64,000 nucleotides of DNA from Norana najaformis (lineage: Eukaryota > Annelida > Clitellata > Crassiclitellata > Hormogastridae), in the NCBI GenBank assembly GCA_964023275.1, contig OZ029929.1, positions 1,881,501 through 1,945,500 of the forward strand. The letters run 5' to 3'. The notes beneath the pieces were generated by a model, which was given only the letters and a program-made list of their open reading frames with translations, searched no databases and had not been told where the DNA came from. Below are positions 1-64,000 of this stretch, in pieces; the stretch's first letter is position 1; the number at the start of each line of letters is the position of its first letter. The translations under genes and the position numbers were made by a program.

Positions 1-44
1 TGCAGAAGTAGTCACACAGAGAAGAGTTACAAAAGGTCCTTCCG

Positions 45-385
45 TTGCTGTCAATCTTTCTGTCTGTCCGCGCTTTCAGACAACTGTCAGACCTTTCAGA
101 CAACTGTCGGTCCTTTCAGACAACTGTCAGTCTTTCAGACAACTGTCAGTCCTTTCAGACAACTGTCAGTCCTTTCAGACAACTGTCAGTCTTTCAGACA
201 ACTGTCAGTCTTTCAGACAACCGTCAGTCCTTTCAGACAACTGTCAGTCTTTCAGACAACTGTCAGTCTTTCAGACAACTGTCAGTACTTTCAGACAACT
301 GTCAGTCCTTTCTGACAACTGTCAGTCCTTTCAGACAACTGTCAGTCCTTTCTGACAACTGTCAGTGCGTTCTGACGGCTTACTG
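45..385. repeat. 18-19 bp minisatellite, CTTTCAGACAACTGTCAGT unit
   Basis: About 17 near-identical copies of a unit reading CTTTCAGACAACTGTCAGT run head to tail, varying by one C or T. Open frames through the array only reflect the repeat. It lies downstream of the septin exon, probably in the next septin intron. Confidence 0.9.
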
Positions 386-424
386 TACCTGAGAAGTTTC
401 AATGCAGGCATGTAAACAAATGTA

Positions 425-800
425 TTACCTTCACCTTTCACTCTTTCTGACAACTACCAGTACTTTCAATGCCTGCTGACAACCACAAATACAAATACTT
501 ACTCAAAACTTCAAGTACACACTGACAAGTACTAGTACTTACTTACACGAATGAAATGTTTCTAAAGACCTCAATATACCACTGCTGACAAAAAAGTGCC
601 AGTACTTACCGCCAACTGCAAGTACTTACTGCCAACTGCAAGTACTTGTTGACAACTGCAAGTACTCACCGACAACCTCGAATACTTACCAATAATTGCA
701 AGTACTTTCTAACAACAAACCTACAGTCCTCAATATACCATTGCTTACAGAAAAGGCCAGGTACTCACTGAATACTTCAAGTACTTAAAGAAAAATAGGT
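425..800. repeat. Degenerate tandem repeat around CAAGTACTTACTGACAAC
   Basis: Words such as CAAGTACTTACTGCCAACTG and GACAACTGCAAGTACT recur every 20-30 bp with heavy decay. This is an old minisatellite in septin intron sequence. I see nothing coding in it. Confidence 0.6.
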
Positions 801-810
801 CAGTACTTAC

Positions 811-3800
811 CAACAACCATCAGCGTGAACTCGAAGCCCTTCTTGACGGACTTTCGGTGGACCTGATTGGGGAGATTGGCAAACCCCACGTAACCGGGTA
901 ACTCGGGATTCATGAACTGTCAACATAGGAACAATTACACCATAAACTCGAGTTTAGGAAAACTAATAACTCATAATGATAATTAATTAATTACTTAATC
1001 TGCACCTCAGATTTGCATTTCTGTGTGACCTTGCACACGTCAAACTCTTCATAATAACAGCAACAGCAAGGTCCATACATAGGGACGTTAAATGGCGTGG
1101 CGCCCATTCAAACGGGCAGCGTTGGTGAAGGATCTCCCCCCGACCAATTCATTGAAAAATGAGCAGGGTCGAGGCCATACGGTCGCTATAGAAAACCGCG
1201 TGCATTTACATTTACATTTTACAAATATTAGGTTGTGCTTAGACACCTTTAAATCGTATTTTCACGAAGCTATAAACCTCGGGCTAGCACGGTCCGTACA
1301 TGGGTGAAGGATCTCACCCTATCAATTCATTGAAAAATGAGCAGGGTCGAGGCCATACGATCGTTATAGAAAATCGTGTACATTTAAATTTACCAATTCA
1401 CGACTGTAGCGCGTTAACATTACTCTGGAATTAGCACCCATTCTGCATTAAACTCTAGTCAAATCTGTGCTTGTGAAAACTGCTGGTTCTGGAATTGCTG
1501 CATCTGTGTAGACTCTGTTAGAGCGACTCTGGAACAACTGTATCTCTATAAACTCCCGTCTGCTGTGAGAAGCATTTAGGGGTTCGTGCTTCATTATTAG
1601 CGGGTTAAACGTCGCAAGGGTTCGTTACGGCAACAGTTGTTCAAACGCAAAACGATCAGTCAGAAAAGTCATTAGCTGACGATTAGCGTCAGGGAAAAGG
1701 CGGTTACGTCACTGTTTAATGGCCTCCGCTAATTGGACGAGCAAAAATTTTAAGTGCCGTCGAATTGGGGCCCCTTGATGCTGCGGGGCCCCTAGGACCG
1801 TACCTAGTCTGTCTGTGGGGTAATCCGGGTCTTAATACATACTTACATACATACAAAACATACATACAAACATACATACCTAAATGCATACACACATTCA
1901 ATTCATTCACATATACATATATACATACATACAAACATACATACACACATACATACATGCATACATACATATATACATGTATACATGCAAGCAAACACAT
2001 ACATTCATACATATTTACATTCATTCATACAAACATACATAAATACATCCATATATTCAATTCATTCATACATACATACACATACATGCAAACAAACATA
2101 CATACTTACATTCAATTCATTCATATATACATAGATACAAACATACATACATACATTCACACATACATACAAACATATACTGGTACTACATGAGTTGGGT
2201 GGGGTGTGTATAGAATGGTGAGAATGGGGATCATTGACAAAAACCCAGACTAAGTGGCCTCACATTCGGGGAAAATCACTTTCTCAGGGCAGCAGCACCT
2301 CTCCCACCCGATAAGAGGACAAGGGGCAGAAGGAGAAGAGGAGGGAAGAAATACAAGAAAGGGAGCTGCACCCATACTGACCCTAACAAGGTTATCTTAT
2401 CAGCTCTGAATGACCACTGGTCACCCACTGATAAGACATTGCAACCCAATATGGACAGACAGACACACACAGGCAGAGGTTACTGACCACTGACAGACAG
2501 ACAGACACACACACACAGACAGAGGTTACTGACCACTGACAGACAGACAGACACACACACACAAACAGAGGTCACCGACCACTGATAGACAGACAGACAG
2601 ACACACAGACAGAGGTCACCGACCACTGACAGACAGACAGCCACACACACAGACAGAGGTCACCGACCACTGATAGACAGACAGACAGACACACATACAC
2701 AGACAGAGGTCACCGACCATTGATAGACAGACAGACAGACACACATACACAGACAGAGGTCACCGACCACTGACAGACAGACAGACACACACAAACACAA
2801 ACAGAGGTCACCGACCACTGATAGACAGACAGACAGACACACAGACAGAGGTCACCGACCACTGATAGACAGACAGACAGACACACAGACAGAGGTCACC
2901 GACCACTGACAGACAGACAGCCACACACACAGACAGAGGTCACAGACCACTGATAGACAGACAGACAGACACACATACACAGACAGAGGTCACCGACCAT
3001 TGATAGACAGACAGACAGACACACATACACAGACAGAGGTCACCGACCACTGACAGACAGACAGACACACACAAACACAAACAGAGGTCACCGACCACTG
3101 ACAGACAGACAGACAGACAGATAAGGAAGTGCTGTCCAAATACTGCCACACAAATGCAAACATGGATATAACGTGAGACAAGGAGACAAAGGAAAGGAGG
3201 CCGAGGGATCTGGCTACGGTTTGTTTAGAGTAGTTTACGGATGCTTAGACGGGACAGGTTATCAGGCAGATGATTAATACCAGCATCTCTACCCAAGAAA
3301 CTGGCTGAGTAACCGTCGTTGTCTGGTCCGCATCTGCTCCTCTAGCTTCTTCACTCTGTCTGTCTGGCCACCTGTCTGCATGTCTGTCTGCCTCAACCTC
3401 TGTCAGTCTGAAACACTGTCTGTCTGCATGTCTGTCTGTATCAACCTCTGTCTGTCTGCATGTCTGTCTGTCTCAACCTCTGTCTGTCGGTGTATCTGTC
3501 TGTCTGCCTCAACCTCTGTCTGTCTGTCTCAACCTTTGTCTGTCTGTCTCAACCTTTGTCTGTCTGTCTGTCTCAACCTCTGTCTGTCGGTGTATCTGTC
3601 TGTCTGCCTCAACCTCTGTCTGTCTGTCTCAACCTTTGTCTGTCTGTCTCAACCTTTGTCTGTCTGTCTGTCTCAACCTCTGTCTGTCGGTGTATCTGTC
3701 TGTCTGCCTCAACCTCTGTCTGTCTGTCTCAACCTTTGTCTGTCTGTCCGTCTGAATCTGTTTTGTTATTCCTCTGCGTCCAACTGTCTGCCTGTCTGCC

Positions 3801-6660
3801 TCGGTGGATCTGTCTGTTGGTATGTTTGGAACTCTCTGGCTGTCAATCCCTCTGCCTGTCCGTTTACTTACATCTCTCTGTCTGTCTACGTGGACCTGTA
3901 TGTCTGTCTGTCAGAATCTGTTGGGCTTTTCCTCCCATCCACCTGCCTATCTGTCTGTCTGACAGTCTCTGGTCCCTTTCAATCTTCCCTCAACCTCCCA
4001 ATTGTACTCTCATTCACTCCAACTCAATCTGTCTGTCCATCTGTCAGCCAATGTCTCCCGTATCCTAGATATACCAGAGACAGACAGACACACAGACACA
4101 CACACAGACACACACATAGACACACACAGACACACACACAGAAACACAATGACACACAGAAACAAGGAGGCATAAGAACAGCCAAACAGATACTGACAGC
4201 CGGACAGACAGAAGGCAAGAACCTCTCTCACTCTCCCTCACTGCTTCCAGCCCTTTCTCAACCTCTCCCTCTCCTCCCCTCCATCCCTTTCCCTTTCCCT
4301 CTCCTTTTCTCTTCCCTCGTCCATGACTTAGCAAACAACAAGGAACATTGTTTAACTCCAGGACCCCCCCCTCTGGCCCAGACCAAATCTAAATGCACTG
4401 AGACCCCAGATTAAGATAGATTTTGAAACGTCCCCAACAAACGCAAAGCAGAACTTTTATAAATTTCCAATGTAACTTTTCCACTGGCGAAAAAGAAACC
4501 TTTTTAAGCGAGTTTAGCAAACTCAGACTGACAAAGTGACAAAAACCACTTGTTAGGAGATGTCTTACGCCCCAAAGGGCAGGCAAAAGGACACAATCAA
4601 CAGAGATGTCTGGTAAAAAGCAGAGATTATTGTGGCCTCAAATGAAAGTCTGGTACTAGCAGAAATTTTGTAACCTCAACAGGAATGCCTGGCACATATC
4701 AGACACTAGTATGATCAGATGGTTCTTTAGTTATTCGACAGTCAAAAACACATCAAGAGAGGCCAATATTCAGTCATTTGAGTTAGCATCATAAAATGTC
4801 TGATGAGGCATTACCTTCATTAATTTATGGACAGAAAAGGTGCAAAAAGGCACAGGCAATTCCAAATCACCAGTCATAAGATTTATTGTGGCCATTTGAG
4901 CACCACAGCTAGAAACATTCTCTTCCTACATTAAGAAATTTGTGATGAATGAATGATATGTCACCCAACCGTGTGTGTGTGTGTATGTGTGTGTAAGTGT
5001 GTGTGTAGGTGCGTGTGTGTGTAGGTGTGCGTGGGTGTGTGTGTGTAGGTGTGTGCACACTTTGAAAGAGCCTAAACTAAATGTGGAGCATGGTAGCTTG
5101 TTGATTAGAGCGCTAGGCTTGTAATGCGAAGAGTATGGGTTCAAGCCTCCCCTAAGATGGTTACTGTGTAGGGACCTTGAACCAGTCCTTCATTCACGGT
5201 TGCTCAGCGCCATCAACTGATGCTTAGTCATTAGATAACGGCGCCTACGATTCCTCGCTCACCCAATGGACATATGGCATGTCATCAAATGCATTACTTA
5301 CTTACTTATGTAAGCATGCAGTGATAACTAGAAGTCACCACTTGTGGGCTCTCACAGACACGTAGCGTCCGACCAAGAGACCCACTCGGGGTTGACAGTT
5401 GACACCATTTTCTAAGCAGTGGCGGCTCCAGGATTGCTTGCTTGGGGGGGGGGGGAAAGCATTTTCTGAGGGGTGCCACATTCTGGCAGTCCACCATGCG
5501 CAGATCTGGTCTGGGGGCGCTGGCATATAACCAACAGATTACCATCAGTGGCTTTAAATGGATATATAGAGGGAACGAGGAGCAGAGGAAGACAACAGAA
5601 GACATGGATGGACAACATAAGAGAAGACCTGGAGGGAATGAAAATAAGCTTGAGAGAGGCAAGGGACAAGATCAGAGACAGAGAACAGTGGAGATGACAG
5701 GTTGAGGACTCATCGTCGGCGGTGGCCTGATGGAGGAGAAGCAAAGAAGAAGACAAGAAGAAAGCTGGCATATAACCAAGAGAGGCGAGGCAAACCCACA
5801 GCTAAACAGGCCACTGGTTTGGAGAATAAACTAGCGTCTTAGCTCTGAATGCCTTTATAGGACCGTACTATTAATGGGATTATTGTCCTCTGGGTAAATC
5901 TGCCAGTTTCTCTTTTCCTCTGCACCTCTGTGCCAATCATAAGCCGTGTGGGAAACAGACTCTTCGAAACTGAAAACAGGACTTTTCAAATTATCTGACT
6001 TGTTCTATATTCGTCCTCCACTCGGATCTGACGTCTGAAGTTCTGAAACTGTGCAAAACAGTTCAATCAACTGGGGCAACGTGGAAATGATAAGTGATGA
6101 GCTCTCAGTTCGGGATGGGTAACTGACTCTGAGATCTGCGGGGAGGCATCTATGAGGTATGGTAAGTAGACAATGCCATTACACTATGCCTCGATATGTT
6201 GACTGGCTGGCTGATCGACTGACATACTTACTCATTTACTGATTAAACTGCACACAAAGGCGGATAGACAGACACCCAGACAGACAAGCGGACAGAAACG
6301 GATTATAAAAGCTGACAAGCTGCAAATCGTAATCTAGAAAATTTCTAAAGCGCTACTGAAAAAAGCTAGGCGCAGGGCACCATCTTATTCACGAGCGCTG
6401 CGTCAAATCAGAGGGGTTGTCATGGGAAGAACAAGGTCCGGTTGAAAACTACAGTTGCAAACTACATCCCCTCTATCAGCTATGAGCTAATCGTATAACT
6501 TCTATGGCGCTTTATCTAAACATAAGAACAGAATCAGCATCAAACTCATACAAAGTTTAAAACATAAACAAACCCGGATCTTGCTAATTATCACCCAACC
6601 TCATTCAAGGATACGGGAAACATACAGAAAACGACCTACCTGTCGCGCTTCTGTACCCAT
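811..6660 (-). CDS. SEPT2-like: SEPT2-type septin, 5' part of gene (exons 1-2)
   Basis: Septins are GTP-binding proteins that polymerise into filaments at the cell cortex and cleavage furrow. Two coding exons are visible on the minus strand. Exon 1 is 6660-6640 and encodes seven residues, MGTEARQ, ending at donor CAG|gtaggt. Exon 2 is 916-811, after acceptor tgttgacag, and encodes [18 protein letters not shown], then [17 protein letters not shown], and the first base of a Gly codon before donor gtaagt. Both junctions are phase 0, so they join cleanly. The product matches the SEPT2/SEPT7 N-terminus up to the residue before the P-loop (GESGLGKS in known septins). The P-loop and the rest of the GTPase lie beyond the left window edge. 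The second codon of exon 2 is also ATG, but exon 1 gives a normal SEPT2-like start. The intron is about 5.7 kb. The family call is firm; the subgroup is inferred. Confidence 0.9.
1085..1400 (+). repeat. Interspersed repeat family F, two adjacent copies
   Basis: The shared block contains TGAAAAATGAGCAGGGTC, GAGGCCATACGGTCGC and AAATGGCGTGGC. A second partial copy follows at about 1300. Other copies are at 8230-8410 (-), 17945-18000, 24525-24690, 27820-27995 (-), 30985-31045 and 59985-60070. It is probably a SINE or LINE 3' remnant. Confidence 0.75.
1400..1800. other. Unique-looking septin intron sequence
   Basis: I see no gene, tandem array or recurrent family here. Short decayed words of the type 'tctggaat...gctg...ctgt' recur loosely around 1430-1560. 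Confidence 0.4.
1806..2185. repeat. CATA/CATT tetranucleotide-rich microsatellite
   Basis: ACATACATACAT-type runs are interrupted by ATTCAATTCATTCAT blocks. The Tyr/His/Ile-rich and Cys/Val/Tyr-rich open frames through it are artefacts of the repeat. Confidence 0.9.
2455..3125. repeat. Compound GACA / CACA minisatellite with GGTCACCGACCACTGA spacer
   Basis: Blocks of about 55-60 bp alternate CAGACAGACAGACACAC with AGAGGTCACCGACCACTGA. There are about eleven copies. A longer piece is itself repeated: the block at about 2640-2830 reappears at about 2920-3110, a segmental duplication inside the array. Confidence 0.9.
3355..4160. repeat. CTGT-rich minisatellite with CTCAACCTCTGTCTGT units, then CACAGACA run
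   Basis: Units combining CTGTCTGTCTGT, CTCAACCTCTGT and CGGTGTATCTG are repeated about 15 times between 3360 and 3760. A roughly 94-bp higher-order unit is visible at 3480-3745. A GACACACAGACAC run follows at 4075-4160. The long Ser/Val/Cys/Leu frames here are repeat translation, not genes. Confidence 0.9.
4160..4960. other. Septin intron, no recognised feature
   Basis: The first part is pyrimidine-rich (4215-4320), then moderately AT-rich single-copy-like sequence. No exon, SINE or array is recognisable. Confidence 0.4.
4965..5310 (+). mobile_element. GT repeat, tRNA-derived SINE family A and ACTT-tailed family C 3' end
   Basis: A GTGTGTAG/GTGTGC run covers 4968-5060. At 5091-5245 a tRNA-like head follows: TTAGAGCGCTAGGCTTGTA acts as an A-box-like segment and GGGTTCAAGCCTCC as a B-box-like segment. 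The body is TTACTGTGTAGGGACCTTGA and then CTCAGCGCCATCAACTGATG. It is fused at about 5250 to the family C end (ATTCCTCGCTCACCC, ATGGACATATGGCAT) with an ACTTACTTACTT tail. Confidence 0.8.
5470..5705 (+). mobile_element. RTE-like LINE fragment, reverse transcriptase C-terminus
   Basis: A frame from about 5560 reads [17 protein letters not shown], then [17 protein letters not shown] and RDREQWR. This is the typical C-terminal tail of endonuclease/reverse-transcriptase ORFs of non-LTR elements. The piece is short and has no catalytic domain, so it is a dead fragment. Confidence 0.75.
5705..6300. other. Septin intron, no recognised feature
   Basis: A GAAGAAGACAAGAAG run at about 5740-5765 is the only low-complexity patch. 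I see no exon with usable splice sites. Confidence 0.35.
6300..6445 (+). repeat. Family B variant repeat
   Basis: AATTTCTAAAGCGCTACTG, then CACCATCTTATTCACGAGCG and a tail around AAGGTCCGGTTG match 60440-60620. This is a divergent branch of family B. Confidence 0.65.
6640..6660 (-). CDS. SEPT2-like: Septin first coding exon (21 nt, MGTEARQ)
   Basis: ATG GGT ACA GAA GCG CGA CAG is followed directly by gtaggt. It is the only short ATG-led exon I found upstream that joins exon 2 in phase, and it places seven residues before FMNPE, as in human SEPT2, which has eight residues before FINPE. It is far shorter than any ORF cutoff. Confidence 0.7.
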
Positions 6661-7117
6661 TTAGAACCGATCTTGACGCAGAAAATTAACTTCGCTCTAA
6701 AGAAACTTTTCCAGTTCAAGTTTTCTCGCAAGAAGAGTATTTTCGAGGGAAATGTCCTCGAATAATTTTTGTATACCCCGCCTCCTTCCGCACTGCGAGC
6801 CGAGCACAAGCTCAACCGGATTTTTAAAAATTTCGTCCTGGATGGACAGCTTGCAATTTTGTCGACGCTGCCATCTGGTGAAAAAATCAACCACGCCACC
6901 TTGTGATAAGCAAATAAAGCTATTAAATACGCCAGTTTCTAAAACATGACGAGTTATCAGACATCGAATTGTATTCGTTGAAACAAAGTGTGCTTCCCCC
7001 ATCTATTAAATGCTATAAAAGTCATTAGACTATAACTGTATTTCTTCCTCAATAATCGTCTCAAATTATGAAACACTGCCTAATGGATGACGAATTAAGC
7101 CAAACTAATTAATCGCA
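6661..7117 (-). promoter_or_regulatory. Probable septin 5' UTR and promoter region
   Basis: This non-repetitive stretch lies directly upstream of the septin start codon, with scattered CpG around 6700-6860. It contains a second open frame on each strand but none with a family match. Promoter function is inferred from position only; no TATA box or initiator can be assigned. Confidence 0.3.
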
Positions 7118-7265
7118 ATCGTATCGTAATCTAAGTCTCGGCAACCAGCTTTTTCACAGGCGTTCAGTCAACACAAAATCGATAGGCAAGAAGAATTCAA
7201 TTCTAGGGCGAGATCCTAGAGTCAGGCAGGCAGTCAGAAAGCTACGGTGGTGGTGTTTGGAATTA
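7118..7265 (+). repeat. Family B interspersed repeat, truncated
   Basis: The words GTCTCGGCAACCAGC, CACAGGCGTTCAGTC, AACACAAAATCGATAGGC and GATCCTAGAGTCAGGC are shared with copies at 11205, 12238, 15336, 18290, 27285, 28273, 59515 and 62362, and on the minus strand at 41590. Confidence 0.7.
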
Positions 7266-7553
7266 AGGGTAGTCCATAAGGGACTTTTACATTATGACCA
7301 ACTTTAGAATCCTCCCTCCCTTTTCTGCATTTGGCATCATTACCCTATCCCACCCCTTTTGTGCTGCACTCCCACGTAGAACTAAGGCCTAAATTAGGCT
7401 ACCCTGTCGATTTGCAGGGCTAACTGTACTACGGAGTGGGGCACTTTTAAACTGTCGCGTCCAGTAAAGGGATTCAAATTAGATCCAACACTTTATAGAG
7501 GGACTTAACTGAATTCCTTCCCCTTTTGCGGATGTCCTTTATGGACGACCCCC
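7266..7553. mobile_element. MITE-like element with imperfect terminal inverted repeats
   Basis: The left end GGGTAGTCCATAAGGGAC is an imperfect inverse complement of the right end GTCCTTTATGGACGACCCC. The interior is about 250 bp and non-coding. A shorter relative with matching ends lies at 29484-29602. Target-site duplication could not be defined. Confidence 0.6.
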
Positions 7554-8040
7554 AGTGGAATCAAATCATCCCATTCACCTGCATTGCTAATAAATTTGGC
7601 CTAAATTACAGACCAGGATTCAAACCCCGGCTGGAGTATCAAAATATTAAGGCAGTTCACTGCGCCACTAATGTAATCTGACTTCTATAGCGCCTTTATA
7701 ACGCTCAAGGCATCAATCAGTGGTGCCACCCTAGGAACACACCTTTGGTCAGACTATACAGGTAGAAAAGGCGCCATGTGTGTGTGTGTTTGAGTGTGTG
7801 TGTGTTCAGATAAACATACAAGTACCCACCTTTTTCACCGAACACTGCTCCCTTCTGCCAGGACTGAGCCAAAGTCATTTCTTGCAGAGTTCTTTAACTG
7901 GTGCTATATAAATCAATTTAGTTGCCCAACATTAAGAACACTGCTACCTGGTTCTGAGACATATCAAATGACCGTGGCAACAAGAAAAGGCAGGAGGCAA
8001 CGAGTCATAGAGAATACTGCACATTTTTGAAGCATAATAA
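7554..8040. other. Intergenic, no clear gene
   Basis: About 7600-7680 there is a tRNA-like phrase (CAGGATTCAAACCCCGG) and a TATAGCGCC word, so a decayed SINE is likely. A TGTGTGTG run lies at 7777-7802. The 78-codon frame at 7794 has no support. Confidence 0.4.
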
Positions 8041-8260
8041 GATATTTTAAAATATTTGAATAAACCCACAAGAAAGAGGACAACACAAGAGGATATAGAG
8101 AATATCACCAGGAAGAGAAGACTGAAATGGATTGGATAAAGACAGAAGATCCAATCACGTGATGAATTGGATCTCTGAACGGAAAAAAGGGGTAGGGAAG
8201 ACCAAGAAAGAACTGGACAGAGACCATCAGAGACGACCCCGAGATGTTTCGAGATGTAAA
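8040..8260 (+). mobile_element. LINE fragment, reverse transcriptase C-terminus
   Basis: Broken frames read RRLKWIG, KKGVGRPRKNW and TETIRDDPEMFRD. The last is the same domain end as at 37640-37855 (TIRDDLRCFQTSWDEAG). Stops and frameshifts show it is decayed. Confidence 0.65.
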
Positions 8261-8505
8261 AGTAAATGTTGGTTTTCTAGAGCGACCGTATGGCCTCGAC
8301 CCTGCTCAGTTTTCAATGAATTTATTGGGTGAGATCCTTCACCATTTGAATGGGCGCAACGCCATTTAAGGTCCCAATGTACGGACCGTGCTTCCTTGAG
8401 AATCAAATCTCTTAAATAAGTTACAACCTTTGGTAAAAATAAGCCTTTTGAATTGTGATAAAGGCGCCACAGAAGTCATTAGATTAGATTAGATTAGATT
8501 AGATC
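8230..8505 (-). repeat. Family F copy and a LINE-type 3' tail
   Basis: Family F runs on the minus strand from about 8410 to 8230. At 8460-8505, GGCGCCACAGAAGTCATT is followed by four or five ATTAG units, the same tail seen at 45180 and 56915. The tail ends seven bases from the GAREM-like stop codon. Confidence 0.7.
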
Positions 8506-8509
8506 TGTT

Positions 8510-9600
8510 TCAGTCTTGATTCAGGTTGGGGCGCCACTTGTTAGCGAACATTGTCAGTCGGAGTGCGTCGAATTTTGAAAGTCCAAAGTCTTCGACAAGA
8601 ATGGACCGATCCAGTTCCAGCAGCATTCGTCCGTCCACAGTCATTCGCTGGAAAGACGGAACAAAATCGTGCAGGCTGAGCAGTTCCAGACATCGAGAGA
8701 CCCCATCAACGCTCAGCTGTGACACATCCAGGTTCTCTGGAACGTCTTCGAGGCTCTGCCAGTCAGATGTGCTGATGGACTGCGATCGGTTGAGGATTGG
8801 AGGGCGCTGGGAGTTTGTGGGTGGATCCAAGGTTCTTGAGCTCATTGGCTTCAATCCAGCTTTCGATTGGAGATCGGACGAGTGATTTGGAGTCGGTTCG
8901 TGGTTTTCGGATTTTCTCGGGAGTGGGATAGTTCTGGGTGTTGTTCGCAACTGGCTAAGTTCTTCCTCATCGAGACTCCGACCAGGTTTCAACAACCGAC
9001 TCATATTCGCGTTGTTTGGACGGGTTGAGGCAGGTGGAAGAGTCGAACTTGACTTTGGCGATGGTGTCATGTTCGACTTTGGTGGTGGAGGAGGAGACAT
9101 GTTTGATTTTGTCGGAGTCATGCTTGACATCGGTGGAAGAGTCATGCTTTTCTTTGGTGGAAGAGGAGGAACTGACGGCGCCAAGAGACTCGTACTCGAC
9201 ATTGAAAGCGTTGTGTTTGACTTTGGCGGAAGAGTCGCGCTCGACTTTGACTGCATCAGCGTCAGGCCCCTCCTGTCAACCGTCCTGTTGATAAATTGGG
9301 TAGACATCTGCGGTGGTCCGAGGTTCCCCAGTCTAGTTGCTTTTGCAAAAGCCTGTCGTGGGACTCTTGCTCCAGGACCTGGAATTTGGGGAAGTGCGAC
9401 TGGCTGGATGCAGACCTTGATTGGGTTTCGTGCCACAGTGTAGCACTTCTTTGTAGGTCGTGTTGACTGGGGCAGCTGCCACATGCAGATGTCCTTCTCC
9501 TCCTCAAGGTCACCTTCAGTGTCGTACGTGTGGGCCGTGAACTTGAGAGGACTGATGTACTCGTAGTCCCCGCCCGGAGATTCGTGAAAGATGAGAATCT
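8510..9600 (-). CDS. GAREM-like: GAREM-like last exon: Pro/Ser-rich linker and SAM domain
   Basis: The acceptor ttttccatttcag precedes AG ATT CTC, completing a Glu codon with the previous exon's G. Residues run [17 protein letters not shown], an acidic [11 protein letters not shown] segment, then repeats of the type [11 protein letters not shown] and [18 protein letters not shown]. The last 65 residues are a SAM domain ([47 protein letters not shown]), closely resembling the GAREM SAM ending NGWRPKI. The stop codon TGA is at 8512-8510. Confidence 0.85.
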
Positions 9601-10957
9601 CTGAAATGGAAAAACCTCGTCTGTTGTATTTATATAGTGCCACTATCAAATTAGGAAACAGCTACGTAGCTGGATATTTATACAGTGTCTTCTAAGAAAC
9701 TCTTAAAGACGCTATATCATCTAATTCCTGCTGAAAATTCCTGCTCGATCGCTACGTTCCACTCAAGAAATATTCTGAGCTTTTCTCAAGTCATACATTG
9801 TTAGAACTGTTACTTTAAAGATCTTAAAATGCACTTTGTAAAGTATACACATTCATGTTACCCTAGTTTAGTTCACAGTACCTTATCTTACCATACTGTA
9901 CTTCAGCTGACCTTACATTATTACCTCATCGGACCTTACCTGACCTTACATTATTATCTCATCTGACCTTACCTGACCTTACATTATTATCTCATCTGAC
10001 CTTACCTGACCTTACATTATTATCTCATCTGACCTTACCTGACCTTACATTATTATCTCATCTGACCTTACCTGACCTTACATTATTACCTGACCTGACC
10101 TTACCTGACCTTACCTGACCATACATTATTACTTCATGTTACATTACCTTAACTTACATTATTACCTGACCTGACCTTACCTGACCTTACCTGACCATAC
10201 ATTATTACTTCATGTTACATTACCTTAACTTACATTATTACCTGACCTGACCTTACCTGACCATACATTATTACTTCATGTTACATTACCTTAACTTACA
10301 TTATTACCTGACCTGACCTGACCTGACCTTACCTGACCATACATTATTACTTCATGTTACATTACCTTAACTTACATTATTACCTGACCTGACCTTACCT
10401 GACCTTACCTGACCATACATTATTATTTCATGTTACATTACCTTAACTTACATTATTACCTGACCTGACCTAGTTATCATTCCGTTACCTTGGCGAGGTG
10501 TGATGTGTCCGCTTTCGAGGTTCCTGCTGATCTCCGCCAGGTCCTTGATCCACCATTCGAAGCGATCTCCTCTGCCGTCGTAGACAAATCCCTCGGCCAC
10601 TTCCATCCGGATCGGAACGTATGCTGGAATCCCAATCACCAGCGGATGAATTTCGTCTGCAAGCAACAGAAAACCCAACCACATTGGACTTAAAGGCTCA
10701 ACATAAACACACAGATGATTACACACCTACATACACATACAACCAGGTGATGTGAAAGTCAATTAGGGTGTGACATACATACATACATTCACACACATTA
10801 CATACATGCATACATATACCCATCATACATATACCCATAAATCCATCCATCCATCCATCCACTCATCCACCCACCCACCCACCCATCCATCCAACCATCC
10901 ATTAAAACCAATTAATCCACCCACCCACCCACCCACCCACCCACCCACATACATACA

Positions 10958-11016
<59 letters not shown>

Positions 11017-14000
11017 GGGGCACAGTAGTCGACTGGATGGGGCACTCAACCTGTAGCTTGTCTCCTCCCCTGAGACGGTTACTGTGTAGGAACCTGGAGC
11101 AAGTTCTTCACTCACAATTGCTCAGCGCCACTGATTGATATTTAGTCAATAATGATAATAGTAGTCGCTGGTTGACTGGCAATTGCTGCATCAGTCAAAG
11201 AATCAGTCATAATCGTAAATTTGTAAACACGGGATTTCTACAGCATTCAAAGAAAGCCAAGACAAGGAAACCAGCTTATTCACAGGTGCTCAGTCAAAAT
11301 AAAACTTATTGGCAGGCAAGGTCAGACTCATTCCAGGTCAAGATCGAAGAGTCAGGCAGGTAGCCAGTCAGATGGATATGGTGGATGGTGTTTGGAATTG
11401 ACCCGGAGAGTGAGGTGAGGGGAAGAGGAAGAATCGGGATAGGATTTGTGGAAGAGGATTGTTTTCAGTTTCTAGTGAAAGACCTGTGAAGAGCTTGCAA
11501 GGGGTGAAGTCATTCAGTCACTTCTATAGTCACATAATCAGCTGACAATAAATAAATAAATAAATCAATCAATCACCTAATTAAGACTTACTGAATGAAT
11601 GAATGACAGACTGAAAATTTGATATGCGGTAAGTAGTATGAATAAACGATTGATCGCCTGAATGAATGCACACTGACTGACTCACTGACTGAATGAGTGA
11701 TTGGCTAAATGAATGCACTGACTGCCTGACTCACTGACCGACTGACTGACCGACTGACTGACTGATCGACTGACCGACTGACTGACTAACTAACCAAATG
11801 AATGCACTGACGGGCTGAATGCTTGAACGATTGATCAACTAAATGAATGGTTGACTGAAAGAATGATTGAATGAATGACTGAATGAGTGACTGAATGAAT
11901 GAATGATTGACTACAAGACAAGTAGTTCTTACGTTTGACGATGGAGTGACACAGCAAATACTTCTCCGAGTACTTTTCGATCACTTCCATTTCTCCGAAC
12001 TGATCGAAGCTTCCGTTGTCAGCTCCGAAGTTGAACGGAACATGGACATCGTCCTTGAATCGGATCCTCTGACCGCGGAAGTCTCCATCAATGATTGAAC
12101 TCATCGGAAGTGCTGACCCAGCTGCACCAACATCAATCAATCCACCATATTGCAATGTAGTATTTTAATACAATAAAACACAACACAAAACTGAATCCGG
12201 GCAAGAGGAAATACCAACCACAAACTACAATACAATCGTTTCGTAATTGTAATCGTAAACTCGAGATTTCTACAGCGCACAACGAAAGCTAAGTCACGAC
12301 AACCAGCTTATTCACAGGTGCTTAGTCAAAAAAAAATCGACAGGCAGGAAGGGTTCTGTTCCAGGTCAAGATCCAAGAGTCAGGCAGCAGACAGTCAGAC
12401 GGCTATGGTGGATGGTGTTTGGATGCAACAAAACTCCTCTGCCACAAATCCTACCTCTCTTCTACAAATTCTATCTTGATTCTTCCTCTTTCCATTCTTC
12501 TTCTTCTTTATGTTCTCTGCCCCTCGGCAAGTTCGTATGTCCAATGACGCCATCTTTCTCTGTTCTGTGCCTCTCTCTTCAGTCCACTGTATCCCTCCTC
12601 TTTCATCATCCAGTCCAGTAGCATTGCTCTTGGTCTGCCACGTGTTCTTTTTCCCTCTATTCTTCCCTCGATGATGTCTTTTAATAGGGTGTCCCCTCTC
12701 AGGATGTGGCCGATCCATTTTCTCTGTCGTCCGCGTATAGTGCCTATCAAGGATCTTTTTTCCTCCACCAGCTGCAATATTTCTTCATTGGTTCTTCGCT
12801 CCCTCCAGCTGACTCTCTCCATTTTACGCCATATCCTCTTTCCATTATTTCTCCCAAAACTCCAGTTCTAAACACCATCCACTGCAGCCATCTTACTGCC
12901 TGCTTGCCTTTCTGATCCTTGGATCTCGACCTGGAACCGAACCTGACCCTTGGATCTCGTCCTGGAACCGAACCTGATCCTTGGATCTCGACCTGGAACC
13001 GAACATGACCCTTGAATCTGCCAAGTACAAACCAAATCCCGTAAGTAAGTAAGTAGTCCTTTATCCGATTAGTAGTCAGCTTCTTGGCAGACTAGCAATG
13101 TGGTAAGAGAAGCATTCGTACTTGGCTTTCCATTGACAATTCCCTGGAATGGAACAGGATAATCGACAGGAATGCTGACATAGCGATTCAAAGCGGCTTT
13201 TGCGACAACCTTATCCTGTTTCTGGATGTCGAAGATAAAGTAGACCTAGGAACAGAAATGCCACAACACTCTGATCAAATCTAATCTGGAAACTTATACA
13301 GATTGATTAGCTTATTGTACTGGATTTGATTACTTTTTTGTGTTACATTAGCTTCTGAGAGGTACATAAAAGGTGCTACATAAATGTAAAGATATCCCGC
13401 ATTAGATTAGATTAGCTTATAGCATTAGTCAGATCAGCTTACTGCATTAGATTAGCTTGTTGCACCAGATTAGATTATTGGACTAGATTAGATTAGCTTA
13501 TTGCACTAGCTTAGATTATTGGACAAGACTAGATTATTGGACAACATTAGATTATATGGCTAGACTAGATTATTGGACAAGATTAGATTATATGGCTAGA
13601 CTAGATTATTGGACAACATTAGATTATATGGCTAGACTAGATTATTGGACAAGATTAGATTATATGGCTAGACTAGATTATTGGACAACATTAGATTATA
13701 TGGCTAGACTAGATTATTGGACAAGATTAGATTATATGGCTAGACTAGATTATTGGACAAGATTAGATTATTGGACATGATTAGATTATTGGACAATATT
13801 AGATTATAGGGCTAGACTAGATTATTGGACAAGATTAGATTATATGGCTAGACTAGATTATTGGACAAGATTAGATTATATGGCTAGACTAGATTATTGG
13901 ACAAGATTAGATTATATGGCTAGACTAGATTATTGGACAAGATTAGATTATATGGCTAGACTAGATTATTGGACAACATTAGATTATATGGCTAGACTAG

Positions 14001-16895
14001 ATTATTGGACAAGATTAGATTATATGGCTAGACTAGATTATTGGACAAGATTAGATTATTGGACATGATTAGATTATTGGACAATATTAGATTATAGGGC
14101 TAGACTAGATTATTGGACAACATTAGATTATTGGACATGATTAGATTATTGGACTAGATTAGATTATTGGACAACATTAGATTATATGGCTAGACTAGAT
14201 TATTGGACAAGATTAGATTATATGGCTAGACTAGATTATTGGACAAGATTAGATTATTGGACATGATTAGATTATTGGACAACATTAGATTATAGGGCTA
14301 GACTAGATTATTGGACAAGATTAGATTATATGGCTAGACTAGATTATTGGACAAGATTAGATTATTGGACATGATTAGATTATTGGACAATATTAGATTA
14401 TAGGGCTAGACTAGATTATTGGACAACATTAGATTATTGGACATGATTAGATTATTGGACTAGATTAGATTATTGGACAACATTAGATTATATGGCTAGA
14501 CTAGATTATTGGACAAGATTAGATTATATGGCTAGACTAGATTATTGGACAAGATTAGATTATTGGACATGATTAGATTATTGGACAACATTAGATTATA
14601 GGGCTAGACTAGATTATTGGACAAGATTAGATTATATGGCTAGACTAGATTATTGGACAAGATTAGATTATTGGACATGATTAGATTATTGGACAATATT
14701 AGATTATAGGGCTAGACTAGATTATTGGACAACATTAGATTATTGGACATGATTAGATTATTGGACTAGATTAGATTATTGGACAACATTAGATTATTGG
14801 ACATGATTAGATTATTGGACTAGATTAGATTACTGGACAAGATTAGAATACTGGATTAGATTAGATTAGCTTATTGAATTAGAATAGATTAACTTACTTC
14901 ACTTAATTATCCCACTGCATTAGACAAGATTCATTCAGATTAGATGATTTCATTCAGACGCAGACTGAGTGGGATATCGAAGCAATCATCGATTGATCTC
15001 TTGTGTACAATGATAACGGCGCTATAGAAGTCAACAGCTAAAAACTGAGACTTACCTCATCTGAAGCGAACTCGTGCATTCCGTCTCTTCCGGAATATCC
15101 TTCGCTGACGATCGCCAGGACCGGAAGTTGGTTCTGGAAGACCTCGACGACCTCTCGAAGGCTGTGGTCCCTCTCGGACCAGACGAAGAGATCACGCAGT
15201 GCTGCCATCTGTTGGTCCAAGTCCGCACGACCTAATGATTTGACATTGAGCAAAATTAAAGCGACATCCTTAAGAAATCCAAAATGCAAACTCGGACTTA
15301 GTATACTCCAAGCAAAATACACCTCAACCTCATTATAATCGTAAGCTAGAGATTTCTACAGCGCCCAACGAAAGCCAAGTCACAGGAAACAGCTTATTCA
15401 CAGGCGCTCAGTCAAAACAAATCGATAGGCAAGAAGGGTTCGGTTCCAGGTCAAGATCCAAATGTCAGGCAGGCAGGCAGGCAGGCGGACGGCTATGGTG
15501 GATGGCGTTTGGAATTGAACCAGAAAGTGAGATAAGGGGAAGAGGCAGCAAGTAAAGTAAAGCTCCTGTGTCCCATGAGGAATGCAGGGGAGGCGCTCAT
15601 TTCCTTTTCTTGGCCCTTGAGCCGGCAATGGACGAATCCCAAGGTCCTGGACACGGGACCAATGCAACACAGGACTTGCCGTTTACTTCCCAGCTTACGC
15701 TGATACCAAATTCTACAGCTTCTTGACACAGGCACGGTGTGTGCACACAACTTGCCCAGGGTCGTTACATGGAATCGAACCCCAAACTACATCATCATTG
15801 GCCAAGCATGTTCCTGATAGGCAACTAATCATCTACACTACTTGGCTAGTAATATAACTCTGTTAAAACCAGACTTTATATAGCAACTTTAGAAGGTTCA
15901 AAACAGACAGCAAAACGTAGATAAAATTTTTTTTTAAATATGCTGAATCAATCTACTGCCATGTTTTTCCCTCCAATCCCACCAATGCTGACAGCAACGG
16001 GTTTTATTCTCATACATTACATTACTTTATAGAACCTCACATCATGGCAATCTCACAGATCTAAGCAAGTAGCAACACTAGTAGTAGCTACAGAATGCTA
16101 ACAAACCTAATCATATTAATATAATAATACTGCAATAACATTAAAAATAACAAAACATACTAATAACTTCTGCACTTTGGTCTCCTCGTTGCCGGGCCCT
16201 AGCACCTTTCGCTCGGCCACTCAGGATCTCCTGTTTGTCCCTCGAATGCGCACCGCTGCGGCCAAGTCCAGGAGCTTTGCCTACGTTGGTCCCACTTGCT
16301 GAAATCGTCTCCCTTGAGAATTGCGACTTGAGCTCCTTTCTCTCCCCCTCTCAGTGTTCCGCAGGCGCCTGAAGACTGTACTGTTCAACAGTGATTTTAC
16401 TTTTTCGGGTCGGAAGCACCTCTGTTGAGTTTATTTTCTAAGAGCCGCTTTATAAATCTCAAATTACAATCACAATAACAATAAGTAATAATAATAATAA
16501 TAACAATAATGTCAATAATAATATTGACATCATTACCTTAACTTACATTATCACCCAATTATTGTTCTGTTACCAATACTAGGTGTCTATTTTAAAGGTT
16601 CCTTTTATTATATAACATAATAATCATTAAGGTGTCCACTTTAAAGGTTCCTTTTATTATATAAAATAATAATCATTACCTTAACTTACCTTATTACCTG
16701 ACCTAATTATTCGTTCTTCCTGAATTCATTATAATTATTATTGTCACTTTGACTAGGTGTCAACTTTCAAGGTTCCTTTTATTATACAAAATAATAATTA
16801 TTATTATAATTATAAAAACAATAGTAATAACTTAGATTAAAACTAACCACTTTTGGTCCCAGCATAAGAAGGAACAAGAAGTGCAGGGTCATCCA
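8510..16895 (-). CDS. GAREM-like: GAREM-like CABIT/SAM adaptor protein, six coding exons
   Basis: GAREM proteins are Grb2-binding adaptors that sustain MAPK signalling below growth-factor receptors. Exons on the minus strand are 16895-16848, 15231-15056, 13245-13122, 12121-11933, 10656-10489 and 9600-8510. All donors are GT and all phases agree. They give at least 597 residues. The N-terminal part is CABIT-like: [20 protein letters not shown], then [18 protein letters not shown] and [17 protein letters not shown] second CABIT-like half follows ([30 protein letters not shown]). A Pro/Ser/Lys-rich middle holds SH3-ligand-like PPLPPKK. The SAM domain ends the protein. Exon 4 has two in-phase acceptors nine bases apart (exon start 12121 or 12112). 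The first exon begins with TG, so the start codon may be split as A|TG with a non-coding upstream exon; that exon was not found. The protein is shorter than human GAREM1 because the middle region is shorter. Confidence 0.85.
9880..10475. repeat. Minisatellite of TTACCTGACC and ACATTATTACCTG units
   Basis: Two sub-arrays are seen. The first has period about 35 (TGACCTTACATTATTATCTCATC). From about 10080 a longer unit of about 75 bp includes CATACATTATTACTTCATG. The array ends just before the donor site of GAREM exon 5, at 10488. Confidence 0.85.
10765..11015. repeat. CATA, ATCC and ATAT microsatellite complex
   Basis: Runs of CATACATACA, CCATCCATCCA, CCACCCACCCA and ATATATATAT follow one another. 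No coding content. Confidence 0.9.
11018..11520 (+). mobile_element. SINE family A followed by family B repeat
   Basis: Family A at about 11020-11165 lacks its full A-box but keeps GTTACTGTGTAGGAACCTGG and GCTCAGCGCCACTGATTGAT. Family B follows at about 11195-11520, including GGAAGAGGACTGTTTTCAGT-like 3' text. Both lie in the GAREM intron between exons 4 and 5. Confidence 0.75.
11550..11915. repeat. GAAT/GACT tetranucleotide repeat
   Basis: AATGAATGAATG and GACTGACTGACC runs end 18 bases before the donor of GAREM exon 4. Confidence 0.85.
12238..12420 (+). repeat. Family B interspersed repeat
   Basis: TCGTAAACTCGAGATTTC, CAACCAGCTTATTCACAGG and GATCCAAGAGTCAGGCAG are near-identical to 15336 and 62362. 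It ends at GGTGGATGGTGTTTGG, where a LINE fragment in the opposite orientation begins. Confidence 0.8.
12425..12905 (-). mobile_element. RTE-like LINE fragment, reverse transcriptase C-terminal 100 residues
   Basis: The minus frame 12822-12508 reads [15 protein letters not shown]-type text, then [33 protein letters not shown] and [12 protein letters not shown]. This is the standard C-terminus of endonuclease/reverse-transcriptase ORFs. It is 5' truncated and in an intron, so it is not a host gene. Confidence 0.8.
13370..14880. repeat. 18-bp satellite with higher-order structure in GAREM intron
   Basis: Two alternating 18-mers, ATTGGACAAGATTAGATT and ATATGGCTAGACTAGATT, make a 36-bp dimer. 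Rarer variants (GGACATGATTAG, TATAGGGCTAGAC) recur at about 288 and 306 bp, i.e. 16 and 17 units, so the array has higher-order repeats. It grades at both edges into plain ATTAG repeats, which are also the tail of a local LINE family. Confidence 0.9.
15336..15560 (+). repeat. Family B interspersed repeat
   Basis: A typical copy: CTAGAGATTTCTACAGCGCC, CACAGGCGCTCAGTC, AATCGATAGGCAAGAAGG, GGTTCCAGGTCAAGATCC. The C-rich text after 15560 (about 15590-15800) is likely another decayed element. Confidence 0.8.
15560..16165. other. GAREM intron 1, no gene seen
   Basis: Decayed repeat-like sequence to about 15840, then AT-rich text with short AT runs. No exon with in-phase splice sites was found. Confidence 0.4.
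16165..16480 (+). mobile_element. LINE 3' end (reverse transcriptase C-terminus and 3' UTR)
   Basis: Broken frames give SFAYVGPTC, then [18 protein letters not shown] followed by a stop. The 3' end is AGCCGCTTTATAAATCTCAA. The reverse complement of the same segment lies at 26925-27140, and its end also at 56790-56845. Confidence 0.7.
16490..16845. repeat. AT-rich sequence with three copies of a GTGTCNACTTTAAAGG block
   Basis: GGTGTCTATTTTAAAGGTTCC and TTTATTATATAAAATAATAATC recur at about 16580, 16630 and 16755, with ACCTTAACTTACNTTATTACC between them. It abuts the donor of the first GAREM exon. Confidence 0.65.
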
Positions 16896-16899
16896 CTGC

Positions 16900-17490
16900 A
16901 AAAAGAAAGACCATCAAGCAAACCGGATACAAAAACCTAACCATATACAAATGTTTCTAAGCCTACTTGGCTGGCTTACGAACAGCTGACCCTGGCTCTA
17001 ACCTCCGTCACGCTCTAGTGACGACCTGAGCCTGGCAAAGAATGAGTCACCTGCTTAAGAAGAACTGAGCACAAAGCAATACTTGTGCATCGTGTCTACT
17101 TTTTGTAGACACTACGTACTGTGGCAGGAATGCCACACTCTGTTGTAAATTACTCAGGAGTTTATGTAGCGCCATAACACCTGTGCATTTCTTGACAGAC
17201 GATGCTAGTGGGGTTAGAATTGTCCTTGACATAAAATGCCTAGCACATCAAGAACCTTAGAAGCAGACACTGCTGTATGTGTGTGCATGCATCCAGACAC
17301 TTAATATAGTGCATTTAAGAGCCACACAAAAGGCTGACACTGTGATGTGCAAGTTTATTAAGAAAAGAACGTCCATTAAATTCATTTGTACGTAAATAAT
17401 GCTCAGATAAAAGAAATTGTTACCACTGCCAGTTTCTCGCACACACATAGAGCCCAACCAATGAATTCCCATCCACACTGGTGAGCTCCC
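16900..17490. other. Upstream of GAREM exon 16895-16848, nothing firm
   Basis: A 5' non-coding exon or promoter would be expected near here or further upstream. I cannot place one. A TATGGCGCTACATAAACTCC word (minus strand, about 17160) points to a decayed LINE or SINE end. Confidence 0.3.
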
Positions 17491-17504
17491 ACACGCATGT
17501 AGAG

Positions 17505-17745
17505 TCCAACCAAAACTAATTAAGTACTGATTATGTATTACGACTGATTAAGTATACTCAAACTGATTAAGTAATAGGCCAATTAAGTACCAAAGTGCAT
17601 TAAGTTACAAAACCAATTAAGTACCAAAATGATCAAGTATTCAGACTGAACAGGTACAAAGCCAATTAATTCCCTAAACCGGTTAAGCCCTCAGACTGAT
17701 CAAGTACCAAGCCAATTAAGTACCCCATCAGTAAGGTTTAAACTT
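17505..17745. repeat. Degenerate CCAATTAAGTACC tandem repeat
   Basis: About a dozen decayed copies of a 20-22 bp unit containing AATTAAGTACCAAA. No coding content. Confidence 0.6.
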
Positions 17746-17944
17746 AATCAAAATTTTAAGTGTACCCATCATCCAAATCACTCATAATAGGACTGGCTGC
17801 TAGTCTTTTTGGCTGAAGCACACATATGACCAGGCAGTCCCTTCAGGTAACGTTTGCTTCTGTTACTTACTTCTTGTTCCTTTGCCTAAACTTATTTTTC
17901 CACAATTCGTTTTATTTTCTTAACTCTAATCTTTTCATTCATAA

Positions 17945-18125
17945 ACTGAGCAGGGTGGAGGCCAAACAGTCGCTACTTAAAAACATGTACATTTACATGG
18001 TTCGGGTTCGAGCCTCCTCCCCTCAGATGATTACAGTTAGGGACCTTGAGCAAGTCCTTCTCTCGCAATTGCTCAGCGCCATCGAGTCATGGTTAGTCAT
18101 TGAATAGTGGTGCTTAATAAATGTA
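17945..18125 (+). mobile_element. Family F fragment joined to SINE family A
   Basis: GAGCAGGGTGGAGGCCAAAC is followed by GGTTCGGGTTCGAGCCTCC (B-box-like), TTAGGGACCTTGAGCAAGTC and CAATTGCTCAGCGCCATCG, ending near ATAGTGGTGCTTAATAAATG. Confidence 0.75.
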
Positions 18126-18284
18126 GATATAATAATATTTATGCAAGCACATATATAGCATGTAGAAGTATGCATCAGAAACTCAATATAACACCAAAAT
18201 TTTGCAGTCACATCAAAACCAATTTCAAATGAGGGTACACTGTACTTAGATCATTTTCTAAAGCTGAAAAACATTGGGGATACG

Positions 18285-18540
18285 TGACCGGTCTGCCTGA
18301 TAACATCGTAATGCCGAGATTTCTACAGTGCTCAACAAAAGCCACATCACGGGGACCTGCGCTTATTCACAGGCGCTCAGTCAAAACAAAATCGAGAGTC
18401 AAAAGTATTCAGTTCCAGGTCAAGATCCAAAAGTCAGGTAAAGAGACAGCGTGGCAGCTATGGTGGGTGGTGCCTGGGATTGGAGCGAGGGATAAGAGGA
18501 AGAAGGGGTGTCAGGGTAGGATCATTCTGTGAAAGAGGAA
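18285..18540 (+). repeat. Family B interspersed repeat
   Basis: Shares TTTCTACAGTGCTCAAC, TTATTCACAGGCGCTCAGTC and CAAGATCCAAAAGTCAGG with the other copies. The 3' half carries GAAGAAGGGGTGTCAGGG. Confidence 0.75.
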
Positions 18541-18604
18541 TGTTGAACTGACCCTTGGAAACAAATTAGTGTTATAATAAAGCATGTTAAAACATGACTG
18601 TGGC

Positions 18605-18895
18605 GTATGATTGGGGCAAATGACATTAACAAACTAGAACTGTTCTTGGCAAACATGCTTTTCCAGTTGCAGAACTCCCTCCCTGTGTCTGTACGTTCCG
18701 CTCAGTTGCTTCTGTCATTTCATTCTCAACTTAAAACCTGTTTCAAATTGCTTACCCATCGTAGGCTGCCTCTCTGTCCTGTGTACTGACCTTCTGGATA
18801 TTGACCTGATTGTGGCTTGGCTTTAATGCGCCATCGGTTGATGCCTAGTGCTTTAGACACTGGCGCATTAGAAGTTACTATTTACAATAACCATG
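18605..18895 (+). mobile_element. L2/CR1-like LINE 3' end
   Basis: A decayed frame reads NSLPVSVRSAQLLLSFHSQL, then TCFKLLTHRRLPLCPVY and a stop. The 3' UTR carries CTTCTGGATATTGACCTGA, GCGCCATCGGTTGATGCC and CTGGCGCATTAGAAGTTAC. The reverse complement is at 37195-37420, and another 3' end at 43640-43730. Confidence 0.75.
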
Positions 18896-19037
18896 TATGA
18901 GTGTATGAATCTATAAAAGGAAGCATACATGAATGTACATATCATTATGCTGAATATAAAGCTTTTCAAGGACCTGTCAAACGTGCCATATACCAAAAAT
19001 ATACAAAACAGTATAAAGCACTTAAAGTGTCCGAGGA

Positions 19038-21629
19038 TCAAGAAATATAAATCGGTACAAATCTGTCAATCACAGATCGACAAATCGGACAGAATCTTGG
19101 CTCCGGAAGCGACAACGCGCACTCAGAACATAAACAGACGTGTCCGCAGTTCAGGATCACGACCTCTAGCACGTTGCTCAAGCACACGGCACACTGGTTT
19201 CCATTCTCGCCGGCAACACCGGTTCCCCGCGCAGCAGCTCGCAGCTCCTCGATGCGTTGCTGGCTTCGCCTGAGCGCCATGTGTCGTCGAACGAACCGAA
19301 ACAGGACGTAGCCGATGATTCCCGCTCCGATCGTCGCAAACACCCAGAAACAGATGCGGTACGATCGAACCTCCGATCGGATCGAGCGCACTATCTCTGG
19401 CCTGCTCAGCGTCGTGACGATGTAACGCTGGCCTCCTTCCGGTGGCTTCAGCACGATCCGCCTTCCGTCAAGGCCAAGCATTCCAAGGCCAACAATGGGG
19501 ACACCGAGGCCAAGCATCCGTTCCGTTTCTTGGTAACCCTTGGTCCGTTCGCCAAAGAGTCGGTCGAGGCTGCGGGACAGAAAACCGTCCTGCGTTTCGT
19601 CGAAACGGTCGTAAGTCACCGGGAGATGGTCGAGAAAGTAATCGGCCGAAAGTGGGTCCATGACCTCGACCTTCAACCGACGAACCGAGCGCGAATCGGG
19701 ATCAACGATGCAGAACGGACGGACGTTGGCGACATCTTTGATGACACGTCTCACATCACTCCTGAATATTTACAACATCAAAACAGGAATTTTTAGAACA
19801 TCTGCTCTAATCTAATCTTAGAACTTCTGGAGCACAACCAATGGCACTTAAAAACTGATTCGCAATCCAGTCAATTCCAAAGGCTCGTCCAAGGAGAAAG
19901 AAATGCATCCATAGGAGCTGAAACAAGCTGAAAGAGAAACATCTAGAGTCAAAAACATGCATAAATTTTTGTACACTGATGACAACATAGATTGCAACAT
20001 AGTTGAGCTTTACAAAACAATCGCATATACTATGCATATAAATTTCCAGCAATTTAGGCAAGAACAGCAAAATCTTATTCACTTTATAAGTGCCCACAGA
20101 AATGCTATAAAACTATGTACTTACAAACCCCAATTTACCAAAGCCTCAATCTACCCCAATCTACTCAAAAACCAAAATTTACGCCAAGGCCTCAACCTAC
20201 CCGAATGAACCAAAATATCCCAATTAACCCCAAGGCCTCAATCTGCCCCAGTTAATGCCAAGACCTTGATCAACCTAAATAAACCAAAACACCCCAATTC
20301 ACCCAAGGCCTCAACCTACCCAAAAAAAAACAATTTATGCCAATACTTCAATCTACCTAAATGAACCCAAATACCCCAATTTACCCTAAGACCTCAAATA
20401 CCATAATCTAACGAAACAAAGCTCTTCTCACGAACCAGAAGCCCTGTATTCGTCTGGACTTGTGTTCGATAAACACCTCGTGTCTCACAACCCCAACTTC
20501 GTCCGTGAAGTGACTTTTCAGAGGGGCAGTCACGCCCCCTGTCGCCTCCGTGACGCCTTCCACACAAGCGTACGGGATGCACTTGGCAGGTGAAACCTCC
20601 AGCGCTTCTTTCATGTCATCACCAACTGAATAGCTGACCGCGTTCTGTCGAAGAGACAAACATTGTTTACAGTAGGTAAGGTAAATGGTCTCGTAATTAC
20701 TTTACAGAAGCAGTAGGAAGAGGAAAAGGGTCCCAAAATTACTTTACAGAAGAAGTAGGAGGAGGAACAGCAGAAATAGGACAAAGTACAAAAGCAGGGA
20801 GAAGAGGAAGAGTAGTGGAGGAGGAGTAGAACGAGAAGAAACAGGATGAGGAGTAATGGGAGAAAGAGGAGTATGATTAGGAGCAGAAAGAGGGCAGGGA
20901 AAAGAAGGAGTTAATGGAGGAACAGAAGGAAGAAGAACAGTCGAAGGACAAGGAACAGGAGGAGTAAGAGGAGAGGAAGGAGTAAATGGAAGATAACAAG
21001 AGGAAGTAAGATGAGAAGAGGAGGAGGAGAAACAGAAGGAAGAGCAGGAGTAAGAGGAGAGGGAGGGGTAACTGGGAGGATTAAGAGAGGAAGGAATTGG
21101 AAGAGTAACAAAAGGAGTAAGAGGAGGAACAAGAGGAAGAGGCAGAGAAACAGAAGGAGTAATAGGATTAGGATCATTAAGAGGAGGAGAATAAACAGCA
21201 GTCCCTTAAGCCAACCTTGAGTAGCTTGGAATGAACCAACCATGGAATGAAGTGTTGGCGACTTCATTTTCTTAGCCTCTTCATACGAGGGTGGCTGGCC
21301 AGTTCTCTCCTCGCTGCCTGATCTTCCCATCAAAAGTGAACGGTCTGTGTATCCAATTTATACCTCCCTAGGGGAGCTAGTGGAACATTAATCTTAAAAT
21401 ATCTTCCTGTCCTGATGGGATTTCAACCCTGGCCTCCAGATATCCTGAACCGAAGCTACATAAATTATTGCATTACACCACGTAAGAATGTAATGTAAAA
21501 CAGCCAGAAATTACTTACAGCAATGATGCTGGCCTCATCTTCTTTGTCTCGATACGCTTTATAGAAGAGATAAGCGACAGCAACATCGACCCCAATCGCC
21601 ACTGCCTCCCAGAACATCTCAGACGGCAT
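19038..21629 (-). CDS. MUL1: MUL1-like mitochondrial E3 ubiquitin/SUMO ligase
   Basis: MUL1 (MAPL) sits in the outer mitochondrial membrane with its RING in the cytosol and acts on mitofusin, DRP1 and antiviral signalling. Exon 1 is 21629-21519 (37 residues, with the membrane segment AVAIGVDVAVAYLFY). Exon 2 starts at 20644 after ...cgacag and runs through CIPYACVEGVTEATGG to IEHKSRRIQGFWF near 20420. Exon 3 is 19761-19038: VRRVIKDVANVRPF, RTKGYQETERMLGLGVPIV, a second membrane helix (ICFWVFATIGAGIIGYVLF), and a C-terminal C3HC4 RING (CAVCLSNV, NCGHVCLCSEC, LPEPRFCPICRSVI) ending VPIYIS. Length and domain order match the family at about 350 residues. Intron 1 is GT-AG, phase 0. The exon 2-3 junction does not resolve with a GT donor (see findings). 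Confidence 0.93.
20110..20400. repeat. Degenerate CCCCAATNTACCCCAAGGCCTCAA repeat in MUL1 intron 2
   Basis: About ten decayed copies of a 25-35 bp unit with AAGGCCTCAATCTACCC, directly downstream of exon 2 on the gene's strand. Confidence 0.65.
20690..21195. repeat. Purine-rich AGGAGGAAGAGG low-complexity tract in MUL1 intron 1
   Basis: About 500 bp of AGGAGGA/GAAGAGGA on the plus strand. The Leu-rich minus frame and the Arg/Gly/Lys plus frame through it are composition artefacts. Confidence 0.85.
21205..21340 (-). repeat. Family D repeat (3' part)
   Basis: Read on the minus strand: GAGAACTGGCCAGCCACCC, GAAAATGAAGTCGCCAACAC, TTCATTCCATGGTTGG. The same text appears at 24290-24365, 46240-46330, 46500-46565, 58425-58510 and 62630-62725 (-). 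Confidence 0.7.
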
Positions 21630-23405
21630 CTTGCTCAATGCCTACACCTCACAGCCTAACAGACAGACGACAAATCCACAGCTAAAACAATCAGAACATT
21701 GCACTGTGCTCTGAACCCACTGACGTGAATGTCTGCCTCTTACTCCTGCACTTCCTTCAGTTGTTTGCTGTGTTATGTAGTATTTAATTGTTTGTAAGTC
21801 CACGCCTATGATTCCTCACTCAGACGTTTCGCCTGTGTTAACAAATGCAAACCTTACTTACTTAAAGGCAGAATATATGATGGCTCTGCTAACAACTAAT
21901 CAAAGACATGTCATGGAACCAAATTCCTGCCAGTTCTATCAGTCACTAAATCCTAAACAGAAACATGTAATTCATATCCAAATCTAACATATATTTGACT
22001 GATAAATATCCTAGACAGATTACCAAGCTGTCATTCATATTCGAATACAAAACAGATATGCGTGATAGAGATCCTGTTATCAAGAATGCATGTTTGGGAT
22101 AAAAGCACCGCGGAGTAAAAAGTTGCAAATCGTTCCATACGACATTTCAATTCAAAACACTTCAGTATAAAACTAATTAAACTACAATGCGACCTAAATA
22201 TAAAATCATACTTAGGTCGCCAGAAGGGCAATATTGCGCCTACCGCGGCCCTGACAACTTAGGTAAAGGACACATTCCAATTGGAACTGTATATTTTTTA
22301 TTTGATTCTATTAAACCTCGTGGGCATGCTACGAAAACTACATTCGCACGCACAGCTACAGTTGTTGGTTAATCGTATGGAAATGGTCTGTCTGATTTAA
22401 ATCAAACTTTCATACATACCACAAAATTTACAGAAACTCGCCGGTACAAGTACTTTCCAGCATCCCACAATACTCCGCTTCAGATGTGTATTAATATAGC
22501 TCCTTTATGCTTTAAAAAATAAGTAGCGTATTGAAAAATGGCCATCACAATTAGTTCGTAACATAATATTTCAAACGTGGAAATTATTATATTTCTAAAT
22601 AAAATGTCTCTTAAGTTTACTTGTGCTTTACTTTTTTGCGTTTATGTCTGTTAGATGATTCACTTTCCCCCACGTTATATTCTTTTCTTTGGCATAATAA
22701 TACTGTTTTCCAACCTTGCAATATTTAATCAAGTAGCCTGAATTTTATAAATGCTAATAAAAGCTTGAAAGTTACGATAAAATGTGAAGTAATATAAATT
22801 TCGACTTGTACACTTTTGTGGTCAATTGAATTTGTCTACCGAAATACCCATAAGCCTCAGCTGCAAAAACTTTTAATGGCCGCGGAGTTCGCATATCTAT
22901 GTTCGTGGTGAAAAGGTGCTACTTAATTATTTGCATTAATTTGTAAATGAAATCTACTGACAATAATTTAAAATAATAGATCTAATGAAAATAATTTAAA
23001 CTGGTCCATTCAGATCTGGAGAGTTTATTACTGTATGCGGTGGATTATTAATAATAACCCACTGAGAGATTAATCGCTTAGCTAATCTGTTTCTATGGAC
23101 GCCGTGCATTTAAACCTGCACGAATAATATTAGACATTGAATACAACTTTACTGTTATATACTTATACTGAAAGTGAAATTTGGTTTAAAAATCACCGTA
23201 AAATTAAATACTTGAGTACAGAATTTGATTGTTTTTCTTAACGGACAAACATTTAGGTTGGCGAAGAGCGCGTTGCTAAGACTCTTCAAGGCTCTGTACT
23301 AAGGTTCGGGCACCGGCTTGCATACGTCCATATATACATGCATATATATACTTACGTACATTGACTTAATTTCAGCACAGCTGTTGATCTTCTGGAAGTC
23401 TTCCA
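21630..23405. promoter_or_regulatory. Divergent MUL1 / ERICH2-like intergenic region
   Basis: The two start codons face away from each other 1.78 kb apart. A family C end lies at 21770-21865 (TGTTATGTAGTATTTAATTG, ending ACTTACTTA). The remainder, 21880-23400, is AT-rich, non-repetitive and has no supported gene; the 61-codon frame at 22187 has no support. Promoters are expected here by position, but no specific site can be assigned. Confidence 0.4.
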
Positions 23406-26400
23406 ATGGCAACCTCACGACCAAGTTCGCGAAATGTAGCAGCCAAACCAGCATCACAGTCTCAAGGCGACTTGAAAAGAAATGGTGAAATCCAGTATGA
23501 AGCTCAGATTTCTTTTGTTTGATATTTTCTTTTACTATTAAATCTAGTAATATTTAGACAGTTATTATTAAATTTCTACTTTGTGTTTGCTGTTCTAACC
23601 ATGTCATTTATTAGACTGTAGTAACCTTTTTATGACTGGAAATTTTTGGCTGAGAATAAAATTGTTGTTGAAAATTATTTATTTTAGAAATTCTGGTGAG
23701 AAACAAAAGAAACGTTCCACATCTAGTCGTCAGTCCCAGAATCATGACTTACAAAGTCATGAGTTGCAAAGTCACAGGTCACTAAGTCAAAAGTTGCAAA
23801 GTCATGAGTCTCAAAGACATGAGTCATCATGTCAAAAAGTAAGCAAAAAGCCCAAAAAACTATTTCTTTAAATGGTGCTATATCATTCGAACATCACTAT
23901 ATTGTAAAGTAACATAAAGGAGCTACATAAAAAAGTGTAGCTATGCTAAGCAAAAAATAATAAAAGTAAATTAAAATTTTAATAGTAAAAGCCAAGGCAA
24001 TACATACAGTACACATTTATATATAAACATGAACAAGCATTAAAATTTATTCACAGGTGGTTTTGGTATTATTCATAAACAATAATTTATGATGTGATAT
24101 TTCGTTTATGATATCACAATAAATTCATATATTGTTACATTGAAATACAGTATATGCTTTAATGGATTGATAGGGCACACGAGTCAAGCGGTTAGCATGC
24201 TGGCCTATCAACCCAGAGTTCAAATCCATGCCAAGGCCAAAAGATTTTTCAAGATTTCTGCTCCACTTGAACCCTACTATGCTGGATGTAAACTGTCGGT
24301 GGGAAGATTAGGAGCGAGGGAGAGGACTGGCCACCCACCCTCATATGTATACTGGCCTGGTTAGCTACACTAGTTAACACGTACGTCAAGGCGCCTCACT
24401 TGGCCTGACGCACGTCGATGTCACAGTCGTCGCCATGGCATCTCAGCTGGCCTGGTTAGCTCGTTGGTTAAAGCGTACCTCAAGGCCCCTCTATGCGTGA
24501 TGATGCCAGTTTGCTACCCGATTGTGGTTTATTTAAGAGATTTGAATCTCGGGCTAGCATGGTTTGTATGCGGGGACCTTAAATGGCATGGCACCCATTA
24601 AAACAGGCAGTGGTGGTAAAGTCATTGAACAATGAGCAGGGTCAAGGCCATATGGTCGCTATATAAAACCGTGTACATTTACGTTTGTATGCCGGGGCTA
24701 AGAAAATTAAGTCGCAAACTCTTAATGAACATGGCTGCCTTTAGGGGTTAGCACTAGGGATGACTCTTCTTCTTGCCATAAGCGCGATGCTCACTGGGCC
24801 TACATTAGGCCACAAATTATCACAAAGGGCGCCAAGTAGGCCCACCGTGTGCCCCATGAGCGTCCTGATATAGTGTTATGAAAAACTGTTCCTTTATTTA
24901 GAACTCTGGTTGCCTGGAAATCTTAACGTCCGAAGGTCAAAGTTCATTCCAAGAATTATTAAAATCCAACGACAGGTGAGTGTAACTTGTCTCACCTGAG
25001 AAACTGATGATGATGTAAATGTGATGTGAATGCAAATCTCTAAAACATCTCAGCGCCACACAAAGGCCGCACCAACTTATCTACTGGCACTATGTCAAAT
25101 CAAGATCGCAACAGAAGTTTATGGGGTCTGTTTGGGGTCAGAATTGAGTGGGGTCATAATAATAAGCTTAATAATAAGTCGTAATAACAGCGCTCAAGAA
25201 AAGCTAAGTCACAGGAACTCGGTCAAAACAAAATTGATAGGCCAGAAGGGCTCGGTTCCAGGTCCAAGACTCGAGCAGGCAGACAGTCCGATGGCTATGG
25301 TGGATGGTGTTTGGAACTGACCTGGAAAGTGAGATATGGGAAGAGGAGAGGTTGGGGCAGAGGAGACAGATAGAGCTAAGGTGGAAAGCTGTTATGATAG
25401 CAACAGTGGCAGCAGGACAGGGTGCAGGAGAGGACAGTTTGCAAAATTGTTTTTCAGTCTGGGGTGAAACTCTCCAGGAGAGAGGGTGAGCATAGGAAAG
25501 GTGAAAATGAAGCATTAGTCTGTCTGTCTGTCTGTGTGTGTCTGTCTGTGTGTGTTTCTGTCTGTCTGTCTGTTTTCAGTCTGTTTTATGTCTGTCTGTC
25601 TATCTTTAACACTTAATTATGATATTGGGGACAATGATAATTAGTGATAATTAGTGAACTGACTGAAGTCTTTTGGGAGTTTGTTCTGAAGATGCTGCAG
25701 CTGAATATTGATGGAAACAAACTAAAATAATACACAATATAAAGCTCCAATACAATAATGTAGTTATTATATTGGAAATAAAAAAATTAAAGTTGATTTC
25801 TAGACCAACAAGTGGCAACAGAGCTAAGAAGGCTCCCTCGATCAACCGGGTCAACTCTGCCCCAAGACGGACCCCAACTCCAACGAAACAAGTCATCTTG
25901 GAAGCAGCTAAGCGGAAACAAGAACCGTACGCATGATTGCACACTCATCTATGCAAACGGACATTCATGTATCTATTTTAAAATAATTTAGAACAGATAT
26001 TTTGTTTTCTATTTTGTTTTCAAGATATTTTCTAAATATTCTGGAGGATGTGATTTTAGCTTAATTATGGGTGCTAAGAGAAAGGAAGTTGCTAGTACTT
26101 CATAACCAAGGCCAGTCCCCTTCAGAGATAGAAAAAGACTCAGGCCAGTTGAAAAAATTGATGTGCTTTTGTTCCGATTTGCAAAAGAATTCGAAAGATT
26201 TGTTGCTAGTTACCGAATCATAAATAGGAAATCTTTGGTTCGAATAAGAACATTTATTTCTTATTATAAAGTAGACGAAAACAGTATGTAAAGATGAGGC
26301 CCCTTACCATGTGAGGCCTGGTCCAAATGGCCCTTCTGCATGGCCCCCTCTGATAGGGCCTGCCCACTGCTGCCTCCGGATGTGCTTAAGAAACTGCTTT

Positions 26401-29400
26401 CTGAGGTGTTTTAGTGAATAATGATTGTTTCACTTTATCCCAACAGTTTTAAGTTTTTGTATTTTTAGCGTGCTAACATTCGAAGACACTCGTGAAACAA
26501 ACGTAAGAATTCGGCAAAACCAAGCAACAACAGAAGACAAAAAGAAACTGGGTGAAAGGTCACTAAAAGCCGCTATCAGGTGCTGACCCTACTGACCTGA
26601 CCTTAATTTAATGTCTATGTAAGGGGTCGGTATATTCACTGCTTTGTCTGACTGTAAGTTTTGAATCCTGGAGTTTCGTTTGCCAATCTTCTCAAGACAT
26701 TTTCAGTTCGTCTCAAGATTCGCATTTTAAATCTGTCAGACAGCCATATTTCAGCACTTGTGAGTTTCTTAAAAGGTGCTATATAAATGTTCAGATACAT
26801 ATATACATACTTCTATGCACATACATACACAAATACACATACGTGCATACACAGATACATGCATGCATATATACATATGTACATACAGTCTTAGTTCAAC
26901 ATTCTATTTGATCATGTAATTGTAATTTGAGATTTATAAAGCGCCTGTTAGAGGATAAACTCAACAGAGGTGCTTTCGACCCGAAAAAGTAAAATCACTG
27001 TTAAACAGTGCAGTCTTCAAACGCCTGCAGAACACAGAGGGGGGAGAGAAAGGAGCTCAAGTCGCAATTCTCGAGGGAGACAACATGGTCATGCATTGTC
27101 AGGTCAGGAGTACTATGGAGTAGTTTTCTTGAAGAGGTGCTATATAGATATGCGATTACGATTACAATCGGGGGACATGGCCGGCGTGCTCCCCCTTCGG
27201 ATCCGCCCTTGCTTGTTGTTTTGTACTTTAAGAAATTAAGTTCTGGGTAGTTGAATTATTATTATTCCTTTTTTACCCGAGGTAATTGTAATCGTAATTT
27301 CAAGATTTCTGCAGCACACAAAGAAAGCTGAGTAGGTGCTCAGTCAAAACAAAATTGATAAGCAGGTGAGGTCGGATTTGGTTCCAGGTCAAGATCCAAG
27401 GGTCAGGCAGGTTGAAGGGCAGACGGCTACGGTGGATGGTGAGGATGATCCTTGAGAAATGGAAAAATTAGGCCCAGAGCATATGAGAAGCATATCTGTG
27501 GAAAATCAGGCCTTGTCCAAGTTTTGGCACTAATACTATTACACTATTATTATCACATCATCATCATTATCATTATTATTAATTTTCATAATTATATAAT
27601 AAATTTAGAGTTATATAATGATTTGCTTTTAATTAGATTATATTAGATTGAAGTTGACTGAATTTTCGCAGAACAAAAGAAGATGAAAAGAAAGAAAAAG
27701 ACGACGAAGATGACGATGATGATGAGGAGGAGGAGGAAGAGGAGAGCAGCACTGATGAAGAACTAGTCAAAGCACCGAACGAACTCATGATGGAAGTAAG
27801 TAAGACATTTCAATACAAGTTATTGTCTAAATGTAAATGTACCCATTTTTCTATAGCGACCATATGGCCTCGACCCCGCTCATTTTTCAGTGATTTAACC
27901 GAGCAAGATCCACTATTTGAATGGGTGCCACACGAGTTAAGGTACCCTTGTTCGGGTCTTGCTAGCCCAAGATTCAAATCTCTTAAATAAGCCACGACCG
28001 GGACACGAAACGTACGATAACCAGGCCATCTTAATCGATGGTAGTAGTAGTTCTGCAGTTTAACGACAGCTTATGGCATAAAAGGCCGTTGCCGTCGCCC
28101 TCCTCCTTTATCCAGGCTTGGGACTGGCACCACCACCAAACAAGGCAGTGATCGATGGTGCCAAGAGTTTAGAAGGCCGAAAGAACTCCGCGGCATGAAT
28201 CCTAGATTCTGACCTGACACAAAAACTGATCAAACAACCTCTCTTTGGGCATCAATCTCAGCAGCCCCAGTATCGTAATCGTAATTCTGACATTTCTACA
28301 GTACCCGACGAAAGCCATGTCATGGGGACCAGCTTATTCATAGGTACTCAGTCAAAATAAAATCGATAGGCAAACAGGGTTTGGTTCCAGGTTGAGATCC
28401 AAAAGTCAGGCAGAGAGACAGCGTGGCAGCTATGTTGGGTGATGTCTGGGATAGAAGCAGATCGAGAGATAAGAGGAAGAAGTGTCTTAATCTTTTTATG
28501 TGTCTTTATTAGTATTATTACTGCTGTAGTGATGTAAAAATCGTATTTATAACAGAGCCACAAGAACTTAACTGTGTGAAATTTCCTGTTTGTATTACAC
28601 AGATGCTTTGAATAGAATGTTTTTGTGTTTTTAAGTGTTGCATTGTTTCAGTTTTTAGACTGCGTTCTGAAGGAAGACTATGCTAACGGACTCAAGTTAT
28701 GCACCATGAGTAAGCTAGTGTAATCTATTTTGATTGACTTTTGATTGACTTTTGATTCACTTTTGATTCACTTTCGATTGACTTTTGATTGACTTTTGAT
28801 TCACTTTTTATTCACTTTTGATACACTTTGATTTACTCTTAATTGACTTTCCATACACTTTTGATTAACTTTCACATCACTTTTTGATGCACTTTTGATT
28901 CCTTTCGATTCACTTTCGATTCACTTCATTCAAGATTTCTTGTCAGCATCAATTAATGCATTAGGTAGTGGCATTATAAAAATATCTTCTTTTTCTTCTT
29001 CTTGTTTTAGTTCTCCTTTACGAACCGGAGAATGCTGAAGCACTGAGTTTCAAGTCACTTATTGAAGAGAAAATGGCAGTCGGTTAGCACCACTGACAAC
29101 CTCTGTCTGTCTGTCCGTCTGTCTGTCTGTCTATCTCTGTCTGTTTGTCTGCATGGCAGTCTGTCTATGTGTGATTGTAATCTGACATATATAAAGCGCC
29201 ACTTCAAGAAAAAACTCATCAGGGTTGCTCCCGACCCAAACCAGTGAGACCACTGTCAAATAGTACAGACTTGTCTGTCTGTATGTCTGTCCTTCTGTAT
29301 GTCTGATTGTTTGTCTGTCTGATTTTCTGTTTGCCTGTCAGTCTGCCTATCATTAGCACTTATTATTATTAAGGATAGTTATGTTGCCTACTTTCTTTAG

Positions 29401-30884
29401 ACCTGGTGAAATGTTTTTTAAAGGCACGATATAAATATTCAAATACTGCATAACGGTGGCACCGTGGAAGTCAGTAATACTTAAGGGGTCGTCCAAATTA
29501 AGGTGCGGACGTCCGCATGGGGCATAACCTTCCACCCCTTTGTCCGCATGTGGGTGACCCTTCCCTAGTCCCTCTGCGGACGTCCTTGATGGACAACCCG
29601 TAAAAAAGACAATAAAGTGAATATTTAGAATTATGTCATGCGATGTTGCGCTGTGTTGAGTCATGATAGTTGTTATAAATTATGCTATCTGTTGTGTAGA
29701 TGTGTCTGACCAGGATGATTCAGATGACGACGATGATGATGACGAAGATGATGATGATGAAGACAATGATGAAGAGGACAGGTGTGTTCAGTTTGTTACT
29801 ATAAATAAATAGCAACAAATAAATATATAGTAATAAATAAATATGTAGTGTTTTAATATAAATATATAGCAATAAATAAATATATAGTAATAAATAGTGT
29901 GTTAATATAAATATATAATAATAAATAAATATATAGCAATAAATATGTAATAATAAGTAAATATAAAGTAATAAATATATAGTAATAAATAAATATGTAG
30001 TAATAAATAAATATATAGTAATAAATAAATATGTAGTAATAAATAAATATATAGTAATAAATAAATATATAGTAATAAATAAATATATAGTAATAAATAA
30101 ATATATAGTAATAAATAAATATATAGTAATAAATAGTGTGTTAATATAAATATATAATAATAAATATATATATAGTAAATATTTAGTAATAAATATATAG
30201 TAATAAATATATATATAGTAATAAATAAATATATAGTAATAAATATATAGTAATAAATAAATATATAGTAATAAATATATAGTAATAAATATATAGTAAT
30301 AAGTATATAGTGTGTTAACCCTAACCCTTTGCTCAAGGTTCCTACATAGTAATCGTCTCAGGAGAGGAGGCTTGTACCCCTTACTATCCCCTTTGCAAGC
30401 CGAGCGCTCTAACCAATCAGCTGCCATGACCCACACATTAGCCAAGCGCTCTAACCAGTCAGCTACCACGACCCACGTACAAGCCAAGTGCTCTAACCAA
30501 TTGGCTACCGTAACCTACATACAAGCTAACCGATCTAACCAATCGGCTACCGTAACCTACATACAAGCCGAGCGCTCTAACCAATCGGCTACTGTGTCAC
30601 AATACTTATCCCAGTTATCAGAGCACCTCCTCAGTTTCTCTTGTAGAGGCACTATACAAATTTCTATTTACAATTACATGAAAGGCTGCTTACTTATATG
30701 CTTACCGGCTTATAAGTTAATGGATTAGCTCCAGTAAAAAGTTTTCAATTGTTGCAGCGAAGATGAATCGGACAGCAGCAACACTTCAGATGAAGATGAT
30801 GACGATGATGAGGATGAAGAGGAGGAGGAGGAAGCGGCGAAGATCAAAGTAAAAACCAGAGAAAAAACCGTCTTCGTACCATAG
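23406..30884 (+). CDS. ERICH2: ERICH2-like glutamate/aspartate-rich protein, ten exons
   Basis: Exons are 23406-23494, 23688-23838, 24902-24975, 25804-25926, 26469-26579, 27672-27795, 28652-28709, 29011-29082, 29700-29781 and 30758-30884. Every intron is GT-AG and every phase agrees; they sum to 1011 nt, or 336 residues plus TAG. The start is MATSRPSSRNVAAKPASQSQ. Exon 2 encodes imperfect LQSHE repeats. Exons 4-5 are basic (KKAPSINRVNSAPRRTPTP). Exon 6 is acidic and ends in LVKAPNELMME, running into FLDCVLKEDYANGLKLC and LLYEPENAEALSFKSLIEE, the conserved helical block of ERICH2. Exons 9-10 are Asp/Glu runs, and the C-terminus is TREKTVFVP. ERICH2's molecular role is poorly known. The first donor (CA|gtatga) was chosen because it restores phase; a nearer gtgaaa donor would not. 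Confidence 0.85.
24160..24370 (+). mobile_element. SINE family D (tRNA-like head and body)
   Basis: A tRNA-like head (AAGCGGTTAGCATGCTGGCC, CAGAGTTCAAATCC) is followed by TTTCAAGATTTCTGCTCC, GGATGTAAACTGTCGGTGGG and GAGGACTGGCCACCCACCC. A minus-strand relative is at 41215-41440. Confidence 0.75.
24370..24700 (+). repeat. tRNA-like fragments and family F copy in ERICH2 intron 2
   Basis: Two CTGGCCTGGTTAGCT heads at 24355 and 24450 precede a family F copy at about 24525-24690 (TAAGAGATTTGAATCTCGGG, TGAGCAGGGTCAAGGCC). Confidence 0.65.
25165..25615 (+). repeat. Family B-type repeat then CTGT microsatellite
   Basis: AAGCTAAGTCACAGGAAC, AAAATTGATAGGCC and GGTTCCAGGTCCAAGAC are family B. GTTATGATAGCAACAGTGGC near 25390 belongs to a longer version also seen on the minus strand at 58800-59040. 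CTGTCTGTCTGT follows at 25517-25600. Confidence 0.65.
26780..27145 (-). mobile_element. ATAC microsatellite and inverted LINE 3' end
   Basis: ACATACATACAC runs cover 26800-26890. From 26925 the text GAGATTTATAAAGCGCC, GATAAACTCAACAGAGG and TGTTAAACAGTGCAGTC is the reverse complement of 16330-16475. Confidence 0.7.
27280..27660 (+). repeat. Family B copy and AT-rich run in ERICH2 intron 5
   Basis: Family B at about 27285-27440 (GATTTCTGCAGCACAC, AAAATTGATAAGCAGG, CAAGATCCAAGGGTCAGG). ATTATTATCATCATC text at 27530-27640. Confidence 0.7.
27815..28470. repeat. Family F (-) and family B (+) copies in ERICH2 intron 6
   Basis: Family F on the minus strand, 27995-27820 (AAGAGATTTGAATCTTGGGC). Family B on the plus strand, 28270-28460 (CATGGGGACCAGCTTATTC, GATCCAAAAGTCAGGCAG). 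Between them is sequence with no recognisable gene. Confidence 0.65.
28722..28935. repeat. 11-bp minisatellite (CTTTTGATTGA)
   Basis: About 19 copies of ACTTTTGATTG/C start 13 bases after the donor of ERICH2 exon 7. Confidence 0.85.
29090..29360. repeat. CTGT microsatellite flanking a LINE 3' fragment
   Basis: CTGTCTGTCTGT at 29100-29165 and 29270-29345. Between them, ATATATAAAGCGCCACTTC and CCAGTGAGACCACTGTCAA resemble the element end at 26925. Confidence 0.65.
29484..29602. mobile_element. Short MITE-like element
   Basis: The left end GGGTCGTCCAAATTAAGG with GCGGACGTCCGC is mirrored by the right end GCGGACGTCCTTGATGGAC then AACCC. It shares ends with the element at 7266-7553. Length is about 119 bp, non-coding. 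Confidence 0.6.
29800..30310. repeat. AT-only satellite (TAATAAATAAATATATAG)
   Basis: About 25-30 copies of a 17-18 bp AT-rich unit in ERICH2 intron 9. The Tyr/Ile/Leu-rich minus frames through it are repeat translation. Confidence 0.9.
30325..30640 (-). repeat. SINE family A, head region tandemly amplified
   Basis: On the minus strand the SINE body (AAGGTTCCTACATAGTAATC as written on plus) is followed by about four copies of a roughly 42-bp unit carrying CGAGCGCTCTAACCAATC. It is the same unit as the arrays at 46630 and 47810. Confidence 0.8.
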
Positions 30885-30984
30885 ACAGTCCTCAGTTTTC
30901 CCTGATCATTCGTGTGCAACTACAAGTCAGATGACGGTTCAAACTTTGCGAAATGCTGGGAATGAATAGACATTCGGTTTGAAA

Positions 30985-31500
30985 AATGAGGGTTCGAAGC
31001 CATAGCGTCGTTTAGAAAAACCTGTACATTTACATTTCTTTGCATCTACTGTGAACTGCTGGCACTGAACAGATATTCAGTTTTCTTTGCTTCTACTGTG
31101 AACTGCTGGCACTGAACAGATATTCAGTTTTCTCTGCATCTACTGTGAACTGCTGGCATTGAACAGACATTCAGTTTTCTTTACTTCTACTGTGAACTGC
31201 TGGCACTGAACAGATATTCAGTTTTCTTTGCTTCTACTGTGAACTGCTGGCACTGAACAGATATTCAGTTTTCTCTGCATCTACTGTGAACTGCTGGCAT
31301 TGCACAAACATTCAGTTTTCTTTACTTCTACTGTGAATTGCTGGCACTGAACAGATATTCAGTTTTCTTTGCATCTACTGTGAACTGCTGGCATTGAACA
31401 GACATTCAGTTTTCTTTTATTCTACCGTGAACTGCTGGCATTGAACAGACATTCAGTTTTCTTTTATTCTACTGTGAACTGCTGGCACTGAACAGTGTAG
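30985..31500. repeat. Family F fragment and 47-bp satellite
   Basis: A family F remnant (GAATGAATAGACATTC, AAAAATGAGGGTTCG) lies at 30960-31040. From 31050, nine or ten copies of a 47-bp unit contain CTACTGTGAACTGCTGGCA and GAACAGATATTCAG. A loosely similar 3' UTR of the ERICH2-like gene could extend into it. Confidence 0.85.
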
Positions 31501-31910
31501 CGACTCCCCTCTCACCGTGTCCTCACTCTTAGTTCTTACTCGCTCACTTTAGTGGAGAGGTTATCGCGGCGCATAGCAGGAGCCTACTGCTGGACTTGCC
31601 TAGATAAGATGTTATATCGAGCAAGGGTCTGCTCGACGATGGGCCTAATGACAGTTGAATGTACGTTTGATAACAAAATGTTCACACTGTATATCTATTC
31701 ACATGTATGGATGTATAATAAAAAGCAATGTAATGGTCAAATCTTGGCTAACCTACTTATGGCCAGCATTTCTAAATACCTTTTTCTTTGAAGAAAGTTC
31801 CTCTGTGCGACGGGGAGGCGCCTCATCCAAACAAGACCGACGACGCTCAACAGATTCTAGGCGGTCGGCGGCAGATTCTTGATGAATTCCACCCTTCCGC
31901 CAACCGTTTC

Positions 31911-34900
31911 TCACAAAGTTTGACGACTTCCACACAGTTCGAAGCACAACAATCCTTGACAGTCCCTATTGGCAGTCGCACTTGGCCAAGGCGATTCACC
32001 GTTTGCTTTGTTTCGAACCTTACACTGTTTCTCCAACTTTAGGGAGTCCTCAGACCGGCCGTTGACATCGCCGTCTTTCAAAACAGGACTCCGAGTTTGC
32101 GAGTCCTCACAACGAGGACCTTCTGATTCGCCGCCAGACGCAGAACTGTCCTTTTTTGGCGCGAGAAGAAGCGTCCTCAGAACTCCTTCCGCCCGTAGGG
32201 CAGGTCAGTCCAGCCCTACCCTGGCTCAGTACAACCCCATCGCACAGCAGGCGCCCGTTTTGCGTTCCCCTTCTCATATTTACATATATATATATTATAA
32301 TATCTGGCCGTGGTTAGACATATATATGAATCTAAAATGCTGGCCACTCAATACATCTACTTAAAATCTAAAGTCTAGACTACGCATGCAACATATATCC
32401 CTATCTATATCTATATACACAGCCATACACAGTCCGTGAGTCATGCGCTCATCTCAGATATTAAGTGGGCCTACAGGGGAATCGCTACAGCGTCCCACTC
32501 TCATTTGCCGAGGCCAGGAAATTTAAGTCGCTAACACTTCAAACCCAAGACTGCCTCTTGGGATTTGTAAAGCAACTGCTCACCTCCTACCTTACGTTAC
32601 TTTACCATACCTTATTTTACCTTATCTTGCCTTTCATTATCTTACCTTATCTTTTACTTTACCCTATTTTACCTTTCTTACCTTATCTTACCTTTCCTTA
32701 TCTTACCTTACCTTGTCTTACCTTACCTTGTGCCTTTTTTACCAAATCTACCAGCTGAGGAAATTTGCTCTGTGTTGACAAAGACTTGTAAAACACAAAA
32801 CTCCAGTTTTTCTGAAAAATACGTTTTTCGCACATCGTCAAAGAATTGAAAATATTTCGTACGAAGACGCCAACGACAAGTGAACATGGAAAAGAAAAAT
32901 TTGCTAAACAGACGATTTACAAGGACCAAGACAGGACCATTCCAGACCGAACAGTGGCATAGCATTGGTCCCCTGTGCTGCCCCTCCCTGATTAGAAGTT
33001 TAGGAAAATTAATATTAGTTTCTTTTTAAATTGGACAATTCCATATATTTCAGTTGGTACTATTCGAATGTTCAAAATGGTCACAAATCATATCCCATAT
33101 CAAGTATTAAGAAAATTAGTAATTGATAACATTAAATAATAATAATAACAATAATAGTAATAACAAGAATAATTATAGATACTGGATTGATTATACATTT
33201 TCCTTAGTTGCCTGACAATTCAGGGTATTAAAAAAATAACAAAACAATTCAATAATAATAAAAAAATAAAATGACCAAGATAAATAGTTGTTAACTTGTT
33301 AATAACTTTTACTTTTTTAAAATAAACATATGCCCTAGTATGACACTTAGGGCCCTCGACCCTTCCCAAACCTCTTCTCTGGCCCCTGCCTGCTATGCCC
33401 CAGAGGTCAGACTAGACAAGACATCAGCAAAGAAGATATTAGTGTAATAACACTAATAATAATAATACTTAATAATAAAATAAAAAAATAATAACAACAG
33501 TAAAGAGCATTTTCATTAATATATATGTAACCAGTACAAAATTTCGTAAGAAAACAAGAAACATCTGCGGAAAAAATCTCGGACGATCCTAAACGACAAC
33601 CCGGCAAACGCTTCGAAATACCATCAAGAATGGTATATACCATACCATATGCACACTTCCTGAAACAATACCACTTGAATACTATTCACATTCCACTTAG
33701 TAAAGCAGCTTTAAAATGGCAGAGGTACCACTAGTATATTCTTAAATGGTACAAACAGGACAAATACCACATGTATACCATTTTACAAAGTACCACAAAA
33801 TGGTAAGTAAAAACACAAACACCACACAAGGACTTAAATTGGTCACTAAAATTCTACTGGCAAATTTACTCACAAATCAGTTATTTCAAAGTGGTAGGCA
33901 AGATAACGATACCATACCATGCACCATTCGTTAGCACAGAAGAACATACCATGGAAGTCTTATTTCTAGCGTTACCATACCACAATTGTCAAGTGGTAGC
34001 AAAGCTCATGTAGGCTACCCCAAGTGCTGGGTGGTATCGGTCCGGTGTGAAGACAATTCAGGCCTGGGCGAGAAAAGTTCCAAAATATTCCGATTGGTTC
34101 ACGTGACTAGGACGCGGAAATTGAACTGAACTGAATTTCAGTCCACTGATCAACAACAATTGCAAAATATACTATCAGGTTTGCATTAGCAGATCTGAAA
34201 GGAAGAACTCAGAAAAAACCATAAGGGTTCCCTGTACAAAACTGCTCCAGTACAGCATAACGTTGTACTTCTTCCTATTTACAATCTAAGACTGAATCAC
34301 AAGTATAGAAAGACTTGGACTTCTATTCCTTGATTTACTAAAATACCGTTTCTTCTCAAATTCTGATATCATAGCAACAGGATACTTCAAAATTCGTCCC
34401 ACTATATTCTGCCAAAAGTGGGCCGGGTCAGAACCGCCTTCACCCCGGAACCAATCTGTCACCACATCGCCACTTTCGAGGTACTACCACTCTTATGAGG
34501 TACATGTATATTAGTTACACCATCTCATAAATAGGTACCAGAATTTTACACCGGTTTCATACAGGTCTTCCTTAGGAACCTTTAGTTACCACACCGCTAG
34601 TTGCCAATGGTAACGGGTCAAAAGGTTCTGGCTTGGTTTCTTAGGAGGGGCAAATCCTAACGCCCTCTAGTTTATAAAATGTACAGCACCATTGTCCACA
34701 TGACGTACAAGACTATTTATATCTCCAAATATATTTCGCGAACAGTTTAATAAATCTCGTTACCTTTTAAGTTTATACCAGATATCCTGGTTAAAGATTT
34801 GGCAAAACGAGCCATAAAAAGCCATTTTCCATCCTGCTTGTCATCCACGGTTACAACCTGTAGCTCTGTTACAGGCCCATCCTGGCTGGCTTTGATCAGC

Positions 34901-36719
34901 ATCTTCTGGAAAGTATGTTGCTCCTGGTATATGTCCTGTCTTTGGCATTCATTCACAGTTGCTGGTCCTTCCATCTGGAACTCTTTACCTTCTCATGTTT
35001 TTGTCTTAACAGAAAACTTGCCTCTTCTATGGTTCTTAGTGTTTCCTATTACCCGGCTTCCATGTGCACTTCTGAACTTTGTAAGGAGGGCATCTTCAAA
35101 TTAAAGTTGCACATCGGAGCTGAACATCAGCTCTAATACTTACTAAGAAACCCTTCTGTAATCGTAAATAGTAACTTCTATTGCGCCGGTGTCTAATGCA
35201 CAAGGCATCAGCCGACGGCGCACCAAAACCAAGCCGCAATGAGGTCAACATCCAGTAGGTCAGTCCACATACCATACGATGCCATTTCACTTCTGTTCTG
35301 TGCACATCAGTTACAGACCTTCCAGAGTTTTGTCTTATCACATATACATTTTAATCCCTCAAATGCATACCATACCATTTTCAACACACTGGGAACTCCT
35401 TATAAGAGCTAGCCATAGCTAGTAGCACATTATAAACAGATTGTATCATGCTATAAAGCTGAATTAATTATGGCATTCATATTTTTTATTTGTGCAATTT
35501 ATTGAGCGCCACTATCTAATGACTCAGCATCGGTCAATGGCACTGAGCAATTTTGAGTGAAGGACTTGCTCAAGGTCCCAACACAGTAACTGTCTCAGGG
35601 AAGGAGGCTCGAACCCGTATTCTCCGCGTTATGTGCCAAGTGCTCAATCCAATCACCTACAATGTCACACATCCACACATTCGAACCCATTCTATCCAAT
35701 TTCGTTTCATAATAAAGTACGTTACGGCGATGGTACGCATATATGTTGGCTAGCTTTCAGAAACCCATCAAAAAACGTCCTTGCTTAGTTGAAAATTTTC
35801 TCCCAGATTTAACCCTCACTGCATGCAATGCTGTCTTCACAATAGACTGTCCAGTTTCCTTATCACACGAGGCATCAAATGCCCTTTGATATCCTATCAG
35901 AATTCCTATCACATTATCCGACGTCGTTCCTGATTAGACAATACAGTGACTCTAATGATATATTTCAGCAAACTATCACATTACAAAATACCTCTGCAAT
36001 ATTTAATTGCATTCATCATCCGACGAAAACAGTGCCATTTCTAACACTTTTTAAAGTCCCCTTTATCACATTGTGACATTTTCTCATTCTCCACATCACA
36101 TTAGGGGCTGCCTTATTCAAACACTGACCACCTCAGAACTCCTGCAAATTACATATCACATAACATATTGTCTTTTCAGCAGTGCTCCATACCATCGATA
36201 TGTTGCCACATGTTGCATCACATAAAGCATATACTATCACATGTTGAAATGCGCAGTTGTTGTACACAGCTTCTGATCTTCTGCCATGCTCCACCATCTC
36301 ACACCATGCAACATGTTTATATTTTGCTACATGTTGTACCACATCAGGCTTATCACACAGGCCATCACGTGTTGGAAATCCACCCATAAAATATTACATG
36401 TCAGCCCTTCTGCTATTCATCATCAGGCTCTATTGCCCAACACATTCCAACATGTTACGAATGCAACATGTTGCAACATATTATACGACATCACATATCG
36501 AAGCACTGTTCGTAACATATGCTGTCGTAACATATCTTAGCACATCGTCTCATCCGTTGCTCCATCGTCCGACACGTTGCAATATGTTGCACCACATCGA
36601 TCGGGTCCATCACACACGTTATCACATGTCGAAGCGCCGTCGGCAACATATCTCGCGCGCAACGCGGCAAAAGCTCTAATCTCCACGGCAAATTGTTCTC
36701 GTCTGCCGCTAGATGTCAT
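31911..36719 (-). CDS. Unrecognised 195-residue protein, four-exon model
   Basis: I do not recognise this family. Proposed exons on the minus strand are 36719-36618 (start codon with A at -3; MTSSGRREQFAVEIRAFAAL, RARYVADGASTCDN; donor gtgtgt), 34905-34764 (acceptor catactttccag; KMLIKASQDGPVTELQVVTV, DDKQDGKWLFMARFAKSL; donor gtaacg), 32811-32743 (acceptor tatttttcag; KLEFCVLQVFVNTEQISS; donor gtaaaa) and 32185-31911 (VLRTLLLAPKKDSSASGG, then an acidic/Ser-rich tail, stop TGA). Lengths 102, 142, 69 and 275 are all in phase and sum to 588 nt. The N-terminal 120 residues look folded, with alternating hydrophobics; the tail looks disordered. A second open frame on the minus strand (to about 31753) and frames on the plus strand also cross the last exon, so its 3' end is uncertain. 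The last acceptor has a poor pyrimidine tract. Treat as a hypothesis built on phase and composition. Confidence 0.42.
32590..32735. repeat. TTACCTTACCTTA microsatellite
   Basis: A CTTAC/CTTAT-rich run. It ends at the donor side of the candidate exon 32811-32743. Confidence 0.8.
33060..33510. other. AT-rich sequence with AATAAT runs
   Basis: AATAATAATAACAATAATAG, AATAATAAAAAAATAAAATG and similar runs. No gene seen. Confidence 0.6.
33600..34740. other. Sequence rich in TACCAT / ATGGTA words
   Basis: Between 33610 and 34030 the hexamer pair TACCAT and ATGGTA recurs many times at irregular spacing in both orientations. 34040-34740 is single-copy-like with no supported gene. Confidence 0.45.
34925..35350 (+). 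mobile_element. L2/CR1-like LINE C-terminal piece and inverted 3' end
   Basis: A plus frame reads FTVAGPSIWNSLPSHVFVL then TENLPLLWF, the typical reverse transcriptase C-terminus. At 35160-35275 the minus strand carries the LINE 3' UTR (GGTGCGCCGTCGGCTGATGC, CCGGCGCAATAGAAGTTAC). Confidence 0.65.
35490..35670 (-). mobile_element. SINE family A
   Basis: Written on plus: TTTATTGAGCGCCACTATC, CACTGAGCAATTTTGAGTG, AAGGACTTGCTCAAGGTCCC, GAGGCTCGAACCCGTATTC and the A-box complement GCCAAGTGCTCAATCCAATC. The copy is nearly full length. Confidence 0.8.
35860..36640. repeat. Degenerate ATCACAT / ACATGTTGCA repeat field
   Basis: CTATCACATTA-type words dominate 35880-36110. ACATGTTGCAACATA, CCACATCAGGCTTATCAC and related words recur 36170-36640 at roughly 40-60 bp. 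It borders the candidate exon 36719-36618 and may overlap its 3' end. Confidence 0.55.
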
Positions 36720-36974
36720 CTTCGCAGGCGTGCAGGTCGACTCGCTTTGGCAACAGCGGAACGACCTCACCGTCCGCGGCGCTGGAAGTGAAGACTGACG
36801 TAGCTTTCCGTGTCACTCCCTTTGGGGGGCGACTATGGACGTCCACCGTCCGCGCCATCACTGGACGAGACCCAAGCATCTGGATCGTCTGCAGCGGAGG
36901 CGGCTGAGGCGCGGCCTGGGTCGCGCCACGGACTATAGGTGGCGCCAGACGATCGCCGGAATAAGCTTCGTTTC
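36709..36974 (-). CDS. PDE7-like: Possible alternative last exon of the PDE7-like gene
   Basis: A strong acceptor (tttttctgtgcag) opens an 87-residue frame, NEAYSGDRLAPPIVRGATQ to KRVDLHACEDDI, ending in TAG. It joins in phase to a donor (CTCAG|gttggg) at 38178 inside the PDE7 tail exon, replacing the last eight residues of that exon. The GC-rich composition resembles the PDE7 tail. The alternative is that this CpG-rich stretch is the promoter or 5' leader of the unrecognised gene, whose ATG at 36719 overlaps this stop region in another frame. Confidence 0.4.
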
Positions 36975-37079
36975 CTGCACAGAAAAAGGTGTTTAAAGAA
37001 ATTGTAGCAGTAAATGTTGTGCTTGCAACAGATGTCTGAATCGGTCAGCACTTATTTCAATGTATAAATGTATTATTAT

Positions 37080-37088
37080 TATTGCTAT

Positions 37089-37177
<89 letters not shown>

Positions 37178-37192
37178 AAGAAGAAGAAACTT
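37080..37192. repeat. AAT then AAG trinucleotide run
   Basis: About 19 AAT units followed by about 13 AAG units. Confidence 0.95.
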
Positions 37193-37530
37193 ATAATTCG
37201 CCTGTGTCTAATGCACAAGGCATCAACCGATGGCGCACCAAAGCCAAGCCGCAATCAGGTCAACATCCAGAAGGTCAGTCCGCACGACAGAGAGGCAGCC
37301 TACGGTGGATAAGCAATTTGAAAAAGGTATGTTTTAAGTTGAGAACGAAATGACAGAAGCGAGTAAGCAGAACGAACAAACACAGGGAGGGAATTCCAAA
37401 ATTTAGGTCCATTTATTGAGGCAACGATAAGCATAGAAAAGGCAAATGCTATACACCCCAGCGTGTGGTGTATCATGTAAACAAAAGAGAGCCAAGAACA
37501 GAACCCTGTGGAACACCACATGTCAACAAA
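37193..37530 (-). mobile_element. L2/CR1-like LINE 3' end
   Basis: The minus frame 37521-37300 ends GPKFWNSLPVFVRSAYSLL, SFRSQLKTYLFQIAYPP and a stop. The 3' UTR matches 18760-18890. The AAT/AAG run follows as its tail. Confidence 0.8.
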
Positions 37531-37639
37531 ACACTAGACGAAAAATTACCATTTATATATATGGACTGAGAAAAGTAGCAGACAAATTCGGGGCAGGACC
37601 AGAAACCCCAAACCATTGCTGGAGATGATGCAAAAGAAC

Positions 37640-37860
37640 AGAATGCCAATCAAGAAGCCAATCAAGCGACGAACTATAGATCCCTGGAGGGAAATGCAAG
37701 AAGGGAAGATGAAGAAATAAACAGCCAGAGACCATCAGAGACGATCTGAGATGCTTTCAGACGTCATGGGACGAGGCAGGAAGACTGGCGATGGATTGAG
37801 TTGAATGGGGAAGCCGCATTGCTGCCCTGCACAGGAAGGAAAAGTACTAAGTAAGTATTT
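37640..37860 (+). mobile_element. RTE-like LINE fragment, reverse transcriptase C-terminus
   Basis: TIRDDLRCFQTSWDEAGRL, then RIAALHRKEKY and a stop, with an in-frame stop between. Same domain end as 8205-8250. Confidence 0.75.
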
Positions 37861-38029
37861 TAGCTTTTAGCTTTCTGGAAGTGAGTAAAAAGTACTATTT
37901 CAAGCACCAGTGTTATTGCCATTATTATTTATTATTATGACTAAATTATTATAAATTTAATTATAATTTTACCCAAGGTACATATGAGCCTTCTTGAATG
38001 GCTAGTAATCATTTACTATTAATATTATT

Positions 38030-38135
38030 ATAAGTGTTGTTACTGTTGTTGTTATTGTTAGTAGTGGTGGTGGTGGTAGTAGTAGTAGTAGTAGGAGCAG
38101 CAACAGCAGTAGTACTAGTATCAGCAGCAGTAGCA
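38030..38135. repeat. GTT / GTG / GTA trinucleotide run
   Basis: GTTGTTGTTATTG, GGTGGTGGTGGT and AGTAGTAGTAG runs, lying in the 3' UTR or last intron of the PDE7-like gene. Confidence 0.85.
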
Positions 38136-38151
38136 AAAGTAGAACACGTTC

Positions 38152-39368
38152 CTATAATATCATTCCATAGGCCCAACCTGAGATATTTCCTGCCTGGCAT
38201 CGAGCATTCTTTGTCTTGTGCAACTTGTTAGCTGTGAGGTAATGGTTGATCTTCTCCGCCTGACATCGTTCCAAGTACGACGCGTTGACGAGTCCGACAG
38301 AATTCCCCGACCCCTGCCGCCAGAACAGCGAGTCCGCGGCCCCCGTGTTCGATATCAGATCGAGCTTCATCCGAGTCAGGTTTTCATCCACCGGGTAAAG
38401 CAGCGTCGACGTCGCCAGCGATCGGGAACGCCTGTTCTCGGAGTTCACAATCTGATGCGACTCGTCGACAGACGTAAGCGAGAGCTTGCGCGAATTGGGT
38501 CGATCCCCCGTCTTCCTGTTCGGCGGCCGGAGAACTGTCGATGGTGAGATGACGCCGGACGACTGCCGAGGCGAGCCCCCGATCTCCGGAGTCGAGCAAT
38601 CCGTGCCCGACAGGCACCGAGTCACGACGTGATTGATCACGTTGAGCGGGTAGCTGGCGCGCCGTTGATTCACGCCGCTATCATCTGGTCGTAGTAGGTG
38701 CCCCGTCGAAACGACTTCGCTCTGCCGCCGATTACAGCCGCCGGCCCAGTTCGATATTCCGAGCCTGGAATTCTCACTAGGGTTCTTTGCAGAGTCCTGC
38801 GACGTCTGACGCACGTTCGAGTTCTTGTCAAAGTCGAAGTGATCGTCGCCAACCGGGGAACACTCGACGAGCGACGACAGGCGTCGAGCGGAGGTTAAGC
38901 TCGCGAGACAGTTCCCACCAGTCTTCTCGCAGTTCGGCAAACTGTGGCGACGACACTGGGCAGCGCTCGGGGACAGCGCACAGGTCCCCGCTTCGTCGGA
39001 TGTCCGATCCGTGGGCAGACTGTGACGTCGGTGACCGTTTATTCCGAGGCGATTCGCCAGTTTACTGATGAGATCGGAGTCGTTGAGCACAGGATTCGCG
39101 TTCTCCTTGTTGTCACACAGAGCGTCCAGGTCGACCACGGCGACCAGGGTTTGCTGGCACTGAACCTCGCACTGAATTTCTGGAGTCCTAATCGTTTCCG
39201 TGCAAGCGACTACGGTCAGCGTCTGTGCCTGGACTATCTCCTGCGCTATGACGTCATCCCATTTCGAGCGGTTCAGTCGTAGATTGCTGAGCTGGAGAGA
39301 CGTCAGTGAGCTCGCGAGGAATCGATTCCATTCTACGAACAATGGCTCCACCACGTTTGCCATGAAAC
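38152..39368 (-). CDS. PDE7-like: PDE7-like long C-terminal tail exon with PKA-type motifs
   Basis: After the last catalytic helix ([28 protein letters not shown]) about 360 residues follow that PDE7 enzymes normally lack. The tail is Ser/Asn/Arg-rich and probably disordered. It holds basophilic kinase consensus sites: RRHSLP at about 39020 and again at about 38945, RRLSS at about 38880, RRQSEV at about 38718, RRASYP at about 38660, and RKLSLT at about 38485, plus RRSRS near 38430. A KEN-type word (DNKENANP) lies early in the tail. The frame ends with TAG at 38154-38152; an in-phase donor at 38178 offers an alternative end at 36709. Confidence 0.85.
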
Positions 39369-40666
39369 CTACAATACAAGATAATACAATACAACACAAG
39401 ACTATACAATATTATGCCATACAATACAAGACAATACAATATTATGCCATACAATACAAAAAATGGTCCTCCACTGCAAGGCCTCCTGAGCTCAGGTGTC
39501 TGAGAGAGCCAAGGGCTGTTGCAACCCATCTTAAAAACTCGCCTGTATCCTCTGAGTAGTACTTTGTCTGGTAAAAGACGACACATAAAATTACAAACTG
39601 ACAATACAGTACAATATAATAGAAGACACATGAAAGAAAATAAACAGACACCTGTTTGAATTGTGGCAACAGACGACTTGAAACGATCACAGAATGGCGC
39701 CACAGGTAAGCCTAATTTCCGTTCACAGTCACCTGGCAACAGAAAAACACAATGATTAACAGTAGAAGAGCAAACCCTTAGACACCTAGACACTCTACCT
39801 TAGTTGGCATAAATTCCAGTATTGTTCAGGGTTCGGGTCTGGGACCAGTGAACTTCCTAGTTGCCATATCCAAGTATAAGCCTTTAGCACCCAACAATAG
39901 GTTATTTAAATACGCTGATGACAGTTACCTTCTTGTACCATCCTGCAACAGCTTATGGTTCAGGCTGAACTGGACCATGTTGCCCTTTGGGCGGATAAGT
40001 GTAACTTAAAACTTAATCATAAAAAGACATGTGAAATGATAATTCACCGGCCAAGAATGAGAAATCAGCAGATAATTTTACCTAATGTGATTCCCGGTTT
40101 AACCAGGGTACCAGAGATGACAATATTGGGTGTTACCCTATCGAGGATGTTAAATTTTGATTCTCATATTGATCGGATTCATAGTCAGGCGCGTCAGTCT
40201 TTATATGCCATACGAATTCTTGTAGCACATGGCCTAACTGGCCCTCGGCTCTACGACGTTGTCCGAGCCACAACACTGGCCAGGATGCTGTACGCCTCTC
40301 CCGTGTGGTGGGGCTATGCTGGGGCACAGGCTAGAGCTCGGCTTCAGGCTTTGATGCGGAGACTTGTGCGTCTCCGCTATCTTCCTGGGAACTCCCCAAC
40401 GTTCGATGAACTCTGTGGCACAGCTGATGCTCGTCTCTTTAAAGCAATCTTGAACAACCCAAACCATGTCTTACAACAGCTACTCCCACCAGTTAAAACC
40501 CTCAGTTATTCCCTACGGCCCCACACCCATGATCGTATTATTCCTCCTGCTGACAATTTAACGCGTAAATGTTTTATTGTTAGGATGTTGTATGAATATT
40601 AAGTTTTCTTGTGTTCTTAAATACTTGTAAACCGATGTGCGATTAGCTATTGGTTAATAAAGAATA

Positions 40667-40697
<31 letters not shown>

Positions 40698-43379
40698 CTA
40701 TTTTAAGGCTACCATTCGCTTGATAAATAAAGGAAGACGAAGAACGCACAATCCCGGTGACACTTCTTTCATTCGCTAGATTAATAAGTAGAGACGAAGG
40801 AGCAATCCCTTGAACGCCTCTTTTAAGGTTACCATTCGCTAGATGAAATAAAGGGAGACGAAGAAGTTGCAATCATTTCTCTTCCACTGTTATTTAAGGT
40901 AACCATTCGCTAGATAAATAAAGGGAGGCGAATAAGGGTCAATCCCTTATACACCTTTTTAAGGTACCATTCGCCAGATAAAGGGAGGCAAAGCAGGCTC
41001 AATCCCTTATACACCTCTTTTAAGTTTACCATTTGCTAGATAAATAAAGGGAGACAACTAAGAGGAAATCGCATGGATCAAAGACGACGACGACATGGAA
41101 GAACATCTAAGTTCGACGTCAACGGCCCTGGCAGCCATAAGGTGTCGTTAAACACTGGAAACTAAAACTATATCTGAGGATGACCTTGACAGGCAAACAC
41201 GCACATGAAGTCTTAGTAACTTCATTTCTGTTAAGCTAGGTATTTTATGGCATGGGGCAAGCCCTCTCTGTTGTCGCCTGGTCTACCCACGGACAGTGTA
41301 CACCCAGTGTATGCATTACAACCCAGTATGCTAGGGGGGCAAGTAGAGCCGAAATCTTGAAACAAATTTCTGCTCTCTGAACCCTGAACTCTTGATTGAC
41401 AGTTCCGCACGCTAACCACTAGACCATCACACACACCCAATGATTGACAGTAACTGGTCTGATATTTATATTAAAAACTATAATAATAATATCAAGAATA
41501 ACAAAACTTTATCTTCTCTCTGGATTGATTTTACACACCCCTAGATAGCGTAACACCTTATGGTAGAAAAAGCATACATCGTATTACTGGTGATCATTAG
41601 CCATGCCAGATCGAGTTTCTCTCTCATTCGCTTTGTATTTCTTCCTCCAGACATATTCCTTTTGGTCCAAATATGAAATTACTTGCCACTTGTTGTGGAA
41701 AATCCTATCCTGATTCCTCTTCTTCCCCTTATCTATCCTGCAGATCCAATTCCAAACACCACCCACCGTAGGTGTCTGACTGCCTGCCGCTTGACTCTTG
41801 GATCTTGACCTGGAACCGAACCCTTCCTGCCTATTGATTTTTTTGACTGATCGCCTGTAAATAAGCTGGTTCCTGCATCTTGGCTTTCGTTGGGTGCTGT
41901 AGAAATCTCAAGTTTACGATTACGGGATTTACTTAAGCTATTTATTCACTGTATTTACTAAGTAAGCTTTCTATGGGTGCTGTAACCTTGAGTTTACGAC
42001 TACGATTACATGCAGAAGCTCAGTAAATCTGAGAAGCAATGAGACAAGCGTGCACAAACAGCTAGTCCAGGATTGCTACATGGAGTTTGCTCAGCAGCCT
42101 CAAACCAGCAATCATTGGATTAAAGACCCAGCATACTACTGCAGCCTTTTTTGATCAGCAATAATGTTTTATTTATGTTTTATTTATCATTATTATTTTA
42201 TTATTACTTATGTATTCCACGCCTTTGATTCCTCGCTGTCGATGGACATATGGCACATTAACAAATGCATTACTTACTCACTCACTCACTCACTCTCTCT
42301 CACTCTCTCACTTACTTACTTACTTACTTACTGCGTCAGATGAAGATCTGGTCAGTGTGTGAATGTGCTTTTCAGGATGTGAACTCACCCTGTCGGAAGA
42401 ACTCTTCACAGATCATCTCACTCCAGCGTTTACTCAGCAGCCAAGGTCGGCAAGGATTGCAGATGTCAGCACACTTCAGAGTTATCTACAAACGACCAAC
42501 AAAATCATTCAACAAACAACAATGATGATGACAATGATAATGTCAGCAATGACTGACCAATCCCTGCTCCCCTAGATTTTGTAATCCTCACGGATTATTC
42601 ACACCTGAGGTAAACTGATGATGATGATGATGATGATGATGATGACGACGATGATAATGATGATGATGATGATGATGATGACGATGATTATGATGATACT
42701 AATAGCTTTCATTCTCCATAGATATGCAAGTCCTTAGATTCGATTTTTACTTTGGGTAAAAATAAAAACTATAAATAAACTAATAACAGTAATGATAATA
42801 ATAATGATGATGATAATAATGATGATGATGATTATGGTGATGGCTGATGATGATGATGATGATGATGATGACGATGATTATGATGATACTAATAGCTTTC
42901 ATTCTCCATAGATATGCAAGTCCTTAGATTCGATTTTTACTTTGGGTAAAAATAAAAACTATAAATAAACTAATAACAGTAATGATAATAATAATGATGA
43001 TGATAATAATGATGATGATGATGATGGTGATGGCTGATGATGATGGTGATGATGATGATGACGATGATAATGATGATGCTAAGCTTTCATTCTCCATAGA
43101 TATACAAGTCCTTAGATTCGATTTTTACTTTGGGTAAAAATAAAAACTATAAATAAACTAATAACAGTAATGATAATAATAATAATAATGATGATAATGA
43201 TGATGATTGATGATGATATGATGATGATGATGATGACGATGATAATAATATTAATGATAATAACAATAACAATAACTCTCAAATGTACTGACGCCGCCAT
43301 GTTTTCCGATATGAGCGGAGAAGGGGGCCAAGGGAAGCCAGAAGTTGTTTAGAGGGTTCGGTAATCTTCAGTTCATAAC

Positions 43380-43420
<41 letters not shown>

Positions 43421-46400
43421 GAAGAAATGTCAAAGGCTACTCCACCTGCAGAATGAAACTCCTGTGAACATCCTTCGACTGAAGATCAAGACTACCTCGT
43501 TGTAGGTGGTCCTATCAGAAAACAACAGCTGTTAGAAAACACTAGCTGTGATAAAGCAGTAGCAGTAAGAAACCTGTAACAGTCTGAATTATAAGAAAAA
43601 GCTAACTAGCAATGAAGCTATTGACCTTTTGTGTTTTAATCTGACCTTCTGGATATTGACCTTATTACAGCTTGATTTTGGTGCAGTTGATACCCTGTGC
43701 GTTATACACAGGCGCTATAGAAGTTGCTGACTGATAATAAAATAGCAGAACACTAGCGGTGAGAGCTATACAAAATGTGCAGCTTTGAAAGCTATAGCAA
43801 AATGGTGACAGTAAGAGCTATGAGAAAAAATATGTATCAGAGAAGCTTTAAACAATAGCACAAATCTAGCTGAAAATAACAGATGTTAAGTTACCACTGG
43901 TACATGTTATATACCTGCTAATAATAGTATTAAGTACATTTTTTACTCTCTAAATACCAGTTTACAAGGGTCATGTATGCCTTTTGTATTTTTTTCTTAC
44001 CATTCCAGTGATCAGCTTCATTGTTCTATATCTTCAATGCAATTTTATATCACTTCAATGTAATTTTATCTTAAAAATTGTTTCCAGCCTTTTTAAATTG
44101 TCTTCCGGATATTGTGATCTGACGAAGAAGCGTCTCCTTCTGAACTTAAAATAACTGGAAAATTTAATATGCAAACAGATATGCTGGACTTTGCTTTGCA
44201 AAATTTCCAGGATCTCCTCTCCAATTTCAGTAGTATGCAGCACGTTTCTTTTCCAACCCATGACATGGGTCATAAACTTGATCTTGTTATAACCCGATCC
44301 AACTGTTCTGTGGTTTAAATTATATATGCTTTTGAGTCATATTTGTCTGATCACATGGCCATTACTGCTCAGGTTTCTTCCTATCATAAGTCGCCATCCA
44401 CTTAATTTTGCATCAGTTACCACCCTTGGAAAATGCTCAAGGTTTCAACCTTCAAAACTGACATCCTTGACTCCAGTCATTGTGCCTAGCAAAGACAGCT
44501 ACTGAACTTGGTGCTCAACCAAATTCGACCCTATCTCAAGTCCTGCATAAGAAGCACACAGCTGCTAAGTCTGAGAGTGTTTCCAGCCCTGGTACAACCC
44601 AGAAATTGCCGCTGCCAGGAAGCTAGGAAGAATTCTAGAAAGGTGTTGGCAATGCTCCCATTTACGTTTTCATCAGTGTCATTAAACTTGTCTCGGCAGC
44701 TAGATCGACCTACCTGTCTTCTCTGGTCTCTGAAAGCTCCTCTTCTCCTAGGCCATTATGGCAGGCGGTAAACAGGATCCTACATCATGGCATATGCAAT
44801 ATATTACCTAGATCTTTATCACATTCTTCCCTTGCAGAAAGCTTTTATGCTTCTTGCCTAACAAGATCTCAGCCATAACAACCAACTTTTCCAACCTTCC
44901 TTCTTCCATGGCTTTCATACCCTAAATCTCCTCCTTCGGTTCTCAGCTTACTTCACCTCCATCAAAGACTCTGAAATTCACTGCTCAGTTCTGTTCTGTC
45001 TCTCAGTTCTTCAATGTCTAAACTTAAGACTCATCTTCTTCAACTTTCGTATCCACCGTAGCCCAACTTCTGGTTCCTCTGACTTACAGGAATTCAAAAT
45101 GGCTTCTACAATGGATTACGATTCTGATTATGACTTTAACTGAAGCGACCTCGATTGATGTCTTGGGCATTGTGATATTGGCGCTATAGAAGTCATTAGA
45201 TTAGATCAGATTTCTGACTGACCCGGAATGACCCGAGGATTTCCTGCTGTCGGGTGATATCTGTGGCGAGGATCATCGCCTGCGTCAGTGTGAGGACTTC
45301 ATTCCTATATGGGAAAAATAAATCACAGAATAAGGCATGCTTCGAATGAAAATATCCGAAGGTGGCGCTACATAAATGCTCTGAATGAACGAATGAACCA
45401 GTGAATGAATGAGTAGAAAGAATAAATGAGATACATTTAACATCCTGCATTACCACCTCCGCCACCACCACCACAACCACCACTACCACAACCACCACTA
45501 ACACCACCACTAACACCACCACTAACACCACTACTAACACCACCACTAACACCACCACTAACACCACTACTAACACCACCACTAACACCACCACTAACAC
45601 CACAAACCTTCTGGCAGCGTTGGGTGTGAATAAATTATCTCCATTCTTTTCAGTCATTTGTCAACCCAGTGCTTTTCTAGTGTTTAGCCCAAGTCTCATT
45701 ATACATATGTATGTATGTACATATGCCAGCATGTATGTATGTATATATGTATGTTTGCATGTATGTATGTATGTATATATGTATGCATGTATATATGTAT
45801 GTATGTATTTATGTATGTATGTATGTATGTATGTACATATCTATGTATGTATGTATGTTTGTATGTATGTATATATCTATGTATGTATGTATGTTTGTAT
45901 GTATTTATGTATGTATGTATGCACCATGAAAGGGAAGTCTACACGGATTTTGGTTTTATTGGAACTGTCCATCAAATGGCCCACCCACAGCTACGAATCC
46001 TCGCTCAGCCGATGAACATATGGCATCTTAACAAATGCATTACTTACTTACATATCACGACATTTCACACAGTAAGCACCTCACAAAGGCATTCGCAGCA
46101 TTTGTCTCCATTTGTATTTTTCTGTATTCATTGTCTTTCGTTGTCTTTTCTTCTCTTTCCTTCACATCTTGCATGTGGAGCATTTCTTGGGATTCCGTCA
46201 GGTGGCAGGGTATTGTACAACACACTGTTGGTGGGATGATCAGACGCCAATGGAGAGGACTGGCAACCCACCTTCATTAGAGAAGGCTGAGAAAATGAAG
46301 TCGTTTACACTTCATAACCATGGCGTCATTGGGGTTTTGGGAAGGGGTCAGGATGCTATGTGTTGAGTGGGGGTGTAACTGGAGCATCGTTTGGTGTTTC

Positions 46401-49400
46401 ATTGGAGAATGGGTGTGTGGCCACTCACTGACTCATTCACTGACTGATTCTCACTCAGACTCATTCACACACTAACTCACTCACTCAATCTTAGCATAAT
46501 TCTTCATATATCAAGGCTAAGAAAATTAATTCGCAAACACTCCATAACCATGGCTGCCTTCCAGGGTTCAGATAGTTAATGCATCGCCTTACACCTCTGC
46601 AACTCTGTTTAAATCCACAGTAGACGATTGGCTAGAGCACTCGGCTTGTATGTGGGTCACGGAAGCTGACTGGTTAGAGCACTCGGCTTGTTTGTGGGTC
46701 ACGGAAGCTGACTGGTTAGAGCACTCGGCTTGTATGTGGGTCACGGAAGCTGACTGGTTAGAGCACTCGGCTTGTATGTGGGTCACCGAAGCTGACTGGT
46801 TAGAGCACTTGGCTTGCAGGTGGGTCACGGAAGCTGACTGGTTAGAGCACTCGGCTTGTATGTGGGTCACGGAAGCTGACTGGTTAGAGCACTCGGCTTG
46901 TATGTGGGTCACGGAAGCTGACTGGTTAGAGCACTCGGCTTGTATGTGGGTAACGGAAGCTGACTGGTTAGAGCACTTGGCTTGTATGTGGGTCACGGAA
47001 GCTGACTGGTTAGACAACTCGGCTTGTACGTGGGTCACGGAAGCGGACTGGTTAGTGTGGTCGGCTTGTAACGTGGAGAGTATGGGTTAGAGCCTCCTCA
47101 CCCGAGATGGTTACTGTGTAGGGACCTTGAGCAAGTCCTTCACTCACAATTGCTTCGCACCAGAAATTCAGATTTACTAACCTTGCATGCGTAAGAAAAG
47201 CAATAATAACAACAATAAAATGGAATTGAGATGAACAGCCGACAGCGAGAACGAAGGTATTGATGGAACTTGCCAGGTGTTTCGGTCGAGGTGTTCAAAG
47301 ATGCGTGACTCGCGTAGGATCCCAATCATCGCTCGCCAGTGGTGGTTCTCGAGTACAGAAACATTCTACAGAAGGAAAAACACCCTTCTTCAAGCTCGAT
47401 TCTATTTTTATTTTGTTAATCTAATCTGATGACTTCTATATGTTCTGGTTTAGATTATCCTATCTGTCTTATATTTAATTTATTTGGATATTTAATCTGT
47501 GTTATCTGTCTAGATATCTCATACATCCTATCGAACTATCTATCATATCTATCTCATCAATTACTTATCTACCATATCTATCTTATCGATCGATATTATC
47601 GTCCTACGTTATAAAGGGATGCCAGAGGATTTGAGGTCGCGATAAGAAACGCCTGGTTGACCCCTGGATGATCAAGGTCATGGCTGGCGGCGGCCATGAT
47701 GGCTGCCATTTTTTCAACCGGCCGCAGATGTTGCGCTATCTGAAAGAAATCACAGATCCATCTCACTATCATTTAATATCACGTTGATCACTATCAGCTA
47801 AAGAGGCGCAGAAGCCTATTGGTTAGAGCGCTCGGCTTGTATTTGGGTCACGGTTGCTCATTGGTTAGAGCGCTCGGCTTGTATGTGGGTCACGGTAGCC
47901 GATTGGTTAGAGCACTCAGCTTGTATGTGGGTCACGGTAGCCGATGGTTAGAGCGCTCAGCTTGTATGTGGGTCACGGTAGCCTATTGGTTAGAGCACTC
48001 GGCTTGTATGTGGGTCACGGTTGCCGATTGGTTAGAGCACTTGGCTTGTATGTGGGTCATAGTTGCCAACTGGTTAGAGCGCTCGGCTTGTATGTGGGTC
48101 ACGGTTGCCTAATGGTTAGAGCACTCGTTTTGTATGTGGGTCATGGTAGCCGATTGGTTAGAGCACTCCGCTAGTAATGCGAAGAGTACGAATTCGAGCC
48201 TCCTCTTCTACGACGATGATCACATTCATCGTCGTCGTCGTCATCATCATCATCGTCGTCGTCGTCATCGTCATCATCATCATCGTCCTCTAAGTAACTT
48301 AAATTTCTCAGTAGCATTACATGAAAGGGTCGTTACCTGCATTGGTACTTACTATGGTATGGCAGTTACCTGTGGCTCTTGTAGATTGCAGTACATGGCT
48401 TGGACGACATCTGCCGCATGGACAGAATTGTGATAGGGATTGGAGAAGTAGTAGCCGGACTCAATGAGGGCTACAACGTCAATTGCAAACTTATTTATTT
48501 ATCAGTTGATCATTTGCAAGAGATGGGACGCGGTGGTGTAGTGGTATGGTCTGTGCCTCGTAACTGGAGGGTCACGATTCGAATCTGCCTCCAGCCACTG
48601 TGTAGCGACCTTGGACAAGTTGCTCACCCATGATTGTCTGTGAGGAAGGCACTCATCTGATCCCCGAGTGGCATAAAGACAAGGGACCTGCCTTCGGGCA
48701 GAGAACTCATCATCATCATCATTTGAAAGAACATTATATGATATGAATCGTTTACAACTGAATCTCCATGGTGATGGTGGTGGTGGCGACGACGACGATG
48801 ATGATTATGCACATTTTCATTTTTCTCCCAGCCATTTTTTTGATGAAAAGAGAAATCCAGCAATCCAAGCCAGTCACCCCGTCACGCCTTCTCGGTGGTC
48901 TAACGAGGGATGCTAGACACAATTTTCACCAACAGTTAAAAACTGTTCTTTTCCACTGGAGCTGGGCTGGGAGCGCCTCTCGGCATACTACTCGAAGGGG
49001 CGCCAAATAAATGCTCTGAATGAGTGAATGAATGAATGAATGAGTGAATGAATGAAGGAAGGAATGAATGAATTAATTAATTAATTAATGAGTGAATGAA
49101 TGAATGAGTGAATGAATGAGTGAGTGAGTGAATGAAAGAATTAATGAATGAATGAAGGAATTAATGATTGAACCTAGCCAGCCAGCCAGCAACCAAGCTA
49201 AGGCAGCAGCCCAACCAGATAAAGCAAACCAAAGCCATTGAACCCAACCACATCAACCATAAATCGCTCAACCCAACCAAACAATCGATCCATTCCATTC
49301 GATCGATCTAATGATCCTACCGAGACACCTCATGAGTCGGACGACGTCGAGCTGAAAGACTTCGATAAAACCACATTTGTAGAACAGTTGAAGAGTCATG

Positions 49401-51234
49401 TGAAATAGGCCACGGCCTGAAACAGACATGTTACACGGCTAAACTAACATGTGAAAAAGACTAGCACTTGCAACAGACATGTTATACGGCTAAACTAACA
49501 TGTGAAAAAGATTCAAACTTGCAACAGACATGTTAAACGGCTAAAATAACAGGTGAAATATGCTTCCCACATAACAACAAAAACAGTTACATGGGTTATT
49601 TTAAATTTGAAATAGTATCATTTTTATTCTGATTTTTAATATTATTTTTGTTACCTAAGGTAGAAATCACCCCTCGGGATTTGAAACAAATGTTTGGAAA
49701 AAATGAAAAAATCATCTGGATGGTTTAGACTTCATTATTATTACTGTGTCGTTTTTATTCTGACGATAACACATAATGTATGAGAGCTTAACATGCCGAA
49801 AAAAGGTAGCAGGTCTCCAGTTACTATTAACATTATTATTTTAACACTAAGAATAAATACCAGAGCAAATGGAAAGCAATTTATTTCAGCAATTTATACA
49901 GCCACCAACCGACAGACAGATAGAGAGAGACAGAGAGACACACAGACAGCGTCACACAGACAGAGACAGAAAAAAAACAGACACAGACAGAGACAGACAT
50001 ACAGAGACAGACAGACAGACGGACGTGGAGTAAAAAAAGCACTGAAAGGTATATGAAAGAGGTAGAAGAGATCGTGTTATGGGTAGCTAACCATTAGTGA
50101 GCAAGTCTAGTGTGAACACATTGAAGTTCCAGTCATCCACTGAAGACAGATGATTCTGAAAACAAGAAGACTTCCTCCACTGTTATCTGATCTAATCTAA
50201 TCTAATGGATGGATGACTGGATGGATGGATGACTGGATGGATGGATGACTGGATGGATGGATGACTGGATGGATGGATGACTGGATGGATGACTGGATGG
50301 ATGGATGACTGGATGGATGGACGGATGGATGGATGACTGGATGGATGGATGGACGGATGACTGGATGGATGGAGGGATGATTGGATGGATGGATGACTGG
50401 ATGGATGGATGGTTGGATGGATTGAAATGGATGGAAGGATGGATGAACAGATGGATGAACGTGTGGTTGAATGGGTTGGTAGATTGAAGGATGGATGGTT
50501 TTGGGTTTTGAGTGGTTGGTGGGTTAATTGATGGAGAGAGGAATGAATGAAGGCATGAAGGAGTGAACAAAGGAACGAAATGCAGGATCAAAATAAGGAA
50601 GAAATGAAAAGAATGATCGAAAGGAAGAACAACTGAAGGAAGGAAAAAGCAAACAAATGAACAAATGAAAAAAGGAAGAAATGAATGAAGGAGCGAAGAA
50701 GTGACGCCTACCATAGCAAGCGTCATGTACTGCAAGTCGACGACGTAAGCGACGCAGTCTTTCGTCATCGTCGTCATCGCCAGATGGCGTCGTTTCGTCC
50801 TCGTAGTCGCTGTATAACTCCCACCGCTGCTTCCGCTCGATAGGCGGCGCTGCGCGAGGCGCCCTCTCTTGGCCGCTGACGACGAACTGTCGAGTCCTAC
50901 AGAGGAAGACGCACAGCTGAACAGGACAGTCTGCGCTCTTCCTTCCGTGGAGAGATGCAGGTGATGCACTCGGCACATCATCCTGCCTTCTCATGTCTTG
51001 AACAATCCTCTTAGAACAGCCCTCCTCCGCACTTACTTACCTCTGCATCTCACTCTGTTCATCGCACTACTTTAAAATGCACTTTGTCTGCAGTCAGGCG
51101 TGCAGCACTTAAAAGGCGCTACATAATTGTCCAGATGCACTTGACATCAAAATACAGACGAAAACAGAGGCAGGCAGAGTGACGGACGGACAGGCAGACA
51201 AACAGATGGACAGACACATACATATTCATACCTG

Positions 51235-51274
<40 letters not shown>

Positions 51275-52945
51275 CGTCTAATTGGCATAACAGGATCTGG
51301 AGTAAGAATCCTGCTACTCCAGATGGAAGAGGGAATTCCGAGATGGAAGAGGGACTTTTACCTATTAGTCTGGTATCCGCCTGGAGTGAGTTTTTCCGCT
51401 TGGATTTCTTGCAATCCTTCGTCAGCTCCGGCTTTGTCTGGGCCTTCACATCCCCTGGAAGAGAAGAATGCATTGTGGTGAGCAGAACAACCTTTAATTT
51501 CCTGTGTGGTGTGTCTGGGTTTGAGTCTCCTGTAAAGACTCGCTGTTCAAGGAACTTTATTGTCATTACTATCATCAACATCTTTGTCATCATTACCACC
51601 ACCACCAACAACAACAATAATTATCATCACCACCACAATCACCACCACCATCACCACCACCACCGTCATCATCATCACCACCACCCCATTATCACCATCA
51701 CCACACCCACCACCACCACCACTAACACCACCACCACCACTATCACCATCAACACCACCACCATCATCATCATCATCACCACCACCATTATCACCATCAC
51801 CACACCCACCACCACCGTCATCACCACCATCACTACTACCACCACTACCACCACCACCACCATCACCACTTTTATCACCATCACCAACACCACCACGACC
51901 ACGACCACTACCGCCACCATCAAATTATCAGGCACTGGCAACTGGTGCCCAGTCGTTAGTCGTGCCTTTCAAACACAATAAGATACTTTCATCAACAGCA
52001 ACTGCGCACTTGTGATGAGTGTATCTTAACCACATGCAAGACAGGCTCCAAGTACTACCCACGATTCTGAAGAGCCCTTCAGATTAAATCTGATTCAATC
52101 AGATTAGATTAGATTAGATTAAGAGAGTGCATCTGATTGGTTGCAACAGGTCGCCTAGCAACCCTTGCCATCAGCCTTTCTTTACCATTTTACCATAAGC
52201 GCTTGAAGACCACCTGACTGATCGTCGTTTCATTCTGTCAGGTCGGGGAACAGCCTCTGAGAAGTTCTCTTGAAAAGGCGCTATATAAATGTGCAATTAC
52301 GGTTACAAACTATTACTCAGATAGGTTTGTGGTGGTTGTGGATCTTCCTTTATCTATTTGACATGTTATGTATTTAACTGTTTGTGGGTTCGTCCAGGAC
52401 TACGATTCCTCGCTCAGCCGTTGGACATATGGCGAGTTAACACATGCATTACTTACATACTTACTTTTAGGTTCCTCTAATAATTTTTCAGTCAAACGCA
52501 TCAAATCACAAATCTCTCTGGTCGATTCTAACGATTCTAACTTTCCTCTGGTCGATTTTAACTCTATTTGTCGATTCAAAATCATTCCTTGTTGAGTTTA
52601 AACTCTCCTCCGGTCCATTCATACAAGCAATCTGTCTGGCTGATTCTAACTCTTCTCAATTATTCTAACCCTCCTCGGGTGAATTCTACAGTCCTATACC
52701 GAATTTAACTCTTTTAGAGCATTCAAACCAGACTCTAACCCTTTCTGCACTGCCTCTAACTCTCTGTCCATTCTGATCCGAAATCTCTCAGGCCGCTAAC
52801 TGTGCTTCGGCGGGGGGTAATGATGTAGGGCCATCTTACTCTGCAGCAGCAGCAGCAGCAGCAGTGGGTCGTAAAATTGCTTACCGAGCATTCTGACGTA
52901 GAGAGCCTTCTTATCCGTCCGTTGGTACGACACCCCTCCACGTCT
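38152..52945 (-). CDS. PDE7-like: PDE7-like cAMP phosphodiesterase, 13 coding exons
   Basis: PDE7 enzymes hydrolyse cAMP to AMP. Minus-strand exons are 52945-52885, 51454-51362, 50986-50712 (frame uncertain), 50155-50092, 49416-49321, 48470-48370, 47739-47608, 47365-47274, 45304-45223, 43511-43446, 42485-42389, 39732-39652 and 39368-38152. All phases agree and sum to 2457 nt, so at least 818 residues; the start codon exon is missing. The N-terminus [20 protein letters not shown] matches the PDE7A segment [20 protein letters not shown]. Catalytic landmarks follow in order: [82 protein letters not shown], and [17 protein letters not shown] with the substrate-orienting Gln. Metal-binding His, His, Asp and Asp are all present. 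One intron is GC-AG. Human PDE7A is about 480 residues; the excess here is a C-terminal tail. Confidence 0.92.
39400..39480. repeat. ACAATACAATA-type repeat next to PDE7 tail exon acceptor
   Basis: About seven ATACAATACAAGAC/ACAATATTATGCC units immediately upstream of the acceptor at 39369. Confidence 0.75.
39803..40700 (+). mobile_element. 5'-truncated non-LTR retrotransposon (reverse transcriptase domain)
   Basis: The frame begins [19 protein letters not shown] and [14 protein letters not shown], the palm-domain motif with catalytic ADD. After a frameshift near 39945 a 215-codon frame continues: [47 protein letters not shown], then the C-terminal thumb-like part. Stop at 40602. The 3' end is AATAAAGAATATACTTAC with an ACTT tail, a jockey/CR1-type arrangement. 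It sits in a PDE7 intron in the opposite orientation and is inactive because of truncation and frameshift. Confidence 0.85.
40700..41065. repeat. 60-66 bp satellite, ACCATTCGCTAGATAAATAAAGG
   Basis: Five or six copies with ACCATTCGCTAGATAAATA, GGGAGACGAAGAAG and CAATCCCTTATACACC. The array starts directly at the LINE tail. Confidence 0.85.
41215..41440 (-). mobile_element. SINE family D, minus strand
   Basis: On the minus strand: GGTCTAGTGGTTAGCGTGC (A-box-like), CAGGGTTCAGAG, GTTTCAAGATTTCGGCTC and GTGTACACTGTCCGTGGG. Confidence 0.75.
41590..41945 (-). repeat. Family B, long copy, minus strand
   Basis: Read in reverse complement it gives CTTGAGATTTCTACAGCACC, TTATTTACAGGCGATCAGTC, GTTCCAGGTCAAGATCCAAG, then GGTGGGTGGTGTTTGG and GGATAGGATTTTCCACAAC. 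Confidence 0.75.
42160..42335 (+). mobile_element. Family C 3' end with ACTT/ACTC tail
   Basis: TTATGTATTCCACGCCTTTG, GATTCCTCGCTGTCGATGG and ACATATGGCACATTAACAAATG precede ACTTACTCACTCACTC. Lies 54 bases from the donor of the PDE7 exon at 42389. Confidence 0.7.
42389..50155 (-). CDS. PDE7-like: PDE7-like catalytic-domain exon cluster
   Basis: Exons 4 to 11 encode the HD-type catalytic domain. Exon 50155-50092 gives [19 protein letters not shown], aligned with the PDE7 phrase WNFDIFLFDRLTNG. Exon 49416-49321 gives [19 protein letters not shown], then DVVRLMRCL. Exon 48470-48370 carries the first metal-site motif HNSVH. Exon 47739-47608 carries [10 protein letters not shown]. Exon 47365-47274 carries VLENHHW and ends in a GC donor. 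Exon 45304-45223 carries ILATDI. Exon 43511-43446 gives [19 protein letters not shown]. Exon 42485-42389 carries the metal Asp in LKCADICNP. Segment lengths equal those I recall for human PDE7, with no gap needed between 49416 and 48370 or 47365 and 45223. Confidence 0.9.
42600..43265. repeat. 190-bp tandem triplication with GAT runs
   Basis: AATAGCTTTCATTCTCCATA, then GCAAGTCCTTAGATTCG and AATAAACTAATAACAGTAATG occur at about 42701, 42891 and 43081. Each copy is separated by a GATGATGAT/AATAATG block. Lies in the PDE7 intron between exons 43446 and 42485. Confidence 0.9.
43375..43425. repeat. AAT trinucleotide run
   Basis: About 14 AAT units, 20 bases from the donor at 43445. Confidence 0.95.
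43615..43735 (+). mobile_element. L2/CR1-like LINE 3' end
   Basis: CTTCTGGATATTGACCTTA, TTGGTGCAGTTGATACCC and CACAGGCGCTATAGAAGTTG. Confidence 0.65.
44160..45215 (+). mobile_element. Decayed LINE copy: endonuclease segment to 3' end, internal deletion
   Basis: Matches 54960-56100. Endonuclease text such as [29 protein letters not shown] and TRSNCSV is followed by stops. The reverse transcriptase core is deleted between about 44930 and 45000. The 3' end GGCGCTATAGAAGTCATTAG with an ATTAG tail is at 45178-45208, fifteen bases from the PDE7 donor at 45222. Confidence 0.8.
45450..45605. repeat. ACCACCACTAAC minisatellite
   Basis: Units of 12 bp in a larger 24/36-bp pattern (ACCACTACTAACACC). 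In the PDE7 intron upstream of exon 45304. Confidence 0.9.
45700..46060 (+). repeat. ATGT microsatellite then family C 3' end
   Basis: ATGTATGTATGT runs cover 45700-45925. CGAATCCTCGCTCAGCCG, ATGAACATATGGCATC and a short ACTTACTTAC tail close family C at about 45990-46050. Confidence 0.85.
46240..46570 (+). repeat. Two family D body fragments
   Basis: GAGAGGACTGGCAACCCACC and GAAAATGAAGTCGTTTACAC at 46250-46330. AAGGCTAAGAAAATTAATTC at 46510-46565. Between them are CACTCACTGACTCATTC runs. Confidence 0.65.
46625..47060 (+). repeat. 42-bp tandem array derived from the SINE A tRNA-like head
   Basis: About ten copies of a 42-bp unit containing GGTTAGAGCACTCGGCTTGT, ATGTGGGTCACGGAAG and CTGACT. 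The array runs into a normal SINE A body at 47060-47160 (GTTACTGTGTAGGGACC). The 14-residue periodic frames are artefacts of 42 being divisible by three. Confidence 0.9.
47060..47160 (+). mobile_element. SINE family A body
   Basis: GTGGTCGGCTTGTAACGTGG, GGGTTAGAGCCTCC and ACCTTGAGCAAGTCCTTC, truncated after GCTTCGCACC. Confidence 0.75.
47810..48205 (+). repeat. Second 42-bp SINE A head array
   Basis: About eight copies: GGTTAGAGCGCTCGGCTTGT, ATGTGGGTCACGGTTGCC. One copy lacks a base (47940), shifting frame. The last copy continues into AATGCGAAGAGTACGAATTC. A TCGTCATCATC run follows to 48290. Lies in the PDE7 intron between exons 48370 and 47739. Confidence 0.9.
48528..48690 (+). mobile_element. 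Another tRNA-like SINE
   Basis: GGGACGCGGTGGTGTAGTGG (A-box-like), GGTCACGATTCGAATC (B-box-like), CACTGTGTAGCGACCTTGG. The body differs from families A and D. Confidence 0.65.
48690..49175 (+). mobile_element. CAT/GGT runs, LINE 3' end and GAAT microsatellite
   Basis: TCATCATCATC at 48708-48722, GATGATGGTGGTGG at 48770-48810. TTCACCAACAGTTAAAAAC and GGCGCCAAATAAATGCTC (48925-49020) are a LINE 3' end. GAATGAATGAATG runs to 49170. Confidence 0.65.
49417..49562. repeat. 51-bp triplicate that includes a PDE7 splice acceptor tract
   Basis: ACATGTTACACGGCTAAAC, AACATGTGAAAAAGA and CTTGCAACAGACATG recur at about 49426, 49477 and 49528. The polypyrimidine tract of the acceptor before exon 49416 is the near edge of the first copy. 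Confidence 0.8.
49562..50030. other. AT-rich intron then GACA microsatellite
   Basis: 49562-49890 has no recognised feature. GACAGACAGAGAGAC and similar runs fill 49905-50030. Confidence 0.6.
50185..50520. repeat. GGAT/GACTGGAT microsatellite
   Basis: About 24 bases of ATTAG-type text, then 16-bp units GGATGGATGGATGACT to about 50440 and decayed copies beyond. The Ser/Ile/His/Pro minus frame is repeat translation. Confidence 0.9.
50712..52945 (-). CDS. PDE7-like: PDE7-like N-terminal regulatory exons
   Basis: Exon 52945-52885 carries RRGGVSY, the equivalent of the PDE7A RRGAI pseudosubstrate-like motif. Exon 51454-51362 gives [14 protein letters not shown], then [16 protein letters not shown], with another basophilic site (KRKNS). 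The next exon, 50986-50712, ends at ATG|gtaggc. The frame that joins both neighbours reads [17 protein letters not shown] and ends [10 protein letters not shown] different frame ([32 protein letters not shown]) is also open but leaves the exon in the wrong phase. Acceptor choice here is weak. The upstream first exon was not found. Confidence 0.65.
51165..51275. repeat. GACA and GT microsatellites
   Basis: GACGGACGGACAGGCAGAC at 51180-51215 and GTGTGTGTGTGT at 51240-51270. Confidence 0.9.
51590..51930. repeat. ACC/ATC trinucleotide satellite
   Basis: CACCACCACCATCATC text. Thr/His/Pro and Val/Met frames are artefacts. Confidence 0.9.
51940..52860. other. PDE7 intron with family C and ATTAG fragments
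   Basis: GATTAGATTAGATTAGATT at 52100-52120. AAAGGCGCTATATAAATGTG at 52270-52295. Family C end at 52360-52460 (TACGATTCCTCGCTCAGCC, ACATATGGCGAGTTAACAC). CAGCAGCAGCAGCAGCAG at 52844-52866. Decayed GATTCTAACTC repeats fill 52480-52760. Confidence 0.6.
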
Positions 52946-53034
52946 CTGAAGATAATAAGCCACCAGACACGTCAAAATGGCGTCATAAAGACGTCAAAAC
53001 GGCCGTCAAAATGCACTCAGCGCTATAATAAAGA

Positions 53035-53080
53035 ATGATGACGACGACGACGACGATGTCGACGACAATGGTGATGGTGG

Positions 53081-53116
<36 letters not shown>

Positions 53117-53130
53117 GACGACAGTGATGC

Positions 53131-53169
<39 letters not shown>

Positions 53170-53177
53170 GACGACAG

Positions 53178-53211
<34 letters not shown>

Positions 53212-53320
53212 ACAATGGATGGATGATGATGACGACGCAATGGATGATGATGATAATACAATGGATGATGATGATGATGATGATGAAGAGTAATAATGAT
53301 GGTGATGATTATTATTATCA
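53035..53320. repeat. GAT trinucleotide satellite
   Basis: GATGATGATGATGATGATG runs broken by GAGACGACAGTGATG and ACAATGGATG blocks. His- and Ser-rich minus frames are artefacts. Confidence 0.95.
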
Positions 53321-53489
53321 TTTTTATAATGATGAAGGCAACTTAGAGTCACATATTCTCAACATATTCTATTCCTAATTGACTTCTGTAGCATGAATAA
53401 AATGTTACAGAAAATTACAATATGTTACAATGGTAAATACAATACCAAAAATACCATACAATACAATACAACGCATGCAGATTGGAAAC

Positions 53490-53740
53490 CAGGTCTAAGA
53501 AGCCAAAACACCTACACACACACCCAAACACATGCACAAAACCACAAATACACATACAGTCACACCTACACATGGCCAAACACGTACACACACACGTACA
53601 CACACCACACACACACACATGTACATATACACACATACACACACATACACACACATACACACACGTGAACACCACACGTATACACACACCACATGTACAC
53701 ACACACGTACACATATAAATACACATGTACGTACACACAG
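53490..53740. repeat. CA-rich microsatellite
   Basis: ACACACACGTACACACAC and related runs. Confidence 0.9.
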
Positions 53741-53809
53741 ATCCATAAAAAGCAACATCCATAAACACTCATCTGGTGTCCAAAGGTATACATCACCCAC
53801 ACCCCAACG

Positions 53810-54240
53810 CACTCTAACTACCGCGCCCCAACTCACTACAGCGAAATCGAAATTGCGAACACCTGTTCCACCCACAGACGATCTACCTGGTCAAATCAAC
53901 CAAAATTTTGTCACCAAATCTCATCAATAAACCCGGAAAATCTGCTGCCTTCAATTGTCAGACTCGTAAATAAGAGTCGAAATTATTCGGCTCAGGCTGT
54001 AGTCTGTGCGCGCTGCTACCGAAGGTGGTTTAATCGCGGTTACACGGCGCGCCAAAAATCCAACCCACTTCACGTTCGGTTTTCGTGCAAACTCGCCAGA
54101 TTTATTTATAATCCTACTAGTTTTCAGTCAGTCGTTCAAGGCATTTAGAGACCAGTAGTTCTTAGTTTTTCGTCCCCTGGTTCACTTAACCCATGTCAAA
54201 CTTAGGGCCGGCCAACTACGTCCTACCACCCAAAGATTTA
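53810..54240 (-). promoter_or_regulatory. CpG-richer single-copy stretch, possible PDE7 promoter or first exon area
   Basis: CpG is frequent at 53930-54070, unlike flanking repeats. A short ATG-led frame on the minus strand (MRFGDKILVDLT) ends at a good donor, ACCAG|gtagat, at about 53888. Its phase does not fit the next PDE7 exon, so it may be non-coding or unrelated. The assignment is positional only. Confidence 0.25.
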
Positions 54241-54274
54241 TATTAAAAATGAACAAATATGTCCATCAAGGTAA

Positions 54275-54510
54275 ATGTTTTATCATCATCATCAGCAGCA
54301 GCAGCAGCATCATCATTATTATTTCTGCATTTAGTAAGCGCCTGTATCCAGTGACTAATCATCAGTTGATGGTGCTGAGCAATCTGTGAGTGAAGGACTT
54401 GCTCAAGGTCCCTACACAGTAATCGTCCCAGAGGAGGAGGCTCGAACCCGTACTCTCTGCAATACAAGCCTAGCGCTCTTACCAGTCGGCTACCGTTCCT
54501 CACTATGCCT
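54275..54510 (-). mobile_element. SINE family A, minus strand
   Basis: Written on plus: TGCATTTAGTAAGCGCC, GGACTTGCTCAAGGTCCC, GAGGCTCGAACCCGTACTC and CTAGCGCTCTTACCAGTC. A CATCATCAGCAGCAGC run sits at its tail. Confidence 0.8.
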
Positions 54511-54719
54511 ATCACGTGAACGTCAGTGAAGTCATCAAAACACAGATCAGACATAGGGTCAGAAAAACCCTATCTAAAACGCTAATTGCCGAACAACGAC
54601 AACGCAGTGATATGTTACAATACGGGGAACAACGTGTAATATATTTACTAACTAGCAGCTTCGGATCACCTGGGTCGCGCTCACGGACCATAGGTGGTCC
54701 GCAGACCACAATTTAGAAC

Positions 54720-56105
54720 CACTTCACAAATCACACTTGAAACTTGCTCGCTTTCCTTTACGTTTTCCAACCCCCAAGTCGTTTGAGAAGCTAATCGCTA
54801 CCCTGAACTCTGTTAATCGGCGTCTCACCTTTGCTAATGTTTACCCTACTCCCTACAACACTCACTTTCGGACTTTTTTCTGAATTCCAGTCACTGTTTA
54901 AATTCCTGATTTCGTCTCTATCTGAACCAATAATAATTGACGACTTTAATGTACAGATAGATACTCGGGACTATGCTTCACAAAACTTCCAGGATCTCCT
55001 ATCCGGTTTCGATATTATGCAGCACGTTTCCTTTCCGACTCATGACACGGGCCATACACTTGATCATCTTGTAACACGATCCAGCTGTTCTGCTGCTAAA
55101 GTATCTCTGCTTTTGAGTCATATTCGTCTGAACAAATGGCCATTACTGCTCGTGTTTCTTTTCATCATAAGTCGCCATCCACTTAATTTTGAATAAGTTA
55201 CCGCCCCTGGAAATTGCTCAAGGTTTCAACCTTCAAAGCTGACATCTTTGACCCTTTTCTGTCGTCGTGTCCAGCAAAGACAGCTACTGAATTTGCTGCC
55301 CAACTAAATTCGACTCTATCTCAAGTCCTGCATAAGAATCACACACCTGCTAAGTCTAAGAGGGTTTCAGGACGCCCTTCCCAGCCCTGGTACAACTCAG
55401 AAATTGCTGTTCCCAGGAAGCTACGAAGCAAGCTTCAAAGGTGTTGGCGGCACTCCCACTTATGTTTTCATCTGCTCAAATCTAGGTGCCAATGTCCTTA
55501 AACTTGTCTCAGCAGCCAAAATCACCTATTTGTCTCCGTTGGTCTCCGAAAGCTCCTCTTCTTCTGTGTCAATATGGCAGGCGGTAAACAGGATCCTACA
55601 TCGTGGCAAATCTAATATATTACCTAGATCTTCATCACATTCTTCCCTTGCAGAAAGCTTTTATGCTTTTATGCTTCTTGCCTAACAAGATCTCAGCCAT
55701 AACAACCAACTTTTCCAGCGTTCCTTCCTCCGATGGCTTTTCATACCCTATATCTACTCCACTGGTTTTCCACTTCAACCAACAACTCCGACTGAATCTC
55801 ATTCTCTCATACCCAGGATAAACACTGCACCTTAGATCTTATTCCTACTTCCCTTTTAAAAGAATGCTTCGATATCTTGGGCCCAATCATCACATCCATC
55901 ATCAGCCCCTCTCTCGCTGAGGGCTGCTTCCCCGCCTGGGACGCTTATGCCACCGTTTACCCTCTTCTTTAAACAGCCATCTCTCTACTGATAATTCATC
56001 AAACTCTCGCCTACTTTAGCACAACTTCCTGTTTCTCTGACCTACCAAAATTCAACGTCACCTCTCCAACTTATGATCTTTGATTACAATTTTACTTGAA
56101 GAGAC
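54720..56105 (+). mobile_element. Decayed LINE copy: endonuclease domain through start of reverse transcriptase region
   Basis: Frames in series read LNSVNRRLTFANVY, EPIIIDDFNVQIDTRDYA (the endonuclease DFN motif), [33 protein letters not shown], then LSQVLHKNHTPAKSKRVSG, PWYNSEIAVPRKLRSKLQ, and [16 protein letters not shown]. Several frameshifts and stops are present. The 3' end resembles 45060-45140 and runs into an AAT/ATT run. The partner copy is 44160-45215. Confidence 0.82.
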
Positions 56106-56118
56106 CATCAGTTGAAAA

Positions 56119-56149
<31 letters not shown>

Positions 56150-56150
56150 A

Positions 56151-56203
<53 letters not shown>

Positions 56204-56390
56204 AAAAATAATAATAGTAATAACAATAAATGGCATCAAAAGCCATTGACGTCGGTAGGAAAATTTTTTTTAAAACAGTTCTCGCTATATAAACTGACTA
56301 AACGATTGAACGAAATTTATGATTAAATAACGTCGGTGGAGTCTGTTTTAAATAAAAATAAACTAATAATAATAATAATAAATTAATCTC
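56105..56390. repeat. AAT/ATT run and AT-rich text
   Basis: ATAATAATAAT then TTATTATTATTATT, forming a potential hairpin of about 50 bases at 56112-56205. Confidence 0.9.
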
Positions 56391-56449
56391 ATTAATGTCT
56401 CCGGACTAACTTTTTCACCACCCGAGGGATTATACCTACCTCAGGTAAA

Positions 56450-56720
56450 AAATTTAAAAAAAAGAAAAAAAAGAAAAAATAACAATAAGAAGAAGAACAA
56501 GAAGAAGAACAAGAAGAAGAACAAGAAGAAGAACAAGAAGAAGACCAAGAAGAAGAACAAGAAGAAGAACAAGAAGAAGAACAAGAAGAAGAACAAGAAG
56601 AAGAACAAGAAGAAGAACAAGAAGAAGAACAAGAAGAAGAACAAGAACAAGAACAAGAAGAAGAACAAGAAGAAGAACAAGAACTAGAACAAGAGCAAAA
56701 AGAGCAAAAAGAAGTGCAAG
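56450..56720. repeat. GAAGAAGAACAA 12-bp satellite
   Basis: About 20 copies of GAAGAAGAACAA. Phe/Leu-rich, Cys/Ser-rich frames are artefacts. Confidence 0.95.
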
Positions 56721-56779
56721 AAGGCAATTTATAGAGCGCCTAATGCTGAAAACGGGGGCTGCACATGTTTTTACATGTT

Positions 56780-56940
56780 CAGTTGTATTTGTAATTTGAG
56801 ATTTATAAAGCGCCTCTCCGAGGATAAACTCAACAGAGGCGCATTAGTCACTGACTGCAGTCACATGTGATGCAAGTGTGACCATACTGATGCCTTGGGT
56901 ATGATGATAACGGCGCTATAGAAGTCATTAGAATAGACAC
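56780..56940. mobile_element. Two LINE 3' end fragments
   Basis: TTTGAGATTTATAAAGCGCC and GATAAACTCAACAGAGGCGC on the minus strand. GATAACGGCGCTATAGAAGTC with ATTAG on plus at 56905-56935. Confidence 0.7.
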
Positions 56941-56999
56941 ATACATACCTGCACAATCACATAAACACATATAGCAGCAACCAGTGATTTAAATGCTAG

Positions 57000-57400
57000 C
57001 CCGATTATTATTTATGCATTTATTAAGCGCCACTTTCCAATGACTAAGCATCAATCGATTTATGCATTTATTAAGCGCCCCTATCTAATGACTAAGCATC
57101 AATCGATTTATGCGTTTATTAAGCGCCACTATCTAATGACTAAGCATCAGTCTTTTAATGCATTTATTAAGCGCCACTTTCCAATGACTAAGCATCAATC
57201 GATTTATGCATTTATTAAGCGCCACTATCTAATGACTAAGCATCAATCGATTTATGTATTTATTAAGCGCCACTATCTAATGACTAAGCATCAATCGATT
57301 TATGTATTTATTAAGCGCCACCATATAATGACTAAGCATCAGTCTTTTAATGCATTTATTAAGCGCCACTATCTAATAGTTAAGCATCAGTGACCAAGCA
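57000..57400 (-). repeat. 48-bp tandem array derived from the SINE A 3' end
   Basis: Eight copies of a 48-bp unit: GCATTTATTAAGCGCCACT, ATCTAATGACTAAGCATC, AATCGATTTAT. This is the terminal segment of SINE A on the minus strand; the array is followed by the rest of one SINE. Confidence 0.92.
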
Positions 57401-57525
57401 GAACAATTGTGAGTGAAGGACTTGCTCCTGGTCCCTACGCAGTAACCGTCTCAGGGAAGAAGGCTCGAACCTGTGCTCTCCGCGTTACAAGCCGAGCGCT
57501 CTAACCAGTCAGCTAACCAATCAAT
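57400..57525 (-). mobile_element. SINE family A body and head attached to the 48-bp array
   Basis: AGTGAAGGACTTGCTCCTGG, CAGTAACCGTCTCAGG, AGGCTCGAACCTGTGCTC and GCCGAGCGCTCTAACCAG. The copy is otherwise full length, so only its 3' end is amplified. Confidence 0.85.
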
Positions 57526-57529
57526 GATT

Positions 57530-58060
57530 GTGACTGCCTGGGGGAGGAAAAGGAGATTGAAAAAGGTGAGTTTTGAGTGGGAAGGTGAGCAACACAAGTG
57601 CGCTGTAATAAATCAAGTCATCCCAGGCAGTTAATGGGACATTTCTAGATGGTATTGCGACACGTGGACGGTTAAAAGAAGCACGCCAGTTATAGCTCAC
57701 TCGAAAATCAATCAGCTCACCTGAGAATCACCTGAGAATCAATCAACTGACGAGCGCGACGGTCTAAGGTCGATGGTTCAAATCCCGAACAGATTTTTAT
57801 TATAAATGCTTCCATTTGAGAACTGGCCTTAAAATTAATTTACTGACTAATTTACACAGTCGGTGGTTAGTTGATTATTATTTGATATTATAATTTTCAT
57901 ATGCCCGAGGTACTTATGATCCCTCTGGAATTATAAAAACGCTCCGGAGAAAAAAACTGTCTGGGTTGGTTAAATCTCGTCAAGTTTTGGCAAAGAGAAG
58001 GTGCTTTGGAAGGCGACAGCATAAAATCGTTGGATGGCAACTGATAGGCGCTAATATTAT
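57530..58060. other. Intergenic, no gene seen
   Basis: Mixed AT-rich sequence. GCGACGGTCTAAGGTCGATGG followed by GGTTCAAATCCCG-type text near 57755-57785 is tRNA-like (AGATGGTTCAAATCCCGAAC region), probably a decayed SINE head. Confidence 0.35.
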
Positions 58061-58290
58061 TATTAGTAGCAGTAGTAGTAGTAGTAGCAGTAGTAGTAAT
58101 ATTTCTACATTTATTAAGCGCTATGATCTAACGACTATGCATCATAAATCGGTTGTGCTAAGCAATTGTTAGTGAAGGACTTGCTCAAGGTCCCTACACA
58201 GTAACCATCTCAAGGAAGAAGGCTTGAATCTGTGCTCTCCGCCTTACAAGATCAGCTCTCTAACCAATCGGCTACCATGCCTCCGGGGCA
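58055..58290 (-). mobile_element. SINE family A, minus strand, with GTA-run tail
   Basis: AGTAGTAGTAGTAGCAG run, then TTTATTAAGCGCTATGATC, GGACTTGCTCAAGGTCCC, GGCTTGAATCTGTGCTCTC and CAGCTCTCTAACCAATC. Confidence 0.8.
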
Positions 58291-58324
58291 GTCAGGCGGC
58301 GATGCAGAGGACTTACGTATGTAA

Positions 58325-58515
58325 TACTATGTATGTATGTATGTATGTATGTATGTATGTACTGTATGTATGTATGCGGGTATGTATGTATATATATATG
58401 TATGCGTGTATGCGTGTACGTATGTAGGACTGGCCAACTGCCCTCATTTACCGAGGCCAAGAAATGTGAAATCGCTAACGTTCTAAACCCTCGGCTTCCA
58501 ATGGGACTTTTCTAG
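58325..58515. repeat. TATG microsatellite and family D fragment
   Basis: GTATGTATGTATG runs to 58420, then GGACTGGCCAACTGCCC and GAGGCCAAGAAATGTG. Confidence 0.85.
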
Positions 58516-58559
58516 GACTTTTCTTCTGCTGTTTAAGAAACAGTTGGCAGATTTCAAAT

Positions 58560-58775
58560 TCGTTTGTTTTTCACAAAAACACACACACAGACAGACACAG
58601 ACACACACAAACACACACACAAACACACACAGACAGACAAACAGGCACACAAACACAGACACACAAACACACACACAAACACACACAGACAGACAAACAC
58701 AAACAGGCACACAAACACACAGACAGACACACAAAGACAGACACACAGACAGACACACACACAAACACTTTCCTC
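58560..58775. repeat. CACA/GACA microsatellite
   Basis: ACACACAAACACACAC and CAGACAGACACACA runs. Cys/Val frames are artefacts. Confidence 0.95.
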
Positions 58776-58784
58776 CACGTGTCC

Positions 58785-59045
58785 TCTCTGCTTGAGAGTT
58801 TCACTCAGATTGCAAACCGTGCTTTTCAAACCATCTCATCCAGCCTTCTACCCTGGACCATTCCACGACCACAGTTGCCATCACACTCGCTTTCCACCTT
58901 TCACCCCGCTGTCTCCGCACTCCAGACTTCATCCCTGGGGTTCTAACCCTGACCCCAGCACTGAACTTGACCAAACAACCTCGCTTTCGCACAGCTGCGT
59001 TGATATAGCGCCAGTGTATTAGCCGCTCTCCCTGACGCGGCTTTT
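58785..59045 (-). repeat. Extended family B-type 3' segment
   Basis: In reverse complement it carries GGTGAAAGGTGGAAAGCG, GATGGCAACTGTGGTCG and GGTTTGCAATCTGAG, related to 25380-25470. It starts near GGCGCTATATCAACGC. Confidence 0.5.
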
Positions 59046-59101
59046 CTGCAGCGCTAATAAATTTTTCAGACTGACATACGCATTTACACCCCCCCCCCTA
59101 C

Positions 59102-59180
59102 CCGGACGCCCCAGTAGCTGGGTCAGGTCGACCAAGGACCCGTTGTTATCTCGGTCAGTGTCCTCCACGACAACGCTTCC
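59102..59180 (-). CDS. Candidate internal exon with EF-hand-like DTDRDNNG motif
   Basis: The acceptor tttgtttttttcgag opens the frame GSVVVEDTDRDNNGSLVDL then TQLLGRP and ends phase 1 at CCG G|gtaggg. No neighbouring exon on this strand could be joined. The DxDxDNNG run resembles a calcium-binding loop but has an extra residue. A C-rich run abuts the donor. This may be chance. Confidence 0.25.
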
Positions 59181-59184
59181 CTCG

Positions 59185-59510
59185 AAAAAAACAAACTTAA
59201 TAGTAGAAGCGAGTCATGCTGGTCGATCGTAGAGGACTGTCTCTTCAAGTACACAGCGATCTACGGGCGCGACGCAAATCGATAAGATGGCGACCACCGT
59301 ACAGAAGGAGATGGTCACTTGAGGGAACGGTTTTAGCACGACGCCCAGGCACGCTCCGCTTGCAATTATGGGCTAATATATTCAGCCCGGCACATTACGC
59401 TGTGGTGGTGAATAGGTTCCCCGGAGAAAGAGGTTCCGACGCCGCTAATTTTGTCAGTTGGAATTTTAAAGTATCCTCTTTATGTCGCCTTGATTGCAAA
59501 ATTTGATAGG
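59185..59510. other. CpG-rich unique stretch
   Basis: CpG-dense sequence (CTACGGGCGCGACGC at about 59262) with open frames on both strands but no family match. A promoter is possible. Confidence 0.3.
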
Positions 59511-59511
59511 G

Positions 59512-59815
59512 AATCGCAATTGTAATCTTTGGACTTTTATAGCGCCCAAGAAGGCGAAGCTTAAGCACAGGCGATGCTCAGTCAAAGCAAAATCGATAGG
59601 CATGTAAGATCTGGTTCGTTTCTTGTCCTGATCCAAGGGGTCAGACGTGTAGTCACACTGATATGGTGGATGGTGTATAAAATGAGAGCGACGACAGAAG
59701 AAGGTTAACCATAGTAGGATTTGTGGATGAGGACTGTTTTCAGTTTTGAACGATAGACCTGTGCGAAGTTTGCAGTGCAAGTGAATTTCTAGGACGGGTC
59801 AAATATTTGTCGTAA
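59512..59815 (+). repeat. Family B, long copy
   Basis: GGACTTTTATAGCGCCC, AAATCGATAGGCATG, GATATGGTGGATGGTG, GGACTGTTTTCAGTTTTG and GTTTGCAGTGCAAGTG. Confidence 0.75.
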
Positions 59816-59984
59816 TTCTTGCGAGAGCTTGTTATAGAGGCCCGGAACAACTCGGGCGATAGCGCGATTATCTGCGTATTTTATTAACTATTTAGTAAGT
59901 GAAAAGTGTTAGTAATTAGCAAAGCTGAAGTCCAAGCAGTCGGTACTCGTCCAGTTATAAATCAAACATCTTTTTTGTGCCGAA

Positions 59985-60075
59985 GGATCTCACCTGATTA
60001 ATTCATTGAAAAATTAGGAGAATGGAGATCATACGGTCGCTATATAAAAAACGTGCACATTTACATTTTGACGAA
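59985..60075 (+). repeat. Family F fragment
   Basis: AAGGATCTCACCTGATTAATT and CATACGGTCGCTATATAAA. Confidence 0.65.
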
Positions 60076-60440
60076 TTGCATCAACAAATCAGTTCTACTG
60101 CTAGGAATACAACACAGCGTTCTCGTCACGTGAGCCAACCACAACAGGTTTCCGGAACTAATTTCGCCGGGTTCTGATTTGGCATCACACCGGCGCTTCA
60201 AATGCTAAATCTATTCCTAGTGTTTGCCATGCGCAAATCATCAATATTATTAATAATGGACTAAAACACAGCCCGCGTGCCTGAAGCAAATTAACGTTAT
60301 GAGAGCTTTATAGTTATGGAAGACTGCGTATCTGCCAATCAAAATAACGTTAACTAGGTCAGTGCTTCTAGGATCTTCCACCAATGAAAGCGCGATAAAA
60401 GTGAATAAATAGGTCATCGCGTCCCAGATTAACCAGCGTA
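60075..60440. other. Intergenic, no gene seen
   Basis: Single-copy-like; no splice-supported exon. Confidence 0.35.
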
Positions 60441-60650
60441 ACAAGAAACGTAATCGTAAACTCGAAATTTACAAAGCGCTACTTAAAAACTAAGCGCACG
60501 GCACCAGCTTATTCACGAGCGCTGCGTCAAGTCCGTGGGGTAATCCAAAGATGCCGTGTCAAGAACAAAGTCCGGTTGCCAGGAAACCAGAGAGGAGAGA
60601 GGAGGAAGCTAGGATGAGCTGTGTTTAAGAAACCTGTGAGGCAACTGAAA
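60440..60650 (+). repeat. Family B variant repeat
   Basis: GAAATTTACAAAGCGCTAC and CACCAGCTTATTCACGAGCG, matching 6330-6440. Confidence 0.7.
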
Positions 60651-60654
60651 ACAC

Positions 60655-61190
60655 CAATATATATAGGTCAAGAAAACCGTTAAATAGCTCAAAAACCATT
60701 AAGTATGTCAAGAAAACAGCTTGGCCTAATTTAGGCCTAAGTAAAGCATAAAGTGCCAAGAAAGTGACATTACCGTTATCTGGATAGGGTAACACAGGTT
60801 GGCCTATTAAAACACAGGTGCGGCAGAGATAGTAATCCTAAATCGGTCAGGGCAAGTTTGACCTAGTTAAGATACGAAATAACGTGACAGAAGTGAGACT
60901 ACGATTAAATAGGTCACAGCCTGACCTTGTGAAAAAGTGTGGCAAAAACTAGTATTAAATAGGTCAAGGCAAGATCGGCTGACCCAGTAAAAACATAACT
61001 GTGATAAAAGTGAGAATAATAGTAAACTAGGCCAGGCAACATCATCTGACCTAGTTAATAAACAAAATACATATGAAGTCTGATGATACCTTCATTCTGC
61101 ACAAAGTTCAGAAGCGTGCACTGAATCCAGGCAAAAGGAAAGATTAGGAAGTATAAACAGACTGAGGTAAGAGGTTAGGTGTCCGTCTAG
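60655..61190. repeat. Degenerate TAAATAGGTCANGGC / GTGACAAAAGTGAG repeat
   Basis: Words such as AGTAAATAGGTCAAGGC, CTGACCTAGTTAA and AACATAACTGTGATAAAAG recur loosely every 60 bp. Heavily decayed. Confidence 0.45.
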
Positions 61191-61435
61191 AGCGATCGGT
61201 ACAGTCTCAGTAGGCGTGGCCGAAGTGGAAATAGGTCAGGGCTGCATAGATTGACCCAGATCAGAAACAAAGCACTCGAGAGTCGGGTGAGTCTTCGTCG
61301 GATGTCGTCGTATAAAGCAAGTACTTTGGGACGAGAAAAGAAACGAAGAATATTCACGACGCCTCAGTTTGTACCGAATGCCATCCGCCCTTTCTGCCAA
61401 AACCTTATAAATCACTGGCGTACAAGACAGACGGT
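61190..61435. other. CpG-rich stretch with open frames on both strands
   Basis: A minus frame reads NILRFFSRPKVLALYDDI then RRRLTRLSSALFLIW; a plus frame reads VSLRRMSSYKASTLG. Neither has a recognised family or a clear set of splice sites. It could be an exon or a promoter. Confidence 0.25.
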
Positions 61436-61528
61436 CGAACGGACAGACAGAAAGATAGACGAACGGACAGACAGGCAGGCTGGCAGGCAGACAAAGAGAT
61501 AGGCAAACAGACCTAGACAGACATGCAA

Positions 61529-61560
<32 letters not shown>

Positions 61561-61735
61561 GAAAAGGAGGAAGAGGAGGAGGATGACGATGATGATGAGG
61601 CAGCCAGACCAACAGTCGACAGACACACGCGCGCGCGCTCGCGTAAACAGTTACACGCAAAGATAGCCAGACAAAAGACATACACACACGCGCAGACAAG
61701 CAGGCAGAAACACAGAGAAAAACGAATAGAAAGAC
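61425..61735. repeat. GACA, GAT and CGCG low-complexity cluster
   Basis: GACAGACAGAAAGATAG at 61440-61525, GATGATGATGATG at 61528-61560, GGAGGAAGAGGAGG to 61600, and ACACGCGCGCGCGCTCGCG at 61624-61642, an alternating purine-pyrimidine run. Confidence 0.85.
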
Positions 61736-61739
61736 AGTG

Positions 61740-62130
61740 TATTTTAATCCGCGCACATCAACCCCAGTACATTAATCCCGCGTACATTAATCCCCGTACA
61801 TTAACCTCAGTACATTAATCCCGCGTACATTAACCTCAGTACATTAATCCCGCGTACATTAACCCCAGTACATTAATCCCGCGTACATTAAACCCACTAC
61901 ATTAATCTCGCGTACATTAATCCCGCGAACATTAACCCCAGTACATTAGTCCCGCGTACATTAATCTCGCGCACATTAACCCCAGTACATTAATCCCGCG
62001 TACATTAATTCCACGCATATTAACCACAGTACATTAGTCCCGCGTACATTAATCCCGCGTACATTAGTCTCGCATACATTAATTTCGCGTACATTAATCA
62101 CGCGTACATTATTCAAGTGTACATTATTTG
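61740..62130. repeat. 15-bp minisatellite TACATTAATCCCGCG
   Basis: About 25 copies alternating TACATTAATCCCGCG with TACATTAACCCCAG. CpG is retained in most copies. Confidence 0.92.
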
Positions 62131-62359
62131 CAACATTAACCGACGGCGCAAATTTCGATCAGATAAGTCCGTCGAGTTGTTATTGATCTCCTGAAGGTCA
62201 AAGTTGACTGAGTTCAATCAGCCAATTAGACAAGAGCTGAACGCAGAATTACAGGTGAAACTGATCTAAGATTAATCCAGGTGTGATCGATCAATTGAAA
62301 CGAAAGTCGGCTTCAATAGAACTTATAATTCGCGAACCATTCAGAGACCAAATACAGTA

Positions 62360-62560
62360 ACGTAATCGTAAACTCGAGATTTCTACAGCGCCCAACGAAA
62401 GCTAAGTCGCGGGAACCAGCTTATTCACAGGCGCTCAGTCAAAGTAAAAATCGATAGGCAGGAAGCGTTCGGTTCCAGGTCAAGATCCAAGAGTCAGGCA
62501 GTCGGACGGCTACGGTGGGTGGTGTTTGAACTGGATCTGGCTGATGTATGAGGGGAAGAA
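62360..62560 (+). repeat. Family B interspersed repeat
   Basis: GTAAACTCGAGATTTCTAC, GGGAACCAGCTTATTCACAG, GATCCAAGAGTCAGGCAG and CTACGGTGGGTGGTGTTTG. One of the best preserved copies. Confidence 0.8.
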
Positions 62561-62624
62561 GAGGAAGATTTGTTACAACCACATTATGTTCCATGAAGAT
62601 CAGTTTCTTAGCCAAACACCGAAA

Positions 62625-62740
62625 GGCCGCCATAGAAGTCTTAGCAACTTCATTTTCTTCGCCTCGGCATATGATAGTAGGAGGCCAATCCTCTCCTTTG
62701 CTGCCTGATCCTTACATCGACAGTGTACAGCAGATGCACT
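62625..62740 (-). repeat. Family D fragment
   Basis: Written on plus: GCAACTTCATTTTCTTCGCC, GGCCAATCCTCTCC, CATCGACAGTGTACAGC. Confidence 0.65.
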
Positions 62741-62814
62741 CATTTAGTGATGAATGGACGATGTCGACGATGATGAAGGAACATGAGCATTTGGAAAGGA
62801 AGGCTTGGAAGAGA

Positions 62815-62876
62815 CAGACATCATCATCATCGTCGTCGTTGTCATCATCATCATCGTCGTCGTCATCATCATCATC

Positions 62877-62907
<31 letters not shown>

Positions 62908-62925
62908 CCACCACCATGAAATAGG
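62815..62925. repeat. ATC / ACC / CGT trinucleotide run
   Basis: CATCATCATCGTCGTCG then CACCACCACCACCATCATC. It precedes the candidate exon at 62925. Confidence 0.9.
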
Positions 62926-63116
62926 AGGAGGAGATGAAGAAGAAGTAGGGGACCTTGTAGGCGATGTGAGATGGACCAGCAGCAGCAGCAGCAGCAGCAG
63001 CGTGGGAGGCTGGCTACCTTCTCTGCTCCGGATGTTCGATGCTGCAGAAGGCAAAAAGGCTATCTATTGCTACGACCCACGCACTCGTGAACTCGTCAAC
63101 AATAGTGACCCCCCAG
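62925..63116 (+). CDS. Candidate exon, unrecognised protein
   Basis: From acceptor catgaaatag a frame of 63 codons runs GGDEEEVGDLVGDVRWT, eight Ser, VGGWLPSLLRMFDAAEG, KKAIYCYDPRTRELVNN and SDPP, then a good donor CCCAG|gtaaac, phase 1. The mixed composition after the Ser run looks coding. No partner exon was found; it may belong to a plus-strand gene continuing past the right edge. Confidence 0.4.
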
Positions 63117-63154
63117 GTAAACATGACCTCCCGACCTTTGCCCTCGGCAAAACT

Positions 63155-63235
63155 TAGATAACAACACACACACACGCACACATCATACACGTACACACAC
63201 CCGCAGGCGTAAACACATGCAAATTTCATACACAG
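63155..63235. repeat. CA-rich microsatellite
   Basis: ACACACACACACGCACAC and ACACGTACACACACC. Confidence 0.85.
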
Positions 63236-64000
63236 TTATATATGTATATATATTAACAGAAAACCTTTTAAAGCTGCATGTATATATGCTTGTATATATG
63301 TTTGTGCACCAGAGCAATCAACATCATCATCATCATCATCATAGTCATCACAGTCATCATAATCATAATTATCATCATCATAATCATCATCATAATCAGC
63401 AGCAGCAGATACATAATAGTCATAGTCATCATACTCATCGTCGTCGTCATCATCATAATCATCAGCAGCAGCAGATGCATCATAGTCATAGACATCAAAC
63501 TCATCGTCGTCGTCGTCATCATCATAATCATCATCATCATCATAATCATCATCAGCAGCAGATGCATCATAGTCATAGACATCGTACTCATCGTCGTCGT
63601 CATCATCATCATAATCATCATCATCATAATCATCAGCAGCAGCAGATGCATCATAGTCATAGACATCAAACTCATCGTCGTCGTCGTCATCATCATCATA
63701 ATCATCATAATCATCAGCAGCAGCAGATGCATCATAGTCATAGACATCAAACTCATCGTCGTCGTCGTCATCATCATAATCATCATCATCATCATAATCA
63801 TCATCAGCAGCAGATGCATCATAGTCATAGACATCAAACTCATCGTCGTCGTCATCATCATCATAATCATCATCATCATAATCATCAGCAGCAGCAGATG
63901 CATCATAGTCATAGACATCAAACTCATCGTCGTCGTCGTCATCATCATAATCATCATCATCATCATAATCATCAGCAGCAGCAGATGCATCATAGTCATA
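63236..64000 (-). CDS. Possible Asp/Tyr-rich repeat protein exon, open at right edge
   Basis: On the minus strand one frame stays open from 64000 to a TAA at 63238-63236, 254 codons. It encodes repeats of about 27-29 residues with Asp/Tyr runs, then EFDVYDYDASAA. Repeat spacing measured at the ASAA block is 87, 84, 81, 87, 84 and 87 nt, always a multiple of three. The final part (CSGAQTYIQAYIHAALKG) is not repetitive. No ATG or splice site is seen, so it would be an internal or last exon. The trinucleotide make-up could itself keep the frame, and a Met-rich frame is open too, so a non-coding VNTR is a real alternative. Confidence 0.35.
   Translation of the reverse strand, partial: YDYDASAAADDYDDDDDYDDDDDDDEFDVYDYDASAAADDYDDDDYDDDDDDDEFDVYDYDASAADDDYDDDDDYDDDDDDDEFDVYDYDASAAADDYDDYDDDDDDDDEFDVYDYDASAAADDYDDDDYDDDDDDDEYDVYDYDASAADDDYDDDDDYDDDDDDDEFDVYDYDASAAADDYDDDDDDEYDDYDYYVSAAADYDDDYDDDNYDYDDCDDYDDDDDDVDCSGAQTYIQAYIHAALKGFLLIYIHI

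Follow-up and report, generated by a model that had tools for sequence, protein, structure and literature searches.

The locus analysed here raises the question of whether a cAMP-hydrolysing phosphodiesterase (PDE) can carry, behind its catalytic domain, a tail of PKA-type sites through which the kinase that cAMP activates would act back on the enzyme. The window, meaning the whole stretch of 64,000 nucleotides that was analysed, corresponds to C17:1881501-1945500 of the Norana najaformis genome (608 Mb, 17 contigs). A tblastn search with a bait sequence that we take to be human PDE7A1, with exon boundaries hand-picked at frame-preserving donors (GT or GC) and acceptors (AG), produced a PDE7 gene on the minus strand with 13 exons (e2 to e14, Table 1) in a single frame of 788 codons and a stop. 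The first exon was not found in the window gene model. Eleven of the 12 introns were GT-AG and the one after e9 was GC-AG; the shared phase is a check of the model and not an independent proof, since the boundaries were fitted by hand. Use of the non-canonical GC donor of e9 (47272-47273) resulted in a gapless alignment to PDE7A at that segment, and the paralogue on contig C12 described below has GT at the corresponding place. For e4, a second open frame appeared by eye more protein-like than the phase-consistent one, it matched neither neighbour's phase as the splice sites were read, and codon scores on the frames did not settle the choice. Elsewhere in the window, a 226-aa plus-strand frame at 39922-40602, in the intron between e12 and e13, looked by eye like the terminal part of a non-LTR retrotransposon, with TTAC repeats after it, and had no Pfam match. 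A MUL1-type E3 ligase fragment with a GIDE domain and a C3HC4 RING was seen at 19038-19769, and a Pro/Ser-rich frame at 8510-9661, which is presumably GAREM-like, showed a weak SAM match below the Pfam cut-off (E 0.043).

The identification of a PDE7-type enzyme in the preliminary description was borne out. The best PDB matches in a phmmer search were PDE7A (E 4.9e-109), and the next family followed at about 1e-55 ('Phosphodiesterase', 1.5e-55; PDE4D, 6.3e-55) among the best 60 of 151 matches. The catalytic part matched PDEase_I with an E value of 3.7e-80, and its domain was identical to human PDE7A at 158 of 285 positions (55%). Alignment to PDE7A covered the metal-ligand, HDLDHPG and invariant-glutamine segments, so that the class I PDE residues are present; which of the aligned residues are metal or nucleotide ligands is our assumption. 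Judged by these alignments, the enzyme is assigned to PDE7 rather than to another class I PDE family, and its active site is predicted to be of the cAMP type.

The last exon continues the catalytic domain in frame, as e13 ends with ATIQT and the first residues of e14 match PDE7A. From model residue 421 onwards it encodes an intronless tail of 368 aa, a contiguous open frame that confirmed the roughly 360 extra residues described earlier. Across the tail no stop occurred in its own frame; the other two frames of the same strand had 14 and 12, and the antisense ones 6, 14 and 14. The GC content by codon position was 0.565/0.484/0.696. Scoring synonymous codon use, with the catalytic exons as the training set, gave no separation between frames (tail frame -0.016 vs -0.107 and -0.030; antisense 0.005, -0.072 and 0.008). 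No Pfam domain was found in the tail. The AlphaFold2 model of e14 from a single sequence had a mean pLDDT of 33.4, which was too poor for a fold search; the tail is probably disordered, although a single-sequence score of this kind is consistent with disorder and does not prove it.

Table 1. Positions in the window of the PDE7 exons, the C-terminal tail and its kinase sites.
Feature	Position	Strand	Evidence or comparison
e2, with RRGGVS pseudosubstrate (52945-52928)	52885..52945	-	GT-AG, phase; matches PDE7A bait QRRGAISY...ALYIRMLG
e3, with KRKNS (51401-51387)	51362..51454	-	GT-AG, phase
e4, extra RRLS (50849-50838) in phase-consistent frame; frame uncertain	50712..50896	-	
e5, start of catalytic domain	50092..50155	-	gene model
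e6	49321..49416	-	gene model
e7	48370..48470	-	gene model
e8, HDLDHPG	47608..47739	-	gene model
e9, GC donor	47274..47365	-	gene model
e10	45223..45304	-	gene model
e11	43446..43511	-	gene model
e12, CADICNP	42389..42485	-	gene model
e13, ATIQT with invariant glutamine	39652..39732	-	gene model
e14, last exon: catalytic end, 368-aa tail and TAG (38154-38152)	38152..39368	-	AG at 39370-39369, phase 1 join to e13, open frame, PDE7A match at start
Tail, 368 aa, probably disordered	38155..39258	-	translation; pLDDT
RRHSLP, pair site 1	39013..39030	-	aligned to RRNSLP of C12 paralogue
RRHSLP, pair site 2; Ser 26 residues after site 1	38935..38952	-	aligned to paralogue RRLSLP, spacing 16 there
RRLS	38875..38886	-	no paralogue counterpart
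RRQS	38719..38730	-	no paralogue counterpart
RRASYP	38647..38664	-	no paralogue counterpart
RKLS	38479..38490	-	aligned to paralogue RKMS
RRSRS run	38401..38433	-	identical in paralogue; 8/10 codons synonymously changed

Translation of the tail recovered every site that had been listed for it, in the order RRHSLP, RRHSLP, RRLSSL, RRQSEV, RRASYP, RKLSLT and the RRSRS run. The five RRxS motifs compare with a mean of 0.26 in composition shuffles and the six R[RK]x[ST] motifs with a mean of 0.58, and neither count was reached in 100,000 shuffles. The broader Rxx[ST] occurred 13 times (mean 5.3; reached in 53 of 100,000 composition shuffles) and R..[ST].P three times (mean 0.23; reached in 127 of 100,000). 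When dibasic pairs were kept intact, the six R[RK]x[ST] motifs still exceeded a mean of 1.8 and were reached in 435 of 100,000 shuffles. In addition, serine stood at +3 for six of the eight R[RK] pairs of the tail, and at most three times at every other offset from -6 to +9. The PKA-type sites in the tail are therefore non-random. A possible KEN-box degron (NKENANP, KEN at 39108) was rejected, NKEN being aligned to NGEN in the paralogue, and no calcineurin PxIxIT-type motif was found in the window PDE7 model. As a control for chance clusters, other PDE loci of the genome (L003-L032) gave only two open frames of at least 300 aa (L003 and L031), which are too few; each contained no R[RK]x[ST]. 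Frames as long as 642 are given in the genome match listing for several further matches and were absent from the rechecked loci. At L003 (C11:2624509-2625183), by contrast with the split PDE genes, a single uninterrupted frame of 526 aa encodes the PDE domain, and the locus is perhaps a retrocopy.

At the N-terminal end, the RRG[AG][IV]S pseudosubstrate exon is present in the window PDE7 as e2, recognised with the bait that we take to be PDE7A. The preliminary description had counted RRGGVSY and KRKNS as further sites. Both exons are bounded by GT-AG sites and join their neighbours in phase, and KRKNS presumably lies near the position of RRGS in human PDE7A. RRGGVSY was rejected as a phosphosite and is a pseudosubstrate, because glycine occupies its phospho-acceptor position. 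The PKA RI subunits have alanine (RI alpha) or glycine (RI beta) at that position and behave as pseudosubstrates, and PDE7A1 has two N-terminal pseudosubstrates that bind and inhibit the PKA catalytic subunit, according to the passages of PMC6143667 on these proteins. On this description, e2 most likely came down from PDE7 as an element that binds the kinase, and not as a phosphosite. Mammalian PDE7 is credited with an N-terminal PKA phosphorylation site in a passage of PMC11281825 that does not specify which one.

A search of the genome with e14 produced two places, the window itself and C12:12773039-12773545, where the match was 40% identical over query residues 11-205. The C12 locus (C12:12771539-12775045) contains at 889-2073 of its minus strand a 394-aa open frame with a PDE7 start, which matches PDE7A, followed by a tail that forms one exon as in the window. 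With the catalytic domain as query, 42 matches were obtained, and all those with at least 50% identity fell in the two PDE7 genes. The C12 matches were collinear with e5-e14, with AG/GT-type boundaries near the corresponding places. The catalytic identity between window and C12 was 199 of 279 over the exon pieces compared, and in view of this value and the 158 of 285 between window and human PDE7A, the two genes probably arose by an old duplication. The tail in C12 carries RRNSLP, RRLSLP, RRCSFD, RKMSLI and the RRSRS run. Its five R[RK]x[ST] motifs (mean 0.52) were reached in 4 of 50,000 shuffles, its three RRxS in 45 and its two R..[ST].P in 1039 of 50,000. N-terminal exons of the C12 gene were not found, and tblastn together with a motif scan of 12,775,001-12,865,000 (about 80 kb upstream of e5) found no e2-like pseudosubstrate exon. 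The sole motif-scan match was RRNAV at C12:12808188 (minus strand, 3188 of locus L039), about 23 kb upstream of the paralogue e5, which we take to be a PKI-like pseudosubstrate word. It is a possible exon and was not counted as one, since it is flanked by stops on both sides and its likeness to e2 is limited to the motif.

Comparison of the two tails showed that four of the seven sites were common to both, namely RRxSLP twice, RK[LM]S and the RRSRS run, and that RRLS, RRQS and RRAS had no aligned partner in the C12 tail, which counts against full conservation. Among the R-R-x-S-x-P sites, in this comparison of paralogues within one genome, both RRxSLP were kept and RRASYP was not. In a global alignment of the tails, 30 of 47 motif columns were identical compared with 70 of 321 other columns, and random placement of the motif windows reached 30 identities in none of 20,000 trials. 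Since the motifs help to make the alignment on which this placement test leans, the C12 tail was also shuffled with its motif words kept whole. In these shuffles 30 in-motif identities were reached in 2 of 1000 (mean 15.9), and the alignment score in none of 1000. The tail columns outside the motifs had a mean of 61.8 identities; since the real 70 was reached in 99 of 1000 shuffles, the similarity of the paralogues there is near that expected by chance. Site positions alone are weak evidence, as the three aligned sites out of six R[RK]xS were reached in 104 of 1000 word-keeping shuffles. The longest run common to both tails was 10 residues, within the RRSRS run; the 300 full shuffles gave at most 5. 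Over the 28 codons compared in the four kept motifs, 20 differed synonymously, 3 changed the residue and 5 were the same; every change of residue (H to N, H to L, L to M) fell at the free x of RRxS/RKxS. As the motifs were chosen for being kept, this count shows constraint on the protein words and not the number of constrained sites. Overall, the expectation that the sites are conserved above the surrounding tail, which had been framed for orthologues, held in the paralogue used here for four of the seven and did not extend to RRLS, RRQS and RRAS. Scans of contigs from prokaryote genomes for PDE7 orthologues present as contaminants found no relative.

The kept R-R-x-S-L-P fits both the PKA consensus (Arg at -3 and -2, hydrophobic at +1) and a 14-3-3 mode I-like motif (Arg at -3, Pro at +2). 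By its sequence, the kept subset suggests a paired PKA/14-3-3 docking motif, which is narrower than a general multisite region. We would put at about even the chance that the tail is a PKA-phosphorylated regulatory region on which a 14-3-3 dimer docks for sustained cAMP destruction. A rise in cAMP would lead PKA to phosphorylate the R-R-x-S sites of the tail, and the phosphorylated tandem R-R-x-S-L-P pair would let one 14-3-3 dimer dock at two points, with RK[LM]SL and the RRSRS run as additional sites. The different spacing of the pair, 26 residues in the window and 16 in C12, counts against a paired reading, and either distance could be bridged by one dimer. With 14-3-3 bound, the enzyme would most likely stay active, in place or protected from phosphatase, and cAMP removal would therefore outlast the signal as negative feedback. 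The N-terminal RRGGVS, like the pseudosubstrates of human PDE7A1, may hold the PKA catalytic subunit beside the tail; against the scheme stands that the 80 kb scanned upstream of the paralogue e5 gave no exon like e2, and that other basophilic kinases share the motif. In this scheme PKA as the kinase, 14-3-3 as the reader and the sign of the effect are what we infer by analogy; the sign in particular is conjecture, and 14-3-3 might instead inhibit or relocate the enzyme. Passages of PMC12153654, PMC3869376, PMC11281825 and PMC13095499 describe S312 of PDE3A and S318 of PDE3B as PKA sites tied to 14-3-3 binding and feedback. Protection of PDE3B from phosphatase by 14-3-3 is stated in a title cited by PMC11281825. 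The effect sign is open even for this model system, because in PMC3869376 a rise in catalytic activity on PDE3B phosphorylation could not be shown. In yeast Nth1, two PKA sites are needed for one 14-3-3 dimer, as stated in a passage of PMC7806596. The multisite feedback proposed in the preliminary description thus stood as far as the non-random PKA-type sites; three of these had no counterpart in the paralogue, and the feedback role rests on inference.

The tail could also be phosphorylated by PKA or PKG and act by bulk charge, as in the CFTR R domain, loosening or tightening its contact with the catalytic domain without 14-3-3. The site enrichment, the disorder-like AlphaFold2 model and the presence of Pro at +2 in only two of the four kept sites speak for it, but bulk charge needs no exact words, yet RRxSLP and the ten-residue run were kept amid divergence, and we regard it as unlikely though worth serious attention. 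That the writer is another basophilic kinase (PKG, CaM kinase or an AMPK relative), so that the tail integrates a different signal, seems quite unlikely to us. RRxS and RKxS are presumably common to basophilic kinases, but the hydrophobic residue at -5 that we take to be typical of AMPK, SIK and PKD is absent at the kept sites of the window, and a scan of the whole window model for hydrophobic-x-R-x-x-[ST] found only VTRCLS and FWRQGS.

Sites and pseudosubstrate could instead make the protein a PKA sponge or docking arm, holding or competing for the catalytic subunit and so damping PKA directly. Ordinary substrate sites presumably bind the kinase weakly, and the paralogue kept its tail sites though no e2-like exon was found in the 80 kb scanned, which makes this decidedly improbable despite the RRGGVS of e2. 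The N-terminus of PDE7A1 acts in this way in the passage of PMC6143667 concerned. A further reading, in which most transcripts leave the tail untranslated or splice it out and the motifs are incidental, agrees with the codon score that did not separate the frames; it is very improbable given the absence of stops in 368 codons and the open one-exon tail with the same words and mainly synonymous change in both paralogues.

No account of a PDE7 C-terminal PKA tail or of PDE7 binding to 14-3-3 was found among the matches listed in a search of papers available without subscription. In the two papers that contain PDE7A, 14-3-3 and 'phosphorylation site', the 14-3-3 passages found concern PDE3, and neither of the two passages on human PDE7 mentions a C-terminal site cluster. 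For the N-terminal region of PDE7, the passage of a 2025 review (PMC13095499) gives no known regulatory domain. Other invertebrate PDE7 records may well contain such a tail without comment.

Kinase words kept across a divergence that erased nearly all else would make control of PDE7 by PKA, and perhaps by 14-3-3, testable here, as control like that of PDE3 but via the opposite terminus. Should orthologues show the same pattern, the vertebrate enzyme might be a shortened descendant of a PDE7 under tighter regulation. It is a speculative and rather unlikely extension that the ancestral animal PDE7 was a self-contained cAMP feedback device, in which the pseudosubstrate would recruit PKA, the core would destroy cAMP and the RRxSLP pair would recruit a 14-3-3 dimer, and that vertebrates lost the tail.

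Among known systems, PDE3A and PDE3B are cAMP-hydrolysing PDEs with PKA phosphorylation and 14-3-3-bound feedback, features described for PDE3 and proposed here for the window PDE7; however, the PDE3 sites precede the catalytic domain, whereas those of the window lie in the C-terminal tail of another PDE family. The long forms of PDE4 likewise place PKA feedback on a cAMP PDE, with the site in UCR1 before the catalytic domain and not in a C-terminal tail. Nth1, with two PKA sites (S60 and S83) for one 14-3-3 dimer, is an unrelated enzyme. The CFTR R domain is similar as a disordered region with many PKA sites and differs in belonging to an ion channel and in being thought to act by charge. Finally, human PDE7A and PDE7B resemble the window enzyme in the catalytic domain (55% identical), the N-terminal RRG[AG][IV]S exon and the cAMP-type active site predicted here, but their tails are short compared with the 368 aa of the window PDE7.
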